From Tractidigestivibacter montrealensis (lineage in GTDB: Bacteria; Actinomycetota; Coriobacteriia; Coriobacteriales; Atopobiaceae), in NCBI RefSeq assembly GCF_024741235.1, contig NZ_JANSKA010000002.1, positions 1-64,000 of the forward strand: a stretch of DNA of 64,000 nt, written 5' to 3'. Every line of letters starts with the position of its first letter. Positions within the stretch are counted from its first letter, which is position 1. The notes below the pieces were generated by a model. The model had not been told where the DNA came from. It made no database searches and worked only from the letters and a program-made list of their open reading frames with translations. The position numbers were made by a program, and so were the translations under genes. Of the stretch, positions 1 through 64,000 are shown in pieces.

Positions 1-1162
1 GCGAAGTGTCGAAAACCTGCTGAGCGTTCCGTCGACTCCTACGTTAGCGAATACACCAGCCACGGGCTCGGTGAATGTCCCCATCTACCAGACCTCGACG
101 TACCGGCAGGTGGAGGTGGGGCGCACCGTCTCTGGCTGGGAGTATTCCCGTACGGGTAACCCCACCCGTGCGGCGCTCGAGAGCCTCATCGCAGACCTCG
201 AGGGCGGCGTCGCCGGCTTTGCCTTTGGTAGCGGCATGGCGGCTATCACCGCGGTTCTCTCGCTGCTGTCCCAGGGCGACGAGGTAATCATCCCCACCAA
301 CGTGTACGGCGGCACGTACCGCGTGCTTGATAAGGTTTTCAACCACTTTGGCATCAAGTACCGCATGGTCGACACCACCCAGCCCTACGAGTTTGAGCAC
401 GCAATTGGGCCACGTACCAAGGCGGTTCTCGTCGAGAGCCCTGCCAACCCGCTCATGAGCGTCACCGATCTTGCGGCGATTGCCGACGCGGCGCGTGAGC
501 ACAGCGTGCTTTCCATTGTCGACAACACCTTCATGACCCCCTGGCTCCAGCGTCCGCTCGAGCTGGGTGCGGACATTGTCCTCCACTCCGCGACCAAGTA
601 CCTCGGTGGGCACTCGGACGTGGTCGCGGGCCTGTTGGTTGTATCCACGGACGAGCTGGCGGAGCGCCTTGCCTTCATACAGAACTCCACGGGAGGGGTC
701 CTGGGGCCGCAGGACTCGTTCCTTCTCGTGCGCGGCATCAAGACGCTGGGTGTGCGCATGGACCGGCACGTGGAGAACGCCCAGTACATCGCCGAGGCGC
801 TGGCGAGAAATCCCGAGGTTGCGGCCGTGCACTACCCTGGCCTCCCGGACGATCCCGGCTACGAGGTCCAGCGCCGCCAGGCGTCGGGCGCCGGGGCGAT
901 GATCTCGTTCGAGCTGGCGCCGGGCCACGACTACCGGGCGTTCTTCCGCTCCACGCGCCTGGTCGCGCTGGCAGAGAGCCTTGGTGGCGTCGAGTCCCTC
1001 GTCTGCCACCCGGCAACGATGACCCACGCGGCGATTCCTGCAGAGGTGCGCGAGAAGGTCGGCATCACCGACGGCCTCATCCGCCTCTCCGTTGGCATTG
1101 AGGACAAGGACGACATCCTCGCGGACGTCGAGGGTGCCATCTCGGCAAGCAGGGAGGCCTAG
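1..1162 (+). CDS. Cys/Met metabolism PLP-dependent enzyme (cystathionine gamma-lyase/synthase family), 5' end cut by window
   Basis: This is a fold-type I PLP enzyme of the transsulfuration family (cystathionine gamma-synthase, cystathionine gamma-lyase or homocysteine sulfhydrylase). The frame is open from base 2 with no ATG or TTG before a GTG at 71. The family core NVPIYQTSTY starts right after that GTG, so about 20 or more N-terminal residues and the true start probably lie outside the window. The pocket is intact: the aspartate in IVDNTFMTPW and the PLP lysine in HSATKYLGGHSD (codon 596-598). The next gene starts 2 nt after the stop, with a Shine-Dalgarno AGGGAGG inside this gene's last codons, so the two are cotranscribed. 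Pairing with a beta-replacing synthase favours gamma-lyase in reverse transsulfuration, but sequence alone does not separate the family activities. Confidence 0.88.
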   Translation, partial: RSVENLLSVPSTPTLANTPATGSVNVPIYQTSTYRQVEVGRTVSGWEYSRTGNPTRAALESLIADLEGGVAGFAFGSGMAAITAVLSLLSQGDEVIIPTNVYGGTYRVLDKVFNHFGIKYRMVDTTQPYEFEHAIGPRTKAVLVESPANPLMSVTDLAAIADAAREHSVLSIVDNTFMTPWLQRPLELGADIVLHSATKYLGGHSDVVAGLLVVSTDELAERLAFIQNSTGGVLGPQDSFLLVRGIKTLGVRMDRHVENAQYIAEALARNPEVAAVHYPGLPDDPGYEVQRRQASGAGAMISFELAPGHDYRAFFRSTRLVALAESLGGVESLVCHPATMTHAAIPAEVREKVGITDGLIRLSVGIEDKDDILADVEGAISASREA

Positions 1163-1164
1163 CC

Positions 1165-2091
1165 ATGCGTCACTACTATGACTCTGCCGAGGAGCTCGTT
1201 GGAAACACGCCGTTGCTCAAGCTCAACAACGTGGGCGCGCCCGAGGGCGTGGACATCTTTGCCAAGCTGGAGCTGTGGAATCCCGCCGGGTCGGTGAAGG
1301 ACCGCACGGGTCTCTACATGGTGCGCGCGGCGGAGGAGAAGGGCCTGCTCAAGCCGGGATCCACCATCGTTGAGGGCACAGCCGGCAACATGGGCCTGGG
1401 CATTGCCTTCGCGGCTATCGGTCGCGGCTACCACGTGGTCTTTGTGGTGCCCGAGAAGTTCTCCGAGGAGAAGCAGACGCTCATGTGCGCCCTGGGGGCA
1501 CGCATCGTGAACACTCCGCGCGCGGACGGCATGCTGGGCGCGGCTGCCAAGGCGGAGGAACTTCTCGGCCAGATTCCCAACTCCATCGCGCTCCGTCAGT
1601 TCGAAAACGCCACGAACCCGCAGGCGCACTACGAGACCACCGGTCCCGAGATCTGGCGCGACCTGGGCGGCAATGTGGACTACTTTGTTGCAGGCGCTGG
1701 CTCCGGCGGCACGTACACGGGCGTGGCGCGCTACCTCAAGGAGAAGAACCCCAAGGTCGTGGGCGTCCTTGCTGATCCGGTGGGCTCGACCATGGGTGGT
1801 GGCGAGCACGGCGACTACGACATCGAGGGCATCGGCAACGACTTTGTGGCCAAGACCATGGACATGTCGCTGGTGGACCAGGTCATCAAGGTGACGGATG
1901 ACGAGGCCTTCTCGGCGTCGCGCCTCATTGCGCGGGCGGAGGGGATCTTTGCGGGCTCGTCTTCTGGCGCGGCTCTCTCCGCGAGCCTCACGCTTGCGGG
2001 CCGACTTGCCGAGAAGGGCGAGCACGCCACCATCGTGACGGTCTTTCCCGACCGCGGTGACAGGTACTTCTCGAAGGGACTGTACGCGTAG
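1165..2091 (+). CDS. PLP-dependent cysteine synthase / cystathionine beta-synthase family protein
   Basis: A 308-residue fold-type II PLP enzyme, either O-acetylserine sulfhydrylase or catalytic-core cystathionine beta-synthase. The Schiff-base lysine is K45 in PAGSVKDRTG. The substrate loop reads EGTAGNMGLGIA where CysK usually has TSGNTG. The phosphate-binding loop is GAGSGGTYTG, and the C-terminal PLP nitrogen partner lies near SSSGAALSA. There is no CBS regulatory domain, as in bacterial MccA/CysK proteins. The start follows the upstream stop by 2 nt, so the products should act together: making cystathionine or cysteine here and processing it with the gamma-family enzyme. The TAGN variant of the loop hints at the MccA-like subgroup; this is inference. 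Confidence 0.87.
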   Translation: MRHYYDSAEELVGNTPLLKLNNVGAPEGVDIFAKLELWNPAGSVKDRTGLYMVRAAEEKGLLKPGSTIVEGTAGNMGLGIAFAAIGRGYHVVFVVPEKFSEEKQTLMCALGARIVNTPRADGMLGAAAKAEELLGQIPNSIALRQFENATNPQAHYETTGPEIWRDLGGNVDYFVAGAGSGGTYTGVARYLKEKNPKVVGVLADPVGSTMGGGEHGDYDIEGIGNDFVAKTMDMSLVDQVIKVTDDEAFSASRLIARAEGIFAGSSSGAALSASLTLAGRLAEKGEHATIVTVFPDRGDRYFSKGLYA

Positions 2092-2161
2092 CGACGGCTG
2101 TTCCGCTGCGGCGCCGGGGCGGCGCCACAGCGGGGGTCTCGTACGCACCTGCTGCTAGAAT

Positions 2162-2194
2162 GGGCCCTCCGACGTCAGAACGGCGCCACAGCGG
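2162..2194. repeat. Degenerate copy of a dispersed intergenic hairpin (family D)
   Basis: The stretch beginning GGGCCCTCCGACG, followed by a 9-nt spacer and CGCCACAGCGG, resembles the perfect hairpin at 24580-24614. The left arm and spacing match and the right arm has diverged. GGCGCCACAGCGG also appears just upstream near 2114. It lies between the cysteine synthase-like gene and the convergent deacetylase gene. Confidence 0.4.
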
Positions 2195-2220
2195 CGGTTT
2201 CCGTGGCTTTCTCTGCTAAT

Positions 2221-2238
2221 AGGCGCCCTGCGGCGCCT
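2221..2238 (-). terminator. Hairpin after the polysaccharide deacetylase gene
   Basis: AGGCGCC, loop CTGC, GGCGCCT: a perfect 7-bp stem starting 1 nt beyond the stop codon of the minus-strand deacetylase gene. There is no clear T run, so it may be a weak or bidirectional terminator between convergent genes. Confidence 0.5.
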
Positions 2239-2239
2239 G

Positions 2240-3169
2240 CTAGTTGGCCACCTTGTGGTGCGGCACCATCGTGGTCCGGTCAATGGCCTGGAACTGGTAT
2301 CCCAGCGCCTGGTAGTGCTCGATGATCTTGGGCAGGGCTTCGACGGTGGTGTCCTTCGTGGCAGCGTCGTGGCAGAGCAGGATGATGTTGGGGTAGTTGT
2401 CGTATGCGCAGGAGTTCTGGATGACCTGGTCGGTGGAGCACGTGGCACCGTCTCCGCTCGAGGCGTTCCAGTCGTAGTACTGGTAGCCGCGCGCTGGGAC
2501 GTCATTCACGAGAACGTCCATGATGCCCGAGCAGTACTTCTCGGAGATGGTGTTAGACGAACCGCCGGGGAATCGCACGAGGTAAGGTACGTAGCCAATC
2601 TGGTCACTGACAACCTGGGCAATCTGGTCAAGGTCGTCGAAGTAGGCATCTTCGGATGAGTAGACCTGGGCATAGTCGTGGGTGAAGGAGTGCAGGCCGA
2701 TGGTGTTGCCGTCGTCGTAGGCCTTCTTGATCATGTCGTAGTGGTCGGGGTCATGGCCAACCACGAAGAACGTCGCCTTGGCGCCGTATTGGTCCAAGAT
2801 GTCGAGCACGCGCTGCGTGTTCTTGGAGGGACCGTCGTCGAAGGTGAGATAGACGATCTTCTCGCCGTTGTTCTTGTAGTTCCACTCGGTCTGGGCGTTG
2901 GGGTCCACGGCGAGCTGGGCCGCGCGCGGGTCGTTGGGGGCATCGGGGGCGCCTGGCGTCTTGGCCGCGTTGTCGTTTCCCAACGTGCCGCCATTCGTCG
3001 ATGCTGCATCGTTCTTGCTGGGAGTCCGCGCCAACGCGACGCCTACACCGAGCGCGACCAGTGCGCCTGCCGAAAAGGCGAGAAAAGCCCTTCTGGTCTG
3101 GTTGCGGCGAGCCGGGCTCTCTTTGGAATCCTGACGAGGTGTCCAATCCTGCTTGAAGTGCTTTGACAT
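2240..3169 (-). CDS. Membrane-anchored polysaccharide deacetylase (NodB homology domain)
   Basis: A 309-residue carbohydrate esterase 4 protein. A cytoplasmic positively charged stretch precedes one membrane segment (about residues 28-47), then a low-complexity linker and the NodB domain. Catalytic motifs are visible: TFDDGPS with D111/D112, the metal-binding HSFTH, RFPGG, and LLCHDAA near the end. It should act outside the cell, removing acetyl groups from peptidoglycan or another N-acetylated glycan. The ATG at 3169 is preferred over one 17 codons upstream because a G-rich ribosome site (GGGGGGA) sits just before it. It is transcribed alone. The exact substrate cannot be read from sequence. 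Confidence 0.88.
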   Translation of the reverse strand: MSKHFKQDWTPRQDSKESPARRNQTRRAFLAFSAGALVALGVGVALARTPSKNDAASTNGGTLGNDNAAKTPGAPDAPNDPRAAQLAVDPNAQTEWNYKNNGEKIVYLTFDDGPSKNTQRVLDILDQYGAKATFFVVGHDPDHYDMIKKAYDDGNTIGLHSFTHDYAQVYSSEDAYFDDLDQIAQVVSDQIGYVPYLVRFPGGSSNTISEKYCSGIMDVLVNDVPARGYQYYDWNASSGDGATCSTDQVIQNSCAYDNYPNIILLCHDAATKDTTVEALPKIIEHYQALGYQFQAIDRTTMVPHHKVAN

Positions 3170-3383
3170 GCCGATCCCCCCATGCGGCAGCGATGCTGGT
3201 GATGACCGTCTCGAGGGCATTCACCATTCAGGGATACTGATAGTAGCCTTAAAACTGCCACCGATTGCCAGAAGCAGAGAAGTCATGCGAAACCATTGCA
3301 GCAATCGAAGCGTGGGGGTTGGGCTGCCGAGGGCACCGTGCCAGGCTCTGGGGGCTCTGCCAGGGGCGTCGCCTTCGGCGGCT

Positions 3384-3415
3384 GCGCCGGACGACGGCTC
3401 CCCGCCGTCCGGCGC
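3384..3415 (-). terminator. Hairpin after iorB
   Basis: GCGCCGGACG (3384-3393) pairs perfectly with CGTCCGGCGC (3406-3415) across a 12-nt loop, 10 nt beyond the iorB stop on the minus strand. No T run follows, so the call rests on stem strength and position. Confidence 0.5.
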
Positions 3416-3425
3416 TCAACGCTGG

Positions 3426-4064
3426 TTAGCGCTCGGCGGCCTTGCGGCCGGCGTCGAACGCCTGGAGGTTCGCCTTCACGGTCTTGGGCGGCACACGGCG
3501 GCTAATGGCGTCGCGCCACTCGTCCACGGCAAAGGGGAGCGCCGTCGAGAGCGCGCCCACCAGCACCACGTTGGTCGAGCGGGGACTCCCCACGCTGCGT
3601 GCGATCTCGCCGGCGTCAATGCGCACGGCGCCAATCTCGTCCAGGCGAGCCCCCACCCTGTGGGGCATCTGGGCGTTGCCAATGTTCACGGGCACGGGGA
3701 CGATGGTCTCGTCGTTCACAAAGAGACGGCCGCCCTCCTTCAGGAACTGCTGGTTGCGCAGGGCCTCGATGGCCTCGAACGCCACAAGGACGTCGGCCGT
3801 GCCCGGGTCGCACACCATCGAGTCCACATGCTCGCCCATGCGAATGATGGTCGAGACGGACCCGCCTCGCTGGCTCATGCCGTGGATCTCGGAGACCTTC
3901 ACGTCGAGACCCGCCTCCGAGGCGGTCATGGCGAGGATGTTGCCGGCAAGAATCGTGCCCTGCCCACCCACGCCTACGAGAAGGACGGTCATGGTGCGGT
4001 CAAGCTGCACGCGCTCGCCCATGTGGACGGTCGAGCTTGCCGCGGATGCTGTTGCGTGTGGCAT
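3426..4064 (-). CDS. iorB: Indolepyruvate:ferredoxin oxidoreductase, beta subunit
   Basis: A 212-residue gamma-domain subunit of the 2-oxoacid:ferredoxin oxidoreductase superfamily. The signature VGVGGQGTILAGNIL lies near residues 30-44, followed by EIHGMSQRGGSV, both typical of IorB. It pairs with IorA, encoded 27 nt upstream on the same strand, to oxidise aryl-pyruvates (indolepyruvate, phenylpyruvate, hydroxyphenylpyruvate) with CoA and ferredoxin, giving arylacetyl-CoA and CO2. The ATG at 4064 has a GGGAGGT ribosome site. It is the last gene of a three-gene minus-strand operon ending at a GC-rich hairpin. Length and motifs are normal for the family. Confidence 0.92.
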   Translation of the reverse strand: MPHATASAASSTVHMGERVQLDRTMTVLLVGVGGQGTILAGNILAMTASEAGLDVKVSEIHGMSQRGGSVSTIIRMGEHVDSMVCDPGTADVLVAFEAIEALRNQQFLKEGGRLFVNDETIVPVPVNIGNAQMPHRVGARLDEIGAVRIDAGEIARSVGSPRSTNVVLVGALSTALPFAVDEWRDAISRRVPPKTVKANLQAFDAGRKAAER

Positions 4065-4091
4065 ATGTCTACCTCCCTTGCCTGGGCCGGG

Positions 4092-5897
4092 CTACTCGGA
4101 CTGGATGCACCCAAAGGGGCACACCTGCTCGCACTGGCCGCAGCCCACGCACTGCGTGGGGTCGATGATGGCGTAGTTGGTCTCGTCCTTGCCCAGCGCA
4201 GGGCAGCCAATCTGGACGCAGGTGCCGCAGCGGCGGCAGTCGCGGATGACGGGCGCGGGCTTGTGCGTGCGGTCAACCAGACGGCACGGAGATCGGAAGA
4301 TGACCACCGAGAGCAGGTCCTCGTGCGAGACGGCCTGCTTGAGCGCCGCGCGCACGGCCTTGAGGTCCTGCGCGTCGGCCTCGATGACCTCGTCGACACC
4401 AATGGCGCGGCAGAGCGCGGGCAGGTCGAGCGGGCGCCCCGCCGGGCGGTCGAGAACCGAGGGCTTCTCGTCCGCGTCCACCAGCGGGCTGATGCGCGCG
4501 CCCTGCTCGGAGAGGGTGAGGCCGTTCACGGGGTTGCCCTGCGTGCCGGTCATTGCGGTTGTGCGGTTGTCCAGGATGAGCAGCGTGCCCTTGCCCCCGT
4601 TGTAGGCGGTGCCGAGAAGCGACGTGATGCCGGAGTGCGCAAAGGTGGAGTCGCCAATGACGCCAATCACGGGGCGCTTGGTGCGCTCGGGGATGCCGGC
4701 AAGCTCCATACCGTGGCTCATGCTGAGAGAGGCGCCCATGTCGATCACCGAGTCGACGGCGCGGAAGGGCGCGACGGCGCCCAGCGTGTAGCAGCCAATG
4801 TCGCCGGTCACGATGGCCTTCATGCGACGCAGCTCGTTGAAGACCAGGCGGTGCGGGCAGCCGGCGCAGAACGCGGGCGGGCGCGGAGGAAGGTCCTTCG
4901 CGGCCTCGAGGTGCGCGGGCGTGGCCACGCCAAAGCTCCGCTGGATGTCGGCGGGGAAGATCTCGCCGGAGCGGGGGAGCGGTGCCGCGGGCGGCTCGGA
5001 GAGCTTGATGCCCAGCGCGGCCACGTGGTCGCGGAAGTAGCGGCAGGACTCCTCCACCACGTAGACCTTCTCGACCGAGGCCGCAAAGCTCGCGAGGAGC
5101 TTGGGCGGCAGCGGCCAGGTGAGGCCCAGCTTGAGCGTGGATGCCTCGGGCAGCGCCTCGCGCACGTGGTTGTAGAGGGCGCCGGCGACGATGATGCCAA
5201 CCTTGGTGTCGCGCATCTCGACGCGGTTGAGGTCGCTCGTCTCGGCAAACTCAACCAGGGCGTCCTCGCGCTCGTTGGTCACGCGGGTGCGCGCCACGGC
5301 GTAGGCGGGCATCATCACGTACTTGCTGGGCTGGCTCTGGTAGTCGCGGGGCGCGGCGGCATCAAGGTCGCGCTCGTGGGAGCACTCGACCATGGTCCTC
5401 GTGTGGGCAATGCGCATGGTCTCGTGGAGAATGACGGGCGTGTCGAAGCGCTCGGAGATGTCAAACGCCTTGCGCGCGAAGTCGTAGGCCTCCTGGGAGT
5501 CCGACGGGTCCAAGCACGGCACGCGGGCAAACGCGGCGTAGTTCCTCGTGTCCTGCTCGTTCTGGGAGCTGTACATGGAGGGGTCGTCGGCGACGAGAAG
5601 CACGAGGCCTGCGTTGATGCCCGTGTTGGTGACGCTCATGAAGGGGTCTGCCGCAACGTTCAGGCCAACGTGCTTCATGGTGACCAGCGTGCGCACACCG
5701 CCCATGGCAGAGCCAATGCCCACCTCGAGGGCGACCTTCTCGTTGGGCGACCACTCGCAGTAGACGTCACCGTGCTGCACGAGGTTCTCGAGGGTCTCGG
5801 TGGAGGGGGTGCCGGGGTAGCCCGTTCCCACGCCCGCACCTGCCGACCACGCCCCCTCGGCGATGGCCTCGTTGCCCGACAGTAGCTGCTTTCCCAT
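4092..5897 (-). CDS. iorA: Indolepyruvate:ferredoxin oxidoreductase, alpha subunit
   Basis: A 601-residue TPP-dependent subunit. The N-terminal pyrimidine domain begins with LLSGNEAIAEGAW and GYPGTPSTE. The PP domain holds the GDIGCYTLG and GDSTFAHSG segments that bind TPP and magnesium, with FCAGCPHR before them. The C-terminus is a ferredoxin-like module with cysteines in CRRCGTCVQIGCP and CVGCGQCEQVCP, enough for two [4Fe-4S] clusters. The start has a strong purine-rich ribosome site (GAGAGGAGAG). An acyl-CoA ligase gene lies upstream in the operon and iorB downstream. Together they suggest aryl-pyruvate oxidation during amino acid fermentation, with electrons passed to ferredoxin. Confidence 0.94.
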   Translation of the reverse strand: MGKQLLSGNEAIAEGAWSAGAGVGTGYPGTPSTETLENLVQHGDVYCEWSPNEKVALEVGIGSAMGGVRTLVTMKHVGLNVAADPFMSVTNTGINAGLVLLVADDPSMYSSQNEQDTRNYAAFARVPCLDPSDSQEAYDFARKAFDISERFDTPVILHETMRIAHTRTMVECSHERDLDAAAPRDYQSQPSKYVMMPAYAVARTRVTNEREDALVEFAETSDLNRVEMRDTKVGIIVAGALYNHVREALPEASTLKLGLTWPLPPKLLASFAASVEKVYVVEESCRYFRDHVAALGIKLSEPPAAPLPRSGEIFPADIQRSFGVATPAHLEAAKDLPPRPPAFCAGCPHRLVFNELRRMKAIVTGDIGCYTLGAVAPFRAVDSVIDMGASLSMSHGMELAGIPERTKRPVIGVIGDSTFAHSGITSLLGTAYNGGKGTLLILDNRTTAMTGTQGNPVNGLTLSEQGARISPLVDADEKPSVLDRPAGRPLDLPALCRAIGVDEVIEADAQDLKAVRAALKQAVSHEDLLSVVIFRSPCRLVDRTHKPAPVIRDCRRCGTCVQIGCPALGKDETNYAIIDPTQCVGCGQCEQVCPFGCIQSE

Positions 5898-5951
5898 GCG
5901 CTCTCCTCTCCCGGCGGACTGCCCGCCTGTGTTGCCTCTCCGGTGGGCCGT

Positions 5952-7589
5952 CTAGGCCTTGTTCTCCTGGTCTACCAGGTGCGCCGCCCCGTACCTCTCG
6001 CGCAGGAGCGGCTTCTCGATCTTGCCCGTGGGGTTTCTCGGCACCTCGGCAAAGATTACCTTGCGCGGCCGCTTGTAGCGGGGGAGCGCCAGGCAGAACT
6101 CGTTGATGTCGTCCTCGGTGGTGTCCTCGTAGCCGGGCTTGAGCTCGATGATCGCTGCGGGTATCTCTCCCAGGCGCTCGTCGGGCAGGCCAATGACGGC
6201 CACGTCTTGGATGGCGGGGTTGGAGGCGAGAAAGTCCTCGATCTGCACGGGGTAGAGGTTCTCGCCGCCCATCACGATGACGTCTTTCTTGCGGTCGACC
6301 AGCCAGTAGAAGCCGTCCTCGTCCTGGCGCGCCATGTCGCCGGTGTGCAGCCAGCCGTCGATGAGGGTCTCGGCCGTGGCCGCGGGGTCCTTGTAGTAGC
6401 ACTCCATGAGGCCCGGGCCCTTCACGCAGAGCTCGCCAACCTCGCCAGGCGCGACCTCCTCGCCCTTCTCGTCCACGATCTTGCACTCCCACTGGTAGCC
6501 GGGAACGCCAATGGCGCCCACGTGGCCCACGTTCTCCACGCCCAGGTGGACGCAGCCGGGACCGCAGGACTCCGAGAGGCCGTAGTTGGTGTCGTACTGC
6601 TGGTTGGGGAAGACCTTGAGCCAGCGGCGCACCAGACTCTTGGGCACCGGCTGGGCGCCAATGTGCATGAGGCGCCACTGGTCGAGGTGGTAGTCGGCAA
6701 GCGTGACCGTGCCCTGCTCGATGGCGAGAAGGATGTCCTGCGCCCAGGGGACGAGCAGCCACACGATGGTGCAGCGCTCGTTGGAGACGGTCTCGAGGAT
6801 GGTCTTGGGGCTCACGCCGCGCAGGAGTACGCCGCGCCCGCCCACGGCGAGCGACCCCATCCAGTGCATGATGGCGCCGGTGTGGTAGAGCGGCGGGATG
6901 CAGAGAAAGACGTCGTCGTGCGTCTGGCCGTGGTGCTTCTGCTCCATGATGGCTGCCTGGGTGAGGCTCTGGTGGTGGTGCAGGATGGCCTTGGGGAAGC
7001 CTGTGGTGCCCGAGCTAAAGTAGACCGCCGCGTCTTCGTCCTCGGAGAGCGGGATCATGGGGTCTGCCGAGGAGCACAGGCCAACGAGCTCCTGGTAGGG
7101 CTCGGCCCAGGTGGGACAATCGTCGCCCACGTAGAAGAGCAGGCGGCCCTTCTGGATCTGGGGCACGATCTCTTCGACGCGGCCGGTGAACTCGGGGCCA
7201 AAGACCAGGATGTCGGCGTCGGACTTCTCGACGCAGTAGCGGATCTCGTCGGCGGAGTAGCGGAAGTTGAGCGGCACCACCGTGGCGCCGCTCTTGAGCA
7301 CGCCAAAGTAGATGGGGAGCCACTCGATGCAGTTGTAGAGCAGGACTGCGACCTTGTCGTCCTTGCGGATGCCGCGCGAGAGCAGCAGGTTTGCAAAGCG
7401 GTTGGCCTTCTCGTCAAAGACCTGCCAGGTCATCTCGCGGCGAAAGGGCTCGTCATCCGTGGTCTCGACGAGCTCGTAGTCGCGCCAGGTGATGTGGCGG
7501 TTCTCGCGGCGCTGTGGGTTCACCTCCACGAGGGCGACCTCGGTGGGGTAGAGCTCGGCGTTCTTGCGCAGCATGTCGACGATGGTCAC
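5952..7589 (-). CDS. AMP-forming acyl-CoA ligase, probably aryl-acid/arylacetate specific
   Basis: A 545-residue adenylate-forming enzyme of the acyl-CoA synthetase class. Conserved motifs in order are the P-loop FSSGTTGFPKA, DTNYGLSESCG, the hinge and ATP-ribose region DGWLHTGDMARQDEDG, KDVIVMGGENLYP, and the catalytic lysine in NPTGKIEKP. The frame opens at a GTG (7589) four bases after GGAGG; an ATG five codons in is an alternative. It lies 54 nt upstream of iorA. The context suggests it interconverts aryl acids and aryl-CoA made by IorAB, or activates a related acid. Substrate specificity is inferred from the operon only. Confidence 0.85.
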   Translation of the reverse strand: MTIVDMLRKNAELYPTEVALVEVNPQRRENRHITWRDYELVETTDDEPFRREMTWQVFDEKANRFANLLLSRGIRKDDKVAVLLYNCIEWLPIYFGVLKSGATVVPLNFRYSADEIRYCVEKSDADILVFGPEFTGRVEEIVPQIQKGRLLFYVGDDCPTWAEPYQELVGLCSSADPMIPLSEDEDAAVYFSSGTTGFPKAILHHHQSLTQAAIMEQKHHGQTHDDVFLCIPPLYHTGAIMHWMGSLAVGGRGVLLRGVSPKTILETVSNERCTIVWLLVPWAQDILLAIEQGTVTLADYHLDQWRLMHIGAQPVPKSLVRRWLKVFPNQQYDTNYGLSESCGPGCVHLGVENVGHVGAIGVPGYQWECKIVDEKGEEVAPGEVGELCVKGPGLMECYYKDPAATAETLIDGWLHTGDMARQDEDGFYWLVDRKKDVIVMGGENLYPVQIEDFLASNPAIQDVAVIGLPDERLGEIPAAIIELKPGYEDTTEDDINEFCLALPRYKRPRKVIFAEVPRNPTGKIEKPLLRERYGAAHLVDQENKA

Positions 7590-7790
7590 GATGCCTCCAA
7601 ATGACCTTGCGAACTTGCGGGGATGCCTGGGCGCCGCGGGCGATGGTGCGAGGCGGCAGCTTTTTTATTCTAGACGGGTGCGGTGCTGCGGGGGCGGGGG
7701 AGATTGCGCTTTTGGCGAGAATTGCCGCCGTGGCCGGCGCCGCGATGCCGCCGGGTCGTGCGCCGCGATGCCGCCGGATTTCGTCGGTTA

Positions 7791-7898
7791 GGAATTTTCC
7801 GAACGGTTAGAGGTGCCTAAACGGCGAGAATGGGCGGCAAGACGAGAATGCCGCGGATTCCGAACGGTTAGACCGCTCTAACCGGCGAAATCCCGCGG
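7791..7898. repeat. Two tandem copies of a ~48-bp imperfect palindrome (family C)
   Basis: Copy 1 (7791-7837) and copy 2 (7851-7898) share CGAACGGTTAG, then after a few bases CTAA(A/C)CGGCGA and an AT-rich ATT flanked by CCGCGG. Copy 2 folds on itself from CCGCGGATT to AATCCCGCGG. Two more copies in opposite orientation lie at 49573-49681, 42 kb away, so this is a dispersed family and not a local operator. Confidence 0.75.
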
Positions 7899-8056
7899 CG
7901 TTGATGGGGGCACACACAACCTTGCGCCGCGCGCCGCCGCCTGCCGCCGCGCGCCGAGAAGCGCCGCCGCTCTCGGCTGCGCGTGTCCTTCTCGTCCCCT
8001 TTTTGTTAACGCTTCTTCAGGCTTTCTCGATCCGGGGTTGATTTTTTTCAAATCTG

Positions 8057-8073
8057 GGTCAAAATATTTGACC
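8057..8073. promoter_or_regulatory. Perfect inverted repeat, candidate operator for the radical SAM gene
   Basis: GGTCAAAATATTTGACC has two perfect 7-bp half-sites (GGTCAAA/TTTGACC) around a 3-nt centre, 70 bp before the ATG at 8143. Size and symmetry suit a dimeric repressor site. It may overlap the promoter, since TTGACC is also a good -35 hexamer. No regulator gene is adjacent. Confidence 0.5.
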
Positions 8074-8142
8074 GTCCATACAAAGGTGCGAAAAATCGGT
8101 GGAAGGCAGTTCGACCACCGCCACTGGGCGAAAGGAAGAACC

Positions 8143-9654
8143 ATGCAGTCGAAAATCGCGCACGCAGCCGAGCGCAAGGCGTTTAGCATCGCAATCGACC
8201 AGGCCATCAAGGGCGTCAGGAGCGATCACCCCGAGGAGGCCATCAACAAGTTCCTGGACATGGGCGGCAAGCTCCTCGCTGACACCGCGCCCGACATGGC
8301 AAACTCCCTGCGCAAGGCATTCTACCCTGGTTCCAAGTGGGAGAACTTCCTCATCGAGCTGGTGAGGGACCGCGTTGATCCCAACATCTTGAAGACCGCC
8401 GTCCTGAACGGCGCCTACGAGTCCGCCTTCCGCGGCCTGCGCGAGACTACCCAGTCTGCCGAGAAGTACCAGTGCAACGTGCCCTGGATCATCATCTTCG
8501 ACCCCACGAGTGCCTGCAACAAGCACTGCATCGGCTGCTGGGCCGCCGACTACGGCAACTCCCTCAACCTCTCCTTCGATGACATGGATCGCCTGGTCAC
8601 CGAGGCCAAGGCGCTGGGCACGCACTTCTTCATGATGACCGGCGGTGAGCCCCTGGCGCGCAAGAAGGACGTCGTCCGCCTTGCCGAGAAGCACGACGAC
8701 TGCATCTTTGGCCTCTTCACCAACGGCTCGCTCATCGACCAGAAGCTCTGCGACGACTGCAAGCGCCTGGGCAACATCGTGTTCTCGATGTCGCTCGAGG
8801 GCTTCAAGACCGCCAACGACGGTCGCCGCGGTGACGGCTCGTTCGACGAGGTTGTTCGCGCCATGGACCTCATGACCGAGAACGGCGTGCCCTTTGGCAT
8901 CTCTACCTGCTATACGCGCAACAACGTCGAGGACGTCACCTCCGACGAGTACTACGACTTCATCATTGAGCACGGTGCGCTGTGGCAGTGGTACTTCCAC
9001 TATATGCCCGTGGGCGAGGGCGCCAACGCCGACCTCATGCCCACCATCGAGCAGCGCGAGTACATGATTGACCGCATCCGCAAGATCCGCGACTACAAGG
9101 GCGGCAAGCCCATCATGGCCATGGACTTCCAGAACGACGGCGAGTTCGTGGGTGGCTGCATCGCCGGCGGCCGCGTGTTCTGCCACGTCAACGCCCGCGG
9201 TGACGTGGAGCCCTGCGTCTTCATCCACTACTCCAACGCCAACATCCACGAGAAGAGCTGGCTGGAGTGCCTGCAGCAGCCCATCTTCCAGGAGTACCGC
9301 GCCAACTGGCCCTGGAACGACAACATGCTGCGCCCCTGCCCCATGCTCGAGAACCCGCAGGTTCTGCCCAAGATGGTTCACGAGGCAGAAGCCAAGTCCA
9401 CGGAGTACACCTCGCCGGAGGACGTCGACCACCTGTGCGCCCGCACGGCTAAGTACGCCGAGAAGTGGGCGCCCGAGGGCGACCGCATCTGGGTCGAGGA
9501 GCACCCCACCGGCAAGAAGGTCTACGAGGACAACATCTCGATGATGGATGTCGACAAGAAGGCCAAGATGCTTGCCGAGAAGGATGCCGAGCTTGACTCG
9601 CAGGTTGAGGAGAAGCTCAAGGAGGAGAAGGAGACGGTCGGCGCCGCAAAGTAG
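8143..9654 (+). CDS. Radical SAM protein with SPASM-like C-terminal cysteines
   Basis: A 503-residue radical SAM enzyme. The SAM [4Fe-4S] motif is C125-x3-C129-x2-C132 in DPTSACNKHCIGCW. The SAM glycine-rich MMTGGEPLARKK follows. Later cysteines C339, C347, C358 and C399 sit in a region resembling a SPASM/twitch auxiliary-cluster domain (CHVNARGDVEPCVF, RPCPML). About 100 residues precede the radical core, and the C-terminus is a charged, probably helical tail. The ATG at 8143 follows GAAAGGAAG and is preferred to an in-frame ATG at 8038, which lies before the 8057-8073 palindrome. It is monocistronic, with a terminator at 9689. No peptide precursor gene is adjacent, so the substrate is unknown. 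Confidence 0.85.
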   Translation: MQSKIAHAAERKAFSIAIDQAIKGVRSDHPEEAINKFLDMGGKLLADTAPDMANSLRKAFYPGSKWENFLIELVRDRVDPNILKTAVLNGAYESAFRGLRETTQSAEKYQCNVPWIIIFDPTSACNKHCIGCWAADYGNSLNLSFDDMDRLVTEAKALGTHFFMMTGGEPLARKKDVVRLAEKHDDCIFGLFTNGSLIDQKLCDDCKRLGNIVFSMSLEGFKTANDGRRGDGSFDEVVRAMDLMTENGVPFGISTCYTRNNVEDVTSDEYYDFIIEHGALWQWYFHYMPVGEGANADLMPTIEQREYMIDRIRKIRDYKGGKPIMAMDFQNDGEFVGGCIAGGRVFCHVNARGDVEPCVFIHYSNANIHEKSWLECLQQPIFQEYRANWPWNDNMLRPCPMLENPQVLPKMVHEAEAKSTEYTSPEDVDHLCARTAKYAEKWAPEGDRIWVEEHPTGKKVYEDNISMMDVDKKAKMLAEKDAELDSQVEEKLKEEKETVGAAK

Positions 9655-9688
9655 GTGCTGCTCGTCCCTCTCGCGCGAAAGCGCTTGT

Positions 9689-9736
9689 CGCCCCGTCGCT
9701 GAAGCCGGATGGCTTTGGTGGCGGGGCGTTTGTTTG
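9689..9736 (+). terminator. Two-tier hairpin terminator after the radical SAM gene
   Basis: CGCCCCG (9689-9695) pairs with CGGGGCG (9722-9728). Inside, GAAGCC pairs with GGCTTT around GGAT. TTTGTTTG follows. It lies 35 nt after the stop codon. Confidence 0.75.
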
Positions 9737-9764
9737 TGTCGGGCGTGGAGGGCTCTCGCCCCGT

Positions 9765-9814
9765 GGGATTAAGTTACCGGGCAATGGAATCCCGTTGCCC
9801 GGTAACGGAATCCC
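9765..9814. repeat. Dispersed palindromic repeat, GGGATT...GTTGCC...AATCCC type (family B)
   Basis: A 29-bp imperfect palindrome (9765-9793) from GGGATTAAGTTACC to GGCAATGGAATCCC, overlapped by further arms GTTGCCCGGTAACGG and AATCCC to 9814. A related cluster is at 17680-17762. It ends 65 bp before the HAD phosphatase gene. Confidence 0.7.
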
Positions 9815-9878
9815 GTGTCTGGCCCCGCGCTGCCGTATGCTCTTCTCGGCAGACCGCGCGCGAGAAGGAAGGGGCACC

Positions 9879-10808
9879 GTGATAAAGCTTGCACTTTCGG
9901 ACCTCGACAACACCTTGATTCCCTATGGCCAGGGTCGCGCGTCTGACGCGGCCATTGCCGCCGTGCGCGCCGCCAATGCCGCGCCGGGTGTGCTCGCCGG
10001 CCCCATCTCTGGCAGGACCGTCGCCATGATGTCGTGGATGTTCGAGAACGACGCGGCAGACTGCTTCCAGACCGGCGTCTTTGTGAACGGCCAGGTTGTG
10101 CGTCTGCGCGGCCGTGTAATCTACCAGGAGGCGCCCGCGCGCGAAAGCCTCGAGCGCCTTGTTGCCTACCTGCGCGAACGCGACGGCGAGAGAACCGCCC
10201 TCACCGCCTACGAAAACAACAGCGTGAACGTTGACGTTGTCGTAGGCATCACAGACAAGGAGCTGGCGCGCCACCCCAAGGCCTTTCACGCGTTCCGCCG
10301 CACGTCCGCGCACATTCCGGCCGGAACGTACGTGAAGAACAACATCCACAGCGACCACTCGCGAGCCCACATGGAGGCCCTCCGCCGCGACCTGGCGCAC
10401 GACTTCCCGGAGTTCGACTTTGTCTTCCCCAGCGCCACCTCCTCCACGCTAGACATCCTGCCTGTGGGCATCTCCAAGATGAGCGGACTCACGGTGCTCA
10501 TGGACCAGCTGGGAATTGGCATCAACGAGGTCTGCGTCTTTGGGGACTCCGAGAACGACCTGGCCATCATCGAGGGCGTGCCCAACTCGGTTGCCGTCTC
10601 GAACGCGGCGCCAGAGGTTGTGGCAGCGGCGCGCTGGCATATTGGGGCGGTGACCGAGGACGCGGTTGCCAAGGCGCTTCTCGACATCGCGGACGCAGCG
10701 AGAACGGCCGACATGCCTGCGTTCATGCGCGAGGAGGGCGAGGACCGCCACGCCACTTCCGGCGCCGCTGCGCCAATCACCGGCGTTGGCCCCACCCACA
10801 TGGGGTAG
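9879..10808 (+). CDS. HAD superfamily hydrolase, Cof-type phosphatase
   Basis: A 309-residue HAD phosphatase of the Cof/class IIB type. The nucleophile motif LSDLDNTL sits at the N-terminus (D8, D10). Motif II is in GPISGRT, a conserved lysine precedes MSGLTVLMDQLG, and motif IV is FGDSENDLAI. The sequence between motifs II and III is long enough for a C2 cap. The GTG at 9879 is chosen because AAGGAAGGGG precedes it and the protein then begins directly with the first HAD strand; an upstream in-frame ATG falls inside the palindromic repeat. Such enzymes usually act on small sugar or cofactor phosphates; the substrate is unknown. A PPK2 gene follows 57 bp later. Confidence 0.87.
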   Translation: MIKLALSDLDNTLIPYGQGRASDAAIAAVRAANAAPGVLAGPISGRTVAMMSWMFENDAADCFQTGVFVNGQVVRLRGRVIYQEAPARESLERLVAYLRERDGERTALTAYENNSVNVDVVVGITDKELARHPKAFHAFRRTSAHIPAGTYVKNNIHSDHSRAHMEALRRDLAHDFPEFDFVFPSATSSTLDILPVGISKMSGLTVLMDQLGIGINEVCVFGDSENDLAIIEGVPNSVAVSNAAPEVVAAARWHIGAVTEDAVAKALLDIADAARTADMPAFMREEGEDRHATSGAAAPITGVGPTHMG

Positions 10809-10865
10809 GTAGAGAGGTGGCAAGCGCGCAACAGCGCGCGCCTGCCGCGAACTTCGAGGAGATGC

Positions 10866-11804
10866 ATGCATATGGAGTTCCAGGAGCTCAAGGACTGCAG
10901 GTTCGATGGCTCGGGCCACTTCAAGCTCGACGACTACCCCACAGACGTACACGTGGAGAAGAGGCTCAGGCCCAACTTCGAGGCCCTCACCGAGGCAAAC
11001 ACCCAGCGCATGGCCGAGCTCCAGGACAGGCTCTACGCCGAGGGCCGCGAGGGGGTCGTGGTGATTCTGCAGGCCATGGACGCAGCAGGCAAGGACTCCA
11101 CCATCAAGCACGTGATGAGCGGCATCAACCCGCAGGGCGTCACGGTGGCAAGCTTCAAGCAGCCCTCCTCCGAGGAGCTCGCGCACGACTTCCTCTGGCG
11201 CGCCGTCGCCAGGCTGCCGCGTCGAGGCTGCATTGGCCTCTTCAACCGCAGCTACTACGAGGACGTGCTGGTAGTGCGCGTGCACGACCTCCAAAAGACC
11301 TACCGCATGCCCAAGCGCGTGCTCGACACCTCGAAGGACGACTTCTTCGAGCAGCGGTACCGCCAGATCCGCGACTTCGAGCGCTACCTCTGGGAGAACG
11401 GCTACCGCGTGCTCAAGATCTTCCTCAACGTGAGCAGCGCCGAGCAGCGCAGGCGCTTCCTCGACCGCATCGACGACGAGTCCAAGAACTGGAAGTTCTC
11501 CTCGTCCGACGTGACCGAGCGCCAGCTGTGGCCCAAGTACATGGAAGCCTACGAGCAGTGCATCGACCGCACCGCCACCAAGGAGGCGCCGTGGTACGTT
11601 GTCCCGGCGGACCAGAAGTTCTACGCGCGCTGGCTCGTCTCGGAGGCCATCGTCCGCACGCTCGAGGCGTGCGACCCGCACTACCCGGAGCTTCCCGCCG
11701 AGCAGCGCGACGACCTGGAGACCGCGCGCCAAGGCCTGCTTTCCGAGACGGGCGGCCACGACGACCGTTCGGAGCGCGACGCAACCGAGCGCGAGAACAA
11801 CTAA
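10866..11804 (+). CDS. PPK2-family polyphosphate:nucleotide phosphotransferase
   Basis: A 312-residue protein of polyphosphate kinase 2 type, transferring phosphate between polyphosphate and nucleotides in the cytoplasm. The Walker A-like loop is MDAAGKDSTIKH (M71-K76 region). The Walker B region is GLFNRSYYEDV, and the lid arginines lie in RQIRDFERYL. Length suits single-domain PPK2. Two candidate ATGs (10866, 10872) sit 6 bases apart; the first has better spacing from GAGGAG. Whether it phosphorylates AMP, ADP or GDP cannot be told from motifs. The C-terminus is highly charged and variable. Confidence 0.88.
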   Translation: MHMEFQELKDCRFDGSGHFKLDDYPTDVHVEKRLRPNFEALTEANTQRMAELQDRLYAEGREGVVVILQAMDAAGKDSTIKHVMSGINPQGVTVASFKQPSSEELAHDFLWRAVARLPRRGCIGLFNRSYYEDVLVVRVHDLQKTYRMPKRVLDTSKDDFFEQRYRQIRDFERYLWENGYRVLKIFLNVSSAEQRRRFLDRIDDESKNWKFSSSDVTERQLWPKYMEAYEQCIDRTATKEAPWYVVPADQKFYARWLVSEAIVRTLEACDPHYPELPAEQRDDLETARQGLLSETGGHDDRSERDATERENN

Positions 11805-11843
11805 CATAACCGGGGGTATTCAGCGCAACGAGAGGAGACGTGC

Positions 11844-12710
11844 ATGTGGGTTCTGGCTGCGATTGGTTCGGCGGTCTTTGCGGGCATCACATCAATTCTT
11901 GCAAAGTGCGGTATCCGGCACACCGACTCTGACGTTGCCACGGCCGTTCGCACCATCGTCGTCCTGGCGTTTGCGTGGCTCATGGCGGGCGTGGTTGGCT
12001 CCATTCCCACCATTACCCAGATCACGACCAACTCCCTGCTCTTTCTCGCGCTCTCGGGACTTGCCACCGGCGCGAGCTGGATTTGCTACTTCAAGGCGCT
12101 CTCGATGGGCGACGTCAACAAGGTCGTGCCTATCGACAAGTGCTCCACGGTGCTCACGGTGCTCCTCGCCATCGTTCTGTTTGGCGAGACCCAGAACCTT
12201 GCCGTGAAGCTCGTTGGCTGCGTGGGCATCCTCGTGGGCACCCTCATGATGATCGAGCGCAAGCAGCAGGACCACGACGTCCAGGGGCGCTCGTGGATGT
12301 GGTACGCCGTGGGCTCCGCGGTCTTTGCCGCGCTCACGTCGATCCTCGCCAAGGTGGGCATTGAGGGCGTGGAGTCAAACCTCGCCACGGCTATCCGAAC
12401 CTGCTTTGTGCTGGTCATGGCATGGGTGGTTGTGGCGATGCGCGGCAAGCTGGGCGAGGTGCGCGGCATCGACCGGCACGAGCTGCTCTTCATCTGCCTT
12501 TCCGGCGTGGCCACGGGCGCCTCGTGGCTCTGCTACTACTACGCCATCCAGACGGGCGTGGTCTCGGTCGTGGTGCCCATCGACAAGCTGTCCATCGTGG
12601 TGGCCATGGCCTTCTCGGCGGCGGTCTTCAAGGAGACCTACACCAGGCGCTCGCTCACGGGCCTGGCGATCATCGTGGCGTCAACGCTCCTGATGGCGGT
12701 CTTCAGGTAG
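11844..12710 (+). CDS. EamA/DMT-family transporter
   Basis: A 288-residue integral membrane protein with ten predicted helices formed by two EamA repeats (about residues 1-140 and 150-288). The repeats resemble each other: GSAVFAGITSILAK against GSAVFAALTSILAK, and GLATGASWICYF against GVATGASWLCYY. The PIDK segment in each half is typical of this subgroup. It probably exports a small metabolite or amino acid. The ribosome site is GAGAGGAGA. It lies 39 bp after the PPK2 gene on the same strand and could be cotranscribed. It ends 23 bp from the convergent zinc-ribbon gene. Confidence 0.85.
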   Translation: MWVLAAIGSAVFAGITSILAKCGIRHTDSDVATAVRTIVVLAFAWLMAGVVGSIPTITQITTNSLLFLALSGLATGASWICYFKALSMGDVNKVVPIDKCSTVLTVLLAIVLFGETQNLAVKLVGCVGILVGTLMMIERKQQDHDVQGRSWMWYAVGSAVFAALTSILAKVGIEGVESNLATAIRTCFVLVMAWVVVAMRGKLGEVRGIDRHELLFICLSGVATGASWLCYYYAIQTGVVSVVVPIDKLSIVVAMAFSAAVFKETYTRRSLTGLAIIVASTLLMAVFR

Positions 12711-12733
12711 CGGGTACGTTGCGGTGGGATGGC

Positions 12734-13349
12734 CTACTCGGCCTTCACCGCGTTCGACGTGTCGGCAATGGTTCTCACGATTTCCTCTGCCTCGGCGGTG
12801 TCTTTGGAGACTACGGGCAGGAAGTGCTTGGAACAGCCGTTCTCCACATAGACGCTTGCCCTGTTGCCCATGGCGATGAGAACCGCGCCAACAATGATGA
12901 GCAGGACGCCCAGTAGCCCTACCTGGGTTACCCCGAAGAGGGCCACGGCCACGGCTATGGCGCCCAGGATGATGAGCATGCGAGCAATGCCGATGTACTT
13001 GTTGGCGGACCCAAGCCCCGCTGCGGTGACGGACCGCATGGGGATGACCTCGTAGCCCGTCTTGTCGGTGACAATGATGCTGCGTTTTGCTGGTGTGGAC
13101 CTGGATGCTGTCGCGGCTGATGACAACCGAGCTGCTTCCGGCGTCATAGGTTCTGGTGCGGCCCTTCTCCAGCGCATGGGAGTATCGGCCGGCCTGGGCC
13201 CCGGTGGCACTGCTCGGGCGAACTTTTCGCGCTGTCGGCGCTGGGGCGGTGCTGCCGGCGGCTGTCTCGTCGAGCTTCCGTCCGCAGTGCTTGCAGAACC
13301 TGGCGCCGTCTTCAAGGCTCTTTCCGCAGTAAGGGCAGGTACGTGACAT
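12734..13349 (-). pseudogene. Zinc-ribbon membrane protein, interrupted by a +1 frameshift
   Basis: Two overlapping minus-strand frames together make one plausible protein of about 204 residues. The first starts MSRTCPYCGKSLEDGARFC (zinc ribbon, two CxxC knuckles) and runs to HTSK. The second continues RSIIVTDKTGYEVIP, two membrane helices (about IARMLIILGAIAVAVALF and GVLLIIVGAVLIAMG) and a cytoplasmic tail ending at 12734. The switch is at an A4 run on the coding strand (TTTT at 13085-13088); removing one A restores the frame. The combined span of 616 bases is one more than a multiple of three. This is a real mutation, a sequence error or, less likely, programmed frameshifting. Function unknown. 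Confidence 0.7.
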
Positions 13350-13523
13350 GATGTTGCCTCTCTCTCTTTGATTCGCTGACAGCGCCATTGTTCGTCCGAT
13401 TTTTTAAAACTTGTTGCGCAATTAATCGCGGCGAGGCGGTGAGGCGGGCATCCCCTACCATGGTTGGTGCTTTGGCCGGCGGGCAGGGGCTCGCCGGCCG
13501 CCCGTTGCAGGAGGTGTGACGTC

Positions 13524-14402
13524 TTGGACGAGAAGACTGCCAGCGAGAACCCGGTGGCGCGCCGCGTGCCGCCGGTGACCCAGGAGATGCGCGAGAAGTA
13601 CCGCCAGCTGGTGGAGTATCTGCGCGAGCAGGGAAGCGTCGCCGTGGCGTTCTCGGGTGGGGTTGACTCCACGCTGCTCCTGCATGCCGCGCACGAGGCG
13701 CTGGGCGAGAAGTGCCTTGCGGTCACTGCGCGCTCGGAGTCGTTCCCGCAGCGCGAGCGCAACGAGGCAGACGCCTTCTGCGAGCGCGAGGGCATCGCGC
13801 ACGTGCTGGCGGACTCGGAGGAGCTGGGTATCCCCGGCTTTGACCACAACCCCAAGGACCGTTGCTATCTCTGCAAGAGTGAGCTCTTCCAGCGGATTCG
13901 CAGCATCGCGCGCGAGAGGGGCGTGGCGCACGTTGCCGAGGGCTCCAACGTGGACGACGAGGGCGACTACCGCCCTGGCCTGCGCGCCGTTGCCGAGCAG
14001 GGCATCTTGAGCCCGCTTCGCCACGTGGGGCTGCGCAAGGCGGAGATCCGCGCGCTCTCGCGCGAGCTGGAGCTTCCCACCTGGGACAAGCAGTCCTTCG
14101 CGTGCCTGTCATCGCGCTTTGTCTACGGCGAGCTCATCTCCCGCGCGCGCCTGGCCATGGTGGACCGCGCGGAGCAGGAACTTCTCGACCTGGGCCTCAC
14201 GCAGGTACGCGTGCGCGTCCATGGCGAGAAGGACCCCATTGCCCGCATCGAGGTGCTGCCCGAGGAGTTTGGGCTGCTCGTCGCGCATGCCGAACAGGTT
14301 GCCGCGGACCTCAAGGCGTTGGGTTTCTCGTACGTGACCATGGACCTGGCGGGCTACCATACGGGTTCCATGAACCAGTCGCTGGGGGAGGCACGCGCAT
14401 GA
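13524..14402 (+). CDS. larE: ATP-dependent sulfur transferase for the nickel-pincer cofactor
   Basis: A 292-residue PP-loop ATPase. SGGVDS (residues 44-49) binds ATP; this LarE domain adenylates the dicarboxylated pyridinium nucleotide before sulfur insertion. C194 in QSFACLSSRF matches the region of the sulfur-donating cysteine of Lactiplantibacillus LarE. C114 and C117 (DRCYLCKS) form a further CxxC pair, so three cysteines could bind an iron-sulfur cluster as in LarE types that are not sacrificial; this is inference. The TTG at 13524 is chosen because a perfect AGGAGGT precedes it; upstream in-frame ATG choices give an unconserved tail. It overlaps larB by 4 bp. Confidence 0.92.
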   Translation: MDEKTASENPVARRVPPVTQEMREKYRQLVEYLREQGSVAVAFSGGVDSTLLLHAAHEALGEKCLAVTARSESFPQRERNEADAFCEREGIAHVLADSEELGIPGFDHNPKDRCYLCKSELFQRIRSIARERGVAHVAEGSNVDDEGDYRPGLRAVAEQGILSPLRHVGLRKAEIRALSRELELPTWDKQSFACLSSRFVYGELISRARLAMVDRAEQELLDLGLTQVRVRVHGEKDPIARIEVLPEEFGLLVAHAEQVAADLKALGFSYVTMDLAGYHTGSMNQSLGEARA

Positions 14403-15103
14403 GCGAGAGTGGAACCGGCTACGATGACCTGGGCTTTGCCAAACTGGACACCAGCCGAGAGGAGCGTACCGGCTTTCCCGAGGTGGTGTTCTGCGAGGGC
14501 AAGCCCGACGTCTACCTGCCCAAGATCTTCCAGCACCTTGTTGCCGCGGACGGTCGGGCCCTGGGGACGCGCGCGAGTGAGCACCAGGCTAGCCTTGTGC
14601 AGGATGTGCTGCCGCAGGCCAGCTACGACCCGGTCTCGCGCATCCTGAGCGTTGCGCCGGAGGTGCCGGTGCCGCTGGTGGGACACGTCGCCGTGGCGTG
14701 CGCCGGCACGGCGGACACGCCGGTGGCCGAGGAGGCGGCGCGCGTGGCGGAGTTCTTTGGCACCCGTGTGACGCGCCACTACGACGTGGGCGTGGCCGGC
14801 CTCCACAGGCTGCTCGACCAGATGGACAGCGAGGACGGCATTCGTGTGGCAAACTGCGTGGTGGCGGTCGCTGGAATGGAAGGGGCGCTTGCGAGCGTTG
14901 TGGGCGGGCTTGTCTCGGTTCCGGTGATCGCGGTGCCCACCTCGGTTGGGTACGGGGCGTCGTTCAACGGCATGGCTGCGCTTCTCAGCATGCTCAATTC
15001 CTGCGCCAACGGTGTGGCTACGGTCAACATCGACAATGGGTTTGGCGCGGCCTATCTGGCCACGCAGATCAACCGCCTTGCGGTGGGAGGGAGCGCCTCG
15101 TGA
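14399..15103 (+). CDS. larB: Nickel-pincer cofactor biosynthesis protein LarB (NaAD carboxylase/hydrolase)
   Basis: A 234-residue protein. LarB carboxylates nicotinic acid adenine dinucleotide and hydrolyses it to the dicarboxylated mononucleotide used by LarE. The C-terminal half resembles PurE: VAVACAGTADTPVAEEA, then VANCVVAVAGMEGALASVVGG and PVIAVPTSVGYGASFNG. The N-terminal part has the expected D-x-x-R and EVVFCEGK motifs. The ATG overlaps the larE stop (ATGA at 14399-14402) and its own stop overlaps the larC GTG, so the three genes are translationally coupled. Long upstream extension of this frame is only a shadow of larE. Confidence 0.93.
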   Translation: MSESGTGYDDLGFAKLDTSREERTGFPEVVFCEGKPDVYLPKIFQHLVAADGRALGTRASEHQASLVQDVLPQASYDPVSRILSVAPEVPVPLVGHVAVACAGTADTPVAEEAARVAEFFGTRVTRHYDVGVAGLHRLLDQMDSEDGIRVANCVVAVAGMEGALASVVGGLVSVPVIAVPTSVGYGASFNGMAALLSMLNSCANGVATVNIDNGFGAAYLATQINRLAVGGSAS

Positions 15104-16365
15104 GCACGCTTTTCTGGGACTGCCAGACCGGCATCAGCGGCGATATGGCAGTGGCGTCTCTGCTAGACCTTGGCGCCAGCGAAGAGGCAGTGCGCGCGGC
15201 GCTCGCTCCGCTTGCAGGCGAGGGCTTTGAGCTGCACGTTGGTCGCGTGGAGAAGGCAGGGCTCGACTGCTGTGACTTTGACGTGGCGCTGGACGAGGAG
15301 CATGACGGCCACGACCATGACTTGGCCTACCTGTACGATCCCGAGTGGACGCCGGGCGGTGCGCCGCATGCGCACGGGTACCATCACCGCAGCTACGCAC
15401 AGGTGCGGGAGGTGCTCGCGTCGCTCGACCTTGCGCCCCGCGTGCGGTCTCTTGCCGAGAAGGCCTTCCGCCTGCTTGCCCAGGCAGAGTCCAAAGCGCA
15501 CGGCGTGCCCGTGGACGAGGTGCACTTCCACGAGGTGGGGGCTATCGACGCCATCGTGGACGTTGTGGCGGCGGCTGTCTGCCTGGACAGCCTTGGCGTC
15601 GATGAGGTCATCGTGCCTCGCGTGGTCGAGGGCACGGGGATGGTTCGCTGCCAGCATGGGGTGATTCCCGTGCCGGTGCCTGCCGTGGTGAACATCGCCG
15701 CGGCCACGGGACTGCCGCTGAGCGTGGGCCCGCGCCAGGGCGAGCTGGTCACGCCTACGGGTGCGGCGATTGCCGCCGCGGCCATGACCTCGACCTTGTT
15801 GCCAAAGCGCTTCTCGGTGAAGGCCTGTGGCATGGGCGCGGGCAAGCGTGACTACGATCCGCCCAGCATCCTGCGCGCGTTGCTCATCGAGGATGTGGAC
15901 TCCGGCGACGGCACTGCTTCCAGCGCCGCCCCCGCTCCCGGCGACTGGATCTGGAAGCTCGAGTGCAACATCGACGACAGCACGGGCGAGATGCTCGGCG
16001 CCGTGCTCGAGGACCTCATGGCGGCGGGCGCTCGCGATGCCCATTTCCTGCCTGTCTTCATGAAGAAGAACCGGCCCGCCTACGAGCTTGCCATCATTTG
16101 CGATGACGCCCACCGCGAGGCACTCGAGCGCATCGTGTTTGCCGAGACCACGACCATCGGCATCCGCCGCCAACGCATGGAGCGCAGCGTGATGGACGTC
16201 TCGTGGCGCGACGTCGAGACAAGCTACGGCACCGTGCGCGTTAAGGTCTGCGAGCGAGATGGGCTTCTCCGCGCCTACCCGGAGTACGACTCCGTTCGTG
16301 CCGTGGCGCGCGCCGCAGGGACCGACTTCCGCACGGTGTACCTGGCTGCGGCAACGTCCGTCTAG
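15100..16365 (+). CDS. larC: Nickel insertion protein LarC (single continuous ORF)
   Basis: A 421-residue LarC, the CTP-dependent cyclometallase that inserts nickel into the pincer nucleotide. The start LFWDCQTGISGDM is the classic LarC1 N-terminus. A histidine-rich insertion (HDGHDHD at 68-74, then HAHGYHH at 90-96) probably binds nickel. VDEVHFHEVGAIDAIVD and VTPTGAAI follow, and the C-terminal LarC2 part starts near LECNIDDSTGEM. In some lactobacilli the gene is split by programmed frameshifting; here the frame is unbroken. The GTG at 15100 overlaps the larB stop. No larA racemase gene is visible in the window, so the enzyme that uses the cofactor lies elsewhere. Confidence 0.93.
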   Translation: MSTLFWDCQTGISGDMAVASLLDLGASEEAVRAALAPLAGEGFELHVGRVEKAGLDCCDFDVALDEEHDGHDHDLAYLYDPEWTPGGAPHAHGYHHRSYAQVREVLASLDLAPRVRSLAEKAFRLLAQAESKAHGVPVDEVHFHEVGAIDAIVDVVAAAVCLDSLGVDEVIVPRVVEGTGMVRCQHGVIPVPVPAVVNIAAATGLPLSVGPRQGELVTPTGAAIAAAAMTSTLLPKRFSVKACGMGAGKRDYDPPSILRALLIEDVDSGDGTASSAAPAPGDWIWKLECNIDDSTGEMLGAVLEDLMAAGARDAHFLPVFMKKNRPAYELAIICDDAHREALERIVFAETTTIGIRRQRMERSVMDVSWRDVETSYGTVRVKVCERDGLLRAYPEYDSVRAVARAAGTDFRTVYLAAATSV

Positions 16366-16444
16366 GGGGTGCGGCTCCTCGTGTCCGCCGTCTCTGCGGC
16401 GCCGACGCTAGGGCGAGGGGCGGTGTCGCCGGAACCGGCAAAAT

Positions 16445-16500
16445 GTCACCGGAGAGCCCATTTTGGACGCACTTGTCGCCAAAACGCACGCTCCGGTGAC
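16445..16500. terminator. Long-looped inverted repeat between larC and the convergent DUF2804 gene
   Basis: GTCACCGGAG (16445-16454) pairs perfectly with CTCCGGTGAC (16491-16500) over a 36-nt loop. A related GTCGCCGG motif sits on the left. It lies between convergent genes, so it could end either transcript, but no T run is present. Confidence 0.35.
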
Positions 16501-16561
16501 GCCGCGGCCACCGCGCCTCGCCGCGGCCACCGCGTCCCGCCGCGACCACCCGCGCCTGCCG

Positions 16562-17599
16562 CTAATACTTGTTGTAGATGTGCTCAGCCGAGCCACGCAG
16601 CCCGTCCACGCAGAGCGCGCTACCATCGTCGAGCAGCACCGTCCCGCTGAACGTCCCAAACACCTGGTGTTGCCGGCTTACGATAATGCCCGCAAGGTCG
16701 ATGTTGTCAGTGCGGTCAATCTGCGGATCGAAGGCCAGGTCAAGCCTTCCCTCATCGTCGGTCACGTGCCATGGCGAGAGGTACGCGTAGCCGTTCTCGC
16801 CAACAGGGATGCCAAAGTCAACACGCCCCAGCTTATGGGCCACGCCGTCCACGAAGACCATGTTCTCGCTGGCCGCGCGCGTGTTGCCAAAGCCGTATCC
16901 AAGATTGAGGCCCACCACGCGCCCGCCCTGGCGCCCCTGCGCAACTGCCCAGTACCAGGTGTTCTCGTACGTCCACACGCCACGGCCCCAGTCGAGAAGG
17001 CCAAACGAGTCTTCCCGCGAGAATTCGTGGAAAAGCGCGCCCCGCCTAAAGCCGCCCCACGCACGCATGCCCACAATCTTGCGGTTGTAGTAGAACGCGT
17101 GGGGATCCTCGTCCCACGGAGTGCAGATGACCATAGAGTCGCGAGGCTGCTGGTCGAGAAGGGCCTCCACCTCAAGGTCCTCGCCATCATCGAAGTCGCG
17201 CATGGCAAACGAGAGGCGCCGTGCGTCTCCCACGTGACGCCACCCCACGCGGCAGCGCGCGTTCTCCCAGCAGATGTCGCCGGCGTCCGAGCTGGCCGGC
17301 AGCCCCATCGAACCCAGCGGCAGCGGTACCGTCTCGGACGTGGTCTTGAAGGCTCGTACTGAGAAGTCCAGGACAGACGCCGAGACAAGCCCAAGGTATC
17401 CCAGGTCACTAAAGGTGAGCGCCACGGCATAGCGCTCGTCGTTTATGAGGTAGTAGTCCCAATCCTTGATGCGCCACGGCGGCGCCTGGATGTCCGCGTG
17501 ATCGTAGGCAAAGGGCGGGCGCGTTGCCCAGCCGGGCTCGCGAAGGCGGCCCTCCTCGTCAAGAAGCCTGCCGGTTCCGGTGATGCGATGCTCGGACAT
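16562..17599 (-). CDS. DUF2804 domain-containing protein
   Basis: A 345-residue soluble protein matching the DUF2804 pattern: an early GRLLDEEGRLREPGWA, RIKDWDYYLI, LGYLGLVSASV, and a tryptophan-rich second half with HEFSREDSFGLLDWGRGVW and a C-terminal VFGTFSGTV. The family is probably all-beta and its biochemical role is not established. There is no signal peptide or membrane segment. The start has GAGAGGGG ahead of the ATG. It is transcribed alone, convergent with larC and divergent from gltB. I cannot assign a function. Confidence 0.82.
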   Translation of the reverse strand: MSEHRITGTGRLLDEEGRLREPGWATRPPFAYDHADIQAPPWRIKDWDYYLINDERYAVALTFSDLGYLGLVSASVLDFSVRAFKTTSETVPLPLGSMGLPASSDAGDICWENARCRVGWRHVGDARRLSFAMRDFDDGEDLEVEALLDQQPRDSMVICTPWDEDPHAFYYNRKIVGMRAWGGFRRGALFHEFSREDSFGLLDWGRGVWTYENTWYWAVAQGRQGGRVVGLNLGYGFGNTRAASENMVFVDGVAHKLGRVDFGIPVGENGYAYLSPWHVTDDEGRLDLAFDPQIDRTDNIDLAGIIVSRQHQVFGTFSGTVLLDDGSALCVDGLRGSAEHIYNKY

Positions 17600-17679
17600 G
17601 GCAACCCCTCTCCACGAGACCTCTCCGTGGATTCAGCATCCGCCGTCCGGATGGAGTTGTTGGCGCCACTTCGGCGGAC

Positions 17680-17762
17680 GGGATTGAGTTGCCCGGTAAC
17701 TGAGTCGCACGCGGGATTGATTTGCTCGGCAACGGGATTGCATTGCCCGGCAACTCAATCCC
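17680..17762. repeat. Cluster of family B palindromic repeats
   Basis: The unit GGGATTGAGTTGCCCGGTAA and variants start at 17680, 17713 and 17734 in direct orientation. The last copy closes with an inverted arm (GGCAACTCAATCCC), giving a 29-bp hairpin at 17734-17762 with 12 of 14 positions paired. The same unit occurs at 9765-9814. Confidence 0.75.
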
Positions 17763-17865
17763 GCCCATTTTTCGAACGCGTTTCGGGCGTGTGTATGTTG
17801 GACAGCAAGCTAGCCCCGTTTTTCTTGACGAAACACACCCAGCATAGACTTCCATCGGTACGAAG

Positions 17866-17923
17866 GGGTTCCCGCCGCAGCAAGGCGGCAGGAACCCGCA
17901 TGGCACGCCCGCCTGCGCGGGCG
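17866..17923 (+). promoter_or_regulatory. Two consecutive leader hairpins before gltB
   Basis: Hairpin 1: GGGTTCC (17866-17872) with GGAACCC (17891-17897), extended inside by GCCG/CGGC. Hairpin 2: CGCCCGC (17906-17912), loop CTGC, GCGGGCG (17917-17923). They end 18 nt before the gltB ATG, so they could form a transcriptional or translational control element. No known riboswitch class is recognised. Confidence 0.4.
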
Positions 17924-17940
17924 CTTGGAGAGGGGAATAC

Positions 17941-20900
17941 ATGGCATCCAACCAGGTGGCCAAGGACATCAGCACCGGTCAGGGCCTGTACCGGGAGGAG
18001 TTCGAGCACGACGCCTGCGGCATCGGCGCGATCGCTCACCTCAAGGGCCAGAAGTCACACCAGCTGCTCGACAACGCGCTCACGCTCCTTGTGAACCTCG
18101 AGCACCGCGGTGGTAAGGGCCTGGAGAGAAACACCGGCGACGGCGCCGGCATCCTGTTCCAGATTCCGCACCGCTTCTTCCGCAAGGAGGCTCAGAAGTA
18201 CGGCCACCTGCTCCCCGACGAGGGCGAGTACGGCGTGGCCATGGTCTTCTTCCCGCAGGACGCGGAGGGCGCGCAGGTGGCGTGCCGCGTCTTCGAGGAG
18301 GGCTGCGCCGAGCAGGGCATCCCCCTGCTCTTCTGGCGAGAGGTGCCCATCGACCCGCATGACCTGGGCGAGACGGCACTGGCCTGCATGCCCACCATCT
18401 ACCAGGCGTTCCTTGGGCGTCCGGCAGACGTGCCCGCGGGCGACGAGTTCGAGCGCAAGCTCTACGTGTGCCGCCGCTCCATCGAGAAGACCGCAGCCGC
18501 CCACCACGCGCTCGAGGGCAAGATCTTCTACGTGTGCTCGATGAGCTCGCGCACCATCGTGTACAAGGGCATGCTCGTTGCCACCCAGATGCGCAACTTC
18601 TACCTGGACCTGAACGACGCCGCCGCAGAGTCGGCTCTGGCCCTCGTGCACTCCCGCTACTCCACCAACACCACGCCCAGCTGGGAGCGCGCCCACCCCA
18701 ACCGCTACATCGTCCACAACGGCGAGATCAACACGCTGCGCGGCAACGTCAACTGGATTCGCGCCCGCGAGTCCGAGTTCTACTCGCCCGTGCTTGGCGC
18801 GGACCTTGGCCGCGTGATGCCCGTCATCAACCGCGAGGGCTCGGACTCCGCCATCCTTGACAACGTCCTCGAGTTCCTCACCATGAACGGCAGGCCCCTC
18901 TCGCGCGCCGTCACGATGCTGCTCCCCGAGCCGTGGGACAAGAACAAGCAGCTCTCCGACGCGCGCCGCGCCTACGACTGCTACCAGTCCATGCTCACCG
19001 AGAGCTGGGACGGTCCTGCCGCCATCGCCTTCTCGGACGGCCGCATCACCGGTGCCGCACTGGACAGGAACGGCCTGCGTCCCGCTCGCTACTACGTCAC
19101 GCACGACGACCGCATGATACTTGCCTCCGAGGCGGGAGCCCTCTCCGTCGAGCCCGACGAGATTCTGCAGACGGGCTCGCTCGGTCCCGGCCAGATGTTC
19201 GTCGTCGATCCCTCCCAGGGCCGCATCATCTGGGACGACGAGGTCAAGGCCCACTTTGCCGCTCAGAAGCCCTTCCGCGACTGGATCGACGAGGAGACCC
19301 TCTCGGTGGCAGATCTTGCCAAGAGCGAGAAGAACCCCTTCGAGGCCATCGATGCCGAAGTGTCCCTCACCCAGCGCCTGGCCCGTCACGGCTACCACTT
19401 CGATGACGTCGAGGAGGCCGTGCGCCCCATGGCCAACACGGGCAAGCCGCCCCTGGCGTCCATGGGCTCCGACGTTCCTCTCGCCGTGCTCTCCGGTCAC
19501 CCGCGCTCGTTCTTCGACTACTTCAACCAGCTCTTCGCGCAGGTCACCAACCCGCCCATCGACGCGCTGCGCGAGAGCTTCGTGACGTCTTCTGTGCTCT
19601 ACCTGGGCAACCACGGCAACATGCTCGAGGACTCCCGCAAGAACTGCCAGCTCCTACGCCTGGATGACCCCATTCTCACCAAGGACGAGTTCCAGCGCAT
19701 CGCCTCGCTTGACCGTCAGGGTTTCCATGCCGCGTGCTTCTCGGCCACCTACCCGCGCGAGGCGGGGGAGGGCGCGCTCAGGGCGGCGCTCGAGTCCCTG
19801 TGCGCGGGCGTCGAGAAGGCCGTGCGCGCCGGCGCCAACGTGGTGGTCATCTCCGACCGCGCGGGCGAGGGTCAGGTTCCCATCCCGTCGCTCCTCTCGG
19901 TCTCGGCCGTCCACAACCACATGATCCGCACCGGCATCCGCATGAAGGCGGACATCGTGGTGGAGTGCGGCGACGCCATCACCCCGCACGACTACGCCAC
20001 GCTCGTGGGCTACTCCGCCTCGGGTATCTACCCCTACATGGCGCACGCGTGCATTACCGCCCTGGCGGAGCGCGGCTCTCTGGGCGTGAGCGCCGAGGAG
20101 GGCATCGCCAACTACGACCGCGCGGTCAACGCTGGTATCACCTCGATCATGTCTAAGATGGGCATCTCCACGATGCAGGGCTACCACTCCGCGCAGATCT
20201 TCGAGATCGTTGGCTTTGACCAGGGCTTTGTTGACCGCTGCTTCACGGGCACCGTCTCGCGCGTGGGAGGCCTCGACGAGGACGGCGTGGAGCGCGAGTG
20301 CAACGAGCGCTATGACGAGGCGCTGGCGCTGCTCAAGACACCCGCGCCCACGCAGCTGGCAAGCTCCGGCATCACCAAGTGGCGCCCGCTTGGCGGCGAG
20401 GAGCACATCATCACCCCGCAGGTCATCTACCTGTTGCATCGTGCCGTGCGCGAGAACAGTCCCGAGCTCTTCTCGGAGTACTCAAAGGCGCTCCACCCCA
20501 AGGGCCGCGCCATCATGCTGCGCGACCTCCTCGAGTTTGTGCCGCTGGCCTCAGGGCCCGTGCCCCTGGACGAGGTCGAGAGCGCTGACTCCATCGTGAA
20601 GCGCTTCGAGACTAGCGCCATGAGCTTTGGCGCCATCTCTGACGAGGCACACCGTGCGCTCGCGATTGCCATGAACCGCATTGGGGCCAAGTCCAACACG
20701 GGTGAGGGTGGCGAGAATCCCGACCGCGAGACCACGCTTGCCAACGGCGACTCCGCAAACTCCAAGGTCAAGCAGGTTGCCTCTGCGCGCTTTGGCGTGA
20801 CGAGCCGCTACCTGGTCTCCGGCGAGGAGATTCAGATCAAGATGGCCCAGGGCGCCAAGCCCGGCGAGGGCGGGCACCTGCCCGGCACAAAGGTCTGGCC

Positions 20901-22560
20901 GTGGATCGCCAAGGTGCGTAACTCCACGCCTGGCGTGGGCCTTGTTTCGCCCCCGCCGCACCACGACATCTACTCCATCGAGGACCTGGCCGAGCTCATC
21001 TTTGACCTCAAGAACGCCAACCCCAAGGCCACGGTCTCGGTAAAGCTGGTCTCCGAGGCGGGTGTGGGCACCATCGCCACGGGCGTTGCCAAGGGCGGCG
21101 CGAACAAGATTTTGATCTCGAGCGCCAACGGCGGCACCGGTGCCGCGCCGCGTGACTCCATCTACCACACGGGCCTGCCGCTGGAGCTTGGCCTTGCCGA
21201 GACCCAGCAGACGCTGCTCAAGAACGGCCTGCGCTCGCGCGTGGAGCTGGAGGCAGACGGCAAGCTCATGGACGGTCGCGACGTGGCCGTGGCCGCGCTT
21301 CTCGGCGCCGAGGTCTTTGACTTTGGCACGGCCGCGCTGCTCTCGCTTGGCTGCCTCATGCAGCGCGACTGCCAGACGGACACCTGCCCCATGGGCATCG
21401 CCACGCAGAACTGCGAGCTGCGCAAGCGCTTCCACGGCAAGCCCGAGTACGTGGTCAACTTCATGTACCTGGTGGCCGAGGAGCTGCGCCACATCATGGC
21501 CGAGCTGGGCTTCCGCACGGTCCAGGAGATGGTCGGCCATCCCGAGTGCCTGCGCCAGGTGGAGGTCCCGGGCAACTGGAAGGCAAACACCATCGACCTC
21601 TCGCCCGTCCTCGCTAGTGTCACCAACGAGTTTGGCAAGAGCGTGCCCGGCGCTGCCGCCCGTCACTTCCTGCCCGAGATGGGTCCGGCAGACGAGCTCT
21701 CGAGCACGCTGGATGCCACGCTCTTTGTGCCCTACACCGAGACCGCGCGCCGCACGCTCACCCCGGTGCATTTCCACGCCGACATCGCCAACGTGAACCG
21801 CTGCGTGGGCACCATGCTCGGCTCCGAGGTCACGCGTGCGCACCCGGAGGGACTTCCCGAGGGCTCCATCACCATCGACTGCGTTGGCTCCGGCGGCCAG
21901 AGCTTTGGCGCCTTCCTGCCGGCCGGCATCACCATCAACGTGATCGGCGATGCCAACGACTACTTTGGCAAGGGCCTCTCGGGCGGCATCCTCACGGTTG
22001 CCCCCGCACCCAGCGCCACGTACAAGTTCGACGAGAACGTCTCCATTGGCAACGTGGCCTTCTATGGCGCCACGGCCGGTAAGGGCTTCATCAATGGCCT
22101 GGCCGGCCAGCGCTTTGGCGTGCGCAACTCCGGCGCCACTATCGTGTGCGAGGGCGTGGGCAACCACGGCTGCGAGTACATGACGGGCGGCATGGCGCTC
22201 ATCCTGGGTGAGGTTGGCATCAACTTTGCCGCTGGCATGAGCGGCGGTGTGGCCTTCGTCTACGACGAGTACGGCACGCTGTCTAGCCGCTGCAACACCG
22301 ACATGGTCGAACTTAAGCGGCCAACCGAGCGCGACTTCCAGACCATCCGTGCCCTTATCGAGGAGCACGCGAGAAGGACCAAGAGCCCGCGCGGCATCAA
22401 GATGCTTTACATGTTCGACGACATCAAGGACAAGTTCGTGAAGGTCATCCCGCACGAGTACGAGGTTGCCCTCGAGCTCACCGAGGCCGCTGAGGCCGCG
22501 GGCAAGACCCACGACGAGGCAATCGAGATCGCCTTCGAGACCATGAGGAACGGGAGGTAG
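17941..22560 (+). CDS. gltB: Glutamate synthase large subunit
   Basis: A 1539-residue GOGAT large subunit, making glutamate from glutamine and 2-oxoglutarate. The N-terminal Ntn-type glutaminase nucleophile is C26 in HDACGIGAIAH; removal of 25 residues would expose it. The FMN-binding synthase domain includes GEGGENPDRET, SPPPHHDIYSIEDLAELI and ISSANGGTGAAPR. The [3Fe-4S] cysteines are C1138, C1144 and C1149 (GCLMQRDCQTDTCPMG). The C-terminal GXGXG beta-helix domain contains GDANDYFGKGLSGG and GVGNHGCEYMTGG. The ATG has GGAGAGGGG before it. gltD starts 3 nt after the stop. With the type III glutamine synthetase at 31.5 kb the window holds a complete GS-GOGAT cycle. Confidence 0.97.
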   Translation: MASNQVAKDISTGQGLYREEFEHDACGIGAIAHLKGQKSHQLLDNALTLLVNLEHRGGKGLERNTGDGAGILFQIPHRFFRKEAQKYGHLLPDEGEYGVAMVFFPQDAEGAQVACRVFEEGCAEQGIPLLFWREVPIDPHDLGETALACMPTIYQAFLGRPADVPAGDEFERKLYVCRRSIEKTAAAHHALEGKIFYVCSMSSRTIVYKGMLVATQMRNFYLDLNDAAAESALALVHSRYSTNTTPSWERAHPNRYIVHNGEINTLRGNVNWIRARESEFYSPVLGADLGRVMPVINREGSDSAILDNVLEFLTMNGRPLSRAVTMLLPEPWDKNKQLSDARRAYDCYQSMLTESWDGPAAIAFSDGRITGAALDRNGLRPARYYVTHDDRMILASEAGALSVEPDEILQTGSLGPGQMFVVDPSQGRIIWDDEVKAHFAAQKPFRDWIDEETLSVADLAKSEKNPFEAIDAEVSLTQRLARHGYHFDDVEEAVRPMANTGKPPLASMGSDVPLAVLSGHPRSFFDYFNQLFAQVTNPPIDALRESFVTSSVLYLGNHGNMLEDSRKNCQLLRLDDPILTKDEFQRIASLDRQGFHAACFSATYPREAGEGALRAALESLCAGVEKAVRAGANVVVISDRAGEGQVPIPSLLSVSAVHNHMIRTGIRMKADIVVECGDAITPHDYATLVGYSASGIYPYMAHACITALAERGSLGVSAEEGIANYDRAVNAGITSIMSKMGISTMQGYHSAQIFEIVGFDQGFVDRCFTGTVSRVGGLDEDGVERECNERYDEALALLKTPAPTQLASSGITKWRPLGGEEHIITPQVIYLLHRAVRENSPELFSEYSKALHPKGRAIMLRDLLEFVPLASGPVPLDEVESADSIVKRFETSAMSFGAISDEAHRALAIAMNRIGAKSNTGEGGENPDRETTLANGDSANSKVKQVASARFGVTSRYLVSGEEIQIKMAQGAKPGEGGHLPGTKVWPWIAKVRNSTPGVGLVSPPPHHDIYSIEDLAELIFDLKNANPKATVSVKLVSEAGVGTIATGVAKGGANKILISSANGGTGAAPRDSIYHTGLPLELGLAETQQTLLKNGLRSRVELEADGKLMDGRDVAVAALLGAEVFDFGTAALLSLGCLMQRDCQTDTCPMGIATQNCELRKRFHGKPEYVVNFMYLVAEELRHIMAELGFRTVQEMVGHPECLRQVEVPGNWKANTIDLSPVLASVTNEFGKSVPGAAARHFLPEMGPADELSSTLDATLFVPYTETARRTLTPVHFHADIANVNRCVGTMLGSEVTRAHPEGLPEGSITIDCVGSGGQSFGAFLPAGITINVIGDANDYFGKGLSGGILTVAPAPSATYKFDENVSIGNVAFYGATAGKGFINGLAGQRFGVRNSGATIVCEGVGNHGCEYMTGGMALILGEVGINFAAGMSGGVAFVYDEYGTLSSRCNTDMVELKRPTERDFQTIRALIEEHARRTKSPRGIKMLYMFDDIKDKFVKVIPHEYEVALELTEAAEAAGKTHDEAIEIAFETMRNGR

Positions 22561-22563
22561 GCC

Positions 22564-24036
22564 ATGGGCAAGGTCGGAGCTTACATCGACCTCGGAAGGG
22601 TCGCCCACGGCGAGAGGCCCGCAGCCGAGACACTCAAGGACTTTGGCGAGTTTGCCGTGCCGCTGGACGAGAAGGACCAGCGCTCGCAGGCCAGTCGCTG
22701 CATGTACTGTGGCGTGGCGTTCTGCCAGACGGGCTTCTCGTTTGGCAAGGCGCGCAGCTCGGGATGCCCGCTGCACAACCTGATTCCCGAGTGGAACGAC
22801 CTCATGTGGCGCGGCATGTGGAACGATGCCGCCGAGCGCCTGGCGCTCACCAACCCGCTGCCCGAGTTCACGAGCCGCGTGTGCCCCGCTCCCTGCGAGG
22901 CCGCGTGTAACCTGGGCCTTGAGGATGAGCCCACCACCATCAAGGATGACGAGCGCGCCATCTCCGACCACGAGTGGGCTGCGGGCGGCCCCGCGCCGCT
23001 TGCTGCTGCCGCCGAGGACGCACCCCGCGTCGCCGTGGTTGGATCCGGCCCCGCCGGCCTGGCTACGTCGTGGGAGCTCGCGCGCCGCGGTGCGCGGGTG
23101 ACGCTCTTCGAGCGCCACGACCGTGCAGGCGGCCTGCTCATGTACGGCATCCCCAACATGAAGCTCCCCAAGGAGGTCGTCGAGCGCAGGCTCGACCTCA
23201 TGGAGAAGAGCGGCATCGAGATTCGCTGCGGTGCCGACGCCACCTCGCCCGAGGTTGCCGCCGAGCTTGCCGGCTTCGACGCCGTGGTCGTGGCCGCGGG
23301 TGCCGCTCAGGCGCGTGGCCTGCGCGTTCCCGGCGCGGACAACCCCAACGTGGTCTTTGCCGTGGACTACCTCACAGCACAGACCAAGGCGCTTCTCGAC
23401 GGCCACGCCGAGACGCCTGCGGTAAGCGCCGAGGGCAAGGACGTGGTAGTCATCGGCGGCGGTGACACCGGCACCGACTGCGTGGCAACCGCGCTGCGTC
23501 AGCACGCCAAGAGTGTCCACCAGCTGGAGTTCCTGCCGGCCCCGCCCGAGGTTCGAGCAGCCTCCAACCAGTGGCCGGAGTGGCCCAACGTCAAGAAGAC
23601 CGACTACGGCCAGGTGGAGGCCGAGCTGGTGCAGGGCGCAGACCCGCGCACTTGGGCGACAAACACGCTTGAGGTGCTAGAGGACGAGAACGGCGGCGTC
23701 CGTGGCCTGCGCGTGGTCTCGCTCGACTGGTCCCACGGCAAGGCCGAGCCCATCGAGGGCTCCGAGCGCGAGATTCCGGCGCAGCTGGTCCTTCTCGCCA
23801 TGGGTTTCACCGGTCCCGAGGCCTCGGTCTACGACGCGCTGGGCGTCACGACCGAGGAGGTGCGTGGTGGCGTGAGGCCCAAGCTAGCCGCCGCGGGCTC
23901 TCACCGCACCGTGGGAGAGGGTAAGGTGCCCGTCTTTGCCGCCGGCGACGCGCGTTCGGGCTCGTCGCTCGTGGTAGCCGCTATCTCCGATGGCCTTGCT
24001 TGTGCCGGTGAGGTTGCCAGCGAGCTGGGGCTCTAG
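22564..24036 (+). CDS. gltD: Glutamate synthase small subunit
   Basis: A 490-residue electron-input subunit of GOGAT. The N-terminal cysteines for two [4Fe-4S] clusters are in SRCMYCGVAFCQTG, SSGCPLHN and SRVCPAPCEAACN. The FAD site is GSGPAG (residues 160-165) and the NAD(P)H site GGGDTG (298-303). The FAD-closing motif is PVFAAGDARSGSSLVV near the C-terminus. It passes electrons from NAD(P)H to the GltB FMN. It follows gltB by 3 nt with a GGGAGG ribosome site inside the gltB end. A 9-bp hairpin lies 9 nt after its stop, so gltBD form a two-gene transcript. Confidence 0.96.
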   Translation: MGKVGAYIDLGRVAHGERPAAETLKDFGEFAVPLDEKDQRSQASRCMYCGVAFCQTGFSFGKARSSGCPLHNLIPEWNDLMWRGMWNDAAERLALTNPLPEFTSRVCPAPCEAACNLGLEDEPTTIKDDERAISDHEWAAGGPAPLAAAAEDAPRVAVVGSGPAGLATSWELARRGARVTLFERHDRAGGLLMYGIPNMKLPKEVVERRLDLMEKSGIEIRCGADATSPEVAAELAGFDAVVVAAGAAQARGLRVPGADNPNVVFAVDYLTAQTKALLDGHAETPAVSAEGKDVVVIGGGDTGTDCVATALRQHAKSVHQLEFLPAPPEVRAASNQWPEWPNVKKTDYGQVEAELVQGADPRTWATNTLEVLEDENGGVRGLRVVSLDWSHGKAEPIEGSEREIPAQLVLLAMGFTGPEASVYDALGVTTEEVRGGVRPKLAAAGSHRTVGEGKVPVFAAGDARSGSSLVVAAISDGLACAGEVASELGL

Positions 24037-24045
24037 GAGCTTCTT

Positions 24046-24082
24046 CTCGGCCGGTTCCACTTGGGGCCGGCCGAGCGCTTTT
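24046..24082 (+). terminator. Terminator after gltD
   Basis: CTCGGCCGG (24046-24054) pairs perfectly with CCGGCCGAG (24067-24075) over 12 nt, then CGCTTTT. It lies directly after the gltD stop. Confidence 0.7.
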
Positions 24083-24153
24083 GGGATCGCTGCCTGGCGC
24101 GCTTCTCGCCGCCTGCCTGTGCCACTTCTCGTTCCCGATTGGAGGAAAAGGCC

Positions 24154-24486
24154 ATGTCACACGCCTCGTCCGCACCGCTCAGGATGACCGAGATGAGAGA
24201 GAGGCACCTCTCGCTCAAAAGAAGTGGGGCCCGGCGGTCCGATGCCGCAGCCGGGAGGGACGGCCTGCTGTGGTCCTCTCCGGATGCGCAGGGCGAGCCT
24301 GATAAGCTCCTCTGGATGGAGGGTGGCGTCGAGAAGGACACACCCGAGCTCGATGAGCCCACAAGGACGTGGCTTGAGGAGTCGTCCGAGTGGACGGGCT
24401 CTACCGCTGGAGCTGCAGGCGGCACCGACAGTGCCGGCGACGGGGGAGATGACCCCGCACCCCCCAACACCCTCGTGTGGATATGA
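24154..24486 (+). CDS. Small acidic protein of unknown function (110 aa)
   Basis: I do not recognise a family. The frame starts at an ATG nine bases after a good GGAGG ribosome site. The first part is basic and serine-rich (REREHLSLK-like); the rest is acidic and rich in Glu, Asp, Ser, Thr and Gly, with tryptophans in DKLLWMEGG and RTWLEESSEW. There is no signal peptide, membrane helix or cysteine. It looks largely disordered. Its stop codon is the first TGA of a dispersed palindrome (24484-24512), exactly as for two confident genes in this window, which supports it being translated. It lies behind the gltD terminator, so it needs its own promoter. Confidence 0.5.
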   Translation: MSHASSAPLRMTEMRERHLSLKRSGARRSDAAAGRDGLLWSSPDAQGEPDKLLWMEGGVEKDTPELDEPTRTWLEESSEWTGSTAGAAGGTDSAGDGGDDPAPPNTLVWI

Positions 24487-24512
24487 GACAAAGGGAGCTT
24501 CCCGTTGTCTCA
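24484..24512. repeat. 29-bp dispersed palindrome (family A), degenerate copy
   Basis: From TGAGACAAAGGGA through GCT to TCCCGTTGTCTCA. The outer arms TGAGACAA/TTGTCTCA pair perfectly. Its first three bases are the stop codon of the small ORF at 24154-24486. Better copies are at 30640, 38053 and 43813. Confidence 0.8.
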
Positions 24513-24579
24513 TCCCGCTGGCGCCCGCCCCACGCGCTGGCGCCCCAAGGTGCGTTTTCGTAGCTATCGTGTACGAATT

Positions 24580-24677
24580 GAGCCCTCCGGCGTCAATTTG
24601 GCGCCGGAGGGCTCGTTACAGCAAAGATTACGTACAAAACCCCTGTTCGGGCGCCATTTTCTCGCCCGAGGGCTCGT
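24580..24677. repeat. Tandem pair of related hairpins (family D)
   Basis: Hairpin 1: GAGCCCTCCGGCG (24580-24592), 9-nt loop, CGCCGGAGGGCTC (24602-24614), a perfect 13-bp stem. Hairpin 2: TCGGGCG (24647-24653), 9-nt loop, CGCCCGA (24663-24669), then GGGCTCG as in copy 1. The shared flank GAGGGCTCGTT shows they are copies. They sit between the small ORF and the end of the convergent phospholipase-like gene and could also terminate transcription. Confidence 0.65.
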
Positions 24678-24718
24678 TTGCGCAGCCGACGCAATCGGTG
24701 CGGCGCCTGCGGTCGCGC

Positions 24719-25639
24719 CTACACCGGGCGGCCGTCGTAGTTGAGGCCGCCCACAATCGCGTCGAAGCGCTCCCTGTCCCCACGGACAAACGCCTCCGCC
24801 AGCTGCGGATACGTCACAAGCGCCTCCTCGAACAGGTCGGCAAAGCTCGCGTGGCGTTTCTCTCCCGTAAAGGGGTTAGTCCACTCGCGGCGCTCGAGGT
24901 TCGCCGAGGCGCACTCGTCGGACTCCGCCACGCGGTGGGCGAACGACTCCGCCATGGAGTGCGGCCGCGCCAGGCGCTCAGCTGCTCCTATAAGGCGGGT
25001 CTTGGCAGACCCCGCCGGCTCAATTCGGCGATACACCCACTGGTAGTCGCTCACCGCTGCACCGTACTCCTCGGGACCCACGTTGAGGCCAAAGACGGCA
25101 AACGCCACCTGCGAGAAGATCGTGCCACCCACGCGGTCGACGCGTGTGGTGCGCATGAGGTCGGAAGCCGGGTGGTGCTCGAGCACCGTGACGTGGCGCT
25201 TCTCCCAGAGGATCCAGGAGTCTATGTCGCTCTCGATGATCGCGCGGATCTCATGCGTGGCGTCGGAGAGGCCGGGCTGCTCCAGCAGAGCGTACTGCTG
25301 CGCGTAGATCAGCGGATGCGCCGTACGGTCCAGCACATAATGGCCGAGAAGCCCCAGCGCAAACGCTCTGCCAATGCGCTCGTCCTCGACTGGCAGGTGC
25401 CCCACCGAGGAGCGGATGTCGCCAAATGCCTGGGTTATATGGCTGGCGTGCATGTCATGCGCGAGGTGACGACATGTGGCAACGCGTGCCGGGATGGTGC
25501 GGAAGCGCACAAAGAAGGGGTCGGGGCCCTCGTTGCCCAGCAGGAAGGCGAGAAGCTCCTCCTCGCCGTCGACAAGACCCTCGGGAAGGCGCTGTGCGGC
25601 GTCCTCGCCAAAGATGTGGTGCGTTATCAGAGAGGGCAT
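24719..25639 (-). CDS. Zinc-dependent phospholipase C-like protein
   Basis: A 306-residue protein with the histidine pattern of the zinc-dependent phospholipase C / S1-P1 nuclease-like fold: an N-terminal MPSLITHHIFGED, RHLAHDMHASH, GLLGHYVLDRTAHP and a later histidine/glutamate pair. No signal peptide is seen, so it may act in the cytoplasm or leave by another route. The ATG at 25639 is chosen over a far upstream one because it follows GAGGAG, and because the longer N-terminus (rich in tryptophan and arginine) looks like non-coding sequence. Its transcript is divergent from mntP. Enzyme activity is family inference. Confidence 0.72.
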   Translation of the reverse strand: MPSLITHHIFGEDAAQRLPEGLVDGEEELLAFLLGNEGPDPFFVRFRTIPARVATCRHLAHDMHASHITQAFGDIRSSVGHLPVEDERIGRAFALGLLGHYVLDRTAHPLIYAQQYALLEQPGLSDATHEIRAIIESDIDSWILWEKRHVTVLEHHPASDLMRTTRVDRVGGTIFSQVAFAVFGLNVGPEEYGAAVSDYQWVYRRIEPAGSAKTRLIGAAERLARPHSMAESFAHRVAESDECASANLERREWTNPFTGEKRHASFADLFEEALVTYPQLAEAFVRGDRERFDAIVGGLNYDGRPV

Positions 25640-25817
25640 GCTCGCACTCCTCGGGGTACGCAACGCAGGCCGCGTCCACGGCCAGCAATGGATGCAAATC
25701 AAGCTTTTAGGATAATCTAACTTGTGCGTTTTGGGGAGCGGCACAGCTATTACCTTACGTTGCGATTGCTTGGGTAACATTACGAGCTTGATTGTCGTCT
25801 GCCTTCAGGGAGTCAGA

Positions 25818-26384
25818 TTGAGCCTGCTGGAGATTGTCGTACTCGGCCTCGCCCTCTCGGCGGACGCATTCTCGGTCACCATCTCGAACACCTTTGCCTT
25901 CAGGGACGAGCGAATCTCCAGGATCGCGCTCATGCCGGTCTTCTTCGGTGTCTTCCAGGCGCTCATGCCGGTTGCGGGTTATTACCTGGGTGGCGTCGCA
26001 GCGGACTTCATCGAGAGCTACGCGGGCATCGTAACCCTGGTCATCCTGGGCATCATCGGCGGCAACATGGTGCGCGAGGGCGTCTCGTCCATTCGCGCGT
26101 GCCGCAACTGCGAGCCCGCGCCCGCGAAGGGGAGGCTTACCCTCTGGACCCTCTTCGTCCAGGCCATCGCCACTGCTATCGACGCCTTTGCGGTTGGCGT
26201 TTCGCTGCGCGCCCAGACCGTTGAGCTGCTCCTCTCCGTGTGCACCATCGGCATTACCACCGCCATCTGCTGCGTCATCGCGCTGGCGCTTGGGCGCAAG
26301 CTGGGCACGATCCTCGGCGACCGCGCCGAGATCCTTGGCGGCTGCGTGCTTATCGGCATTGGCATCAAGGCGCTGCTGGCGTAA
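25818..26384 (+). CDS. mntP: Manganese efflux pump MntP
   Basis: A 188-residue membrane protein with six helices in two three-helix repeats. The conserved acidic motifs are ALSADAFSVTI in helix 1 and ATAIDAFAVGVS in helix 4. It exports Mn2+ and protects against manganese overload. The TTG at 25818 gives the expected N-terminus (SLLEIVVLGLALSADAF) and follows AGGGAG by 5 nt; a longer frame opening at 25722 adds an unconserved tail. The TTGGGGAGCGG upstream recalls part of the yybP-ykoY manganese riboswitch, but I could not match the rest. Confidence 0.9.
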   Translation: MSLLEIVVLGLALSADAFSVTISNTFAFRDERISRIALMPVFFGVFQALMPVAGYYLGGVAADFIESYAGIVTLVILGIIGGNMVREGVSSIRACRNCEPAPAKGRLTLWTLFVQAIATAIDAFAVGVSLRAQTVELLLSVCTIGITTAICCVIALALGRKLGTILGDRAEILGGCVLIGIGIKALLA

Positions 26385-26520
26385 GCCCGGCGCCGCTTCC
26401 CCATGCGAGAACAACCAAGCCCCGCTCACGGCCCCAGTATGCCGCTTGGGGGGACACTCTCCCTCGGTTGTCGAATTTTGTAAGAAAAGTTAACGAGAAG
26501 TGTAAAGCTTGATAAAAGAA

Positions 26521-26601
26521 CCAAGGCTATTTTGCCTTGGGGGCATAGGGAGAGCCGCGGCATGCCACGGCGCAACGTAACGGGCCTCAGGAAGGCCCGT
26601 T
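26521..26601 (+). promoter_or_regulatory. Two hairpins in the leader of the iron-type ABC operon
   Basis: Hairpin 1: CCAAGGC (26521-26527), TATTTT, GCCTTGG (26534-26540). Hairpin 2: AACGGGCCT (26579-26587), CAGGA, AGGCCCGTT (26593-26601). The second ends 15 nt before the ATG at 26617. The first could be the mntP terminator or an attenuator. A TTAACG...GATAAA pair just upstream (26491-26516) is a weak promoter candidate. Confidence 0.4.
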
Positions 26602-26616
26602 GGATTGGGGTGTCCC

Positions 26617-27771
26617 ATGAAGAACGTATCTCGTAGGGAGTTCCTCGGTACTACCGCTGTTGCAGCAGCGGGCCTTGGCCTTGCGGCATGCGGAGGCGGC
26701 TCGGACGCGACAAGCTCGAGTGGCACCGACACCAGCTCGAGCTCCGGCTCGGACGACCTGTCCCGCATCGCGAGCGATGACGTGATCGAGGCCGCCAAGA
26801 AGGACGGTAAGCTCGTGGTCTACGGTTCCTGCGAGGAGCAGCACGTGGCCGCCTGCGCCCAGCACTTCCAGGAGCTCTTTGGCATTGAGACCTCCTATCA
26901 GCGCCTCTCCACGGGCGAGGTCGAGTCAAAGGTGGAAGAGGAGAACGGCAACCCCTCCGCAGACGTCTGGTTTGGCGGAACTACCGATCCCTACAACGTT
27001 GCCGTGACCAAGGGCATCCTCGAGCCCTACGAGGCAAAGAACGCCTCGCACCTCATCTCGGACAAGTTCCGTGACGCCGATGGCAACTGGTACGGCATCT
27101 ACAAGGGCATCCTCGGCTTCTTCTACAACAAGGACGAGCTCGAGCGCAAGGGCCTCGATGCCCCGCAGGACTGGCCCGATCTTCTCGACGAGAAGTACAA
27201 GGACCTCATCTGGATGTCCAACTACAACACGGCCGGCACGGCTAAGCTCATCCTCAACACCGTCATCCAGAAGTACGGCCACGACGACGGCATCAAGTAC
27301 CTGGTAAACCTGGACAAGAACGTGCAGGTCTACACCAAGAGTGGCTCTGGCCCGTCCAAGAACGTGGGCACCGGCGAGTGCACCATCGGCATCGGCTTCC
27401 TGCACGACGCCATCTACCAGATCGTCGACAACGGCTACCAGAACATCGGCCTTGTGATCCCGTCCTCCGGTGCCTCCTACGAGGTTGGCGCCACGGCCAT
27501 CTTCAAGGGCTGCAAGCACGAGAACGCCGCCAAGCTCTGGATCGAGTACGCTCTCTCGCCGCAGTGCGTCGAGCGTGCCCAGGAGGTTGGCGCCTACCAG
27601 TTCCTGGTCATCGATGACGCAAAGCAGCCGGCGGTTGTCGAGGAGTACGGCCTCGATCCCAACAACGTCATGGACTACGACTTCGAGGACGCCAAGGAGA
27701 ACACCGAGCAGTACGTCTCTGACATCATGAACGCCCTCGGTGGCGGCGACGACCGCTTCCAGACCGAGTAG
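26617..27771 (+). CDS. ABC transporter substrate-binding lipoprotein, iron(III)/phosphonate type
   Basis: A 384-residue periplasmic-binding-protein-like lipoprotein. The N-terminus has a twin-arginine-like SRREFLGT, a hydrophobic segment and the lipobox GLAAC, followed by a serine/threonine/glycine spacer. The mature part shows the family-1 pattern LSTGEVESKVEEENGNP and ADVWFGGTTDPY seen in FbpA/AfuA and aminoethylphosphonate binders. It captures the ligand outside the cell for the permease and ATPase encoded next. The ATG at 26617 is chosen over a TTG four codons upstream. A hairpin lies between this gene and the permease. Fe3+ is the likeliest cargo but not proven. Confidence 0.85.
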   Translation: MKNVSRREFLGTTAVAAAGLGLAACGGGSDATSSSGTDTSSSSGSDDLSRIASDDVIEAAKKDGKLVVYGSCEEQHVAACAQHFQELFGIETSYQRLSTGEVESKVEEENGNPSADVWFGGTTDPYNVAVTKGILEPYEAKNASHLISDKFRDADGNWYGIYKGILGFFYNKDELERKGLDAPQDWPDLLDEKYKDLIWMSNYNTAGTAKLILNTVIQKYGHDDGIKYLVNLDKNVQVYTKSGSGPSKNVGTGECTIGIGFLHDAIYQIVDNGYQNIGLVIPSSGASYEVGATAIFKGCKHENAAKLWIEYALSPQCVERAQEVGAYQFLVIDDAKQPAVVEEYGLDPNNVMDYDFEDAKENTEQYVSDIMNALGGGDDRFQTE

Positions 27772-27782
27772 CACCCTGCCTT

Positions 27783-27813
27783 CCGCCCCGGGGCGTCGCA
27801 TGCCTCGGGGCGG
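27783..27813 (+). terminator. Intra-operon hairpin after the binding-protein gene
   Basis: CCGCCCCG (27783-27790) pairs with CGGGGCGG (27806-27813) over 15 nt. There is no T run. It could stabilise the binding-protein mRNA or partly terminate, keeping permease levels lower. Confidence 0.5.
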
Positions 27814-27840
27814 AGTGCGTCAAGCGAGAGGAGAGATGCC

Positions 27841-29562
27841 ATGGCACGAGGTCAGAGTGCTCGGCTGGACCAGAAGAAGTTGCTGGCAGATCCAATACTG
27901 GTCACCACGATCATCGTCCTGATCGTGTTCTTGACCCTATTCATCCTATATCCGCTGGCAATCCTGCTCGTCGATGCCGTGGTAGGGGAGAGCGGCCCCA
28001 CGCTTTCCGTGTTCCAGCGCGTGCTGGCGATGCCGTCCTTCGAGACGGCCATCAGCAACACGCTGGTCCTGGGGCTCTTCGTAGGCATAGTGGCCACGCT
28101 CATCGGCCTGCTCTTTGCCTACGTCGAGGTGTACGTTAACCTCAAGTCGCGCTTCATGAGCGGGCTCTTCAAGCTCGTCTCCATGCTCCCCGTGGTCTCT
28201 CCGCCGTTTGTGCTGTCGCTTTCGGTAATCCTGCTTTTTGGCAAGGCGGGCCTCATCACCCGCACGCTTCTGGGAATCTATGACAACAACGTCTACGGCT
28301 TCTGGGGCATTGCCCTCGTGCAGACGCTCACGTTCTTCCCCGTGTGCTACATGATGTTCAGGGGACTGCTGAGAAACATCGACCCCTCCCTTGAGGAGGC
28401 TGCGCGCGACATGGGCGCCTCTCGCTGGAAGGTCTTCACCAGCGTCACACTGCCGCTCATCCTGCCGGGCATGGGCAACGCGTTTCTCGTCTCCTTCATG
28501 GAGTCCATCGCCGATTTTGCGAACCCCATGATCATCGGTGGCTCCTATGACACGCTCGCTACGTCCATCTACCTGCAGATCACGGGCGCCTATGACAAGC
28601 AGGGCGCCTCGGCCATGTCGTGCGTGCTTCTCGGCATAACGCTCATTATGTTCATCGTTCAGAAGTACGTGCTCGAGCGCAAGAGCACGGCTACCCTCAC
28701 GGGCAAAGCCGCGCGCGGTCGCATGCTCATCGCCGACAACTCCGTGCGCATCCCGCTTTCCGTCCTGTGCGATGCCGTCGCCATCTTTGTTGTGGCGCTC
28801 TACGTGTGCGTGCCATTTGGCGCACTGTTCAAGACGTGGGGCTATGACTACTCTCTCACGCCCAAGTGGTTCATCCAGGTCTTTACCCTCCACCACGGCT
28901 TCGAGGCCTTTGCCGACTCGTTTGGCCTGTCGCTCATTGCGGCACCGCTTACGGCCCTGCTCTCGATGGTCATCGCCTACCTCGTGGTGAAGCGGCGCTT
29001 CCCCGGCCGCGGCTTCATCGAGTTTGTCTCCATGCTCGCCATGGCCGTACCCGGCACCGTCCTGGGCGTCGGCTTCATCCGCGGCTTCTCGAGCGGCGTC
29101 TTCCACTCCGGGTTTATGCAGGGGCTCTACGGAACGGCGGCCATTCTCGTCATCGTGTTCATCGTGAGGTCGCTGCCAACCGGTACGCGCTCGGGCATCT
29201 CGGCGCTGCGCCAGATCGACAAGTCCATTGAGGAATCCGCCTACGACATGGGCGCCAACAGCTTCCAGGTCTTCATGACCGTGACGCTGCCGCTCATCAA
29301 GGACTCGTTCCTCTCTGGCCTCGTCACCGCCTTTGTGCGCTCCATCACGGCAATCTCGGCGGTCATCCTGCTGGTCACGCCGCAGACGCTCATGATCACC
29401 GTGCAGATCAACGAGTACGCCGAGAAGGGCGCCTATGGCATTGCCTGCGCCTTTGCCACGATCCTCATCATCATCACGTACGCGGCCGTCGTGCTCATGA
29501 ATGTCTTCATCAAGCACTTTGGCACCAGCGCAAAGATCAACGCCCAGAGCGAGGGGGAGTAA
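27841..29562 (+). CDS. ABC transporter permease, two fused membrane domains (FbpB/ThiP type)
   Basis: A 573-residue permease with about 12 membrane helices, made of two homologous BPD domains. Each half carries an EAA-type coupling loop: EEAARDMGASRWKVFTSVTLPL near residue 197 and EESAYDMGANSFQVFMTVTLPL near residue 462. The fused form is typical of iron(III), thiamine and phosphonate importers. It starts 70 nt after the binding-protein gene with GAGAGGAGA as ribosome site and ends 3 nt before the ATPase gene. It forms the channel that the ATPase drives. Confidence 0.9.
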   Translation: MARGQSARLDQKKLLADPILVTTIIVLIVFLTLFILYPLAILLVDAVVGESGPTLSVFQRVLAMPSFETAISNTLVLGLFVGIVATLIGLLFAYVEVYVNLKSRFMSGLFKLVSMLPVVSPPFVLSLSVILLFGKAGLITRTLLGIYDNNVYGFWGIALVQTLTFFPVCYMMFRGLLRNIDPSLEEAARDMGASRWKVFTSVTLPLILPGMGNAFLVSFMESIADFANPMIIGGSYDTLATSIYLQITGAYDKQGASAMSCVLLGITLIMFIVQKYVLERKSTATLTGKAARGRMLIADNSVRIPLSVLCDAVAIFVVALYVCVPFGALFKTWGYDYSLTPKWFIQVFTLHHGFEAFADSFGLSLIAAPLTALLSMVIAYLVVKRRFPGRGFIEFVSMLAMAVPGTVLGVGFIRGFSSGVFHSGFMQGLYGTAAILVIVFIVRSLPTGTRSGISALRQIDKSIEESAYDMGANSFQVFMTVTLPLIKDSFLSGLVTAFVRSITAISAVILLVTPQTLMITVQINEYAEKGAYGIACAFATILIIITYAAVVLMNVFIKHFGTSAKINAQSEGE

Positions 29563-29565
29563 CCC

Positions 29566-30642
29566 ATGGCCAAGGAGAAGAAGGGTGTGCGCCTTGAGCA
29601 CATCTCCAAGATCTATCAGGACCCCAAGACAAAGAAGGACTTCTACGCCGTCCACGACGCCAACCTGGAGATAGCGCCCGGTGAGTTCGTGACGCTGCTC
29701 GGCCCCTCTGGCTGCGGTAAGACCACCATCCTGCGCATGATCGCTGGTTTCGAGAGCCCGGACGAGGGACAGATCTACCTGGGCGGCGAACCCATCAACG
29801 ACCTTACCCCCAACAAGCGCGACACGGCCATGGTCTTCCAGAGCTATGCCCTACTCCCGCACTACAACATCTTCGACAACGTGGCGTATGGCCTCAAGAT
29901 TCGCAAGCTCCCCGCTGAGGAGATACGCGAGAAGGTCACCCGCATCCTGGGCATGGTTGGCCTAGAGGGCATGGAAGACCGTATGACCAACCAGCTCTCG
30001 GGCGGCCAGCAGCAGCGCGTTGCGCTGGCGCGTGCCCTGGTCATCGAGCCCTCGGTCCTGCTCTTCGACGAGCCCCTCTCGAACCTTGACGCCAAGCTTC
30101 GCGTTGAGATGCGCACCGAGGTGCGCCGCATCCAGCAGGAGGCGGGCATCACGGCCGTTTACGTCACGCACGACCAGTCCGAGGCCATGGCCATCGCCGA
30201 CAGGATCATTGTCATGAAGCGCGGCGTCATCGACCAGGTTGGCGACCCGCACGCCGTCTACTATCGTCCCGTCGACGAGTTTGTGGCCGACTTCATTGGC
30301 GAGTCCAACTTCCTGCGTGGCAAGCTTGCCGAGAAGGAGGGTGACACCGGTGTCGCGACCATCGAGGGGCACGGCGTTGAGGTTGACGGCGTTTCCGCCC
30401 ACAGCGTGGGCGATGACATCACCCTGGTGCTGCGTCCCGAGGCGGCCACCCTCGCTGACGAGGGCGTCCTCCACTGCAAGGTCACGCTCTCGCGCTTCAT
30501 GGGCAGCTACCAGAACTACCAGGTCATGGTAGGCAACACCCTTGTCAAGATTCAGGACTTCAACCCCAAGACCCACAAGATCTACGAGGTGGGCGACGAT
30601 GCCTTTGTGAGCTTCACAAAAGGCGACGTTCACGCACTATGA
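29566..30642 (+). CDS. ABC transporter ATP-binding protein, iron(III)/spermidine type
   Basis: A 358-residue ATPase with the Walker A GPSGCGKTT (about residues 46-54), the Q-loop VFQSYALLPH, signature LSGGQQQR, Walker B VLLFDEPLSNLD and the H-loop VTHDQSEA. The C-terminal ~110 residues form a TOBE-type domain as in FbpC and PotA. It energises the permease 3 nt upstream. Unusually its stop codon (30640-30642) is the first TGA of the 29-bp family A palindrome, so the protein ends DVHAL exactly at the repeat. A rho-independent terminator follows. Confidence 0.93.
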   Translation: MAKEKKGVRLEHISKIYQDPKTKKDFYAVHDANLEIAPGEFVTLLGPSGCGKTTILRMIAGFESPDEGQIYLGGEPINDLTPNKRDTAMVFQSYALLPHYNIFDNVAYGLKIRKLPAEEIREKVTRILGMVGLEGMEDRMTNQLSGGQQQRVALARALVIEPSVLLFDEPLSNLDAKLRVEMRTEVRRIQQEAGITAVYVTHDQSEAMAIADRIIVMKRGVIDQVGDPHAVYYRPVDEFVADFIGESNFLRGKLAEKEGDTGVATIEGHGVEVDGVSAHSVGDDITLVLRPEAATLADEGVLHCKVTLSRFMGSYQNYQVMVGNTLVKIQDFNPKTHKIYEVGDDAFVSFTKGDVHAL

Positions 30643-30668
30643 GACAAAGGGACAGTCCCTTTGTCTCA
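30640..30668. repeat. 29-bp perfect dispersed palindrome (family A)
   Basis: Arms TGAGACAAAGGGAC and GTCCCTTTGTCTCA around a single A. The first TGA is the stop codon of the ABC ATPase gene. It is followed 3 nt later by a separate terminator hairpin. Confidence 0.92.
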
Positions 30669-30671
30669 TTG

Positions 30672-30715
30672 GCGGGTGCTCACTGCGCTATCGCGTGGGG
30701 GCACCCGCTTTTTTT
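30672..30715 (+). terminator. Rho-independent terminator of the iron-type ABC operon
   Basis: GCGGGTGC (30672-30679) pairs with GCACCCGC (30701-30708), followed by seven T (30709-30715). It is a clear intrinsic terminator. Confidence 0.88.
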
Positions 30716-30784
30716 GTATTGGCTGGCGCTTCCGTTGGGTATGAGCAGAGTGTGTCAGTTTGTTAGCGCGTCTGGAGGCATACC

Positions 30785-31324
30785 ATGGACCAGAAGTTTG
30801 CGAGTACTAAGTTGGGAACCATCGTCTCTGGCGTTGCGCTGGCGGCTATGGGCATCATTCTCTTCACCAACCCGCAATCCGCCATGCTTACGATCACCGT
30901 CATGCTTGGATGGGTGCTGGTTGTCATGGGCATTGTCTCTCTGGCGAGCGCGCTCACGCGCTGGAGCGTGATTCTCTCGACTGCCGACCTCTACGCCGGT
31001 ATCGTCGAGCTGCTCTTTGGCATCCTTCTGGTGAACATCCCAGGCTTCTTTGTGACGTGGATCTTCATCCTGCTGGGCATCTTCATCCTGGTCTCCGGCC
31101 TCAACTCCCTGTACGGCGCAAATGCCTTGCAGGCGCTTGGCCTGCCGAGGGCTGGAACCGCCAAGGTGGGTGCCATTCTCGCCATCGTGCTGGGTGTGCT
31201 GGTGCTGTTCTCGCCTGGTCTCTTTGCTGACACGACCATGGTCATCTGCGGCATTGCGCTGGTCTACTGTGGCATCGTGCGCATTGTGGACGGAGTGCGT
31301 ATGCCAAGCGAGCACCGCGCGTAG
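30785..31324 (+). CDS. DUF308 (HdeD-like) membrane protein
   Basis: A 179-residue integral membrane protein with about six helices in three repeated pairs, as in the DUF308/HdeD family. The repeated pattern is visible as GIILFTNPQSAM, GILLVNIPGF and GVLVLFSPGLFAD. HdeD is linked to acid resistance in enterobacteria; the role here is unknown. The ATG follows GGAGGCATACC. It lies behind the terminator of the ABC operon and is transcribed alone. Confidence 0.83.
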   Translation: MDQKFASTKLGTIVSGVALAAMGIILFTNPQSAMLTITVMLGWVLVVMGIVSLASALTRWSVILSTADLYAGIVELLFGILLVNIPGFFVTWIFILLGIFILVSGLNSLYGANALQALGLPRAGTAKVGAILAIVLGVLVLFSPGLFADTTMVICGIALVYCGIVRIVDGVRMPSEHRA

Positions 31325-31489
31325 GGGGAGTTTTTTCAGACGCATAGGGCCTCGTTGCGCGAACAACCGACTAGAGAATACTGCTCCGCACGTGACCATA
31401 GCGTCAGCCTGGAGTATTCGAGGTCATGCTGGGGGTCCGGGGACCCGACGCTGCAGCCGTCGATTGCGATAACAACGAGAGAACGAGAA

Positions 31490-31519
31490 GCCCCGCCGCA
31501 ACTCAAATTGCGACGGGGC
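31490..31519 (-). terminator. Hairpin after glnN
   Basis: CCCCGCCGCAA (31491-31501) pairs with TTGCGACGGGG (31508-31518) with one mismatch and a 6-nt loop, closed by an outer G-C pair. It lies about 30 nt past the glnN stop on the minus strand. Confidence 0.65.
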
Positions 31520-31547
31520 CTCGTTCATTACTCGCTGCCGCTCGTGT

Positions 31548-33638
<2,091 letters not shown>

Positions 33639-34276
33639 ACTGCCTCTTCTCCTGTCCCTGAACTTTCCCGGAGGCACCGAGGCGAGGGTTGCTGCCCGTC
33701 TGGCGCCCTTGTACGCACACCACTGTACCGTGGCTTTGTTTCCCAAAGCTGGAAGAGCTTGTTTCTACGCAATTTCGAGGAGGGGAAGGTTGGGGGACGG
33801 GGAAGACGTACGCGACTGGCGAGGACCGGCGCGACGTGCGCCGGGTGCCTCTGGGGGTGGCGCTATCGCTCAAAGATTGCGCCGAAGTGCCCTTCACACA
33901 TAATCGCGCGTTTTTGCGCCGAACTGGCCTTCGTTACATCTGATTTCAAGGGTAGGCCAAGTAGCGATTACTACATGTAGTTTAATGCATGCAAATTCAT
34001 ACAACATGTAGTGCCAATCGAATTGCGACACTCGGAGACCTGCCAAAAGTACGTGTAACGAAGGCCAGTTCGGCGCACAGGACCGAAAAATTGTGCAAGG
34101 TAGGGCAGTTCGATGCATGATGACCCGCCCATCGTTCATCGAGCGCCTCCTGGTCTGCCGTTTGACCTCCCAGCGTCTGCGAAGCTGTGGGTACCTCTCG
34201 CTCATCGTGCAGCGGTAGCCAATTCCGTCTGGCTCCTCGGTAGAATAGGTTGGTCAACACGAGAGGGGACAGACTC
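33639..34276. other. Long AT-rich intergenic region between divergent glnN and polA
   Basis: These 638 bases carry no credible ORF. The first ~230 should hold the glnN promoter and leader. The middle is occupied by the nested inverted-repeat element (33877-34116), much lower in GC than its surroundings. TAGAAT at 34241-34246 is a possible polA -10 box without a good -35. GAGAGGGGA precedes the polA ATG. I see no tRNA-like or known riboswitch fold. Confidence 0.6.
33877..34116. repeat. ~240-bp non-coding element with two pairs of nested inverted repeats
   Basis: A ~24-bp unit (consensus TTGCGCCGAACTGCCCTT then ACA) appears twice in direct order on the left (33877-33900, 33914-33938) and twice in reverse on the right (34054-34078, 34092-34116). 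The spacing is 37-38 bp on both sides. The inner pair is a perfect 23-bp inverted repeat (33916-33938 with 34054-34076). The 115-bp centre is AT-rich, carries the perfect palindrome ACTACATGTAGT (33970-33981) and a second CATGTAGT (34005-34012). The architecture resembles a miniature transposable element with subterminal transposase sites, or a large structured RNA. There is no transposase here. Confidence 0.8.
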
Positions 34277-37015
34277 ATGCCAGAATCCACCACCGCGGTC
34301 ACGACCACCACGTCCGCAGCGAGCCGAACCATAGCCGTCATTGACGGAAACTCGCTCATGCATCGCGCCTACCACGCCATCATGCAGCCCATGACCGCGC
34401 CGGATGGCCGCTCGACCAACGCCCTCTTTGGGTTCTTCAACATGTTCATCAAGATGGTCGAGACCTTCCGTCCTGACGGCGTCATCTGCGCCTTCGACAA
34501 GGGCAAGCCCAAGGTGCGCATGGAGAAGCTCCCCCAATACAAGGCTCAGCGTCCGCCCATGGATGAGGCACTTCATGAGCAGTTCCCCATGGTGAAGGAT
34601 TTGCTCCGCGTGCTCGACGTGCCGGTCTGCGAGCTCGAGGGTTGGGAGGGCGATGACATCCTGGGCACCCTGGCCCGGCGCGGCGAGGTGGCCGGCTATG
34701 ACATGCTCCTCTTCACCGGCGATCGCGATATGTACCAGTTGGCTACAGAGCACGTGAAGATCGTCTCTACCAAGAAGGGCGTCTCCGAGGTTCAGATCAT
34801 GACCCCCGAGAGCGTTGACGACCTCTATCACGGCATCACTCCTGAGCTGGTGCCGGACTTCTACGGCCTCAAGGGCGATACCTCGGACAACATCCCCGGC
34901 GTGCCGGGCATTGGCCCCAAGAAGGCAGCCGCTCTCATCGTGAAGTACGGTAACCTCGATGAGGTCATTGCCCATGCTGACGAGGTCAAGGGCAAAATGG
35001 GCGAGAACCTCCGCGCGCACGTAGACGATGCTTTGCTCTCCCGCGAGATCGCGACCATCCGCACCGACGCCCCCATCGACATCGAGCTCTCCGACGCCAA
35101 GTTCCCCACCTTCGATCCTACCGAGGTCACCAAGGCCTTCTCGGCGCTTGGCTTCACGGGGCTCACGGGCAGGCTGGCCCGCCTTGGCGGAGGTGCCCCG
35201 CACGCGACGGCCGCAGGCGAGCAGAACGCCGCGGCAGATGCCGCGGCTGCCCCAGCCCCCGCCGTTCCGGCCGTCGTCCTGGTGCCTAAGCCGCTCGAGG
35301 ATGACGCCGCTACCGCTGCGCTCGAGGACGCCGCCAAGGCTGGAGCCTGGCTTGGCTGCGCCGTTGAGGAGGACCCGTCCGTAGGCACGCTGTTCTCGCA
35401 GGGCTACACGCTGTGGGTTTCCGTTGCCGACGACGTGCTTCTGCGCTTTGCCGGCGATTCCGCGGACGCCGCGCTCAGACTGGCGTTCGCAGAGGGCCAC
35501 GTGGCCTCGGGCGACGTCAAGGCACTCTTCCACCGCCTCTCGCCGGTCGACTCGTCACTGCCCGAGACCATGGCAGCCGGAAGCGTTGCCCCGGATCGCA
35601 TCTTCGACGTGGGCGTTGCTGCCTACCTGCTGGAATCCGACCGCTCCTCCTTTGAGGTGCGAGGCCTGGCGGAGCAGTTCCTCTCGTCTGCACTTCCGGA
35701 GGAGGACGTGGCCCCTACTGCCGCTGTCGAGGCCGTTGCCTCGCGCCTGTTGGTGCCGGTGCTCGCGCAGCGCCTTGCCAACGACGGGTCCGCGGACGTC
35801 ATGGACAAGATAGAGATGCCGCTCTTGCCGGTGCTTGCGCAGATGGAGCGCGTGGGTCTCTCCGTTGACCCCGCGATTCTCGCACGTCAGTCCGCCGAGC
35901 TGGGCGCCGAGATCGACCAGATGGCCTCGGACATCCATGCCATGGCGGGGGAGGACTTCAACATCGACTCGCCGCAGCAGCTTTCGCACATCCTGTTTGA
36001 CGTGCGCAAGCTGCCCACGTTTGGCATGAAGCGCACCAAGCGGGGCTTCTACTCGACAAACGCCAAGGTCCTCGCCGACCTCGCTCAGACGGACGAGCTG
36101 GTGGCCAAGGTGCTGGAGTACCGTGAGCGTGCCAAGATCAAGTCGACCTACCTCGACGCGCTGCCGGCGCTTATCAAGGGAGACCATCGCATTCACACCA
36201 CGTTCAATCAGACGGTGGCGGCCACGGGGCGCCTGTCGAGCTCCGACCCCAACCTCCAGAACATCCCCACCCGCTCTGAGCTGGGGCATCGCGTGCGCAC
36301 CGCCTTCACGGTGCCCGAGGGCTCCGTTTTTCTCGCCTGCGACTACTCGCAGATCGAGCTGAGGCTGCTTGCGCACCTCTCCGGCGACGAGCACCTGATT
36401 GCGGCGTTCAACGAGGGCGCGGACTTCCACGCCGCGACCGCCGCGCGCGTCTTTGGCGTTCCCGTCGAGGAGGTCACGCCTCAGCTGCGCAGTCGCGCCA
36501 AGGCCGTGAACTTTGGCATTGTCTACGGGCAGCAGGCGTATGGTCTTGCCACCTCGCTCAAGATTCCGCGAGCCGAGGCGCAGCAGATGATCGATCGCTA
36601 CTTCGAGGCGTATCCCGGCGTCCGCGCCTACCTTGACCAGTCTGTTGCCTTTGCGCACGAGCACGGCTATGCCATCACCATGTACGGCCGCAAGCGCCAC
36701 ATCCGTGAGTTCCAGCAGAGGAACAAGCAGCTGGTGGCCTTTGGCGAGCGTACGGCGATGAACCACCCCATGCAGGGCACGGCGGCAGACGTCATCAAGA
36801 TTGCCATGGTTCGCGTCGAGAAGCGCCTGGCCGATGAGGGCCTCAAGTCCAAGCTCGTACTGCAGATTCACGACGAGTTGGACCTCGAGGTGCCCGTTGA
36901 CGAGATTGACGCAGCGTCCGCGCTGGTCAAGGAGACCATGGAGGGCGTGGCGCAGCTCAAGGTGCCGCTCATCGCCGAGGTCTCTTCCGGTGCCACGTGG
37001 GCAGACGCGAAGTAG
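34277..37015 (+). CDS. polA: DNA polymerase I
   Basis: A 912-residue Pol I. The N-terminal 5'-3' exonuclease domain (to about residue 300) has [38 protein letters not shown] and a helix-hairpin-helix [14 protein letters not shown]. The middle region (about 300-500) starts with an alanine/proline-rich linker and lacks the DxE proofreading motif, so the 3'-5' exonuclease is degenerate. The polymerase domain has motif [16 protein letters not shown], motif [17 protein letters not shown] and motif [12 protein letters not shown]. The ATG at 34277 follows GAGAGGGGA. The RNase HI gene begins 8 nt after the stop, joining two functions used in Okazaki fragment and primer processing. Confidence 0.97.
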
Positions 37016-37023
37016 GGGGTAGC

Positions 37024-37530
37024 GTGGCACAGAGACAGACGCGGATGCGCGTGGTGGCATACTCTGACGGCTCTTCCAGGGGAAATCCCGGCCCGGGCGG
37101 CTTTGGTACCGTGCTTCTCTACACCGATCCTGCAGGTCAGACGCACAAGCGCGAGCTCTCGCAGGGGTATCGGCGCACGACGAACAACCGCATGGAGCTC
37201 ATGGGGGCAATCGCCGCGCTGGAGGCGCTCACCAGGCCATGCAGCGTTGAGTTGCACTCCGACTCCCAGTACGTGGTGAAGGCCTTCAACGATCACTGGA
37301 TCGACGGGTGGATTCGGCGCGGTTGGAGGACCTCTCAGAAGCAGCCGGTGAAGAACGTCGACCTGTGGAACCGGCTGCTTGCGGCCATGGCGCCGCACGA
37401 CGTGAGCTTTGTGTGGGTGAAGGGGCACGCGGGCCACGACCTCAACGAGCGCTGCGACGAGCTTGCCACCACGGCGGCGGACGGGAATGCGCTTATAGAC
37501 GACGAGGGCTTCTCCGACGCGGACGTATAG
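37024..37530 (+). CDS. rnhA: Ribonuclease HI
   Basis: A 168-residue RNase H that cuts RNA in RNA-DNA hybrids. The catalytic carboxylates are in [15 protein letters not shown] (Asp), [13 protein letters not shown] (Glu), ELHSDSQYV (Asp) and NERCDELA (Asp). The basic protrusion [11 protein letters not shown] is typical of bacterial HI enzymes, and GHAGHDLN holds the catalytic-loop histidine. The GTG at 37024 follows AGGGGGT; a methionine seven codons on is an alternative. It is cotranscribed with polA. The C-terminus extends about 15 acidic residues past the usual end. Confidence 0.93.
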
Positions 37531-37592
37531 AGGCAGGGATCGCGCCGTGCGACCTCTGCAGGGGTGTCCGATGTGTCCGTCCTTCTCAGTGG

Positions 37593-37615
37593 TATAGTTG
37601 GCCTTGGTTAACTAA
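37593..37615 (+). promoter_or_regulatory. Possible promoter -10 and operator before the metal-binding protein gene
   Basis: TATAGT (37593-37598) resembles a -10 box. Just after it TTGGTTAACTAA (37604-37615) is a near-palindrome centred on GTTAAC, loosely like DtxR/IdeR-type metal repressor sites. No good -35 is seen. Confidence 0.25.
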
Positions 37616-37671
37616 TGATCGCGTAGACGTATGCCCCAGCGACAGTACGGCTGCGCCAAGAGGAGGCACCC

Positions 37672-38055
37672 GTGAAGCCGATCGACATCGTTCTTATCCT
37701 GGCCGTTGTCGTGATTCTCGCCATTGCCATCCGTCGCTTTGTTGGAACCGCCACGGGTACGCGCGACTGCTGCAGCGGCGCCAAGAAGTCCGCAGGCAAG
37801 CAGTTTCGTGCGCGCACGATTGACGACAAGGACGAGAGCCACTATCCCTACCAGGCAAATCTTGAAATTGGCGGCATGAGCTGCGAGCACTGCGTGGAGA
37901 ACGTCACCCGCGCGCTCGATTCCGTCGACGGCACCTGGGCCACGGTCTCGCTTGCCGGTGGCCGCGCGCACGTGCGCTCAAAGTCTCCCATCGACGAGAA
38001 CGCGTACCGCAAGGTCGTCGAGGAGGCCGGCTATCGCCTGGTGGGGCTTGAATGA
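37672..38055 (+). CDS. Membrane-anchored heavy-metal-associated (HMA) domain protein
   Basis: A 127-residue protein. One N-terminal membrane helix (about residues 5-22) is followed by TRDCCSGAKKSAGK, like the short FeoB-associated cysteine-rich membrane proteins. A linker leads to an HMA domain (about residues 60-127) with the copper/soft-metal motif GGMSCEHC and the family's YRKVVEEAGYRLVG end. It probably binds Cu+ or a similar ion near the membrane. The ribosome site is AGGAGG. No metal ATPase gene is adjacent. Its stop codon TGA (38053-38055) is the first triplet of the family A palindrome shared with the convergent gene. Confidence 0.83.
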   Translation: MKPIDIVLILAVVVILAIAIRRFVGTATGTRDCCSGAKKSAGKQFRARTIDDKDESHYPYQANLEIGGMSCEHCVENVTRALDSVDGTWATVSLAGGRAHVRSKSPIDENAYRKVVEEAGYRLVGLE

Positions 38056-38081
38056 GACAAAGGGACTGTCCCTTTGTCTCA
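38053..38081. repeat. 29-bp perfect palindrome forming the stop codons of two convergent genes
   Basis: Arms TGAGACAAAGGGAC and GTCCCTTTGTCTCA around a T. The left TGA ends the HMA gene on the plus strand and the right TCA is the TGA stop of the cysteine desulfidase-like gene on the minus strand. The repeat therefore fills the whole space between them and may act as a bidirectional terminator. Confidence 0.93.
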
Positions 38082-39386
38082 TGAGCAAACGGTTTTGCCA
38101 ATCATGATGTTTAGGATTTCGACGTCGGTGGGGTGCATGCCAACGCGGCCCACGTAGCCCATAGAGCGAATGGTCTCCTCGGCCGTCTCGCCGATAAGCC
38201 CCTCGCCAGGCCTAAAGTCCACGTTTGCCAGGGCCATGTCGCAGCCGAGAATCGCCGCGTCCACCGCTGCCGCAATCTTTGCCGCGCAGCTTGGCTTGGC
38301 GCCGTCGCACACGATGCCGCCCACGTTTGCCAGCGTGTTCGCAATGGTCGCCTGATACTGCCCAAAGGAGCCCCCGCGCAGGTAGCACACGGCCGCCCCG
38401 GCTCCGGTCGCCGCCGTCACCGCGCCGCAGAACGCCGAGAGCTCGCCAATGAAGCGCTTGGCGTGGATGGCCGTGAGGTCCGAGAGCGCCACTGCGCGCA
38501 GCATCTCGTCGTGGGGGACGCGCAGGTATCTGGCGTATTCCGCAACCGGCAGCGAGCAGGTGATGCCCTGGTTGCCGCTTCCGCAATTGATGACCACGGG
38601 CATGGCGCAGCCGCTCATGCGCGCGTCGGAGCCTGCCGCGGCAGCAGCCCGCGCGCGGCACGAGATGTCATCGGGCCTTGTGAGCAGGAGCGTCTTGCCA
38701 ATGCGGGCGCCCCAGTCGCCCGACAGCCCCTCGTCCGAGATTGCGGCGTTGAGCTCCACCTGGCGCTCGACCATCTCGCGAATGTCCTCGACGTAGACCT
38801 CGTGTACAAACTCCCAGATTCCCTCCAGCGAGAGGGACGAGAGGCCCGGCTCCTCCGGCTCGCCGTCGGCGCCGCAGGTGTCCTGCTCGTTTGTCGTGAC
38901 GCCATCGACGCTGACGGTCATCCCGTCGCGCGAGAGCTCGACCACGTTGGTGTGGCGGCCTGCCACGCAGGCCACGCCGGTGTGGCCTTGACCCGTGGCG
39001 ACCGCGCGCACGTAGAGGTTGGGCACGCCCTCGGCGAGAGAGACCGAGCAGAACCCCGCCGAGACAAGCTCGCGCGTGCGCTGACGGTCCTTCTCGCCCA
39101 CGCCCTCAAGCACCTCGAGCGCTCGCGTGGCGTCGCCGCCAACGGCACCCAGCGTTGCTGCGGCCTCTATGCCGCGCTGGTCACCGGAGTTGGGTACCGT
39201 CACGCTCTTTACGTTCTTGATGATGTTGCCGCTGCAGGAGACCTCGAGGTGCTCCGGTGTGGCACCCAACGCGTCGCGCGCGAGGGCGGCCACGTAGGCC
39301 ACGGCGATGGGCTCGGTGCAACCAAGGGCGCAGACAAGCTCACGCCTTAGGATGTCGAGATAGGTGTCGTAGGTGCTGCAATCCAT
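38079..39386 (-). CDS. L-cysteine desulfidase / UPF0597 (CyuA-like) family protein
   Basis: A 435-residue protein of the serine dehydratase alpha-like UPF0597 family; characterised members (CyuA/YhaM, archaeal CdsB) release sulfide, ammonia and pyruvate from cysteine using an iron-sulfur cluster. Visible motifs are GCTEPIAVAYVAALA, SGNIIKNVKSVTVPN, VINCGSGNQGITCSLPV and GIVCDGAKPSCAAKI. Cysteines in GCTEP, NCGSGNQG and the last motif suit [4Fe-4S] coordination. Length is standard. It ends exactly at the family A palindrome. With the transsulfuration pair at the window start, it suggests cysteine is also used as a catabolic substrate. Confidence 0.85.
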   Translation of the reverse strand: MDCSTYDTYLDILRRELVCALGCTEPIAVAYVAALARDALGATPEHLEVSCSGNIIKNVKSVTVPNSGDQRGIEAAATLGAVGGDATRALEVLEGVGEKDRQRTRELVSAGFCSVSLAEGVPNLYVRAVATGQGHTGVACVAGRHTNVVELSRDGMTVSVDGVTTNEQDTCGADGEPEEPGLSSLSLEGIWEFVHEVYVEDIREMVERQVELNAAISDEGLSGDWGARIGKTLLLTRPDDISCRARAAAAAGSDARMSGCAMPVVINCGSGNQGITCSLPVAEYARYLRVPHDEMLRAVALSDLTAIHAKRFIGELSAFCGAVTAATGAGAAVCYLRGGSFGQYQATIANTLANVGGIVCDGAKPSCAAKIAAAVDAAILGCDMALANVDFRPGEGLIGETAEETIRSMGYVGRVGMHPTDVEILNIMIGKTVCS

Positions 39387-39443
39387 GGGCCCTCCAGCCG
39401 TTGTCGTGCGCTGCTCTGCGCGCGGTTGGAGGAAACGGTAGCG

Positions 39444-40205
39444 CTAGAGTGAGGCGATGTCACGCCGGTTGGTCTCCTCGCCGTCAAACCTCCGGACGAC
39501 GTTTGGGAGCTCGCGGGCCAGGCGAGACATGGGCCCGTGCCATACGGCCCGGCGCGGCCAGGCGTGCCCTACGTAGATGGTCCGCAGCCCGCAGTCGGGG
39601 TGAGGGAAGTCGCGGCGTGAGTCATTGCCAACCATGAGACACTCGTCGCACGTGAGGCCAAGCGCGTTCACAAACTCCTGGTAGAAGCGGGCGTTTGGCT
39701 TGAGTCTATACGCGTTGTCCCAGTTCGAGACCAGCACGAAGTCCTCGGGCGAGAGGCCCGCCCAGCCCATGCGCGCCTCGACGCAGGCTTCCGAGAAGGC
39801 CGGGTTTGTCGCCAGTGCGCAGGTGAGGCCCAGCTCATGCACCGTGTCGACGGTCTTGCGCCCACCACGCTGGGGGCGCGCCGCAACTATGCCGCCACGC
39901 AGGGTGGGAACAATCTCTCGATCGTAGTAGTTGATGGCATCCGCAATCACGGGGTCATCCAGGGGGATGCCTGTGAGCGCGCGGAACTCGCGATTAAAGG
40001 CCTGGTGGTTGGTGAGGTCGTCGGAGCGGCTGCGGTTCTCTATGGCAAGGTAGCCCCTCGTGAAGGGGACGCCCATGAGTGGCGCGGGAGTGCGCGAGAT
40101 GTCGCCGAGAAGCCCAGAGAGCCCCGCCACGTAGCGCGTCATGAATGCGGTGAAGTTGATGTCGAGCAGGGTGTCGTCGAGGTCGAAGAGAACCGCCTTT
40201 ATCAT
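39444..40205 (-). CDS. HAD family hydrolase
   Basis: A 253-residue HAD hydrolase. Motif I is AVLFDLDDTLL (D8, D10), motif II lies in LTCALATNP, a conserved lysine in RLKPNARFYQEF, and motif IV in MVGNDSRRDFPHPDCG. The cap between motifs I and II is helical (C1 type). The ATG at 40205 begins the first strand directly and has GGGGGG upstream; a start 16 codons earlier is less likely. It is upstream of the cysteine desulfidase-like gene on the same strand, 57 nt apart, so the two may be cotranscribed. Substrate unknown. Confidence 0.84.
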   Translation of the reverse strand: MIKAVLFDLDDTLLDINFTAFMTRYVAGLSGLLGDISRTPAPLMGVPFTRGYLAIENRSRSDDLTNHQAFNREFRALTGIPLDDPVIADAINYYDREIVPTLRGGIVAARPQRGGRKTVDTVHELGLTCALATNPAFSEACVEARMGWAGLSPEDFVLVSNWDNAYRLKPNARFYQEFVNALGLTCDECLMVGNDSRRDFPHPDCGLRTIYVGHAWPRRAVWHGPMSRLARELPNVVRRFDGEETNRRDIASL

Positions 40206-40510
40206 GCCGTCAACCCCCCGTCTTGCCTTAACTCGGGCTCTTCCCGTGAGCACTGATACCCCAATGTGACCCTACAGAACCCCGGCTTACGATGCAAGGT
40301 TACTCGTGAGAACCCCATTGGCCTAAGCCTTGTGGCGCTTTTGTCGCCTACGTTTCTATTTGACCGCTGGCGGTTGAGACCTCTATTCATCTCCCGGAAA
40401 CCTATATATTTTCATGCAGAAAATAAGTACGGCTATAACAGTTGCACGGCGGTGGCCTACGGGCCAGGGGTCACGTTCCGGGTATGGATTGAGCCTTTGG
40501 AGGTGGAGAC
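40206..40510. other. Intergenic region between divergent HAD and ROK-type genes
   Basis: These 305 bases become AT-rich on the right. TTGACC near 40359 could be a -35 box. The sharp palindrome at 40407-40425 and TATATA beside it mark the probable promoter of the regulator. GGAGGTGGAGAC precedes its ATG. No ORF is convincing. Confidence 0.55.
40407..40425. promoter_or_regulatory. Perfect palindrome, candidate operator of the ROK-type repressor
   Basis: TATTTTCATGCAGAAAATA has perfect 7-bp arms (TATTTTC/GAAAATA) around 5 nt. AT-rich TTTTC/GAAAA sites are usual for NagC/XylR-type ROK repressors. It lies 86 bp before the regulator ATG, next to TATATA, fitting autoregulation. Confidence 0.55.
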
Positions 40511-41461
40511 ATGTCGGGCAGTACCGAGTACGCCGCAGACGCCAACCGAGCCCGCATCATGCGAGCCATCGTCGATCACGGACCCCTTTCGCGCGTGGAG
40601 ATCGCGCAGGTGAGCGGCCTGTCTCCGGCCACCGTGACGCGCAACATCGCCTACCTCATGACGGTGGGCGTGCTCGCCGAGGACACTACCCGCGTGCGCA
40701 CGGAGGGCAGGAGCCGTATTCCCGTCATGGTGAACGCGAGCTATGGCCGCATTGCCATCGTGAGCCTTACGTATTGTGGTGCCACGCTCTACCAGTATGA
40801 CATGGCGCTCGAGCCCTGCGCCGAGCCCATCTCGCTTGGGGGAGACTTTGCCCCGGCGGACCTCCCGCGTGTGGTTGCGGCGCATCTCTCGCGTTCTGAC
40901 GCGGAGTTCGAGAAGACGCTTCGCGCTGTGGGCATTCTTCACTGCGATGACTCCTGGGACGCCGTCCGTGGCCTTGCGGACTCACTCTCGCGCTGCCTCG
41001 AGGTTCCCACCTTCGAGCAGCGTGCGGAGGACTGTGCGGAGTACAAGATCCTTCACGACGAGTCGGAGGAGGCGAGCGAGAACCACCTGCTCGTGAGCCT
41101 AGGCTCCGAGGTCCTCGTGGGCATCGCCCAGGGTGGGAAGCGCCTTCCGTTGAGAAACGGCTCGTATGCCGAGATAAGCCGACCCCTCGCCAACAGCGGC
41201 GAGCCCGAGGGCACGATCGTCGACCGCCTCGTCGACGTCCTCTCGATCTTCACCTCGCTTTTCACCATAGATGCCATCTTCATGATGGGCTCCGGCGAGG
41301 AGGCCCTGCTCGCCGGCGTTCCCGTCGACCTGGGAGACATCGCCAAGGCAGGAAGCGTCTCCGGGGAGCTTCCCAGGGTCGTCGTTGTGAGCCAGACCTC
41401 GCGGGAGATGTCACGCATCATGACCGCGCAGGTACGGGGCATGCTCCTGTGCACCGGTTGA
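40511..41461 (+). CDS. ROK-type winged-helix transcriptional repressor
   Basis: A 316-residue regulator. The N-terminal winged helix (about residues 8-70) has RARIMRAIVDHGPLSRVEIAQ and GLSPATVTRNIAYL as recognition helix, then RTEGRSRIP, the ROK/NagC style. The rest resembles a degenerate ROK sugar-kinase fold: it lacks clear ATP and zinc motifs, so it probably senses a ligand without catalysis. It starts the operon for PTS IIB-IIC-IID 80 nt downstream, which it most likely controls. GGAGGTGGAGAC is the ribosome site. A palindromic candidate operator lies upstream. Confidence 0.78.
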   Translation: MSGSTEYAADANRARIMRAIVDHGPLSRVEIAQVSGLSPATVTRNIAYLMTVGVLAEDTTRVRTEGRSRIPVMVNASYGRIAIVSLTYCGATLYQYDMALEPCAEPISLGGDFAPADLPRVVAAHLSRSDAEFEKTLRAVGILHCDDSWDAVRGLADSLSRCLEVPTFEQRAEDCAEYKILHDESEEASENHLLVSLGSEVLVGIAQGGKRLPLRNGSYAEISRPLANSGEPEGTIVDRLVDVLSIFTSLFTIDAIFMMGSGEEALLAGVPVDLGDIAKAGSVSGELPRVVVVSQTSREMSRIMTAQVRGMLLCTG

Positions 41462-41540
41462 CCGGGTTCGCACAGGTCATGGGGCCGTGGCCAAACCACG
41501 GCATGACGCGCGCGAAGGCGCGAAAAGGGAAGGGGTAAGC

Positions 41541-42023
41541 ATGGTAGTTCTCGTTAGGTGCGACGACCGCCTCATCCACGGCCAGTGCATGACCGTCGTG
41601 GTGAAGGGCAACCATATCGAGCGCATCATCGTCGTCGACGACCTCACGGCGAGCAACTCGATCCTCCGCTCGGTCTTCAAGGCCGCCGTCCCGGCCGACA
41701 TGAAGGCTGGCGTCTACACGGTGGACGACGCGGCGCCGCTCATCGAGAAGGCCATGGGGGACGACGTTCGCACGCTCGTGCTCATGAAGTCTCCCATCAC
41801 GTACAAGCGTCTGCTGGAGAAGGTACCCGAGCTTCCCAAGGAGCTCAACGTTGGCCCCATGTCCAAGCGCAAGGGCACCACGGAGGTGACCCTCACCTCC
41901 CACCTCATGCCCGACGAGGCGCAGGCGGTGAAGGACGTCGTGGACCAGGGTGCCCACGTGTTCTTCCAGCAGGTTCCCAGCCAACCCGTCGTCGAGTGGG
42001 ACGACGTGAAGGACAGGTTCTAG
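41541..42023 (+). CDS. PTS mannose/fructose/sorbose-family IIB component
   Basis: A 160-residue phosphotransferase IIB of the mannose type. The phosphorylated histidine is H13 in RCDDRLIHGQ. IERIIVVDDLTASN and GPMSKRKGTTEVT follow the family pattern. It takes phosphate from a IIA domain and passes it to the incoming sugar through IIC-IID. GGAAGGGG precedes the ATG at 41541; a frame extending upstream to 41487 is not conserved. No IIA gene is in the operon. Sugar specificity cannot be read. Confidence 0.9.
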   Translation: MVVLVRCDDRLIHGQCMTVVVKGNHIERIIVVDDLTASNSILRSVFKAAVPADMKAGVYTVDDAAPLIEKAMGDDVRTLVLMKSPITYKRLLEKVPELPKELNVGPMSKRKGTTEVTLTSHLMPDEAQAVKDVVDQGAHVFFQQVPSQPVVEWDDVKDRF

Positions 42024-42105
42024 GGTCCGTGCGCGGACCTTGGCCTGAGCAAGATCCCGCCACGGCGGGATAGGTCCTGGTGTCAGAGGAAAGGAAGGTA
42101 CTGCC

Positions 42106-42876
42106 ATGAGTTTTCTACAGGCACTGCTCCTGGCACTGTTCGGGTGGATGGGCTCCATCTACTCGCCGGTGCTCATAGGAGGCCTCGCAGGCTGGTACAC
42201 GATCGGTCGACCGCTGGTCTCGGGCATGATCATCGGCATCATCCTTGGTGACGTCCAGACCGGCATCATCATGGGCGCCGCCATCCAGATGCTCTACATC
42301 GGCCTCGTGACCCCCGGTGGTACCATGCCCGCCGACGTCAACTTTGCCGCGTGGATTGGCATCCCGCTTGCCATGGTCGCCGGTGCCGGCAAGGAGTACG
42401 CTCTTGCGCTCGCCGTGCCGCTGTCGTCGCTAGGCGTTCTCGCCGTCTATGGCCTGTGCGCCATCAACCTGTACTTCGTCCACAAGCAGGACGCCGATGT
42501 CGAGGCCGGTAAGCTCGACGCCGCCGCTCGCATTCCCCTCGTTGGCCAGATCACCAACTTCGTGCTGCGCTTCTTCCCGATTCTTCTCATCAACTTCTTT
42601 GGCCAGGACCTCATCACCGCGCTTGTTAACGCCCTTCCCGTCCAGGTGACCGACATCCTCCAGATCTTCGCCAACATGCTGCCGCTCGTCGGCTTCATGC
42701 TCCTCATGCGCATGATTTGCAAGCGTGACGTCGACCTCATCCTCTTCTGCGTTGGCTTTGCGCTCATGTCCGTGCTCCAGCTCGGCATGGTCACCATCGT
42801 GATCTTCGCGCTGGGCATTGCCTACCTCGACTACCGCGGCACCAACGCCGCTGCTGCCCCTGAGAGGAGTGAGTAG
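42106..42876 (+). CDS. PTS mannose/fructose/sorbose-family IIC component
   Basis: A 256-residue membrane protein, the sugar channel of a mannose-family PTS. It is mostly hydrophobic with about seven or eight helices. The conserved GGLAGWYTIGRPLVSGMIIGIILGD region and QMLYIGLVTPGGTMPADVNFA mark the family. The ribosome site is GGAAAGGAAGG. It lies 82 nt after IIB and 2 nt before IID. It forms the transport complex with IID. Confidence 0.92.
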   Translation: MSFLQALLLALFGWMGSIYSPVLIGGLAGWYTIGRPLVSGMIIGIILGDVQTGIIMGAAIQMLYIGLVTPGGTMPADVNFAAWIGIPLAMVAGAGKEYALALAVPLSSLGVLAVYGLCAINLYFVHKQDADVEAGKLDAAARIPLVGQITNFVLRFFPILLINFFGQDLITALVNALPVQVTDILQIFANMLPLVGFMLLMRMICKRDVDLILFCVGFALMSVLQLGMVTIVIFALGIAYLDYRGTNAAAAPERSE

Positions 42877-42878
42877 AC

Positions 42879-43739
42879 ATGGCAAACGACATCACCACCG
42901 AGGACCAGGAGATGGGCGGCGCCAAGAAGCTTAGCAAGAGTGCCATTCGCCGCGCGTACTGGGACTGGATGTTCTACAACCTGTCCGTGCAGAACTTCGA
43001 GAGGATGCAAGGCCCGGCCATCATCAAGATGCTGGCTGACGTCCGCGAGGACCTCTACCCTGGCGACCCAGAGGCGCAGCAGGAGATGCTCGAGCGCCAC
43101 GAGGTCTTCTTCAACACCGAGCCGTACCTGGGCAGCATCGTCCCCGGCATCGTCCTTGGCATGGAGGCGAGCAAGGCAGAGGGCAACGACGAGATCTCTT
43201 CTGAGTTCATCAACTCGATCAAGACCGCGCTCATGGGGCCCTTCGCCGGCATCGGTGACTCGCTGCTCCCCGGCACGCTGATCCCGATCCTGCTCTCCAT
43301 TGCTCTGGGCATGTCGCCCAACGGCGAGGTCACCGGCCCAATCTTCTACATCGTGGTCTTCCTGGCCATCATGCTGCCACTCACCTGGTTCCTCTTCTCC
43401 TACGGCGTCAAGGCCGGCGCCAACGCTGCGGAGCTGGTGCTCTCGGGCGGCATCAAGGACAAGGTAACCCGTGCCGCCGAGGTCGTTGGCCTCATCGTCG
43501 TGGGCGCCATCTGCGCGCAGTACGCAAAGTTCAACATTGGCCTCGTCTACACCAGCGGCGACCTCACGATCAACATCGCAAGCATCCTGGACTCAATCTT
43601 CCCCGAGCTACCGGTGCTGATCATCTCCTTTGTGACCTACTGGCTCATGGTCAAGAAGAACTGGTCTGCCGGCAAGACCATGCTGCTCATGCTCGCGATT
43701 TCCATCGTGGGCTACTTCACCACAATCCTCACGGTCTAG
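42879..43739 (+). CDS. PTS mannose/fructose/sorbose-family IID component
   Basis: A 286-residue IID component. The N-terminal cytoplasmic part has SAIRRAYWDWMFYNLSVQNFERMQG, and the conserved MGPFAGIGDSLLPGTLIPI lies around residue 118. Three or four membrane helices are at the C-terminal half, ending with a hydrophobic stretch. It sits with IIC in the membrane and completes the permease. Its ATG follows the IIC stop by 2 nt with GAGAGGAGTGAG as ribosome site. A hairpin and then a palindromic repeat follow the stop. Confidence 0.93.
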   Translation: MANDITTEDQEMGGAKKLSKSAIRRAYWDWMFYNLSVQNFERMQGPAIIKMLADVREDLYPGDPEAQQEMLERHEVFFNTEPYLGSIVPGIVLGMEASKAEGNDEISSEFINSIKTALMGPFAGIGDSLLPGTLIPILLSIALGMSPNGEVTGPIFYIVVFLAIMLPLTWFLFSYGVKAGANAAELVLSGGIKDKVTRAAEVVGLIVVGAICAQYAKFNIGLVYTSGDLTINIASILDSIFPELPVLIISFVTYWLMVKKNWSAGKTMLLMLAISIVGYFTTILTV

Positions 43740-43768
43740 TAGTGGAACCTGCATAGTCGCAATGCCTT

Positions 43769-43808
43769 CGTGGGGGCGCGCCCGTCATTTGACTGGCACG
43801 CCCCCACG
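43769..43808 (+). terminator. Hairpin after the PTS operon
   Basis: CGTGGGGGCG (43769-43778) pairs perfectly with CGCCCCCACG (43799-43808) over a 20-nt loop, 30 nt after the IID stop. No T run; a family A palindrome follows at once. Confidence 0.6.
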
Positions 43809-43812
43809 CGTA

Positions 43813-43859
43813 TGAGACAAAGGGACTGTCCCTTTGTCTCTGGCTGTCCCTTTGTCTCA
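43813..43859. repeat. Family A palindrome with a duplicated right arm
   Basis: TGAGACAAAGGGAC (43813-43826) and its complement (43827-43840), followed after 4 nt by a second right arm CTGTCCCTTTGTCTCA ending at 43859. Unlike the other copies it does not overlap a stop codon. Confidence 0.88.
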
Positions 43860-43906
43860 TGGCTGCTCGGCGCTCCCGCACATTTAGAAAAAAAGACACC
43901 TGACGC

Positions 43907-43936
43907 TTGAAATTATGCCTACGAACAGGCTAATCT
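43907..43936 (+). promoter_or_regulatory. Probable rpsA promoter
   Basis: TTGAAA (43907-43912), 18-nt spacer, TAATCT (43931-43936). It lies in the 332-base gap 43740-44071, after the PTS hairpin and the family A repeat. The remaining ~135 bases form a GC-rich leader with GAGAGGGG before the rpsA start. Confidence 0.5.
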
Positions 43937-44071
43937 ATCCAGTGCATGCGCGTCCGCCATGCAGCGTATCTGTCGGCCCCCGAGAGCATGTAAGTTCGCC
44001 TAAGCGTTCGTGCGCGAGCGCGGAAGCGCAGACCATGACGACCGGGGCCCCGTTTCGAGAGGGGTCCACCT

Positions 44072-45268
44072 TTGAGTGAGATTCAGAACTCGTCCATCTT
44101 CGCGCTGGATGATATTTCCGACGAGGAGATGAACAACCTCATCGACGGTACCGTTACCGATTTCGACGAGGGCGATCTTGTCACCGGAACCGTCGTCAAG
44201 ATCGAGCGCGACGAGGTCCTGCTTGACATCGGCTACAAGTCTGAGGGCGTCATTCCTGCTCGCGAGCTTTCCATCCGCAAGGACGTCAACCCTGCCGACG
44301 TCGTCTCGCTGGGCGATCAGATCGAGGCTCTCGTCCTTCAGAAGGAGGACAAGGAGGGTCGTCTCGTCCTCTCCAAGAAGCGTGCCGAGTACGAGCGTGC
44401 CTGGAACCGCGTGGAGGAGAAGTTCAACTCCGGCGAGACCGTCGAGGGCGAGGTCATCGAGGTCGTCAAGGGCGGCCTTATCCTCGACATCGGTCTTCGC
44501 GGCTTCCTGCCCGCCTCCCTCGTTGACCTTCGCCGCGTGAAGGACCTTAACGCCTACCTCGGCACCCGCATCGAGGCCCGCGTCATCGAGATGGATCGCA
44601 ACCGCAACAACGTCGTGCTTTCTCGCCGCGTCGTGCTCGAGGAGGCCCGCAAGGCCGAGCGCCAGGAGATCCTCTCCAAGCTCAAGCCCGGCATGCGCCT
44701 CAAGGGCACCGTGTCCTCTATCGTGGACTTTGGCGCCTTCGTGGACCTCGGCGGCATCGACGGCCTGGTTCACATCTCCGAGCTCTCCTGGAACCACGTC
44801 AACCACCCCTCCGAGGTCGTCAAGGTCGGCCAGGAGGTCGAGGTTCAGGTGCTCGACGTCGACCTCAACCGCGAGCGCATCTCCCTTGGTCTCAAGCAGA
44901 CCACCGAGGATCCTTGGCGCACGCTCGTCAAGAAGTACCCCGTGGGAGCCATCGTTGAGGGCAAGGTCACCAAGCTCGTCACCTTTGGTGCCTTTGTTGA
45001 CCTCGGCGAGGGCGTCGAGGGCCTCGTCCACATCTCCGAGATGGCCAAGAGCCACGTGGACGCCCCCTCGCAGGTCTGCCAGGTTGGCGACACCGTCCAG
45101 GTGAAGGTCATGGAGATCGACCTCGACCGTCGTCGCATCTCCCTGTCCATGAAGGCTGCTGCCGAGACCCTGGGCACCGAGGTCGAGGTCAAGCCTCTGC
45201 CCGAGAGCGACAAGCCTGCCGAGAAGGACGAGGCCGCTGAGGCCGAGGCTGAGCCTGCTGCCGAGTAG
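44072..45268 (+). CDS. rpsA: Ribosomal protein S1 (four S1 domains)
   Basis: A 398-residue S1 protein with four OB-fold S1 repeats beginning near residues 34, 120, 208 and 291. The third and fourth have the canonical GAFVDLGGIDGLVHISELS and GAFVDLGEGVEGLVHISEM. The tail is acidic and alanine-rich. Actinobacteria commonly have four-domain S1, against six in E. coli. It helps mRNA bind the 30S subunit. The TTG at 44072 follows GAGAGGGG by 7 nt and there is no better ATG before the first domain. It is transcribed alone with a strong terminator. Confidence 0.95.
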   Translation: MSEIQNSSIFALDDISDEEMNNLIDGTVTDFDEGDLVTGTVVKIERDEVLLDIGYKSEGVIPARELSIRKDVNPADVVSLGDQIEALVLQKEDKEGRLVLSKKRAEYERAWNRVEEKFNSGETVEGEVIEVVKGGLILDIGLRGFLPASLVDLRRVKDLNAYLGTRIEARVIEMDRNRNNVVLSRRVVLEEARKAERQEILSKLKPGMRLKGTVSSIVDFGAFVDLGGIDGLVHISELSWNHVNHPSEVVKVGQEVEVQVLDVDLNRERISLGLKQTTEDPWRTLVKKYPVGAIVEGKVTKLVTFGAFVDLGEGVEGLVHISEMAKSHVDAPSQVCQVGDTVQVKVMEIDLDRRRISLSMKAAAETLGTEVEVKPLPESDKPAEKDEAAEAEAEPAAE

Positions 45269-45311
45269 CTCTTGCTCGTATCGGTTTAGCGTCGAGCAAA
45301 TGCACGTGATG

Positions 45312-45343
45312 GGGGAGTCGCCTTCAGGTGGCTCCCCTTTTTT
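45312..45343 (+). terminator. Terminator of rpsA
   Basis: GGGGAGTCGCC (45312-45322), TTCA, GGTGGCTCCCC (45327-45337), then six T. The stem has 11 pairs including two G-T. Confidence 0.92.
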
Positions 45344-45424
45344 GTGTGCAAGATATGTAGAACACTAATAGTAATAATTCTCGATAATGAAGATCTCCTC
45401 CGGTGGAATACTAACAACAGCAAT

Positions 45425-45449
45425 TAAGAACAGTTACTAATAAGAACAG
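45425..45449 (+). promoter_or_regulatory. Direct repeat in the dps upstream region
   Basis: TAAGAACAG occurs at 45425-45433 and 45441-45449, 16 bp apart, just before the AGGAGG of dps. The region 45360-45450 is unusually AT-rich, with GATAAT at 45383-45388 as a possible -10. It could bind a redox or iron regulator; no known box is matched. Confidence 0.3.
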
Positions 45450-45464
45450 ACACAGGAGGATACA

Positions 45465-45893
45465 ATGGAATCCAAGCTTAACCACCTTCTCGCCAACGTC
45501 ACCGTCGAGTACCACAAGCTCCAGAACCTGCATTGGTACATCTCGGGCAGTGACTTCTTCCAGGTCCACGCAAAGCTCGAGGAGCTCTACGATGGCCTGC
45601 TCCCCATTGTCGACGACGTGGCAGAGACCATCCTTCAGCAGGGTGGCAAGCCCATCGCAAGCCTGGGAGAGGTTCTCTCAACGGCAAGCATCAAGGAGCG
45701 CGACGACGCACCCGTGCGCAGCGCTCAGGTCTTCGAGATCGTCCTTGCAGACTTCTCGGCGCTTCTCGACGAGGTGACCGCAATCAAGGTCGCCGCAGAC
45801 GAGGAGAACAACCACCTGGTGAGCGCCCTCATGGATGACTACATCGCCAGCCTCTCAAAGACCATCTGGATGATTCGCCAGCAGCGCGCGTAG
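45465..45893 (+). CDS. dps: Dps-family ferritin-like protein
   Basis: A 142-residue Dps/mini-ferritin subunit. The ferroxidase centre, built at the dimer interface, is visible in NLHWYISGSDFFQVHAKLEELYDGL (read as LHWYISG and FFQVHAKLEELYD). Four helices are expected. It stores iron and, in some species, shields DNA from peroxide. A very strong AGGAGG lies 5 nt before the ATG. It is monocistronic between two intrinsic terminators. The N-terminus is too short for a DNA-binding lysine tail, so protection would be by iron oxidation. Confidence 0.9.
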   Translation: MESKLNHLLANVTVEYHKLQNLHWYISGSDFFQVHAKLEELYDGLLPIVDDVAETILQQGGKPIASLGEVLSTASIKERDDAPVRSAQVFEIVLADFSALLDEVTAIKVAADEENNHLVSALMDDYIASLSKTIWMIRQQRA

Positions 45894-45917
45894 CCGGCGA
45901 GAACGGCGCAACGCTTC

Positions 45918-45948
45918 GCAGGGCCGAGCCTCTCGGCCCTGCATTTTT
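45918..45948 (+). terminator. Terminator of dps
   Basis: GCAGGGCCGAG (45918-45928), CCT, CTCGGCCCTGC (45932-45942), then ATTTTT. An 11-bp perfect stem. Confidence 0.93.
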
Positions 45949-46031
45949 CTTTAGGGGTCGTAAGCCGCCTGCTTTGGGGTATAGAAAGAAAGTTCAAGTT
46001 GTCCTGGTATCTGGTTTCCAAATGGTTGGCT

Positions 46032-46066
46032 ATCGGAATTCCCTGTGGTGGAGTATCAATTCCGAT
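46032..46066 (+). promoter_or_regulatory. Inverted repeat in the leader of the glutamate-type ABC operon
   Basis: ATCGGAATT (46032-46040) and AATTCCGAT (46058-46066) are perfect 9-bp arms 17 nt apart, about 95 bp before the ATG. They may be an operator or a leader hairpin. Confidence 0.4.
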
Positions 46067-46160
46067 TGCTACACTAGGAAAACGAGAGACATCCCTGTCT
46101 GCGCTGCCCTCAGGTGGGTGGGGGAGGGGTTGTCGCACCACCAAGAGAGGGGAGACTCTA

Positions 46161-47159
46161 ATGAAGTCACTTTCGAGCACTTCCGTGAGCCGTCGCCAGG
46201 CTATCCGCCTTGGCCTTGGCAGCGTTGCCGCCGCGGGCGTTGTTGCCCTCGCCGGCTGCACGGACACCAGCAACGATTCCACCGCTACTACCACAAGCAG
46301 CTCCTCGTCGAGCACTGATTCCACCGCTTCAACCCAGATCGACAAGGACGCCTTCGACAGCCTTCTGGCCGCTGGCGATGTTGCAGATGACGCCACGGTT
46401 TCCGGGAGCACCTGGGCCCAGAAGATCAAGGACGCTGGCAAGTTCCGTCTGGGCGGCGTCCAGACCTCCACGCTCTTTGCTTCGCTCGACGAGACGGACA
46501 ACAAGCTCCGCGGCTTTGACGCCGGTCTTGCGCAGCTGCTCGTCCGCTACATCCTGGGTGACGAGTCCAAGTACGAGTTCACCAAGGTGACCTCGGACAC
46601 GCGCGAGTCCGTCCTCCAGAACGACCAGGTCGACGCCGTCTTTGCCACGTACTCCATCACCGACAAGCGCAAGGAGGTCATCTCCTTCGCCGGTCCGTAC
46701 TACTCCACGCAGCAGGGCATCCTCGTGCTTGCCGACAACTCGGACATCAACTCCGTCGATGACCTTGCCGGCAAGACCGTTGCTGCCCAGTCCGGCTCCA
46801 CCGGCCCGAGTATCCTCTCCGAGTATGCGCCCACCGCGACCGTCCAGGAGTTCACCACCGACGAGGAGGCCCGCACCGCCCTCGAGCAGGGTCGTGTCGA
46901 CGCCTACGTCATCGACGCCACCATGCAGATGAGCTCCATCGTCAAGAACCCCGGCAAGTATCGCCTTGCCGGCGACTCCTTTGGTCCCGAGGACCCCTAC
47001 GGCATTGGCCTGCAGCTCGACTCCGACGGGGTCACCTTCGTAAACACCTGGCTCAAGAAGATCGAGGACGAGGGCACCTGGGCTAAGCTGTGGAAGATCT
47101 GCATCGGTGACCGTACCGGCATCGATAAGGTTCCCGAGCCGCCCGCGATTGGCGCCTAA
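46161..47159 (+). CDS. Polar amino acid (glutamate/glutamine-type) ABC substrate-binding lipoprotein
   Basis: A 332-residue family-3 solute-binding lipoprotein. It has a twin-arginine-like SRRQAIRLG, a hydrophobic segment and lipobox ALAGC, then a Ser/Thr-rich spacer. The binding-domain pattern is clear: LRGFDAGLAQLLVRY, AVFATYSITDKRKEVISFAGPYY, and DDLAGKTVAAQSGSTGP. These resemble GluB/GlnH binders for glutamate, glutamine or related amino acids. GAGAGGGGAG precedes the ATG at 46161; earlier frame positions are not conserved. Two permeases and an ATPase follow in the same operon. The ligand is inferred. Confidence 0.9.
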   Translation: MKSLSSTSVSRRQAIRLGLGSVAAAGVVALAGCTDTSNDSTATTTSSSSSSTDSTASTQIDKDAFDSLLAAGDVADDATVSGSTWAQKIKDAGKFRLGGVQTSTLFASLDETDNKLRGFDAGLAQLLVRYILGDESKYEFTKVTSDTRESVLQNDQVDAVFATYSITDKRKEVISFAGPYYSTQQGILVLADNSDINSVDDLAGKTVAAQSGSTGPSILSEYAPTATVQEFTTDEEARTALEQGRVDAYVIDATMQMSSIVKNPGKYRLAGDSFGPEDPYGIGLQLDSDGVTFVNTWLKKIEDEGTWAKLWKICIGDRTGIDKVPEPPAIGA

Positions 47160-47180
47160 CACCAGGCAACGTCTGGTATG

Positions 47181-47210
47181 GGCCCTCTGCGTCGCAAGGC
47201 GCAGGGGGCC
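47181..47210 (+). terminator. Intra-operon hairpin after the amino acid binding-protein gene
   Basis: GGCCCTCTGCG (47181-47191) pairs with CGCAGGGGGCC (47200-47210), one G-T pair, then TTGGTT. A smaller ACCAG/CTGGT hairpin precedes it. It mirrors the hairpin at 27783 in the other ABC operon and may set unequal gene dosage. Confidence 0.55.
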
Positions 47211-47239
47211 TTGGTTCGTAATTGGAGAGGGGGGGAGCC

Positions 47240-47899
47240 TTGAGCATCTCGGAGCTTCTTTCTGAGTACGGGGACATGTACGTCCAAGCGTTTCTCGGCA
47301 CGTGGTGGATGTCGCTCGTGTCGTTTGTCTTCGCCATGCTTCTGGCACTCATCATTACCGTGTTCCGCGTGAGCCCCATCAAGCCACTGCGCGTGGTAGG
47401 CGATCTCTACGTGCAGATATTCCGCAACATCCCCGGCGTCTCGCTCCTCATCATCCTGGTGTACGCGCTGCCGTACCTCAAGCTCGTGATGGACTACCGC
47501 TTCTGCGTGATCGTCACGGTGATTCTCGTCGCCTCGGCCTTTGGCTCCGAGAACTTCATGAGCGGCATCAACACCATTGGCGTGGGGCAGATAGAGGCCG
47601 CGCGATCGCTTGGCATGGGATTTGGCAAGATGCTGCGCCTGGTAGTTATCCCACAGGCGCTTCGCTCGGCGGTGCTGCCCATGACCAACCTTGCTGTGGC
47701 TGTTCTGCTCACCACGGCCCTTGGCTCCCAGGTCCCGCTCTCTCCGCCCGAGCTCACGGGCCTCGTGTCTTACATCAACACGCGCACTGTCGGCGGCATC
47801 CTGCCCTTTGTTATCTCGGCCCTCATGTATGCGGGCACGGCGTTTGTGATTGGCGTCATTGGCAACGCCATTGACAAGAAGGTGAGGATTGTCCGATGA
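47240..47899 (+). CDS. Polar amino acid ABC transporter permease (GluC-like)
   Basis: A 219-residue His/Glu/Gln-type permease with five or six membrane helices. It has an early MYVQAFLGTWWMSLVSFVF-type segment, the family motif IFRNIPGVSLLII, and the coupling loop EAARSLGMGFGKMLRLVVIPQALR near residue 120. The TTG at 47240 has GGAGAGGGGGGGAG upstream. It overlaps the next permease gene by 4 bp (ATGA). It pairs with that second permease to form the channel. Confidence 0.88.
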   Translation: MSISELLSEYGDMYVQAFLGTWWMSLVSFVFAMLLALIITVFRVSPIKPLRVVGDLYVQIFRNIPGVSLLIILVYALPYLKLVMDYRFCVIVTVILVASAFGSENFMSGINTIGVGQIEAARSLGMGFGKMLRLVVIPQALRSAVLPMTNLAVAVLLTTALGSQVPLSPPELTGLVSYINTRTVGGILPFVISALMYAGTAFVIGVIGNAIDKKVRIVR

Positions 47900-48744
47900 G
47901 CGCAACCAACTCCACCTCCATGCGCGATGCGCTGTACGAGGCGCCGGGTCCCCGTACCCGCAGGCGCATCCGCTTCTGGACGGCCGTCTCGCTGGTGCTT
48001 GTGGCTGTGGGCATTGGCCTTGTCGTCCGACGCTTCTACGTGACGGGGCAGCTCGCCCCGCGCTACTGGGAGCTCTTCGCGCGGCCTACCACGTGGATCT
48101 TCCTTGGTAAGGGCTTCCTGGGCACCATTGAAGTCTCGCTTATGGCGGGCCTTATCGCCATCGTGCTGGGCTTCCTTCTCATGCTGGGGCGCATGAGCTC
48201 GTCTCGCGTGCTCTCCGGCATCTGCCGCGTGATCATCAACTTCTTCCGTGGCGTCCCGAGCCTGCTCCTCATCTACTTCTTCTTCCTGGTGGTCCCCACC
48301 TACGGCGTGAAGATGAGCTCGTTCTGGATGATCACGCTGCCGGTTGGCCTCGCGGCCTCCGGCGTTCTTGCCGAGGTCTTCCGCGGTGGCATGAACGCCG
48401 TTCCCAAGGGGCAGTCCGAGGCCGCGTACTCGCTGGGCATGCGCAAGATGAAGGTCACGATGAAGATCGTGTTCCCGCAGGCCGTGCGCTACGTGATCCC
48501 CTCGCTCATCTCGCAGCTTGTCGTTGTGGTGAAGGACACCACCGTCGCCTACGTGGTGAGCTTCCCCGATATGCTGCAGAACGCGCGCGTGCTCATCACT
48601 AACTACGACGCGCTTGTCTCGGTGTACTTTGTCGTCGCGATTCTCTACATCCTGGTGAACTACGCTATCAACCACCTGGCGGTGTCGCTGGCGCGTCGCT
48701 CCGGCACGAGCATCATCTCCCGCACGAGCGAGAACCCCGTCTAG
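47896..48744 (+). CDS. Polar amino acid ABC transporter permease (GluD-like)
   Basis: A 282-residue permease of the same family. After a basic cytoplasmic N-terminus and one extra helix (about 28-45), it has GTIEVSLMAGLIAIVLGFLL, NFFRGVPSLLLIYFFF and the coupling loop EAAYSLGMRKMKVTMKIVFPQAVR near residue 175. It is longer at the N-terminus than its partner, as GluD proteins are. Translation is coupled to the previous gene by ATGA overlap. The ATPase gene follows after 15 nt. Confidence 0.88.
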   Translation: MSATNSTSMRDALYEAPGPRTRRRIRFWTAVSLVLVAVGIGLVVRRFYVTGQLAPRYWELFARPTTWIFLGKGFLGTIEVSLMAGLIAIVLGFLLMLGRMSSSRVLSGICRVIINFFRGVPSLLLIYFFFLVVPTYGVKMSSFWMITLPVGLAASGVLAEVFRGGMNAVPKGQSEAAYSLGMRKMKVTMKIVFPQAVRYVIPSLISQLVVVVKDTTVAYVVSFPDMLQNARVLITNYDALVSVYFVVAILYILVNYAINHLAVSLARRSGTSIISRTSENPV

Positions 48745-48759
48745 CCAAAGGAGGCTACG

Positions 48760-49536
48760 TTGACACAGACGCAAACCGGCGAGGCGCTCCCCGCAGAGGG
48801 CACTCCCGTCATCGAGCTTCGCCACGTGGACAAGCACTTTGGCAGCCTCCACGTGCTCAAGGACATTAACCTCAAAGTTGGCAAGGGCGAGGTTGTCGTG
48901 GTTATCGGCCCTTCGGGCTCGGGCAAGTCCACGCTTTGTCGCACCATCAACAGACTCGAGACCATCGACTCCGGCGAGGTTCTCATCGAGGGCAAGCCGC
49001 TCCCGCAGGAGGGCAAGGAGCTTGCCGCCACGCGCGCCGAGATTGGCATGGTCTTCCAGTCCTTCAACCTCTTTGCGCACCGCTCGATCATCGACAACGT
49101 GACCATGGGCCCCGTTGAGGTGCTTGGCGTGCCGCGCGACAAGGCCCGTGAGGAGGGCATGGAGCTCCTGCGCCGCGTTGGCGTGGCGGAGCAGGCAGAT
49201 AAGATGCCCGCGCAGCTCTCCGGTGGCCAGCAGCAGCGCGTGGCCATTGCGAGGTCCCTGGCCATGCACCCCAAGGCGATGCTCTTTGACGAGCCCACCT
49301 CGGCGCTTGACCCCGAGATGATCAACGAGGTCCTGGACGTCATGGTCGAGCTTGCCCGCGGCGGCATGACCATGGTGGTGGTCACGCACGAGATGGGGTT
49401 CGCCCGTCGTGTGAGCGACCGCGTGGTCTTCATGGCCGATGGTGCGATCGTCGAGGAGGGCAAGCCCGACGAGTTCTTTGAGCATCCCACTTCCGCGCGC
49501 GCACGCGAGTTCCTCGACTCCATCAAGGGGCACTAG
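48760..49536 (+). CDS. Polar amino acid ABC transporter ATP-binding protein (GluA/GlnQ-like)
   Basis: A 258-residue ATPase with Walker [11 protein letters not shown] (about residues 49-58), Q-loop [13 protein letters not shown], signature LSGGQQQR, Walker [16 protein letters not shown] and H-loop [10 protein letters not shown]. The EMGFAR segment is characteristic of amino acid importers. The TTG at 48760 has a perfect AGGAGG 5 nt upstream and gives TQTQTGEAL as N-terminus. It closes the four-gene importer operon. Confidence 0.93.
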
Positions 49537-49856
49537 GGGAACGGCTGCACTTCGCGGGATTGCTCTGCCCTGCCGCGAGATTTCGCCGTTTAAGAGTGGC
49601 TAACCGTTCGGAATGCGCGGCAACTCTGCAATGCCGCGCATTCTCGCTGTTTAGGGGCGGTTAACCGTTCGATATCCGCGGCACTCGGGGTTGCGCCGTT
49701 TTCTCTGGCCATCCTCGTCGCACCTCTGCCTGCTCCACGTGGCCTCCATTCCGCACGGGCTTGCCGTATGCCACCCTCCCATTTGGGTAGACGTGTGTTC
49801 GTTGACTATTCCGCAGGCACGCAGCCGCAGTGGGTGGCGTTGGCGATGGGGGAGAT
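49537..49856. other. Intergenic region with family C repeats
   Basis: These 320 bases hold two family C palindromes (49573-49681) and then a unique stretch. TTGACT at 49802-49807 is a possible -35 box for the following gene, without a clear -10. GGGGGAG precedes the ATG at 49857. No ORF or RNA gene is evident. Confidence 0.6.
49573..49681. repeat. Two tandem copies of the ~48-bp family C palindrome, inverted relative to 7791-7898
   Basis: Copy 3 (49573-49620) and copy 4 (49633-49681) read CCGCG(A/C)..., TCGC(C/T)GTTTA, then TTAACCGTTCG or CTAACCGTTCG and a closing CGCGG. They are reverse complements of the copies at 7791-7898. The 12-bp gap between tandem copies is similar at both loci. Confidence 0.75.
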
Positions 49857-50267
49857 ATGGCACAGGGCGACTTCAACCGTAGAGCGCAGCAGTTCATGAA
49901 CGGACGCCGCGGACCAGATGACCTCGCCAATCTTTGCGTTTGGGTGGCGGTCATTCTCGCCATTGTCGATTTGTTTATGCACACCGGTTGGCTCAGCTGG
50001 GTCTCCATGGCGCTTGTCGTCTATGCGGTCTGGCGCATGTGCTCCAAGAACGTCTACGCCCGCATGAGCGAGAACGACGCCTTTCTCACGGCAATGGGGC
50101 CTGTGAGGCCATGGCTGCAGAATCCCGGTCGCGCGGCCAACGAGCTGCGCACCTACAAGCACGTGAAGTGCCCCTCATGCGGGCAGAAGGTCCGCGTTCC
50201 GCGAGGGAAGGGCAAGCTTCGCGTTACCTGCCCCAAGTGTCATGAGAAGTTCGAGGTCAAGTCCTAG
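49857..50267 (+). CDS. Small membrane protein with C-terminal zinc ribbon
   Basis: A 136-residue protein. A charged N-terminus is followed by two membrane helices (about residues 25-40 and 45-60), a linker, and a C-terminal zinc ribbon with CPSCGQ and CPKCHE (about residues 110-130). The ribbon should bind one zinc ion in the cytoplasm. The ATG at 49857 follows GGGGGAG; an in-frame ATG nine codons upstream lacks a ribosome site. It lies 71 nt before coaE. Function unknown; similar proteins occur near housekeeping genes in Coriobacteriia (inference). Confidence 0.75.
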   Translation: MAQGDFNRRAQQFMNGRRGPDDLANLCVWVAVILAIVDLFMHTGWLSWVSMALVVYAVWRMCSKNVYARMSENDAFLTAMGPVRPWLQNPGRAANELRTYKHVKCPSCGQKVRVPRGKGKLRVTCPKCHEKFEVKS

Positions 50268-50338
50268 CTGACGTGCGCCCCTCGGCGTGCGATGATGGTA
50301 TCCCTTGAACGCACTCAAATCGCAGCTGGAGGCATCCT

Positions 50339-50983
50339 GTGTACAAGGTATTTCTCGCCGGCGGCATTGCCTCGGGCAAGTCGACCGTTGCCCGGATTCT
50401 TGAGGAGCTGGGGGCTTCGCGCATAGACCTCGACCAGGTCTCACGGAGCGTCCTCTCGCCGAGAAGTGCCTGCTCGGCCGCAGTTGCAAAGGCCTTTGGC
50501 GAAGACCTCGTGAACCCCGCAACAGGCGAGATAGACCGGACGCTTCTCGCCAGGAGAGCGTTTGCCACGCCCGAGAGCGGGGCGCATCTTGAGTCCATCG
50601 AGCTGCCGTTCATCTCGGATGAGCTTGCCTGTACGCTTGCCAGGGAGGAGAGTTCTGGTGACGCCCCTGTCTGCGTGGTTGAGGTTCCGCTGCTCGACCG
50701 CGTCGAGTCCATGCTTTCCCAGGTAGACGAGGTGCTCTGCGTGATTGCGCCGCTTGGCCTGCGTCGCGTGCGGGCACAGGGGCGTGGTATGGACGTGGCG
50801 GACTTCAACCGACGCGTTGCCCTGCAGCCCTCCGACGAGTACCTGCGTTCGCACGCAGACGTTGTATTCGATAACGTTGGAGACGAGAAGGCCTTGGCCG
50901 CGCAGGTTCGTGCCTGGTGGGATTCGCGCGAGCGGGATGGCTGGGTGCGGTCCCCGGCGCGTGAGGGTGGAACCCCCCGATGA
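50339..50983 (+). CDS. coaE: Dephospho-CoA kinase
   Basis: A 214-residue P-loop kinase that adds the 3'-phosphate in the last step of CoA synthesis. P-loop GGIASGKST (residues 8-16), DLDQVSRSVLSPRS, the VEVPLLDR strand and the lid RVRAQGRGM follow the CoaE order. The GTG at 50339 follows CTGGAGG. The C-terminus overlaps the start of the lytic transglycosylase gene by 4 bp (ATGA), so the two are translated together. Length is normal. Confidence 0.93.
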   Translation: MYKVFLAGGIASGKSTVARILEELGASRIDLDQVSRSVLSPRSACSAAVAKAFGEDLVNPATGEIDRTLLARRAFATPESGAHLESIELPFISDELACTLAREESSGDAPVCVVEVPLLDRVESMLSQVDEVLCVIAPLGLRRVRAQGRGMDVADFNRRVALQPSDEYLRSHADVVFDNVGDEKALAAQVRAWWDSRERDGWVRSPAREGGTPR

Positions 50984-51693
50984 GCGTTCGTTCCTCGAAT
51001 CCAAGGGGTAGACGACCTGCCGCAAGGAGGCATACACCCACGAACGGCCGTCCCGCGGCAGGCAAGCGCCCTGCCAGGCGCTCCCGCCCCCGGCGCAGGC
51101 GTACGCGTAGCCGCCGGTTTGGCCGCTGGTATCGCGTGGTGCCGCTCATGCTGGTGGGTATCGTGGTCGTGGCGTGCGTCCTTCTCGCCGTCACCCCCAC
51201 AACGCTCGCCCGGCGCACGCTCTATCCCGTGAGCCACGCTCGTGACATCCAGGCGTCGGCGGAGCGCCATGGCGTGGACCCGCTGCTCATTGCCGCCGTC
51301 ATCAAGTGCGAGTCGGGCTGGGACGAGAATGCCCAGTCATCTGCGGGGGCCCTCGGCCTCATGCAGGTGATGCCGCAGACCTCCTCCGAGCTGGCTCGCA
51401 TGGGGCTTGTCGACTCAAACGCCTATGACCCGTCAAACCTCCTCGACCCAGCGACAAACATTGAGTATGGTACGGCCTACCTTGCATTCCTCCAAAAGAA
51501 CCTCTCCTCGACGGACGAGGTTATTGCCGCCTACAACGCGGGCATGGGGAAGGTCGAGGAGTGGCTCGCCCAGCCTGGCGAGCTTGCAGACAACATCACG
51601 TACACGGAGACGCGCGAGTACCTGCGCCGCGTGAACGAGGCGTATCAGGGGTACCGTGACAGCTATCCCACAGGGTTGGCGGTCGAGCAGTAA
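50980..51693 (+). CDS. Membrane-anchored lytic transglycosylase (SLT domain)
   Basis: A 237-residue protein. A very basic N-terminus (Arg/Pro-rich, about residues 1-48), one membrane helix (about 53-72) and an outside SLT domain. The catalytic glutamate is in IKCESGWDENAQSSAGALGLMQV; YNAGMGKVEEWL and the YLRRVNEAYQGY end also match the family. It cleaves peptidoglycan glycan strands. The ATG overlaps the coaE stop. The strong positive charge before the helix sets the N-terminus in the cytoplasm. Confidence 0.9.
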   Translation: MSVRSSNPRGRRPAARRHTPTNGRPAAGKRPARRSRPRRRRTRSRRFGRWYRVVPLMLVGIVVVACVLLAVTPTTLARRTLYPVSHARDIQASAERHGVDPLLIAAVIKCESGWDENAQSSAGALGLMQVMPQTSSELARMGLVDSNAYDPSNLLDPATNIEYGTAYLAFLQKNLSSTDEVIAAYNAGMGKVEEWLAQPGELADNITYTETREYLRRVNEAYQGYRDSYPTGLAVEQ

Positions 51694-51748
51694 TCCGGCC
51701 GCAGGAGGTGCTGCACTATCGAGAAATACTTTGCGGTAACCTAGATAT

Positions 51749-51770
51749 AGAACACGCGTTCTGTTATACT
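51749..51770 (+). promoter_or_regulatory. LexA (SOS) box and -10 of uvrB
   Basis: AGAACACGCGTTCT (51749-51762) is a perfect palindrome matching the Gram-positive SOS consensus GAAC-N4-GTTC. TATACT (51765-51770) is a good -10 just after it, so LexA bound here would cover the promoter. The uvrB ATG is 26 nt further on. Confidence 0.85.
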
Positions 51771-51795
51771 CTGGCTCCAGGGAGAGGAGAGGGCC

Positions 51796-54021
51796 ATGGC
51801 GAAAGCTTCAAGCACAGGCGAGCGTTTTGGCGGCGAGCTCAAGCGCTTTGGCGTCGAACAGGCTGGTACGCCGTTCAAGGTCGTCTCGCCCTTCGAGCCT
51901 GCGGGAGACCAGCCACAGGCAATCGAGAAGCTCGCGCATGGCGTTGAGGAAGGCCTGCGCTACCAAACGCTTATGGGCGTCACCGGCTCTGGAAAGACGT
52001 TCACCATGGCCAAGACCATCGAGGCGGTGCAGCGCCCCACGCTCATCATGGAGCCCAACAAGACGCTTGCCGCCCAGGTGGCCAGCGAGATGCGCGAGCT
52101 CTTCCCCAACAACGCGGTGGTCTACTTCGTAAGCTACTACGACTACTACCAGCCAGAGGCCTACGTTCCCCAGAGTGACACCTACATCGAGAAGGACGCC
52201 TCCATCAACGAGGAGGTCGAGAAGCTGCGCCACCAGGCCACCTCGAGCCTGCTCTCGCGTCGCGACGTCATTGTGGTGGCGTCCGTCTCGTGCATATACG
52301 GTATCGGCAGCCCTCAGGACTACGCTGGCCTTGCGCCCAACGTGGATAAGGAGGTGCCGCTCGAGCGGGATGACCTCATCAAGAACCTCATAGACATCCA
52401 GTACGACAGGAACGACTACGACCTCCAGCGTGGCACCTTCCGCGTGCGCGGTGACACCGTGGACGTTTTCCCGCCCTATGCCGAGAACCCCCTGCGCATC
52501 TCGTTCTTTGGAGACGAGGTCGAGCAGATCGCCGAGGTGGACAACATGACGGGAGAGGTCGTGCGCGAGTTCGACGCCATTCCCATCTGGCCTGCCTCGC
52601 ACTACGTTACCGAGCGTCCCAAGATCACCCACGCGTTGAAGACCATTTCTGAGGAGCTTGAGCAGCGCGTGGCCGAGCTCAAGGCAAACAACATGCTGCT
52701 TGAGGCCGAGAGGCTCTCGCAGCGTACGGCTTATGACCTCGAGATGCTCGAGAATATGGGGTACTGCAACGGCATCGAGAACTACTCGCGCCACCTTGAC
52801 GGTCGCGCTCCCGGCGAGCCCCCCTACACGCTCATCGACTACTTCCCCAAGGACATGCTCTGCATCATCGATGAGAGCCACGTTACGGTCCCACAGATTC
52901 GCGGCATGCACGAGGGAGACCGCTCGCGCAAGGTCACGCTTGTCGAGCACGGCTTCCGCCTTCCCTCGGCGCTGGACAACAGGCCCCTGCGCTTCGACGA
53001 GTTCGAGGCCCGCATTCCGCAGTTCATCTACGTCTCCGCAACGCCGGGGGACTACGAGGAGTCGGTGACGCAGCAGGAGGTGGAGCAGATCATCCGTCCC
53101 ACTGGCCTTCTCGATCCAAAGATCGAGGTTCGGCCGGTCCATGGACAGATCGATGACCTCATCTCCGAGATTCGCGAGCGCGTGGGGCGCCACGAGCGCG
53201 TACTTGTGACCACCCTTACCAAGCGCATGGCAGAAGACCTTACAGATCACCTCTTGGACGAGGGGTTCCGCGTTAACTACATGCACTCAGACACCGCAAC
53301 GCTCGATCGAGTGGACATCATCCGGGACCTTCGCGAGGGAAAGATCGACGTGCTTGTGGGCATCAACCTCCTGCGAGAGGGGCTCGACATACCCGAGGTC
53401 TCGCTCGTTGCCATCCTCGATGCCGACAAGGAAGGCTTCCTCAGAAACCGCCGCTCGCTCATCCAGACCATGGGGCGCGCTGCCCGTAACGTCTCGGGCG
53501 AGGTCATCATGTACGCCGATGAGATAACAGACTCCATGCGCGAGGCAATCGACGAGACGCGCAGGCGCCGTGCCCTCCAGGAGAAGTTCAACGAGGAGCA
53601 CCACATCGAGCCACAGACGGTGCGTAAGGCTATCAATGACATCTCAGGCTTTCTCGCCGAGGCACAGGCCAACGTGGGAAAGCGCAAGCGCAAGGATGGA
53701 ACCTTCTATACCGCCTCGGGGGAGGGGGCAGAGGAACAGGGCGCTCCCGCGGAGGTATCCACGGCAGAGGCAGTTGCCGCCGAGCTCTCCAAACTCCCAC
53801 GTGAGGAGGTCATGCGGGTCATCGCCTCGCTCGAGGAGGAGATGGCAAGCGCCTCTGCGAACATGGAGTACGAACAGGCGGCTCGCATTCGTGACCAGCT
53901 CGTCGAACTCAAGAGCCAATTTGAGGGAACGAGCGAGGAAGAGGTCATGAAACGTCTCAAGGCAGGCGCAAGAAAGGGGAGCGCCCACGCGACGCGGCGC
54001 AAGTACCGCGGGAAGCGCTGA
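51796..54021 (+). CDS. uvrB: Excinuclease ABC subunit B
   Basis: A 741-residue helicase-like nucleotide excision repair protein. Walker [11 protein letters not shown] (residues 61-70), the beta-hairpin region [29 protein letters not shown] motif II and the QTMGRAARN motif VI are present. The C-terminal UVR domain ([15 protein letters not shown]) binds UvrC. The C-terminus carries a ~60-residue linker rich in acidic and small residues. GGGAGAGGAGAG precedes the ATG. A LexA box covers its promoter, so it should be damage-inducible. Confidence 0.97.
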
Positions 54022-54177
54022 TGCCTGCACCAAATTGCGGCATGCCACATGTGGTCTCTTTGGCCACCCCAAGGCTCGGAAGCCAACGCGCCCGGGGGTT
54101 CGGCTGCACACGTGGGGTATGATGTGTTTCGCCAGAAATGAGTCGTGTGACGGTTGCCAAGCTATCAAGGAGGCATC

Positions 54178-54462
54178 ATGGCTGCAAAGATCGTCGTTGC
54201 ATGTGGTTCTGGAGTCGCAACCTCTGCGACCGTAGCCTATAAGGTCAAGAAGTTGCTTGCGGCCGATGGCATCGAGGCGGATGTCGAGGCAGTCGCTGTT
54301 GCCGACCTTGATGAGGCGCTTAAGGACGCCGACGCATACGTTGCCGTGGTCCGTCCCGATGGCGAGTTTGATGTCCCCGTCTTTAATGGTGTCGCGTTCC
54401 TCACGGGCATGAACCAGGATGAGGAGCTCAAACGTCTTGCCGATGCGGTAAGGGACAAGTAG
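54178..54462 (+). CDS. Orphan PTS IIB component, galactitol/lactose-like
   Basis: A 94-residue PTS IIB of the galactitol (GatB) type with the phosphocysteine loop VACGSGVATS (C9). Residues KVKKLL and the PVFNGVAFLTGMNQDE end match the family. AAGGAGG lies 4 nt before the ATG. No IIA or IIC gene is adjacent; neighbours are uvrB and a GtrA-like gene. It may serve a permease encoded elsewhere or have a regulatory role. The fold and cysteine loop are clear, the sugar is not. Confidence 0.82.
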   Translation: MAAKIVVACGSGVATSATVAYKVKKLLAADGIEADVEAVAVADLDEALKDADAYVAVVRPDGEFDVPVFNGVAFLTGMNQDEELKRLADAVRDK

Positions 54463-54475
54463 CGCCGGCGTTGCC

Positions 54476-54868
54476 ATGCACCAGGCATTTCGACAGCTCG
54501 TCTCGTACGCGCTCCTTGGGTGCGTCTGCTCTGCTGTCGACATGCTTGTCTTTCTCGCACTCACGTCGCTGGGCAGCTTGGAGCCGCTCGCTGCAAACGC
54601 CGCAAGCGTGACGGCTGGACTTACGCTGAGCTTCTTTCTCAACCGTAAGTACACCTTTCACGTTACGGATAGCCCTGTCCGGCGCTACGTTGTCTTCTTC
54701 TGCGTGGGGCTCTGCGGCATGTTCGTGCAGGAGCTGGTGATTGCCGCTCTTACCATGCAGGCCGCACAGCCCGTCTCAACGCCTTTTGTGGCTAAGCTTG
54801 TAGCCCTTGTGACCGCGGGGCTCATGCAGTTTGTTCTCAACAGGTCGGTGACGTTCAGGCAGCGCTAG
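54476..54868 (+). CDS. GtrA-family membrane protein
   Basis: A 130-residue protein with four membrane helices in the GtrA pattern: FRQLVSYALLGCVCSAVDML at the start and NRSVTFRQR at the end, with an internal FFLNRKYTFHV repeat of the same NR-x-(Y/V)TF motif. GtrA proteins are thought to help flip lipid-linked sugars. It starts 13 nt after the IIB stop, so the two are probably cotranscribed. The ribosome site is weak. A short hairpin separates it from the convergent flavoprotein gene. Confidence 0.8.
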   Translation: MHQAFRQLVSYALLGCVCSAVDMLVFLALTSLGSLEPLAANAASVTAGLTLSFFLNRKYTFHVTDSPVRRYVVFFCVGLCGMFVQELVIAALTMQAAQPVSTPFVAKLVALVTAGLMQFVLNRSVTFRQR

Positions 54869-54880
54869 GGCGAAGCCCCT

Positions 54881-54895
54881 GCGTGTGGCACACGC
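54881..54895. terminator. Short hairpin between convergent genes
   Basis: GCGTGT, loop GGC, ACACGC: a 6-bp stem within 34 nt between the GtrA-like gene and the flavoprotein gene, extended weakly by GGGCG/CGCCC outside. It may serve both directions. Confidence 0.4.
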
Positions 54896-54902
54896 CCAAG
54901 TG

Positions 54903-56585
54903 CTAAGCCCCAAGCTCCTCTGCCGCATCCGCCACAACGGCCTCTGCAACACGCAGCCCATCGGCAGCCGCGCTCATGATGCCGCCGGCGTAGCCGGCAC
55001 CCTCGCCTACGGGCCAAAGGCCGCGCACGCCCACGCTCTGCAGATTGTCTCCGCGCGTCACGCGCACGGGTGAGCTTGACCTTGTCTCAACGCCCGTGAG
55101 CACCGCATCCGGACGGTCAAAGCCGCGAAGCTTGCGCCCCATTTCGGGAATCGCCGCGCGAAGCGTCTCGGTGATGTAAGAGGGAAGGCAGCGCGAGACA
55201 TCTCCCCAGGACACACCTCTGGGATAGGTGGGCTCGACGCCCCCGCCTTCCGCGGACGGCCTTCCATGCAGGAAGTCTCCCACAAGCTGTGCCGGTGCCA
55301 CAAAGCCACCTCCGCCCGCCTCGAACGCTGCCCTCTCGCATGCGCGCTGCAGCTTGACGCCTTCCAGAACGTCGTCACCGGGAAGGTCCTCGGGGAACAC
55401 GTTGGCAAGCAGCCCTGAGTTTGCGTTCTCCCCCGCGCGATCCGAGTAGCTCATGCCGTTGGTAACCACACCGCCCGGCTCGTTAGCGGCCGAGACCACG
55501 TAGCCGCCGGGGCACATGCAGAACGAGAAGGCCGAGCGGCCCGAAGGCAGGTGAACGGCAAGGCTGTATGGCGCAGCGCCCAGCACTGGGTTACCCGCAG
55601 AGGGACCGTAGAGCGCACGGTCGATGTCCGCCTGAAGGTGCTCGATGCGCACGCCCATTGCAAAGGTCTTGCGTTCCATGGGAACGCCGCGCTGCACGAG
55701 TAGCTCAAAGACGTCGCGAGCGGAGTGCCCGCAGGCAAGCACCACCTTTGAGCAGGGCATGCGTTCCTCGGTGACGATTCCCGTCTCAGGGTCCTCTGAG
55801 CGCAGTGTCACCGCGTGCACGCGTCCGCCACTCACATCGAGGTCAACCAGGCGGCAACGGCAGCGCACCGTACCCCCGGCCTCCTCGATCATGCCAATGA
55901 TGCGGGTCACCACGCCGGGCAGAACATCGCTTCCAATGTGGGGCTTTGCGTCCCACAGGATGCGCTGTTGCGCGCCAGCATCCGCAAAGGTCTTGAGCAC
56001 CAGCCGGTGGAAGGGGCTCTTGGTCCCCGTCTGCAGCTTGCCGTCGGAGAAGGTCCCGGCACCGCCCACGCCAAACTGGATGTTGCTCTCGGGGTCAAGC
56101 TCGCCTGTCTCGTCGTGGTGGCGTACCACACGCGACCGCCGCGCGGCATCATCGCCGCGCTCGACGAGAAGCGGCTCCAGGCCTGCGCGCGCGAGCGAGA
56201 GCGCGCAGAAGAGGCCCGCGCAGCCTGCCCCCACCACAATGATGGACCCCTGGTCGTGCGGCGCGTGCGCAAGCGGCAGCGGGAAGTCCCTGTCGGCAGC
56301 CTCCACCACGCGCACCCCGCCGCCCTCGCGCTTGGAGGCAAGCCTGGCGAGAAGCGCCTTCTCTGCCGAAGCGCCACCGGGAAGCTCTGCTCGCAGCGTG
56401 AAGATGAGCTGGATGTCGCCCTTCTTGCGCGCGTCGATGGAGCGCTTGCGGCGCGTGACGCGGCCAAGCTCCTCTTGCCGCACGTGCAGCCGCCGCGCAA
56501 GGGCCTGCCGGATGACAACCTTTTCGCGCGAGTCGGTGCCATCCAGTTTTGAGAGCGGCACGCGTATGCCTGAAACCTCTATCAA
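54903..56585 (-). CDS. Uncharacterised FAD-dependent oxidoreductase (COG2509 type)
   Basis: A 560-residue flavoprotein. An N-terminal domain of about 100 residues (IEVSGIRVPLSKLDG, RRKRSIDARKKGDI) precedes the FAD-binding Rossmann motif IIVVGAGCAGLFCALSLARAG. Later motifs SNIQFGVGGAGTFSDGKL, KVVLACGHSARD, and GLWPVGEGAGYAGGIMSAA are typical of the COG2509 family, whose reaction is not known. The TTG at 56585 is used: it follows the upstream stop by one base (TAGCTTG) and has GGAGG before it. It is the last gene in an operon with a COG2081 flavoprotein and an Mrp-type ATPase. No signal peptide. Confidence 0.82.
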   Translation of the reverse strand: MIEVSGIRVPLSKLDGTDSREKVVIRQALARRLHVRQEELGRVTRRKRSIDARKKGDIQLIFTLRAELPGGASAEKALLARLASKREGGGVRVVEAADRDFPLPLAHAPHDQGSIIVVGAGCAGLFCALSLARAGLEPLLVERGDDAARRSRVVRHHDETGELDPESNIQFGVGGAGTFSDGKLQTGTKSPFHRLVLKTFADAGAQQRILWDAKPHIGSDVLPGVVTRIIGMIEEAGGTVRCRCRLVDLDVSGGRVHAVTLRSEDPETGIVTEERMPCSKVVLACGHSARDVFELLVQRGVPMERKTFAMGVRIEHLQADIDRALYGPSAGNPVLGAAPYSLAVHLPSGRSAFSFCMCPGGYVVSAANEPGGVVTNGMSYSDRAGENANSGLLANVFPEDLPGDDVLEGVKLQRACERAAFEAGGGGFVAPAQLVGDFLHGRPSAEGGGVEPTYPRGVSWGDVSRCLPSYITETLRAAIPEMGRKLRGFDRPDAVLTGVETRSSSPVRVTRGDNLQSVGVRGLWPVGEGAGYAGGIMSAAADGLRVAEAVVADAAEELGA

Positions 56586-56586
56586 G

Positions 56587-57822
56587 CTATCTCCTCCCAG
56601 CAAGGCGTGCGGCCGACGCTCCCGCCACCATGCCGCTCTTCCAGGCCCACGCGAGGTTGAATCCTCCGCAGGCCCCGTCGACGTCCACGGCCTCGCCGCA
56701 GGCAAACACATCCGGCGCCCCAGGGCACGCAAGCGTCGAGGCGTCAAGCGCTTCCACGTCAATGCCTCCGGCCGTGACCTGGGCGCGCTTCTCGTCTGCA
56801 ATACCAGTGACGAGAAGCTCCACGGCCTTTGCGTGGGCAACCACGTCCTCGGCCGTGCCATTGAGCTTGCCCAGCTGGGCGGCAACCTCGTTGTCGAGCA
56901 GGCCCGCTGTGCCCCCATGCACCGCTAGCTCGCAGGCCGTGCGCGCGCTCACCTCGGGGAGCAGGTCGAGAACCAGCCTGTCTCCTGGTTGCGCATTGCG
57001 CGAGAGGTCAAAGCTCACGATGCCAGAGATGCCGTAGGACCTAAAGAGCAGCTCGCCCGCCTCGCGTGCAATGGTGACGCCATCCCGCACGAGGGTTGCC
57101 GCTACGCGCGCCCGTCGTCCGTCAAGCTTGGGGAAGTCGAGCCCCTCGCAGGCAAGCGGGCAAAGGACTGGTCGCGCGTCCACCACGGGAAGACCAAGGC
57201 TGCGGGCGAGCGAATCCTCTTTGCCGCCGGTGGCTATCACGACTGCCCTCGCGCAGAGCACCTCTTGGTTGCCGCCATCGAACGTGGGCGCAAGTCTCAG
57301 GCGAAGGCCGTCTGTCCCACGAGAGATGCCGGCAACCTCGCGCCCGCAGGCAAGCGTCACGTGTGCCCTGCGTGCCCGCTCCACCAGCACCTCTCGTACG
57401 GAGGACGCCTCGCGCGTCACGGGATAGAGCCTGCCGCCCTCCTCCTCGACGACGGCAAGCCCACATGCCGAGAAGAAGCCCTGCACGTCTGCGAGGAAGC
57501 GCTCTCCGCAGACGGCGGACACAAAGCCGGGATGCCGGTACCTCTCGGCCGAGAGGTCCGCGTTTGCGAGGTTGCAGCGCCCGCCGCCTGTGGCGAGGAT
57601 GCTGCGGCCGCACTCAAGCGCGCGCTCGACCACAACCACGCGGGCGCCCGCCTCGGCGGCTGTGATGGCGGCGGCGAGGCCCGACGCCCCGCCCCCCACA
57701 ACGGCTACGTCTACCTGGGAAGGAACCTGGACCGTACGTGCCTGCGCGGCTAGCTCTCGCTCCCGCGCCAGGCGTGACGGCCCGCGGCCCGCGTGCGATG
57801 TGTTTCTCGGCCGAGAGGGCAT
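56587..57822 (-). CDS. HI0933/COG2081-family FAD oxidoreductase (BaiN-like)
   Basis: A 411-residue flavoprotein. FAD motif VAVVGGGASGLAAAITAAEAG (read in part), then SILATGGGRCNLANA, GGRLYPVTREASSV, VVIATGGKEDS and the C-terminal FACGEAVDVDGACGGFNLAWAW, the last being the clear signature of the HI0933 family. One characterised member, BaiN of Clostridium scindens, acts on bile acid intermediates; most members are uncharacterised. The first ~30 residues are poorly conserved, so the true start may be later. It begins 3 nt after the Mrp stop. Confidence 0.85.
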   Translation of the reverse strand: MPSRPRNTSHAGRGPSRLARERELAAQARTVQVPSQVDVAVVGGGASGLAAAITAAEAGARVVVVERALECGRSILATGGGRCNLANADLSAERYRHPGFVSAVCGERFLADVQGFFSACGLAVVEEEGGRLYPVTREASSVREVLVERARRAHVTLACGREVAGISRGTDGLRLRLAPTFDGGNQEVLCARAVVIATGGKEDSLARSLGLPVVDARPVLCPLACEGLDFPKLDGRRARVAATLVRDGVTIAREAGELLFRSYGISGIVSFDLSRNAQPGDRLVLDLLPEVSARTACELAVHGGTAGLLDNEVAAQLGKLNGTAEDVVAHAKAVELLVTGIADEKRAQVTAGGIDVEALDASTLACPGAPDVFACGEAVDVDGACGGFNLAWAWKSGMVAGASAARLAGRR

Positions 57823-57825
57823 ACG

Positions 57826-58710
57826 CTACTCCGCAGCCCCCGATGACGCCTTTGCGTCATCGAACTCGCAGATGGAGACCACAGCCTCCACGGCCTTGGG
57901 CAAAAAGCCCTGCGGCAGCTCGTCCTCAAGGGTGCCGTGGTCGCAGGCAGCCGCAAGCGCGGGGTCGATGGGAAGCTCGCCAAGAGCGTCGATGCCGTAC
58001 TCGTCTGCCGTCTGCGCAAGGTGGCTCGGCCCGTACGGCCAGATCTTCTCGCCGCAATGGGGGCAGGTGACATAGGCCATGTTCTCGACAAGGCCAAGCA
58101 CGGGCACGCTCATCATGGATGCCATGTTGAACGCCTTGCCCACGACCATCTGCACGAGGTCCTGCGGCGATGAGACAACCACCACGCCTTCGATGGGCAG
58201 GGACTGGAACACGGTGAGGGGCACGTCGCCCGTTCCCGGGGGCATGTCGACGAGCAGGTAGTCAAGCGCGCCCCAAGCGCACTCCTCGAAGAACTGGCGC
58301 AGGGCACCCGCAATCACAGGACCGCGCCACACGATGGGGTCGGTCTCATTCTCGAGGACGAGGTTGGCGCTCATGACCTCGATGCCGCCCTTGGTGGTGG
58401 CGGGCACCAGGATGTCGTTCACTGCGGTGGCGCGCTCGCCGGCAAGGCCCAGCATCTTGGGGATGGAGGGGCCGGTAATATCCGCGTCCAGGATTCCCAC
58501 GCGTGCGCCGGAGCGTGCCAGCTCAACGGCAAGGCTGCCGCAGACAAACGACTTGCCCACGCCACCCTTGCCGGAGATGACCCCAATCACGTGGTGGATC
58601 TTGGTGTACTCATTCTGCTTAAAGCCGGCCGGGCCCTGCGCCGCCTTCGAGCGGCCGTGCAGCACCTCGTCCATCTCCTGCTTGATCTTTTCCTCGTTGG
58701 CGTCTGCCAT
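57826..58710 (-). CDS. Mrp/NBP35-type P-loop ATPase, iron-sulfur carrier
   Basis: A 294-residue ATPase of the MinD/Mrp class. The deviant Walker A is SGKGGVGKS (residues 46-54), followed by GILDADITGPSIPKML, DYLLVDMPPGTGD and the C216-x2-C219 pair (TCPHCG) that binds a bridging [4Fe-4S] cluster in a dimer. It assembles or delivers Fe-S clusters. The ATG at 58710 has GAGAGGA before it and gives a MADANEEK start. It leads an operon with two flavoproteins. Family and cluster function are well established; its client here is not. Confidence 0.92.
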   Translation of the reverse strand: MADANEEKIKQEMDEVLHGRSKAAQGPAGFKQNEYTKIHHVIGVISGKGGVGKSFVCGSLAVELARSGARVGILDADITGPSIPKMLGLAGERATAVNDILVPATTKGGIEVMSANLVLENETDPIVWRGPVIAGALRQFFEECAWGALDYLLVDMPPGTGDVPLTVFQSLPIEGVVVVSSPQDLVQMVVGKAFNMASMMSVPVLGLVENMAYVTCPHCGEKIWPYGPSHLAQTADEYGIDALGELPIDPALAAACDHGTLEDELPQGFLPKAVEAVVSICEFDDAKASSGAAE

Positions 58711-59073
58711 GGCGTTCCTCTCCGTCTCGCCGCCGAGCGGCGCGTAAGTTGCACGCTCAATTCTACCCAAGGGCGCAGCGGGCGAGAGGGTCGTGCCGCC
58801 GGCGGTGCAGCGTCGACGGTTGCTGCGGGCGCTAGGAGCGTGGCCGCCGATGGCTTCCGGCGGTACCGGGAGGCGCAGTTTAGCTCCCTTTCTTAAAACG
58901 GTTGCCAGCGACCTGCGGAAACGTAGAGGGTGTTTAAGAAAAGGAGCTAAACTCCGCAAGCCCGCTTGGGAAACATGCCGCGCAGCCGGCCCTCAAGTTT
59001 GGTATCGCTTTCGTAGACCAAGTCCTTGGAGCGTTTCCTGAAGGCCGCCTTGGGTAAGCTGGGATGAGCCAGA
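58711..59073. other. Intergenic region between divergent mrp and the large ABC transporter gene
   Basis: These 363 bases include ATTCTA near 58760, a possible mrp -10 (TAGAAT) on the minus strand, a GC-rich middle, and a long imperfect inverted repeat at 58877-58953. The ABC gene's promoter is not obvious. No ORF is credible. Confidence 0.55.
58877..58953. repeat. Long inverted repeat with AGTTTAGCTCC arms
   Basis: AGTTTAGCTCC (58877-58887) pairs perfectly with GGAGCTAAACT (58943-58953). The arms continue inward (CTTTCTTAAAAC against GTTTAAGAAAA) with one mismatch and one bulge, giving about 22 pairs around a 32-nt loop. It lies between divergent genes, so it is not a simple terminator. Confidence 0.7.
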
Positions 59074-62000
59074 ATGACGTCAACCGACAGGAACCGCATG
59101 CTCGAGCTCAGGGACATCTCAAAGAAGTACGTTACCGGGAACTTTACGCAGGTGGCGCTCGACCACATCAGCGTGGCCTTCCGCGATTCCGAGTTTGTGG
59201 CGGTTCTCGGCCCCTCTGGCTCGGGCAAGACGACAATGCTCAACGTGGTGGGCGGCCTCGACCACTTTGACTCCGGCGACCTTCTGGTGGACGGCATCTC
59301 CACGAAGCGCTTCCGCGACCGTGACTGGGACGCCTACCGCAACAATCGAATTGGCTTCGTGTTCCAGAGCTACAACCTCATCCCTCACCAGACCATCCTC
59401 GCCAACGTGGAGCTGGCACTCACGCTCTCTGGCGTCTCTCGCGCGGAACGGCGCAAACGCGCCCTCAAGGCGCTTGCCGACGTGGGCCTGGCGGACCACG
59501 TGGATAAGCGGCCGGCCCAGCTCTCGGGCGGGCAGATGCAGCGTGTGGCCATAGCGCGCGCCCTTATCAACGATCCCGAGATTCTTCTTGCCGACGAGCC
59601 CACGGGCGCCCTTGACTCGGTGACGTCCGTGCAGGTGATGGACCTCCTCAAGGAGGTCTCGCGCGACCGCCTGGTGGTGATGGTCACGCACAACCCCGAG
59701 CTTGCCCGCCAGTACGCCACGCGCATCGTCGAGCTGCGCGACGGCCACATCACGAGCGACTCAGATCCCTTCGAGCCCGGCCTGGAGGAGGAGCGCCGTC
59801 CCGCCAAGCCCACACGCAAGACCTCGATGTCGTTCCTCACGGCCATGGGCCTCTCGTTCAACAACCTCATGACCAAGAAGGGCCGCACGATAATGACGGC
59901 CTTTGCTGGATCGATTGGCATCATCGGCATTGCCGCGATTCTCTCGCTCGCCAATGGGGTCAACAACTACATCAACAACGTCGAGGAGGAGACCCTCTCG
60001 GCCTATCCGGTCCAGATTTCCGAGCAGAGCGTGGACATGTCATCGATGCTCTCTACTGCTAGCGCGGAGGGCGACGGCTTGTCGAGCAGAGACAATGCCG
60101 ACTTGAGCGAGGACGGTACGGTGGCCACCACGCCCATGGTCTCCAACATGGCCCAGAGCGTGGGCTCAAACGACACCGCTTCGCTCAAGACATACCTCGA
60201 CGAGAATGGCGGGGGCATTCGCGACCAGGTCTCGGCCATCGAGTACAAGTACAATGTCACGCCGCAGATTTTCCTGGCTGATACGTCGAATGGCCCCGTC
60301 CAGGTAAACCCGGAGTCGTCTTTCTCGTCACTGGGAATGAACTCTGCCGGTGCGTCCCCGATGGGCATGTCGACCAACGTGTTCTCCGAGCTGCCCGACA
60401 CTCCATCGCTCTTCGAGGGTCAGTACGACGTGAAGGTCGGCCACTGGCCGGAGGCGGCGGACGAGCTGGTTCTGGTGCTCGATTCCAAGGGGAAGCTGCT
60501 CGACCTTCTCGCCTACGACATGGGCTTGCGCGACTACGGCGACCTCGAGAAGATGGTGAGCGAGTACGTTTCGGGGGAGGCTGTCGACGCCGATGACACC
60601 TCTGCCACCTACACCTACGACCAGCTTATGGCGCCAACGTTCTCGCTTGTGAATGCGAGCGACATGTATACGTACGAGGACAGCCTTGGGGTGTGGTCAG
60701 ATCGCTCCGACGACGATGAGTACATGAAGTCTCTTGTCGAGAACGGCACCAAGCTCCACATCGTGGGCGTGGTGCAGCCCAAGAAGGGGGACCGCGCACA
60801 CACGCTCTCCTCGGGCATCTACTACACCAAGGCGCTCACGCAGCAGGTCATCGAGGCGGCCAAGGGGTCCCAGATCGTCCAGGGCCAGATTGCCAACCCC
60901 GACGTGGACGTCTTTACCGGAGAGACCTTCGAGGACGAGGCGGCGGGCAACACGAGCAAGCTGGACTTCTCGTCCTTTGTGACCGTTGACGGGACCAAGT
61001 TCCAGTCGGCCTTCTCGTTTGATAGCGCTGCGCTTGCCTCGAGCGCGTCGAATCTGGACCTCTCCGGCCTCGACCTGTCGTCGATGGACCTCTCGTCCAT
61101 CACCGTGCCCCAGATGGACCCCTCGGAACTCCAACTCGACACCGCCGCCATCCCGCAGCTTTCGGCTGACGACCTCAAGCAGCTCTTCCCCGACCTCACG
61201 GAGGAACAGGTTCGCGAGGCGCTCTCGGGAGTGAGCGTGAAGTTCAAGGATGGGGGGCAGGAGCGGCTGGCGCAGGCTCTCACGCAGGTGGCGCAGGGCT
61301 GGGCAGCCTGGCAGAAAGAGAACCCGGACGGGAGCGTCGCGGACTACATTGCGTCAGACGCGGTGAGCGAGAAGATCCGGGCCGCAGTGGAGGACGCCAT
61401 CGACACCGATGACCTCAAGCAGCAGCTGACCGCTGCCGTTGGAAAGCTTACGGGCTCTGAGGCGACCACGCCCGAGGGCGTGGGGGAGGACGTCGTGAAC
61501 AAGGTCCTTGCGCTCTACCAGCAGAAGGTCGCGGGCGCTCTTACCACTGCCATTACAAGCGCAGTAAGCCAGTACGTGCAGTCCGCCATGACGCAGATAA
61601 TGACCCAGGCGACGACGCAGATTGAGGCTGGGCTCAAGACGGCACTCACCGCATCCATCCAGAACTTCATGGGCAACATGGCGGGCGCGATGAAGGTGGA
61701 TGAGTCCAAGCTTGCGGATGCGTTCCAGTTTAATCTCACCGAAGATGACCTCAAGGGAATCATGAGCTCGCTTTTGGGTTCGGGGAGCGCTACCTACGAG
61801 GGCAACCTCACCAAGCTGGGATACGCCGATCTGGACAAGCCCTCGGAGATTGACATCTATCCTACGGACTTCACCGCCAAGGACAATGTCATATCTATTC
61901 TCAACGGCTACAACGACATGCAGCGGGAAGCTGGGGAGGACAGCAAGGTCGTGAGCTGGTCGGACATGGTCGGGGCAATGATGAGCTCGGTCTCGGACAT

Positions 62001-62412
62001 CCTCAACATGGTGACCGCCATGCTGGTTGCGTTTGTGTCCATCTCGCTGGTGGTCTCGTCAATCATGATTGGTATCATCACCTACATCTCGGTGCTGGAG
62101 CGCAAGAAGGAGATTGGCATCCTGCGCTCGATTGGCGCGAGCAAGCACAACATCTCCGAGGTGTTCAATGCCGAGACCGTGATTGAGGGGTTCGTTGCCG
62201 GTGCCATGGGCATACTCATCACGTTGGCGCTTCTCATCCCTGCAAACGCGATTATCGAGAGCAACTTCGACGTGGCGAACCTCGCACAGCTCCCGCCTCA
62301 GGCGGCCGTGGCTCTCATTGCGATTTCCGTGGCGCTCACGTTTATTGCGGGGCTCATCCCGGCGGCAAAGGCGTCGCGCGAAGATCCGGTTGAGGCGCTC
62401 AGGAGCGAGTAG
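59074..62412 (+). CDS. ABC transporter with fused ATPase and FtsX-type permease, large extracellular domain
   Basis: A 1112-residue single-chain exporter half. The ATPase domain (about 1-230) has Walker [10 protein letters not shown] (46-54), [16 protein letters not shown] (150-154), Walker B ILLADEP (170-176) and VTHNPELA. A helix near 270-295 starts the MacB/FtsX permease; three more lie near 980-1110, with [17 protein letters not shown] and [14 protein letters not shown]. Between them about 690 residues face outside, including LDLS-type repeats around 660-690 and long amphipathic helices. It may act on envelope lipids, lipoproteins or peptides. ATG at 59098 is an alternative start. Confidence 0.87.
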
Positions 62413-62430
62413 GACCACGGGGCAGTGGGG

Positions 62431-62446
62431 ACCGATTTGTATCGGT
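62431..62446. terminator. Small hairpin between convergent genes
   Basis: ACCGAT, loop TTGT, ATCGGT: a 6-bp stem between the ABC gene stop and the convergent sugar kinase stop. It is weak and without a T run. Confidence 0.35.
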
Positions 62447-62450
62447 AGGA

Positions 62451-63452
62451 CTACTGTCGAATTGAGGGCTGGGCGGTATCTGCCAGGAGGCTGGCCAGCT
62501 CGGTCTCGGTGGCAAAGCAAAGGTCTCCTGCGACGGTTGCCTTGTAGGCGCTTGCCATGGTTGCGTAATCGATGCAGAACTGTGGATCCCACTTGCAGCA
62601 CTGTGCGTGAACCATGCTCGCAGCAAAGATGCTTCCGCTACTCGAGAGGTCCGTTATTGCAGCCCTCTGGGTCTTGGAGAGATACTCTCCGTCGCGGGTG
62701 AGCAGTGCGCCTCGGAAGCTGCCAAAGTCATAGCGGTCGCTCTGCCTAACGACGAAACATGCCTCACGGAGTGGATAATCAAGGAACAGTCCTTTGAGCT
62801 TGGTGTGGCAGTAGTCAAAGGTCTCGCCCCTTGAGATGCTTGCGCTCGTTATCGAGAGGATATCGTCTTCCGAGGCAATAAGTTCGTCAATGTTGAGCAG
62901 CAGCTGGTGCATGCGCTCTAGGGCAACGCTTGGCTCCAGCATCGTACTGCGGTAGTTGAGGTCACACACGACGTGTATCCCACGGCCGCGGCATGCGTAG
63001 AGGCCCTCCTTACATGCCATGTACATCTCCTCCGAGATGGCCGGAGTTACACCGGAGAAGAAGAACAGATCGACGCCATTGAGCATGCGGTCCCAATCGA
63101 AATCGGTGTGGGATGCCATGGCCATGGCTGTGCCACTGCGGTCGTATGTGACAATAGAAGGTCTTATTGAGCGGCCGCGTTCGGAGTAGTAGAGCCCCAT
63201 GCGCTCGTTTGATCTGAGTACGCGCGAGGTGTCGACTCCACAGCGCGCGAGCATCATGAGGGAATTGGTGCCCAGTCTGTTTGCTGAAACCTTTGAAGCA
63301 AAGGCAACGTTTTCTCCCTGGGACGCCAAAGATGCCGCAACGACTGTCTCACCGCCACCGTAGGTGACCTCGAGATTGTGGGCGTCCTCAAGACGCTCAT
63401 AGCCTGTGGTTGCAAGTCTAATGAGGGGTTCACCAAAGCAGAGAATGTTCAA
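62451..63452 (-). CDS. PfkB-family carbohydrate kinase (2-keto-3-deoxygluconate kinase-like)
   Basis: A 333-residue ribokinase-like sugar kinase. The N-terminal ILCFGEPLIRLAT and YGGGETVVAASLASQGENVAFASKV (in part) match KDG kinases; the FFSGVTPAI and VCDLNYRSTM segments follow. The usual C-terminal DTTGAGD motif reads DLSSSGSIFAA, so the catalytic aspartate region is altered and activity is uncertain. The TTG at 63452 overlaps the upstream permease stop by 4 bp and follows GGGGGT. The codon usage is more AT-rich than most of the window. A longer upstream frame is only the permease's shadow. Confidence 0.78.
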   Translation of the reverse strand: MNILCFGEPLIRLATTGYERLEDAHNLEVTYGGGETVVAASLASQGENVAFASKVSANRLGTNSLMMLARCGVDTSRVLRSNERMGLYYSERGRSIRPSIVTYDRSGTAMAMASHTDFDWDRMLNGVDLFFFSGVTPAISEEMYMACKEGLYACRGRGIHVVCDLNYRSTMLEPSVALERMHQLLLNIDELIASEDDILSITSASISRGETFDYCHTKLKGLFLDYPLREACFVVRQSDRYDFGSFRGALLTRDGEYLSKTQRAAITDLSSSGSIFAASMVHAQCCKWDPQFCIDYATMASAYKATVAGDLCFATETELASLLADTAQPSIRQ

Positions 63453-64000
63453 TCGAGGACCCCCGTCGAAGTAATGATAATCGTGACCGCTACGATACCA
63501 ACTAGAACGCTGATTGCGTTCGCCATGCTTGCCAATCCCTCGTTCCCGCCGCACCAAAGCGTATACACCGGCCCGGTGGAAGGGATGGGTGCCCACGCCA
63601 AAATCGTAAGGACAGCGCGAACCTCATCGCCTATGGGCAGGAGCGGAAAGACTGAAAATGATAGTAGCACGGCACATGCATAGCGCCAGGTGAGGAGTCT
63701 ATTGAGCTCTCGTCGTCCGGTGGAATCAGCGCATGGCTTGAACATGAGGCCAATCATAAACATAGAGAGAAAGGCGTTCGCATTTGCCATAGGCGAGATG
63801 AGCTGAATGATTTCGCCTGGAATCTTGATACCAAGTATTCCTAGGATGATGAGTATCACATAAGCGTCAAAGGCGGCAGAAGAGAATAGTGTCTTTGCGA
63901 AGACTTTGCACTTGTCCTGGTGTTCTTCACCAAGAACCAAGGACTTTATCAGCGCAAGGGTCCCCCCGGTTCCCATGAGTGCGTTTCCCGCATCAAAGAG
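63449..64000 (-). CDS. AEC-family (auxin efflux carrier-type) permease, N-terminal part outside window
   Basis: The last 183 residues of an integral membrane protein whose reading frame remains open to base 64000, so its start is outside. The visible part begins LFDAGNALMGTGG, a typical AEC motif, followed by membrane helices including YVILIILGILGIKIP, FLSMFMIGLMF and VLVGIVAVTIIIT. The second half (about five helices) is characteristic of AEC transporters of organic acids. It overlaps the start of the sugar kinase gene by 4 bp, so the two form an operon. Composition is AT-richer than neighbours. Confidence 0.7.
   Translation of the reverse strand, partial: LFDAGNALMGTGGTLALIKSLVLGEEHQDKCKVFAKTLFSSAAFDAYVILIILGILGIKIPGEIIQLISPMANANAFLSMFMIGLMFKPCADSTGRRELNRLLTWRYACAVLLSFSVFPLLPIGDEVRAVLTILAWAPIPSTGPVYTLWCGGNEGLASMANAISVLVGIVAVTIIITSTGVLD

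Follow-up and report, generated by a model that had tools for sequence, protein, structure and literature searches.

Two family C elements in the window

The window, a 64,000-nucleotide stretch of the Tractidigestivibacter montrealensis genome (contig NZ_JANSKA010000002.1, positions 1 to 64,000), carries two repeat elements that we call family C. Site 1 lies between divergent genes, and site 2 begins 34 bp past the stop codon of an ABC transporter ATPase gene (Table 1). Both sites show the same kind of compound element, in which a 9-bp linker connects two palindromic units, each 52 or 71 bp long, and the cores are 61 bp apart (7800/7861 and 49600/49661). The initial annotation had described four palindromes of about 48 bp, in two pairs with similar gaps, tandem within each site and of opposite polarity between sites. 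We recovered all four at about the same places, site 1 extending 22 bp further left (7769); the parse gives 71+9+52 bp at one site and 52+9+52 bp at the other, with tandem polarity inside each pair, and the unit length is corrected to 52 or 71 bp. The cores singled out at that time, CGAACGGTTAG and CTAAACGGCGA, are present and are read here as two half-site kinds, A and B'. Next to site 1 on the left, positions 7745-7790 of this genome (G000) contain a short tandem duplication (GATGCCGCCGG...), the same stretch being single in G002.

Table 1. Features at the two family C sites, in window coordinates
Feature	Position	Strand	Remarks
AMP-binding enzyme gene (PF00501)	5952..7589	-	left neighbour of site 1
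Site 1, whole	7769-7900	+	71+9+52 bp
Site 1, unit 1	7769..7839	+	71 bp; locus L174
Site 1, unit 1, long left arm	7769-7810		half-sites B and A
Site 1, unit 1, centre	7811-7816		6 bp
Site 1, unit 1, short right arm	7817-7839		B'
Site 1, linker	7840..7848	+	9 bp
Site 1, unit 2	7849..7900	+	52 bp; 23-bp arm A, 6-bp centre 7872-7877, 23-bp arm B'
Radical SAM gene (PF04055)	8143..9654	+	right neighbour of site 1
ABC transporter ATPase gene (PF00005)	48760..49536	+	left neighbour of site 2
Site 2, whole	49571-49683	-	52+9+52 bp; polarity opposite to site 1
Site 2, first unit	49571..49622	-	52 bp; arms 49571-49593 and 49600-49622, 6-bp centre
Site 2, linker	49623..49631	-	9 bp
Site 2, second unit	49632..49683	-	52 bp; arms 49632-49654 and 49661-49683, 6-bp centre

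Family C units follow one grammar and occur as pairs

One grammar was used to parse 104 loci from eight Tractidigestivibacter genomes. Each unit is built of 23-bp arms around a variable 6-bp centre, an arm being composed of an outer TGCCGCG box and an 11-bp half-site, either A (CGAACGKTTAR) or B (TCGCCGKTTAR), and the unit ends are ATGCCGCG/CGCGGCAT. Units measured 52 bp (n=104), 71 bp (n=107) or 72 bp (n=2), that is, exactly 52 or 71 bp in 211 of 213; the 71-bp form has one arm longer by exactly 19 bp. The two arms of a unit are mostly unlike, A being paired with B in 84 of the 104 short units. The parser found 122 units in the first 60 loci and none when the same loci were read backwards. 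By itself, the 11-bp core is no rarer than expected by chance if two mismatches are allowed (5 found versus 13.4 expected), whereas the full unit is: the two-core pattern gave 8 matches in the T. montrealensis genome versus 0 for a reversed-pattern control.

Among the 111 parsed clusters, 88 were pairs, 17 were single units and 6 had three or four units. Linkers were of 9 bp (n=72), 10 bp (n=22), 8 bp (n=4) or 11 bp (n=1), accounting for 99 of 109 gaps; six of the remaining gaps between neighbouring units exceeded 700 bp and separated different clusters. Pairs are thus the rule, as the initial annotation had proposed to check, and copies elsewhere do not have the random number and spacing that it had named as counting against a paired unit. 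Within the 88 pairs, long arms pointed outward in 96 cases and inward in none, and the inner arms were unlike in 77 (B'/A or A'/B), hence a tandem polarity. Recombinase sites of the dif-like 11-6-11 kind were considered and set aside, the two 6-bp centres of one element being identical in only 2 of 73 elements.

Family C lies between genes without strand bias

With a simple gene caller, we placed 60 of the 111 clusters between tandem genes, 25 between convergent and 18 between divergent genes; 7 lay at the edge of a contig or locus, and a single cluster overlapped a called gene, the only one to do so over more than 30 bp. Of the 60 clusters in tandem contexts, 55 were nearer to the upstream stop codon (median 66 bp) than to the next start (216.5 bp), and gene starts were at least 74 bp away (at least 107 bp in divergent contexts). 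The strand relation to the genes in these 60 cases was the same in 26, opposite in 16 and unassigned in 18, which is no bias. Such a REP-like placement without strand bias argues for a feature acting at the DNA level.

Family C was found only in the genus and has a sister type

The unit model matched all eight Tractidigestivibacter genomes at E <= 0.001, and at least 143 of the matches listed were carried forward, opposite-strand duplicates left out. Under stricter filters (E <= 1e-5), a family-wide search found the unit in 8 of 140 genomes, all of them Tractidigestivibacter. A one-pattern scan of GTDB contigs returned 32 stretches: five Olsenella/Tractidigestivibacter-type genomes supplied 31 of them, and the remaining one, in Marinobacter, is probably a chance match. 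Besides the C1 units, there is a sister type, C2, with consensus CTGCAAATTTCGATCGGTTAG-N6-CTAACCGATCG, commonest in G003 and G002. The C2 search pattern matched all eight genomes, some C1 units being caught as well when one mismatch was allowed. C2 has the same spacing as C1: in a count restricted to minus-strand rows of G000-G002, 15 of 16 gaps below 1 kb were of 61 bp (the other of 72 bp), and a separate count gave 7 of 10.

An AbiEi-like gene is bracketed by family C pairs

Outside the window, a 338-aa open reading frame of the same genome (G000:C4:721556-722569) is flanked by two family C pairs, as it is in G001, G005 and G007. They are found to either side of the gene, some 230-265 bp ahead of its start. 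Seven of the eight genus genomes have a close ortholog (77-84% to the G005 query), G004 having only a 39% paralog, and the G001 ortholog contains an in-frame stop. All seven are bracketed by a repeat common to both flanks (score 29.5-126.5), of type C1 in G000, G001, G005 and G007 and of type C2 in G002 and G003. In G004 the reading frame is absent and one pair is left between the same two neighbour genes. Both G004, which lost the gene, and G001, with its in-frame stop, still keep many elements.

The protein gave a weak PADLOC match to AbiEi (E 1.4e-6, residues 75-192), no match in Pfam or NCBIfam and none to the Y1 transposase. A PDB profile search returned chance-level matches only, and a scan of viral contigs found no relative. 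A structure predicted from the single sequence was discarded (mean pLDDT 39); residues 31-45 look by eye like a recognition helix, in a fold that prediction did not confirm. Residues E213, D247, E261, D263 and K267, among others, were at least 94% conserved in 32 homologs, forming a C-terminal E..D..ExD..K motif that we take to be of the PD-(D/E)xK nuclease type. Judged by eye in the ORF lists for L173 and L238, the gene neighbours look like NUDIX, a membrane protein and pdxK rather than the AbiEii nucleotidyltransferase toxin gene that adjoins the antitoxin gene in type IV (AbiE) toxin-antitoxin systems.

Palindrome type and protein sequence vary together, in a comparison of two genomes with four: the C2-rich G002 and G003 have 12 residues in common that set them apart from four C1 genomes, and all but one of the 12 (11) fall within residues 35-117. 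G002 is otherwise a near sister of G000, and 18 of its 26 differences in residues 31-120 match G003, versus 8 of 22 in residues 121-326.

We also observed that in four genomes (loci L173, L190, L238 and L268) the AbiEi-like reading frame extends into the downstream palindrome and terminates there, its last residues being MPRDFAV, IPRDFAV or MPRNLAV. The AbiEi-like reading frames of G002, G003 and G006 have no such tail.

Distant AbiEi-like genes are bracketed by repeats of their own

AbiEi-like homologs were present in 91 of 140 family genomes. The first five distant homologs, from other genera, had palindromic or inverted repeats on both sides, and 20 more were added to give a sample of 25, of which 24 came from other genera and one was a G007 paralog. 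A repeat common to both flanks scored above 15, the 95% point of 232 mismatched comparisons, in 24 of them, above 20 in 22 and above 40 in 15; locus L321 fell below the threshold. None of 47 control genes in the window exceeded 15, and among 161 genes of the repeat-rich genome G112 the corresponding numbers were 15, 4 and 1. A plain test for palindromes on both sides was positive in 18 of 25 distant loci versus 7 of 100 controls.

Palindrome centres were 30-31.5 or 60.5-62.5 bp apart at 9 of the 25 loci (12 of 50 flanks), versus 0 of 300 control stretches. This period of 61 bp, with its half (30.5 bp), matches that of family C in unrelated sequence. The 25 loci fall into only 12 flank-similarity clusters and are therefore only partly independent; all nine period-bearing loci except L303 belong to one cluster, and the shared period could reflect common descent of the arrays. 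Dispersal was sampled in one genome, G112: within 400 kb, the palindromes beside its three genes were found again at 3/3, 6/5 and 2/1 other positions (upstream/downstream flank). Since 24 of 200 random G112 segments also recurred at three or more places, dispersal there is indicated and not proven to be special.

Elements turn over between species while their arms are constrained

At the 7.8-kb site, pairs are present in G002 and G005, one unit in G001 and none in G003, G004, G006 or G007. The 49.6-kb site has C1 pairs in G005 and G007, a degenerate pair in G004, a C2 pair in G002, three C2 units in G003, one unit in G006 and other repeats in G001. The single unit of T. scatoligenes (G001) at the 7.8-kb site, where kh2p3 (G005) has two, is consistent with singles deriving from pairs by deletion between repeated arms. 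Polarity was kept at every orientable orthologous pair (87 comparisons), and in-place inversion was rejected. Another ortholog comparison used 45 hand-picked pairs out of the 87, 43 of them counted (35 + 8). Orthologous copies of equal length were 72 to 100% identical. Copies at different places of one genome reached at most 86%, except the two that bracket the AbiEi-like gene (89-95%). Given this variable occupancy and the low identity between places, turnover is real and recent jumping is not seen.

Whole elements, with arms not separated, did not differ overall from their surroundings (84.2% element versus 85.1% intergenic identity, 172 usable alignments). We then considered 25 sites, each represented by one hand-chosen ortholog pair with an identity of 88% or more. 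Changes were seen at 42 of 1967 arm positions (2.1%), at 65 of 1154 positions elsewhere in the element (5.6%) and at 122 of 2921 positions of the 60-bp flanks (4.2%), so that arms change 2.6 times more slowly than other parts of the element. Arms were the slower part at 23 sites and tied at 2, and 0 of 5000 circular label shifts gave as few arm changes; some ascertainment towards conserved arms remains, because the sites were hand-chosen and the elements found through their arms. This conservation points to a function for the arms.

The suggestion in the initial annotation that the pair is the mobile or functional unit is accordingly upheld in part. The numbers of units per cluster, the constant linker and the long arms that only ever point outward all agree with the pair as unit, and the arm conservation agrees with function; the mobile part finds no recent trace.

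A proposed partnership between an AbiEi-like protein and its palindromes

The initial annotation had proposed to test protein recruitment and transcript ending as roles for the pairs, and we favour the former. Judging from sequence comparisons, the family C pair is probably the recognition site of an AbiEi-like DNA-binding protein and would have been dispersed as REPs are by RAYTs, both the binding and the mobility being what we infer. Four 23-bp half-sites, as two inverted pairs, would form a double, operator-like site, of which the protein would leave the 6-bp centre unread, the fixed 9-10-bp linker setting the 61-bp period. The gene holds one conserved place in the genus with a palindrome pair on each side, and further pairs, tens per genome, are scattered between genes. 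The logic would be of the RAYT/REP type, but with a partner lacking a Y1 transposase match, whose C-terminal part may be a PD-(D/E)xK-type nuclease. The pairs may have spread in the past with the help of this protein and would now be mostly inherited in place.

With slightly more confidence than doubt, we extend this proposal to a class: AbiEi-like proteins with the nuclease-like C-terminal motif would form selfish or genome-marking gene-palindrome partnerships in Atopobiaceae, independent of RAYTs. Each gene would be bracketed by a private array, often on the 61-bp period, read by the N-terminal domain and dispersed genome-wide, with palindromes and reading residues changing together. Family C would be the set of one such gene in Tractidigestivibacter. 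We found no report of palindromes bracketing AbiEi-like genes in the open-licence literature, and a gene-and-repeat partnership of this kind seems previously undescribed. If the proposal holds, private palindromes regularly bracket the genes of a second protein class, unrelated to RAYTs, which would provide a testable explanation for repeats without a known partner. AbiEi-like proteins, so far known as antitoxins, would then appear able to partner genome-wide repeats, and the question would arise whether the nuclease-like domain cleaves the DNA at the palindromes or between them.

Known AbiEi operators offer a template. In the cited passages of PMC7319586, AbiEi of the S. agalactiae abiE system binds two 23-bp inverted repeats 3 bp apart, and for Rv2827c of M. 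tuberculosis the 23-bp inverted repeats form two tandem pairs, with gaps of 13 bp within and 4 bp between pairs, and all of these repeats can be bound at once; these known operators are read by a winged helix-turn-helix protein. Family C has the same build of tandem pairs, 23-N6-23, 9, 23-N6-23, where the figure of 23 bp depends on the arm end chosen, an end that was fixed earlier than our look at the published operators. The gaps differ, being 6 bp within and 9-10 bp between pairs in family C, and for this reason, together with the dependence on the arm end, the likeness is support and not proof. AbiEi operators moreover overlap promoters, whereas family C occupies many dispersed sites and both sides of the gene. 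The family C partner has a weak sequence match in common with the AbiEi family but an additional C-terminal domain and, by eye, other neighbours.

Alternative explanations

Where dispersed bacterial palindromes have a known partner, RAYT transposases are the explanation. Family C might likewise be a classical REP, BIME or REPIN family, moved as doublets by a Y1 (RAYT) transposase now lost or unrecognised, its adjacency to the AbiEi-like gene being incidental. REPs are described as extragenic paired palindromes near stop codons (PMC3733652, PMC3116915), as family C is, and the T. montrealensis genome holds two real RAYT-REP pairs. According to the passages cited (PMC2817692, PMC3116915, PMC3733652), the systems also have in common a gene bracketed by its own palindromes, further intergenic copies, a doublet unit and singles derivable from doublets. 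We nevertheless regard this explanation as unlikely. Family C flanks 0 of 11 Y1_Tnp genes in the eight genus genomes, and the RAYT link was dropped; another repeat family, also in the window, flanks 10 of the 11. REPs are palindromes of 20-40 bp that carry an unpaired tag, GTAG or CGTC, on one side, whereas family C units are of 52-71 bp and no such tag was seen in the flanks listed. A REPIN consists of two inverted REPs as replicative unit; family C pairs are tandem in 77 of 88, a type reported to be absent or under-represented among REPs, and have a fixed linker of 9-10 bp. Arrays in several genera combine unlike sequences with a common 61-bp period, and the RAYT explanation leaves the bracketing of distant AbiEi-like homologs unaccounted for. 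CGTC-tagged REPs resemble family C as dispersed paired palindromes whose dedicated transposase is apparently absent, but the passages cited give them as mostly head-to-head dimers with 8-9-bp stems and the CGTC tag, predominantly in alphaproteobacteria (PMC3733652).

Ordinary regulon operators, bound by the AbiEi-like protein or another factor solely to regulate neighbours and with no mobile past, would account for the arm constraint, the conserved polarity and the lack of signs of recent transposition. We judge them improbable, since the pairs keep away from promoters (distances given above), occupancy varies among close species and distant homologs have their own, mostly unrelated repeats, like selfish gene-repeat systems.

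Transcript-level hairpins, acting as bidirectional terminators or 3'-end stabilisers, fit the proximity to upstream stop codons and the strong predicted folds (z -4.1 to -5.0). They are also improbable, and transcript ending was not borne out: tandem contexts lack a strand bias, 18 clusters including site 1 lie between divergent genes, the arms of a unit are mostly unlike and a gathering-level Rfam scan of the window gave 0 matches. Base-paired stems under selection were rejected, no compensatory excess being found in arms or 6-bp centres; only linker positions 4-6 exceeded shuffles. MITEs of a DDE transposase, whose terminal repeats would be the outer long arms, agree with the outward-only orientation (96 of 96) and the varying occupancy but are similarly improbable, as inspection by eye of the sequence flanking the 88 pairs showed no apparent target duplication and no near-identical copies were found at distant places of one genome.

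Other repeats in the window

The two Y1_Tnp genes of the T. montrealensis genome are bracketed by other repeats, one by a GAGACAAAGGGA repeat and the other by a GGAATCCC repeat, both of which also occur in the window. The repeat GAGACAAAGGGACaGTCCCTTTGTCTC, at 24483-24513, 30639-30669, 38052-38082 and 43812-43842, brackets the Y1_Tnp (RAYT) gene at G000:C6:286822-287160 as well as RAYT genes in four further species, making it an ordinary REP/RAYT pair. The repeat GGCAATGGAATCCCRTTGCC, at 9765-9818 and 17709-17762, brackets the second Y1_Tnp gene (G000:C5:287877-288209). A third RAYT type, at L077 of G003, is flanked by CCACCCGC...GCGGGTGG direct repeats. Finally, a short motif, TTCTCGGC / GCCGAGAAG, is very frequent in intergenic DNA and next to the palindromes, both in the window and in other genera (e.g. 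L302, L306 and L307).
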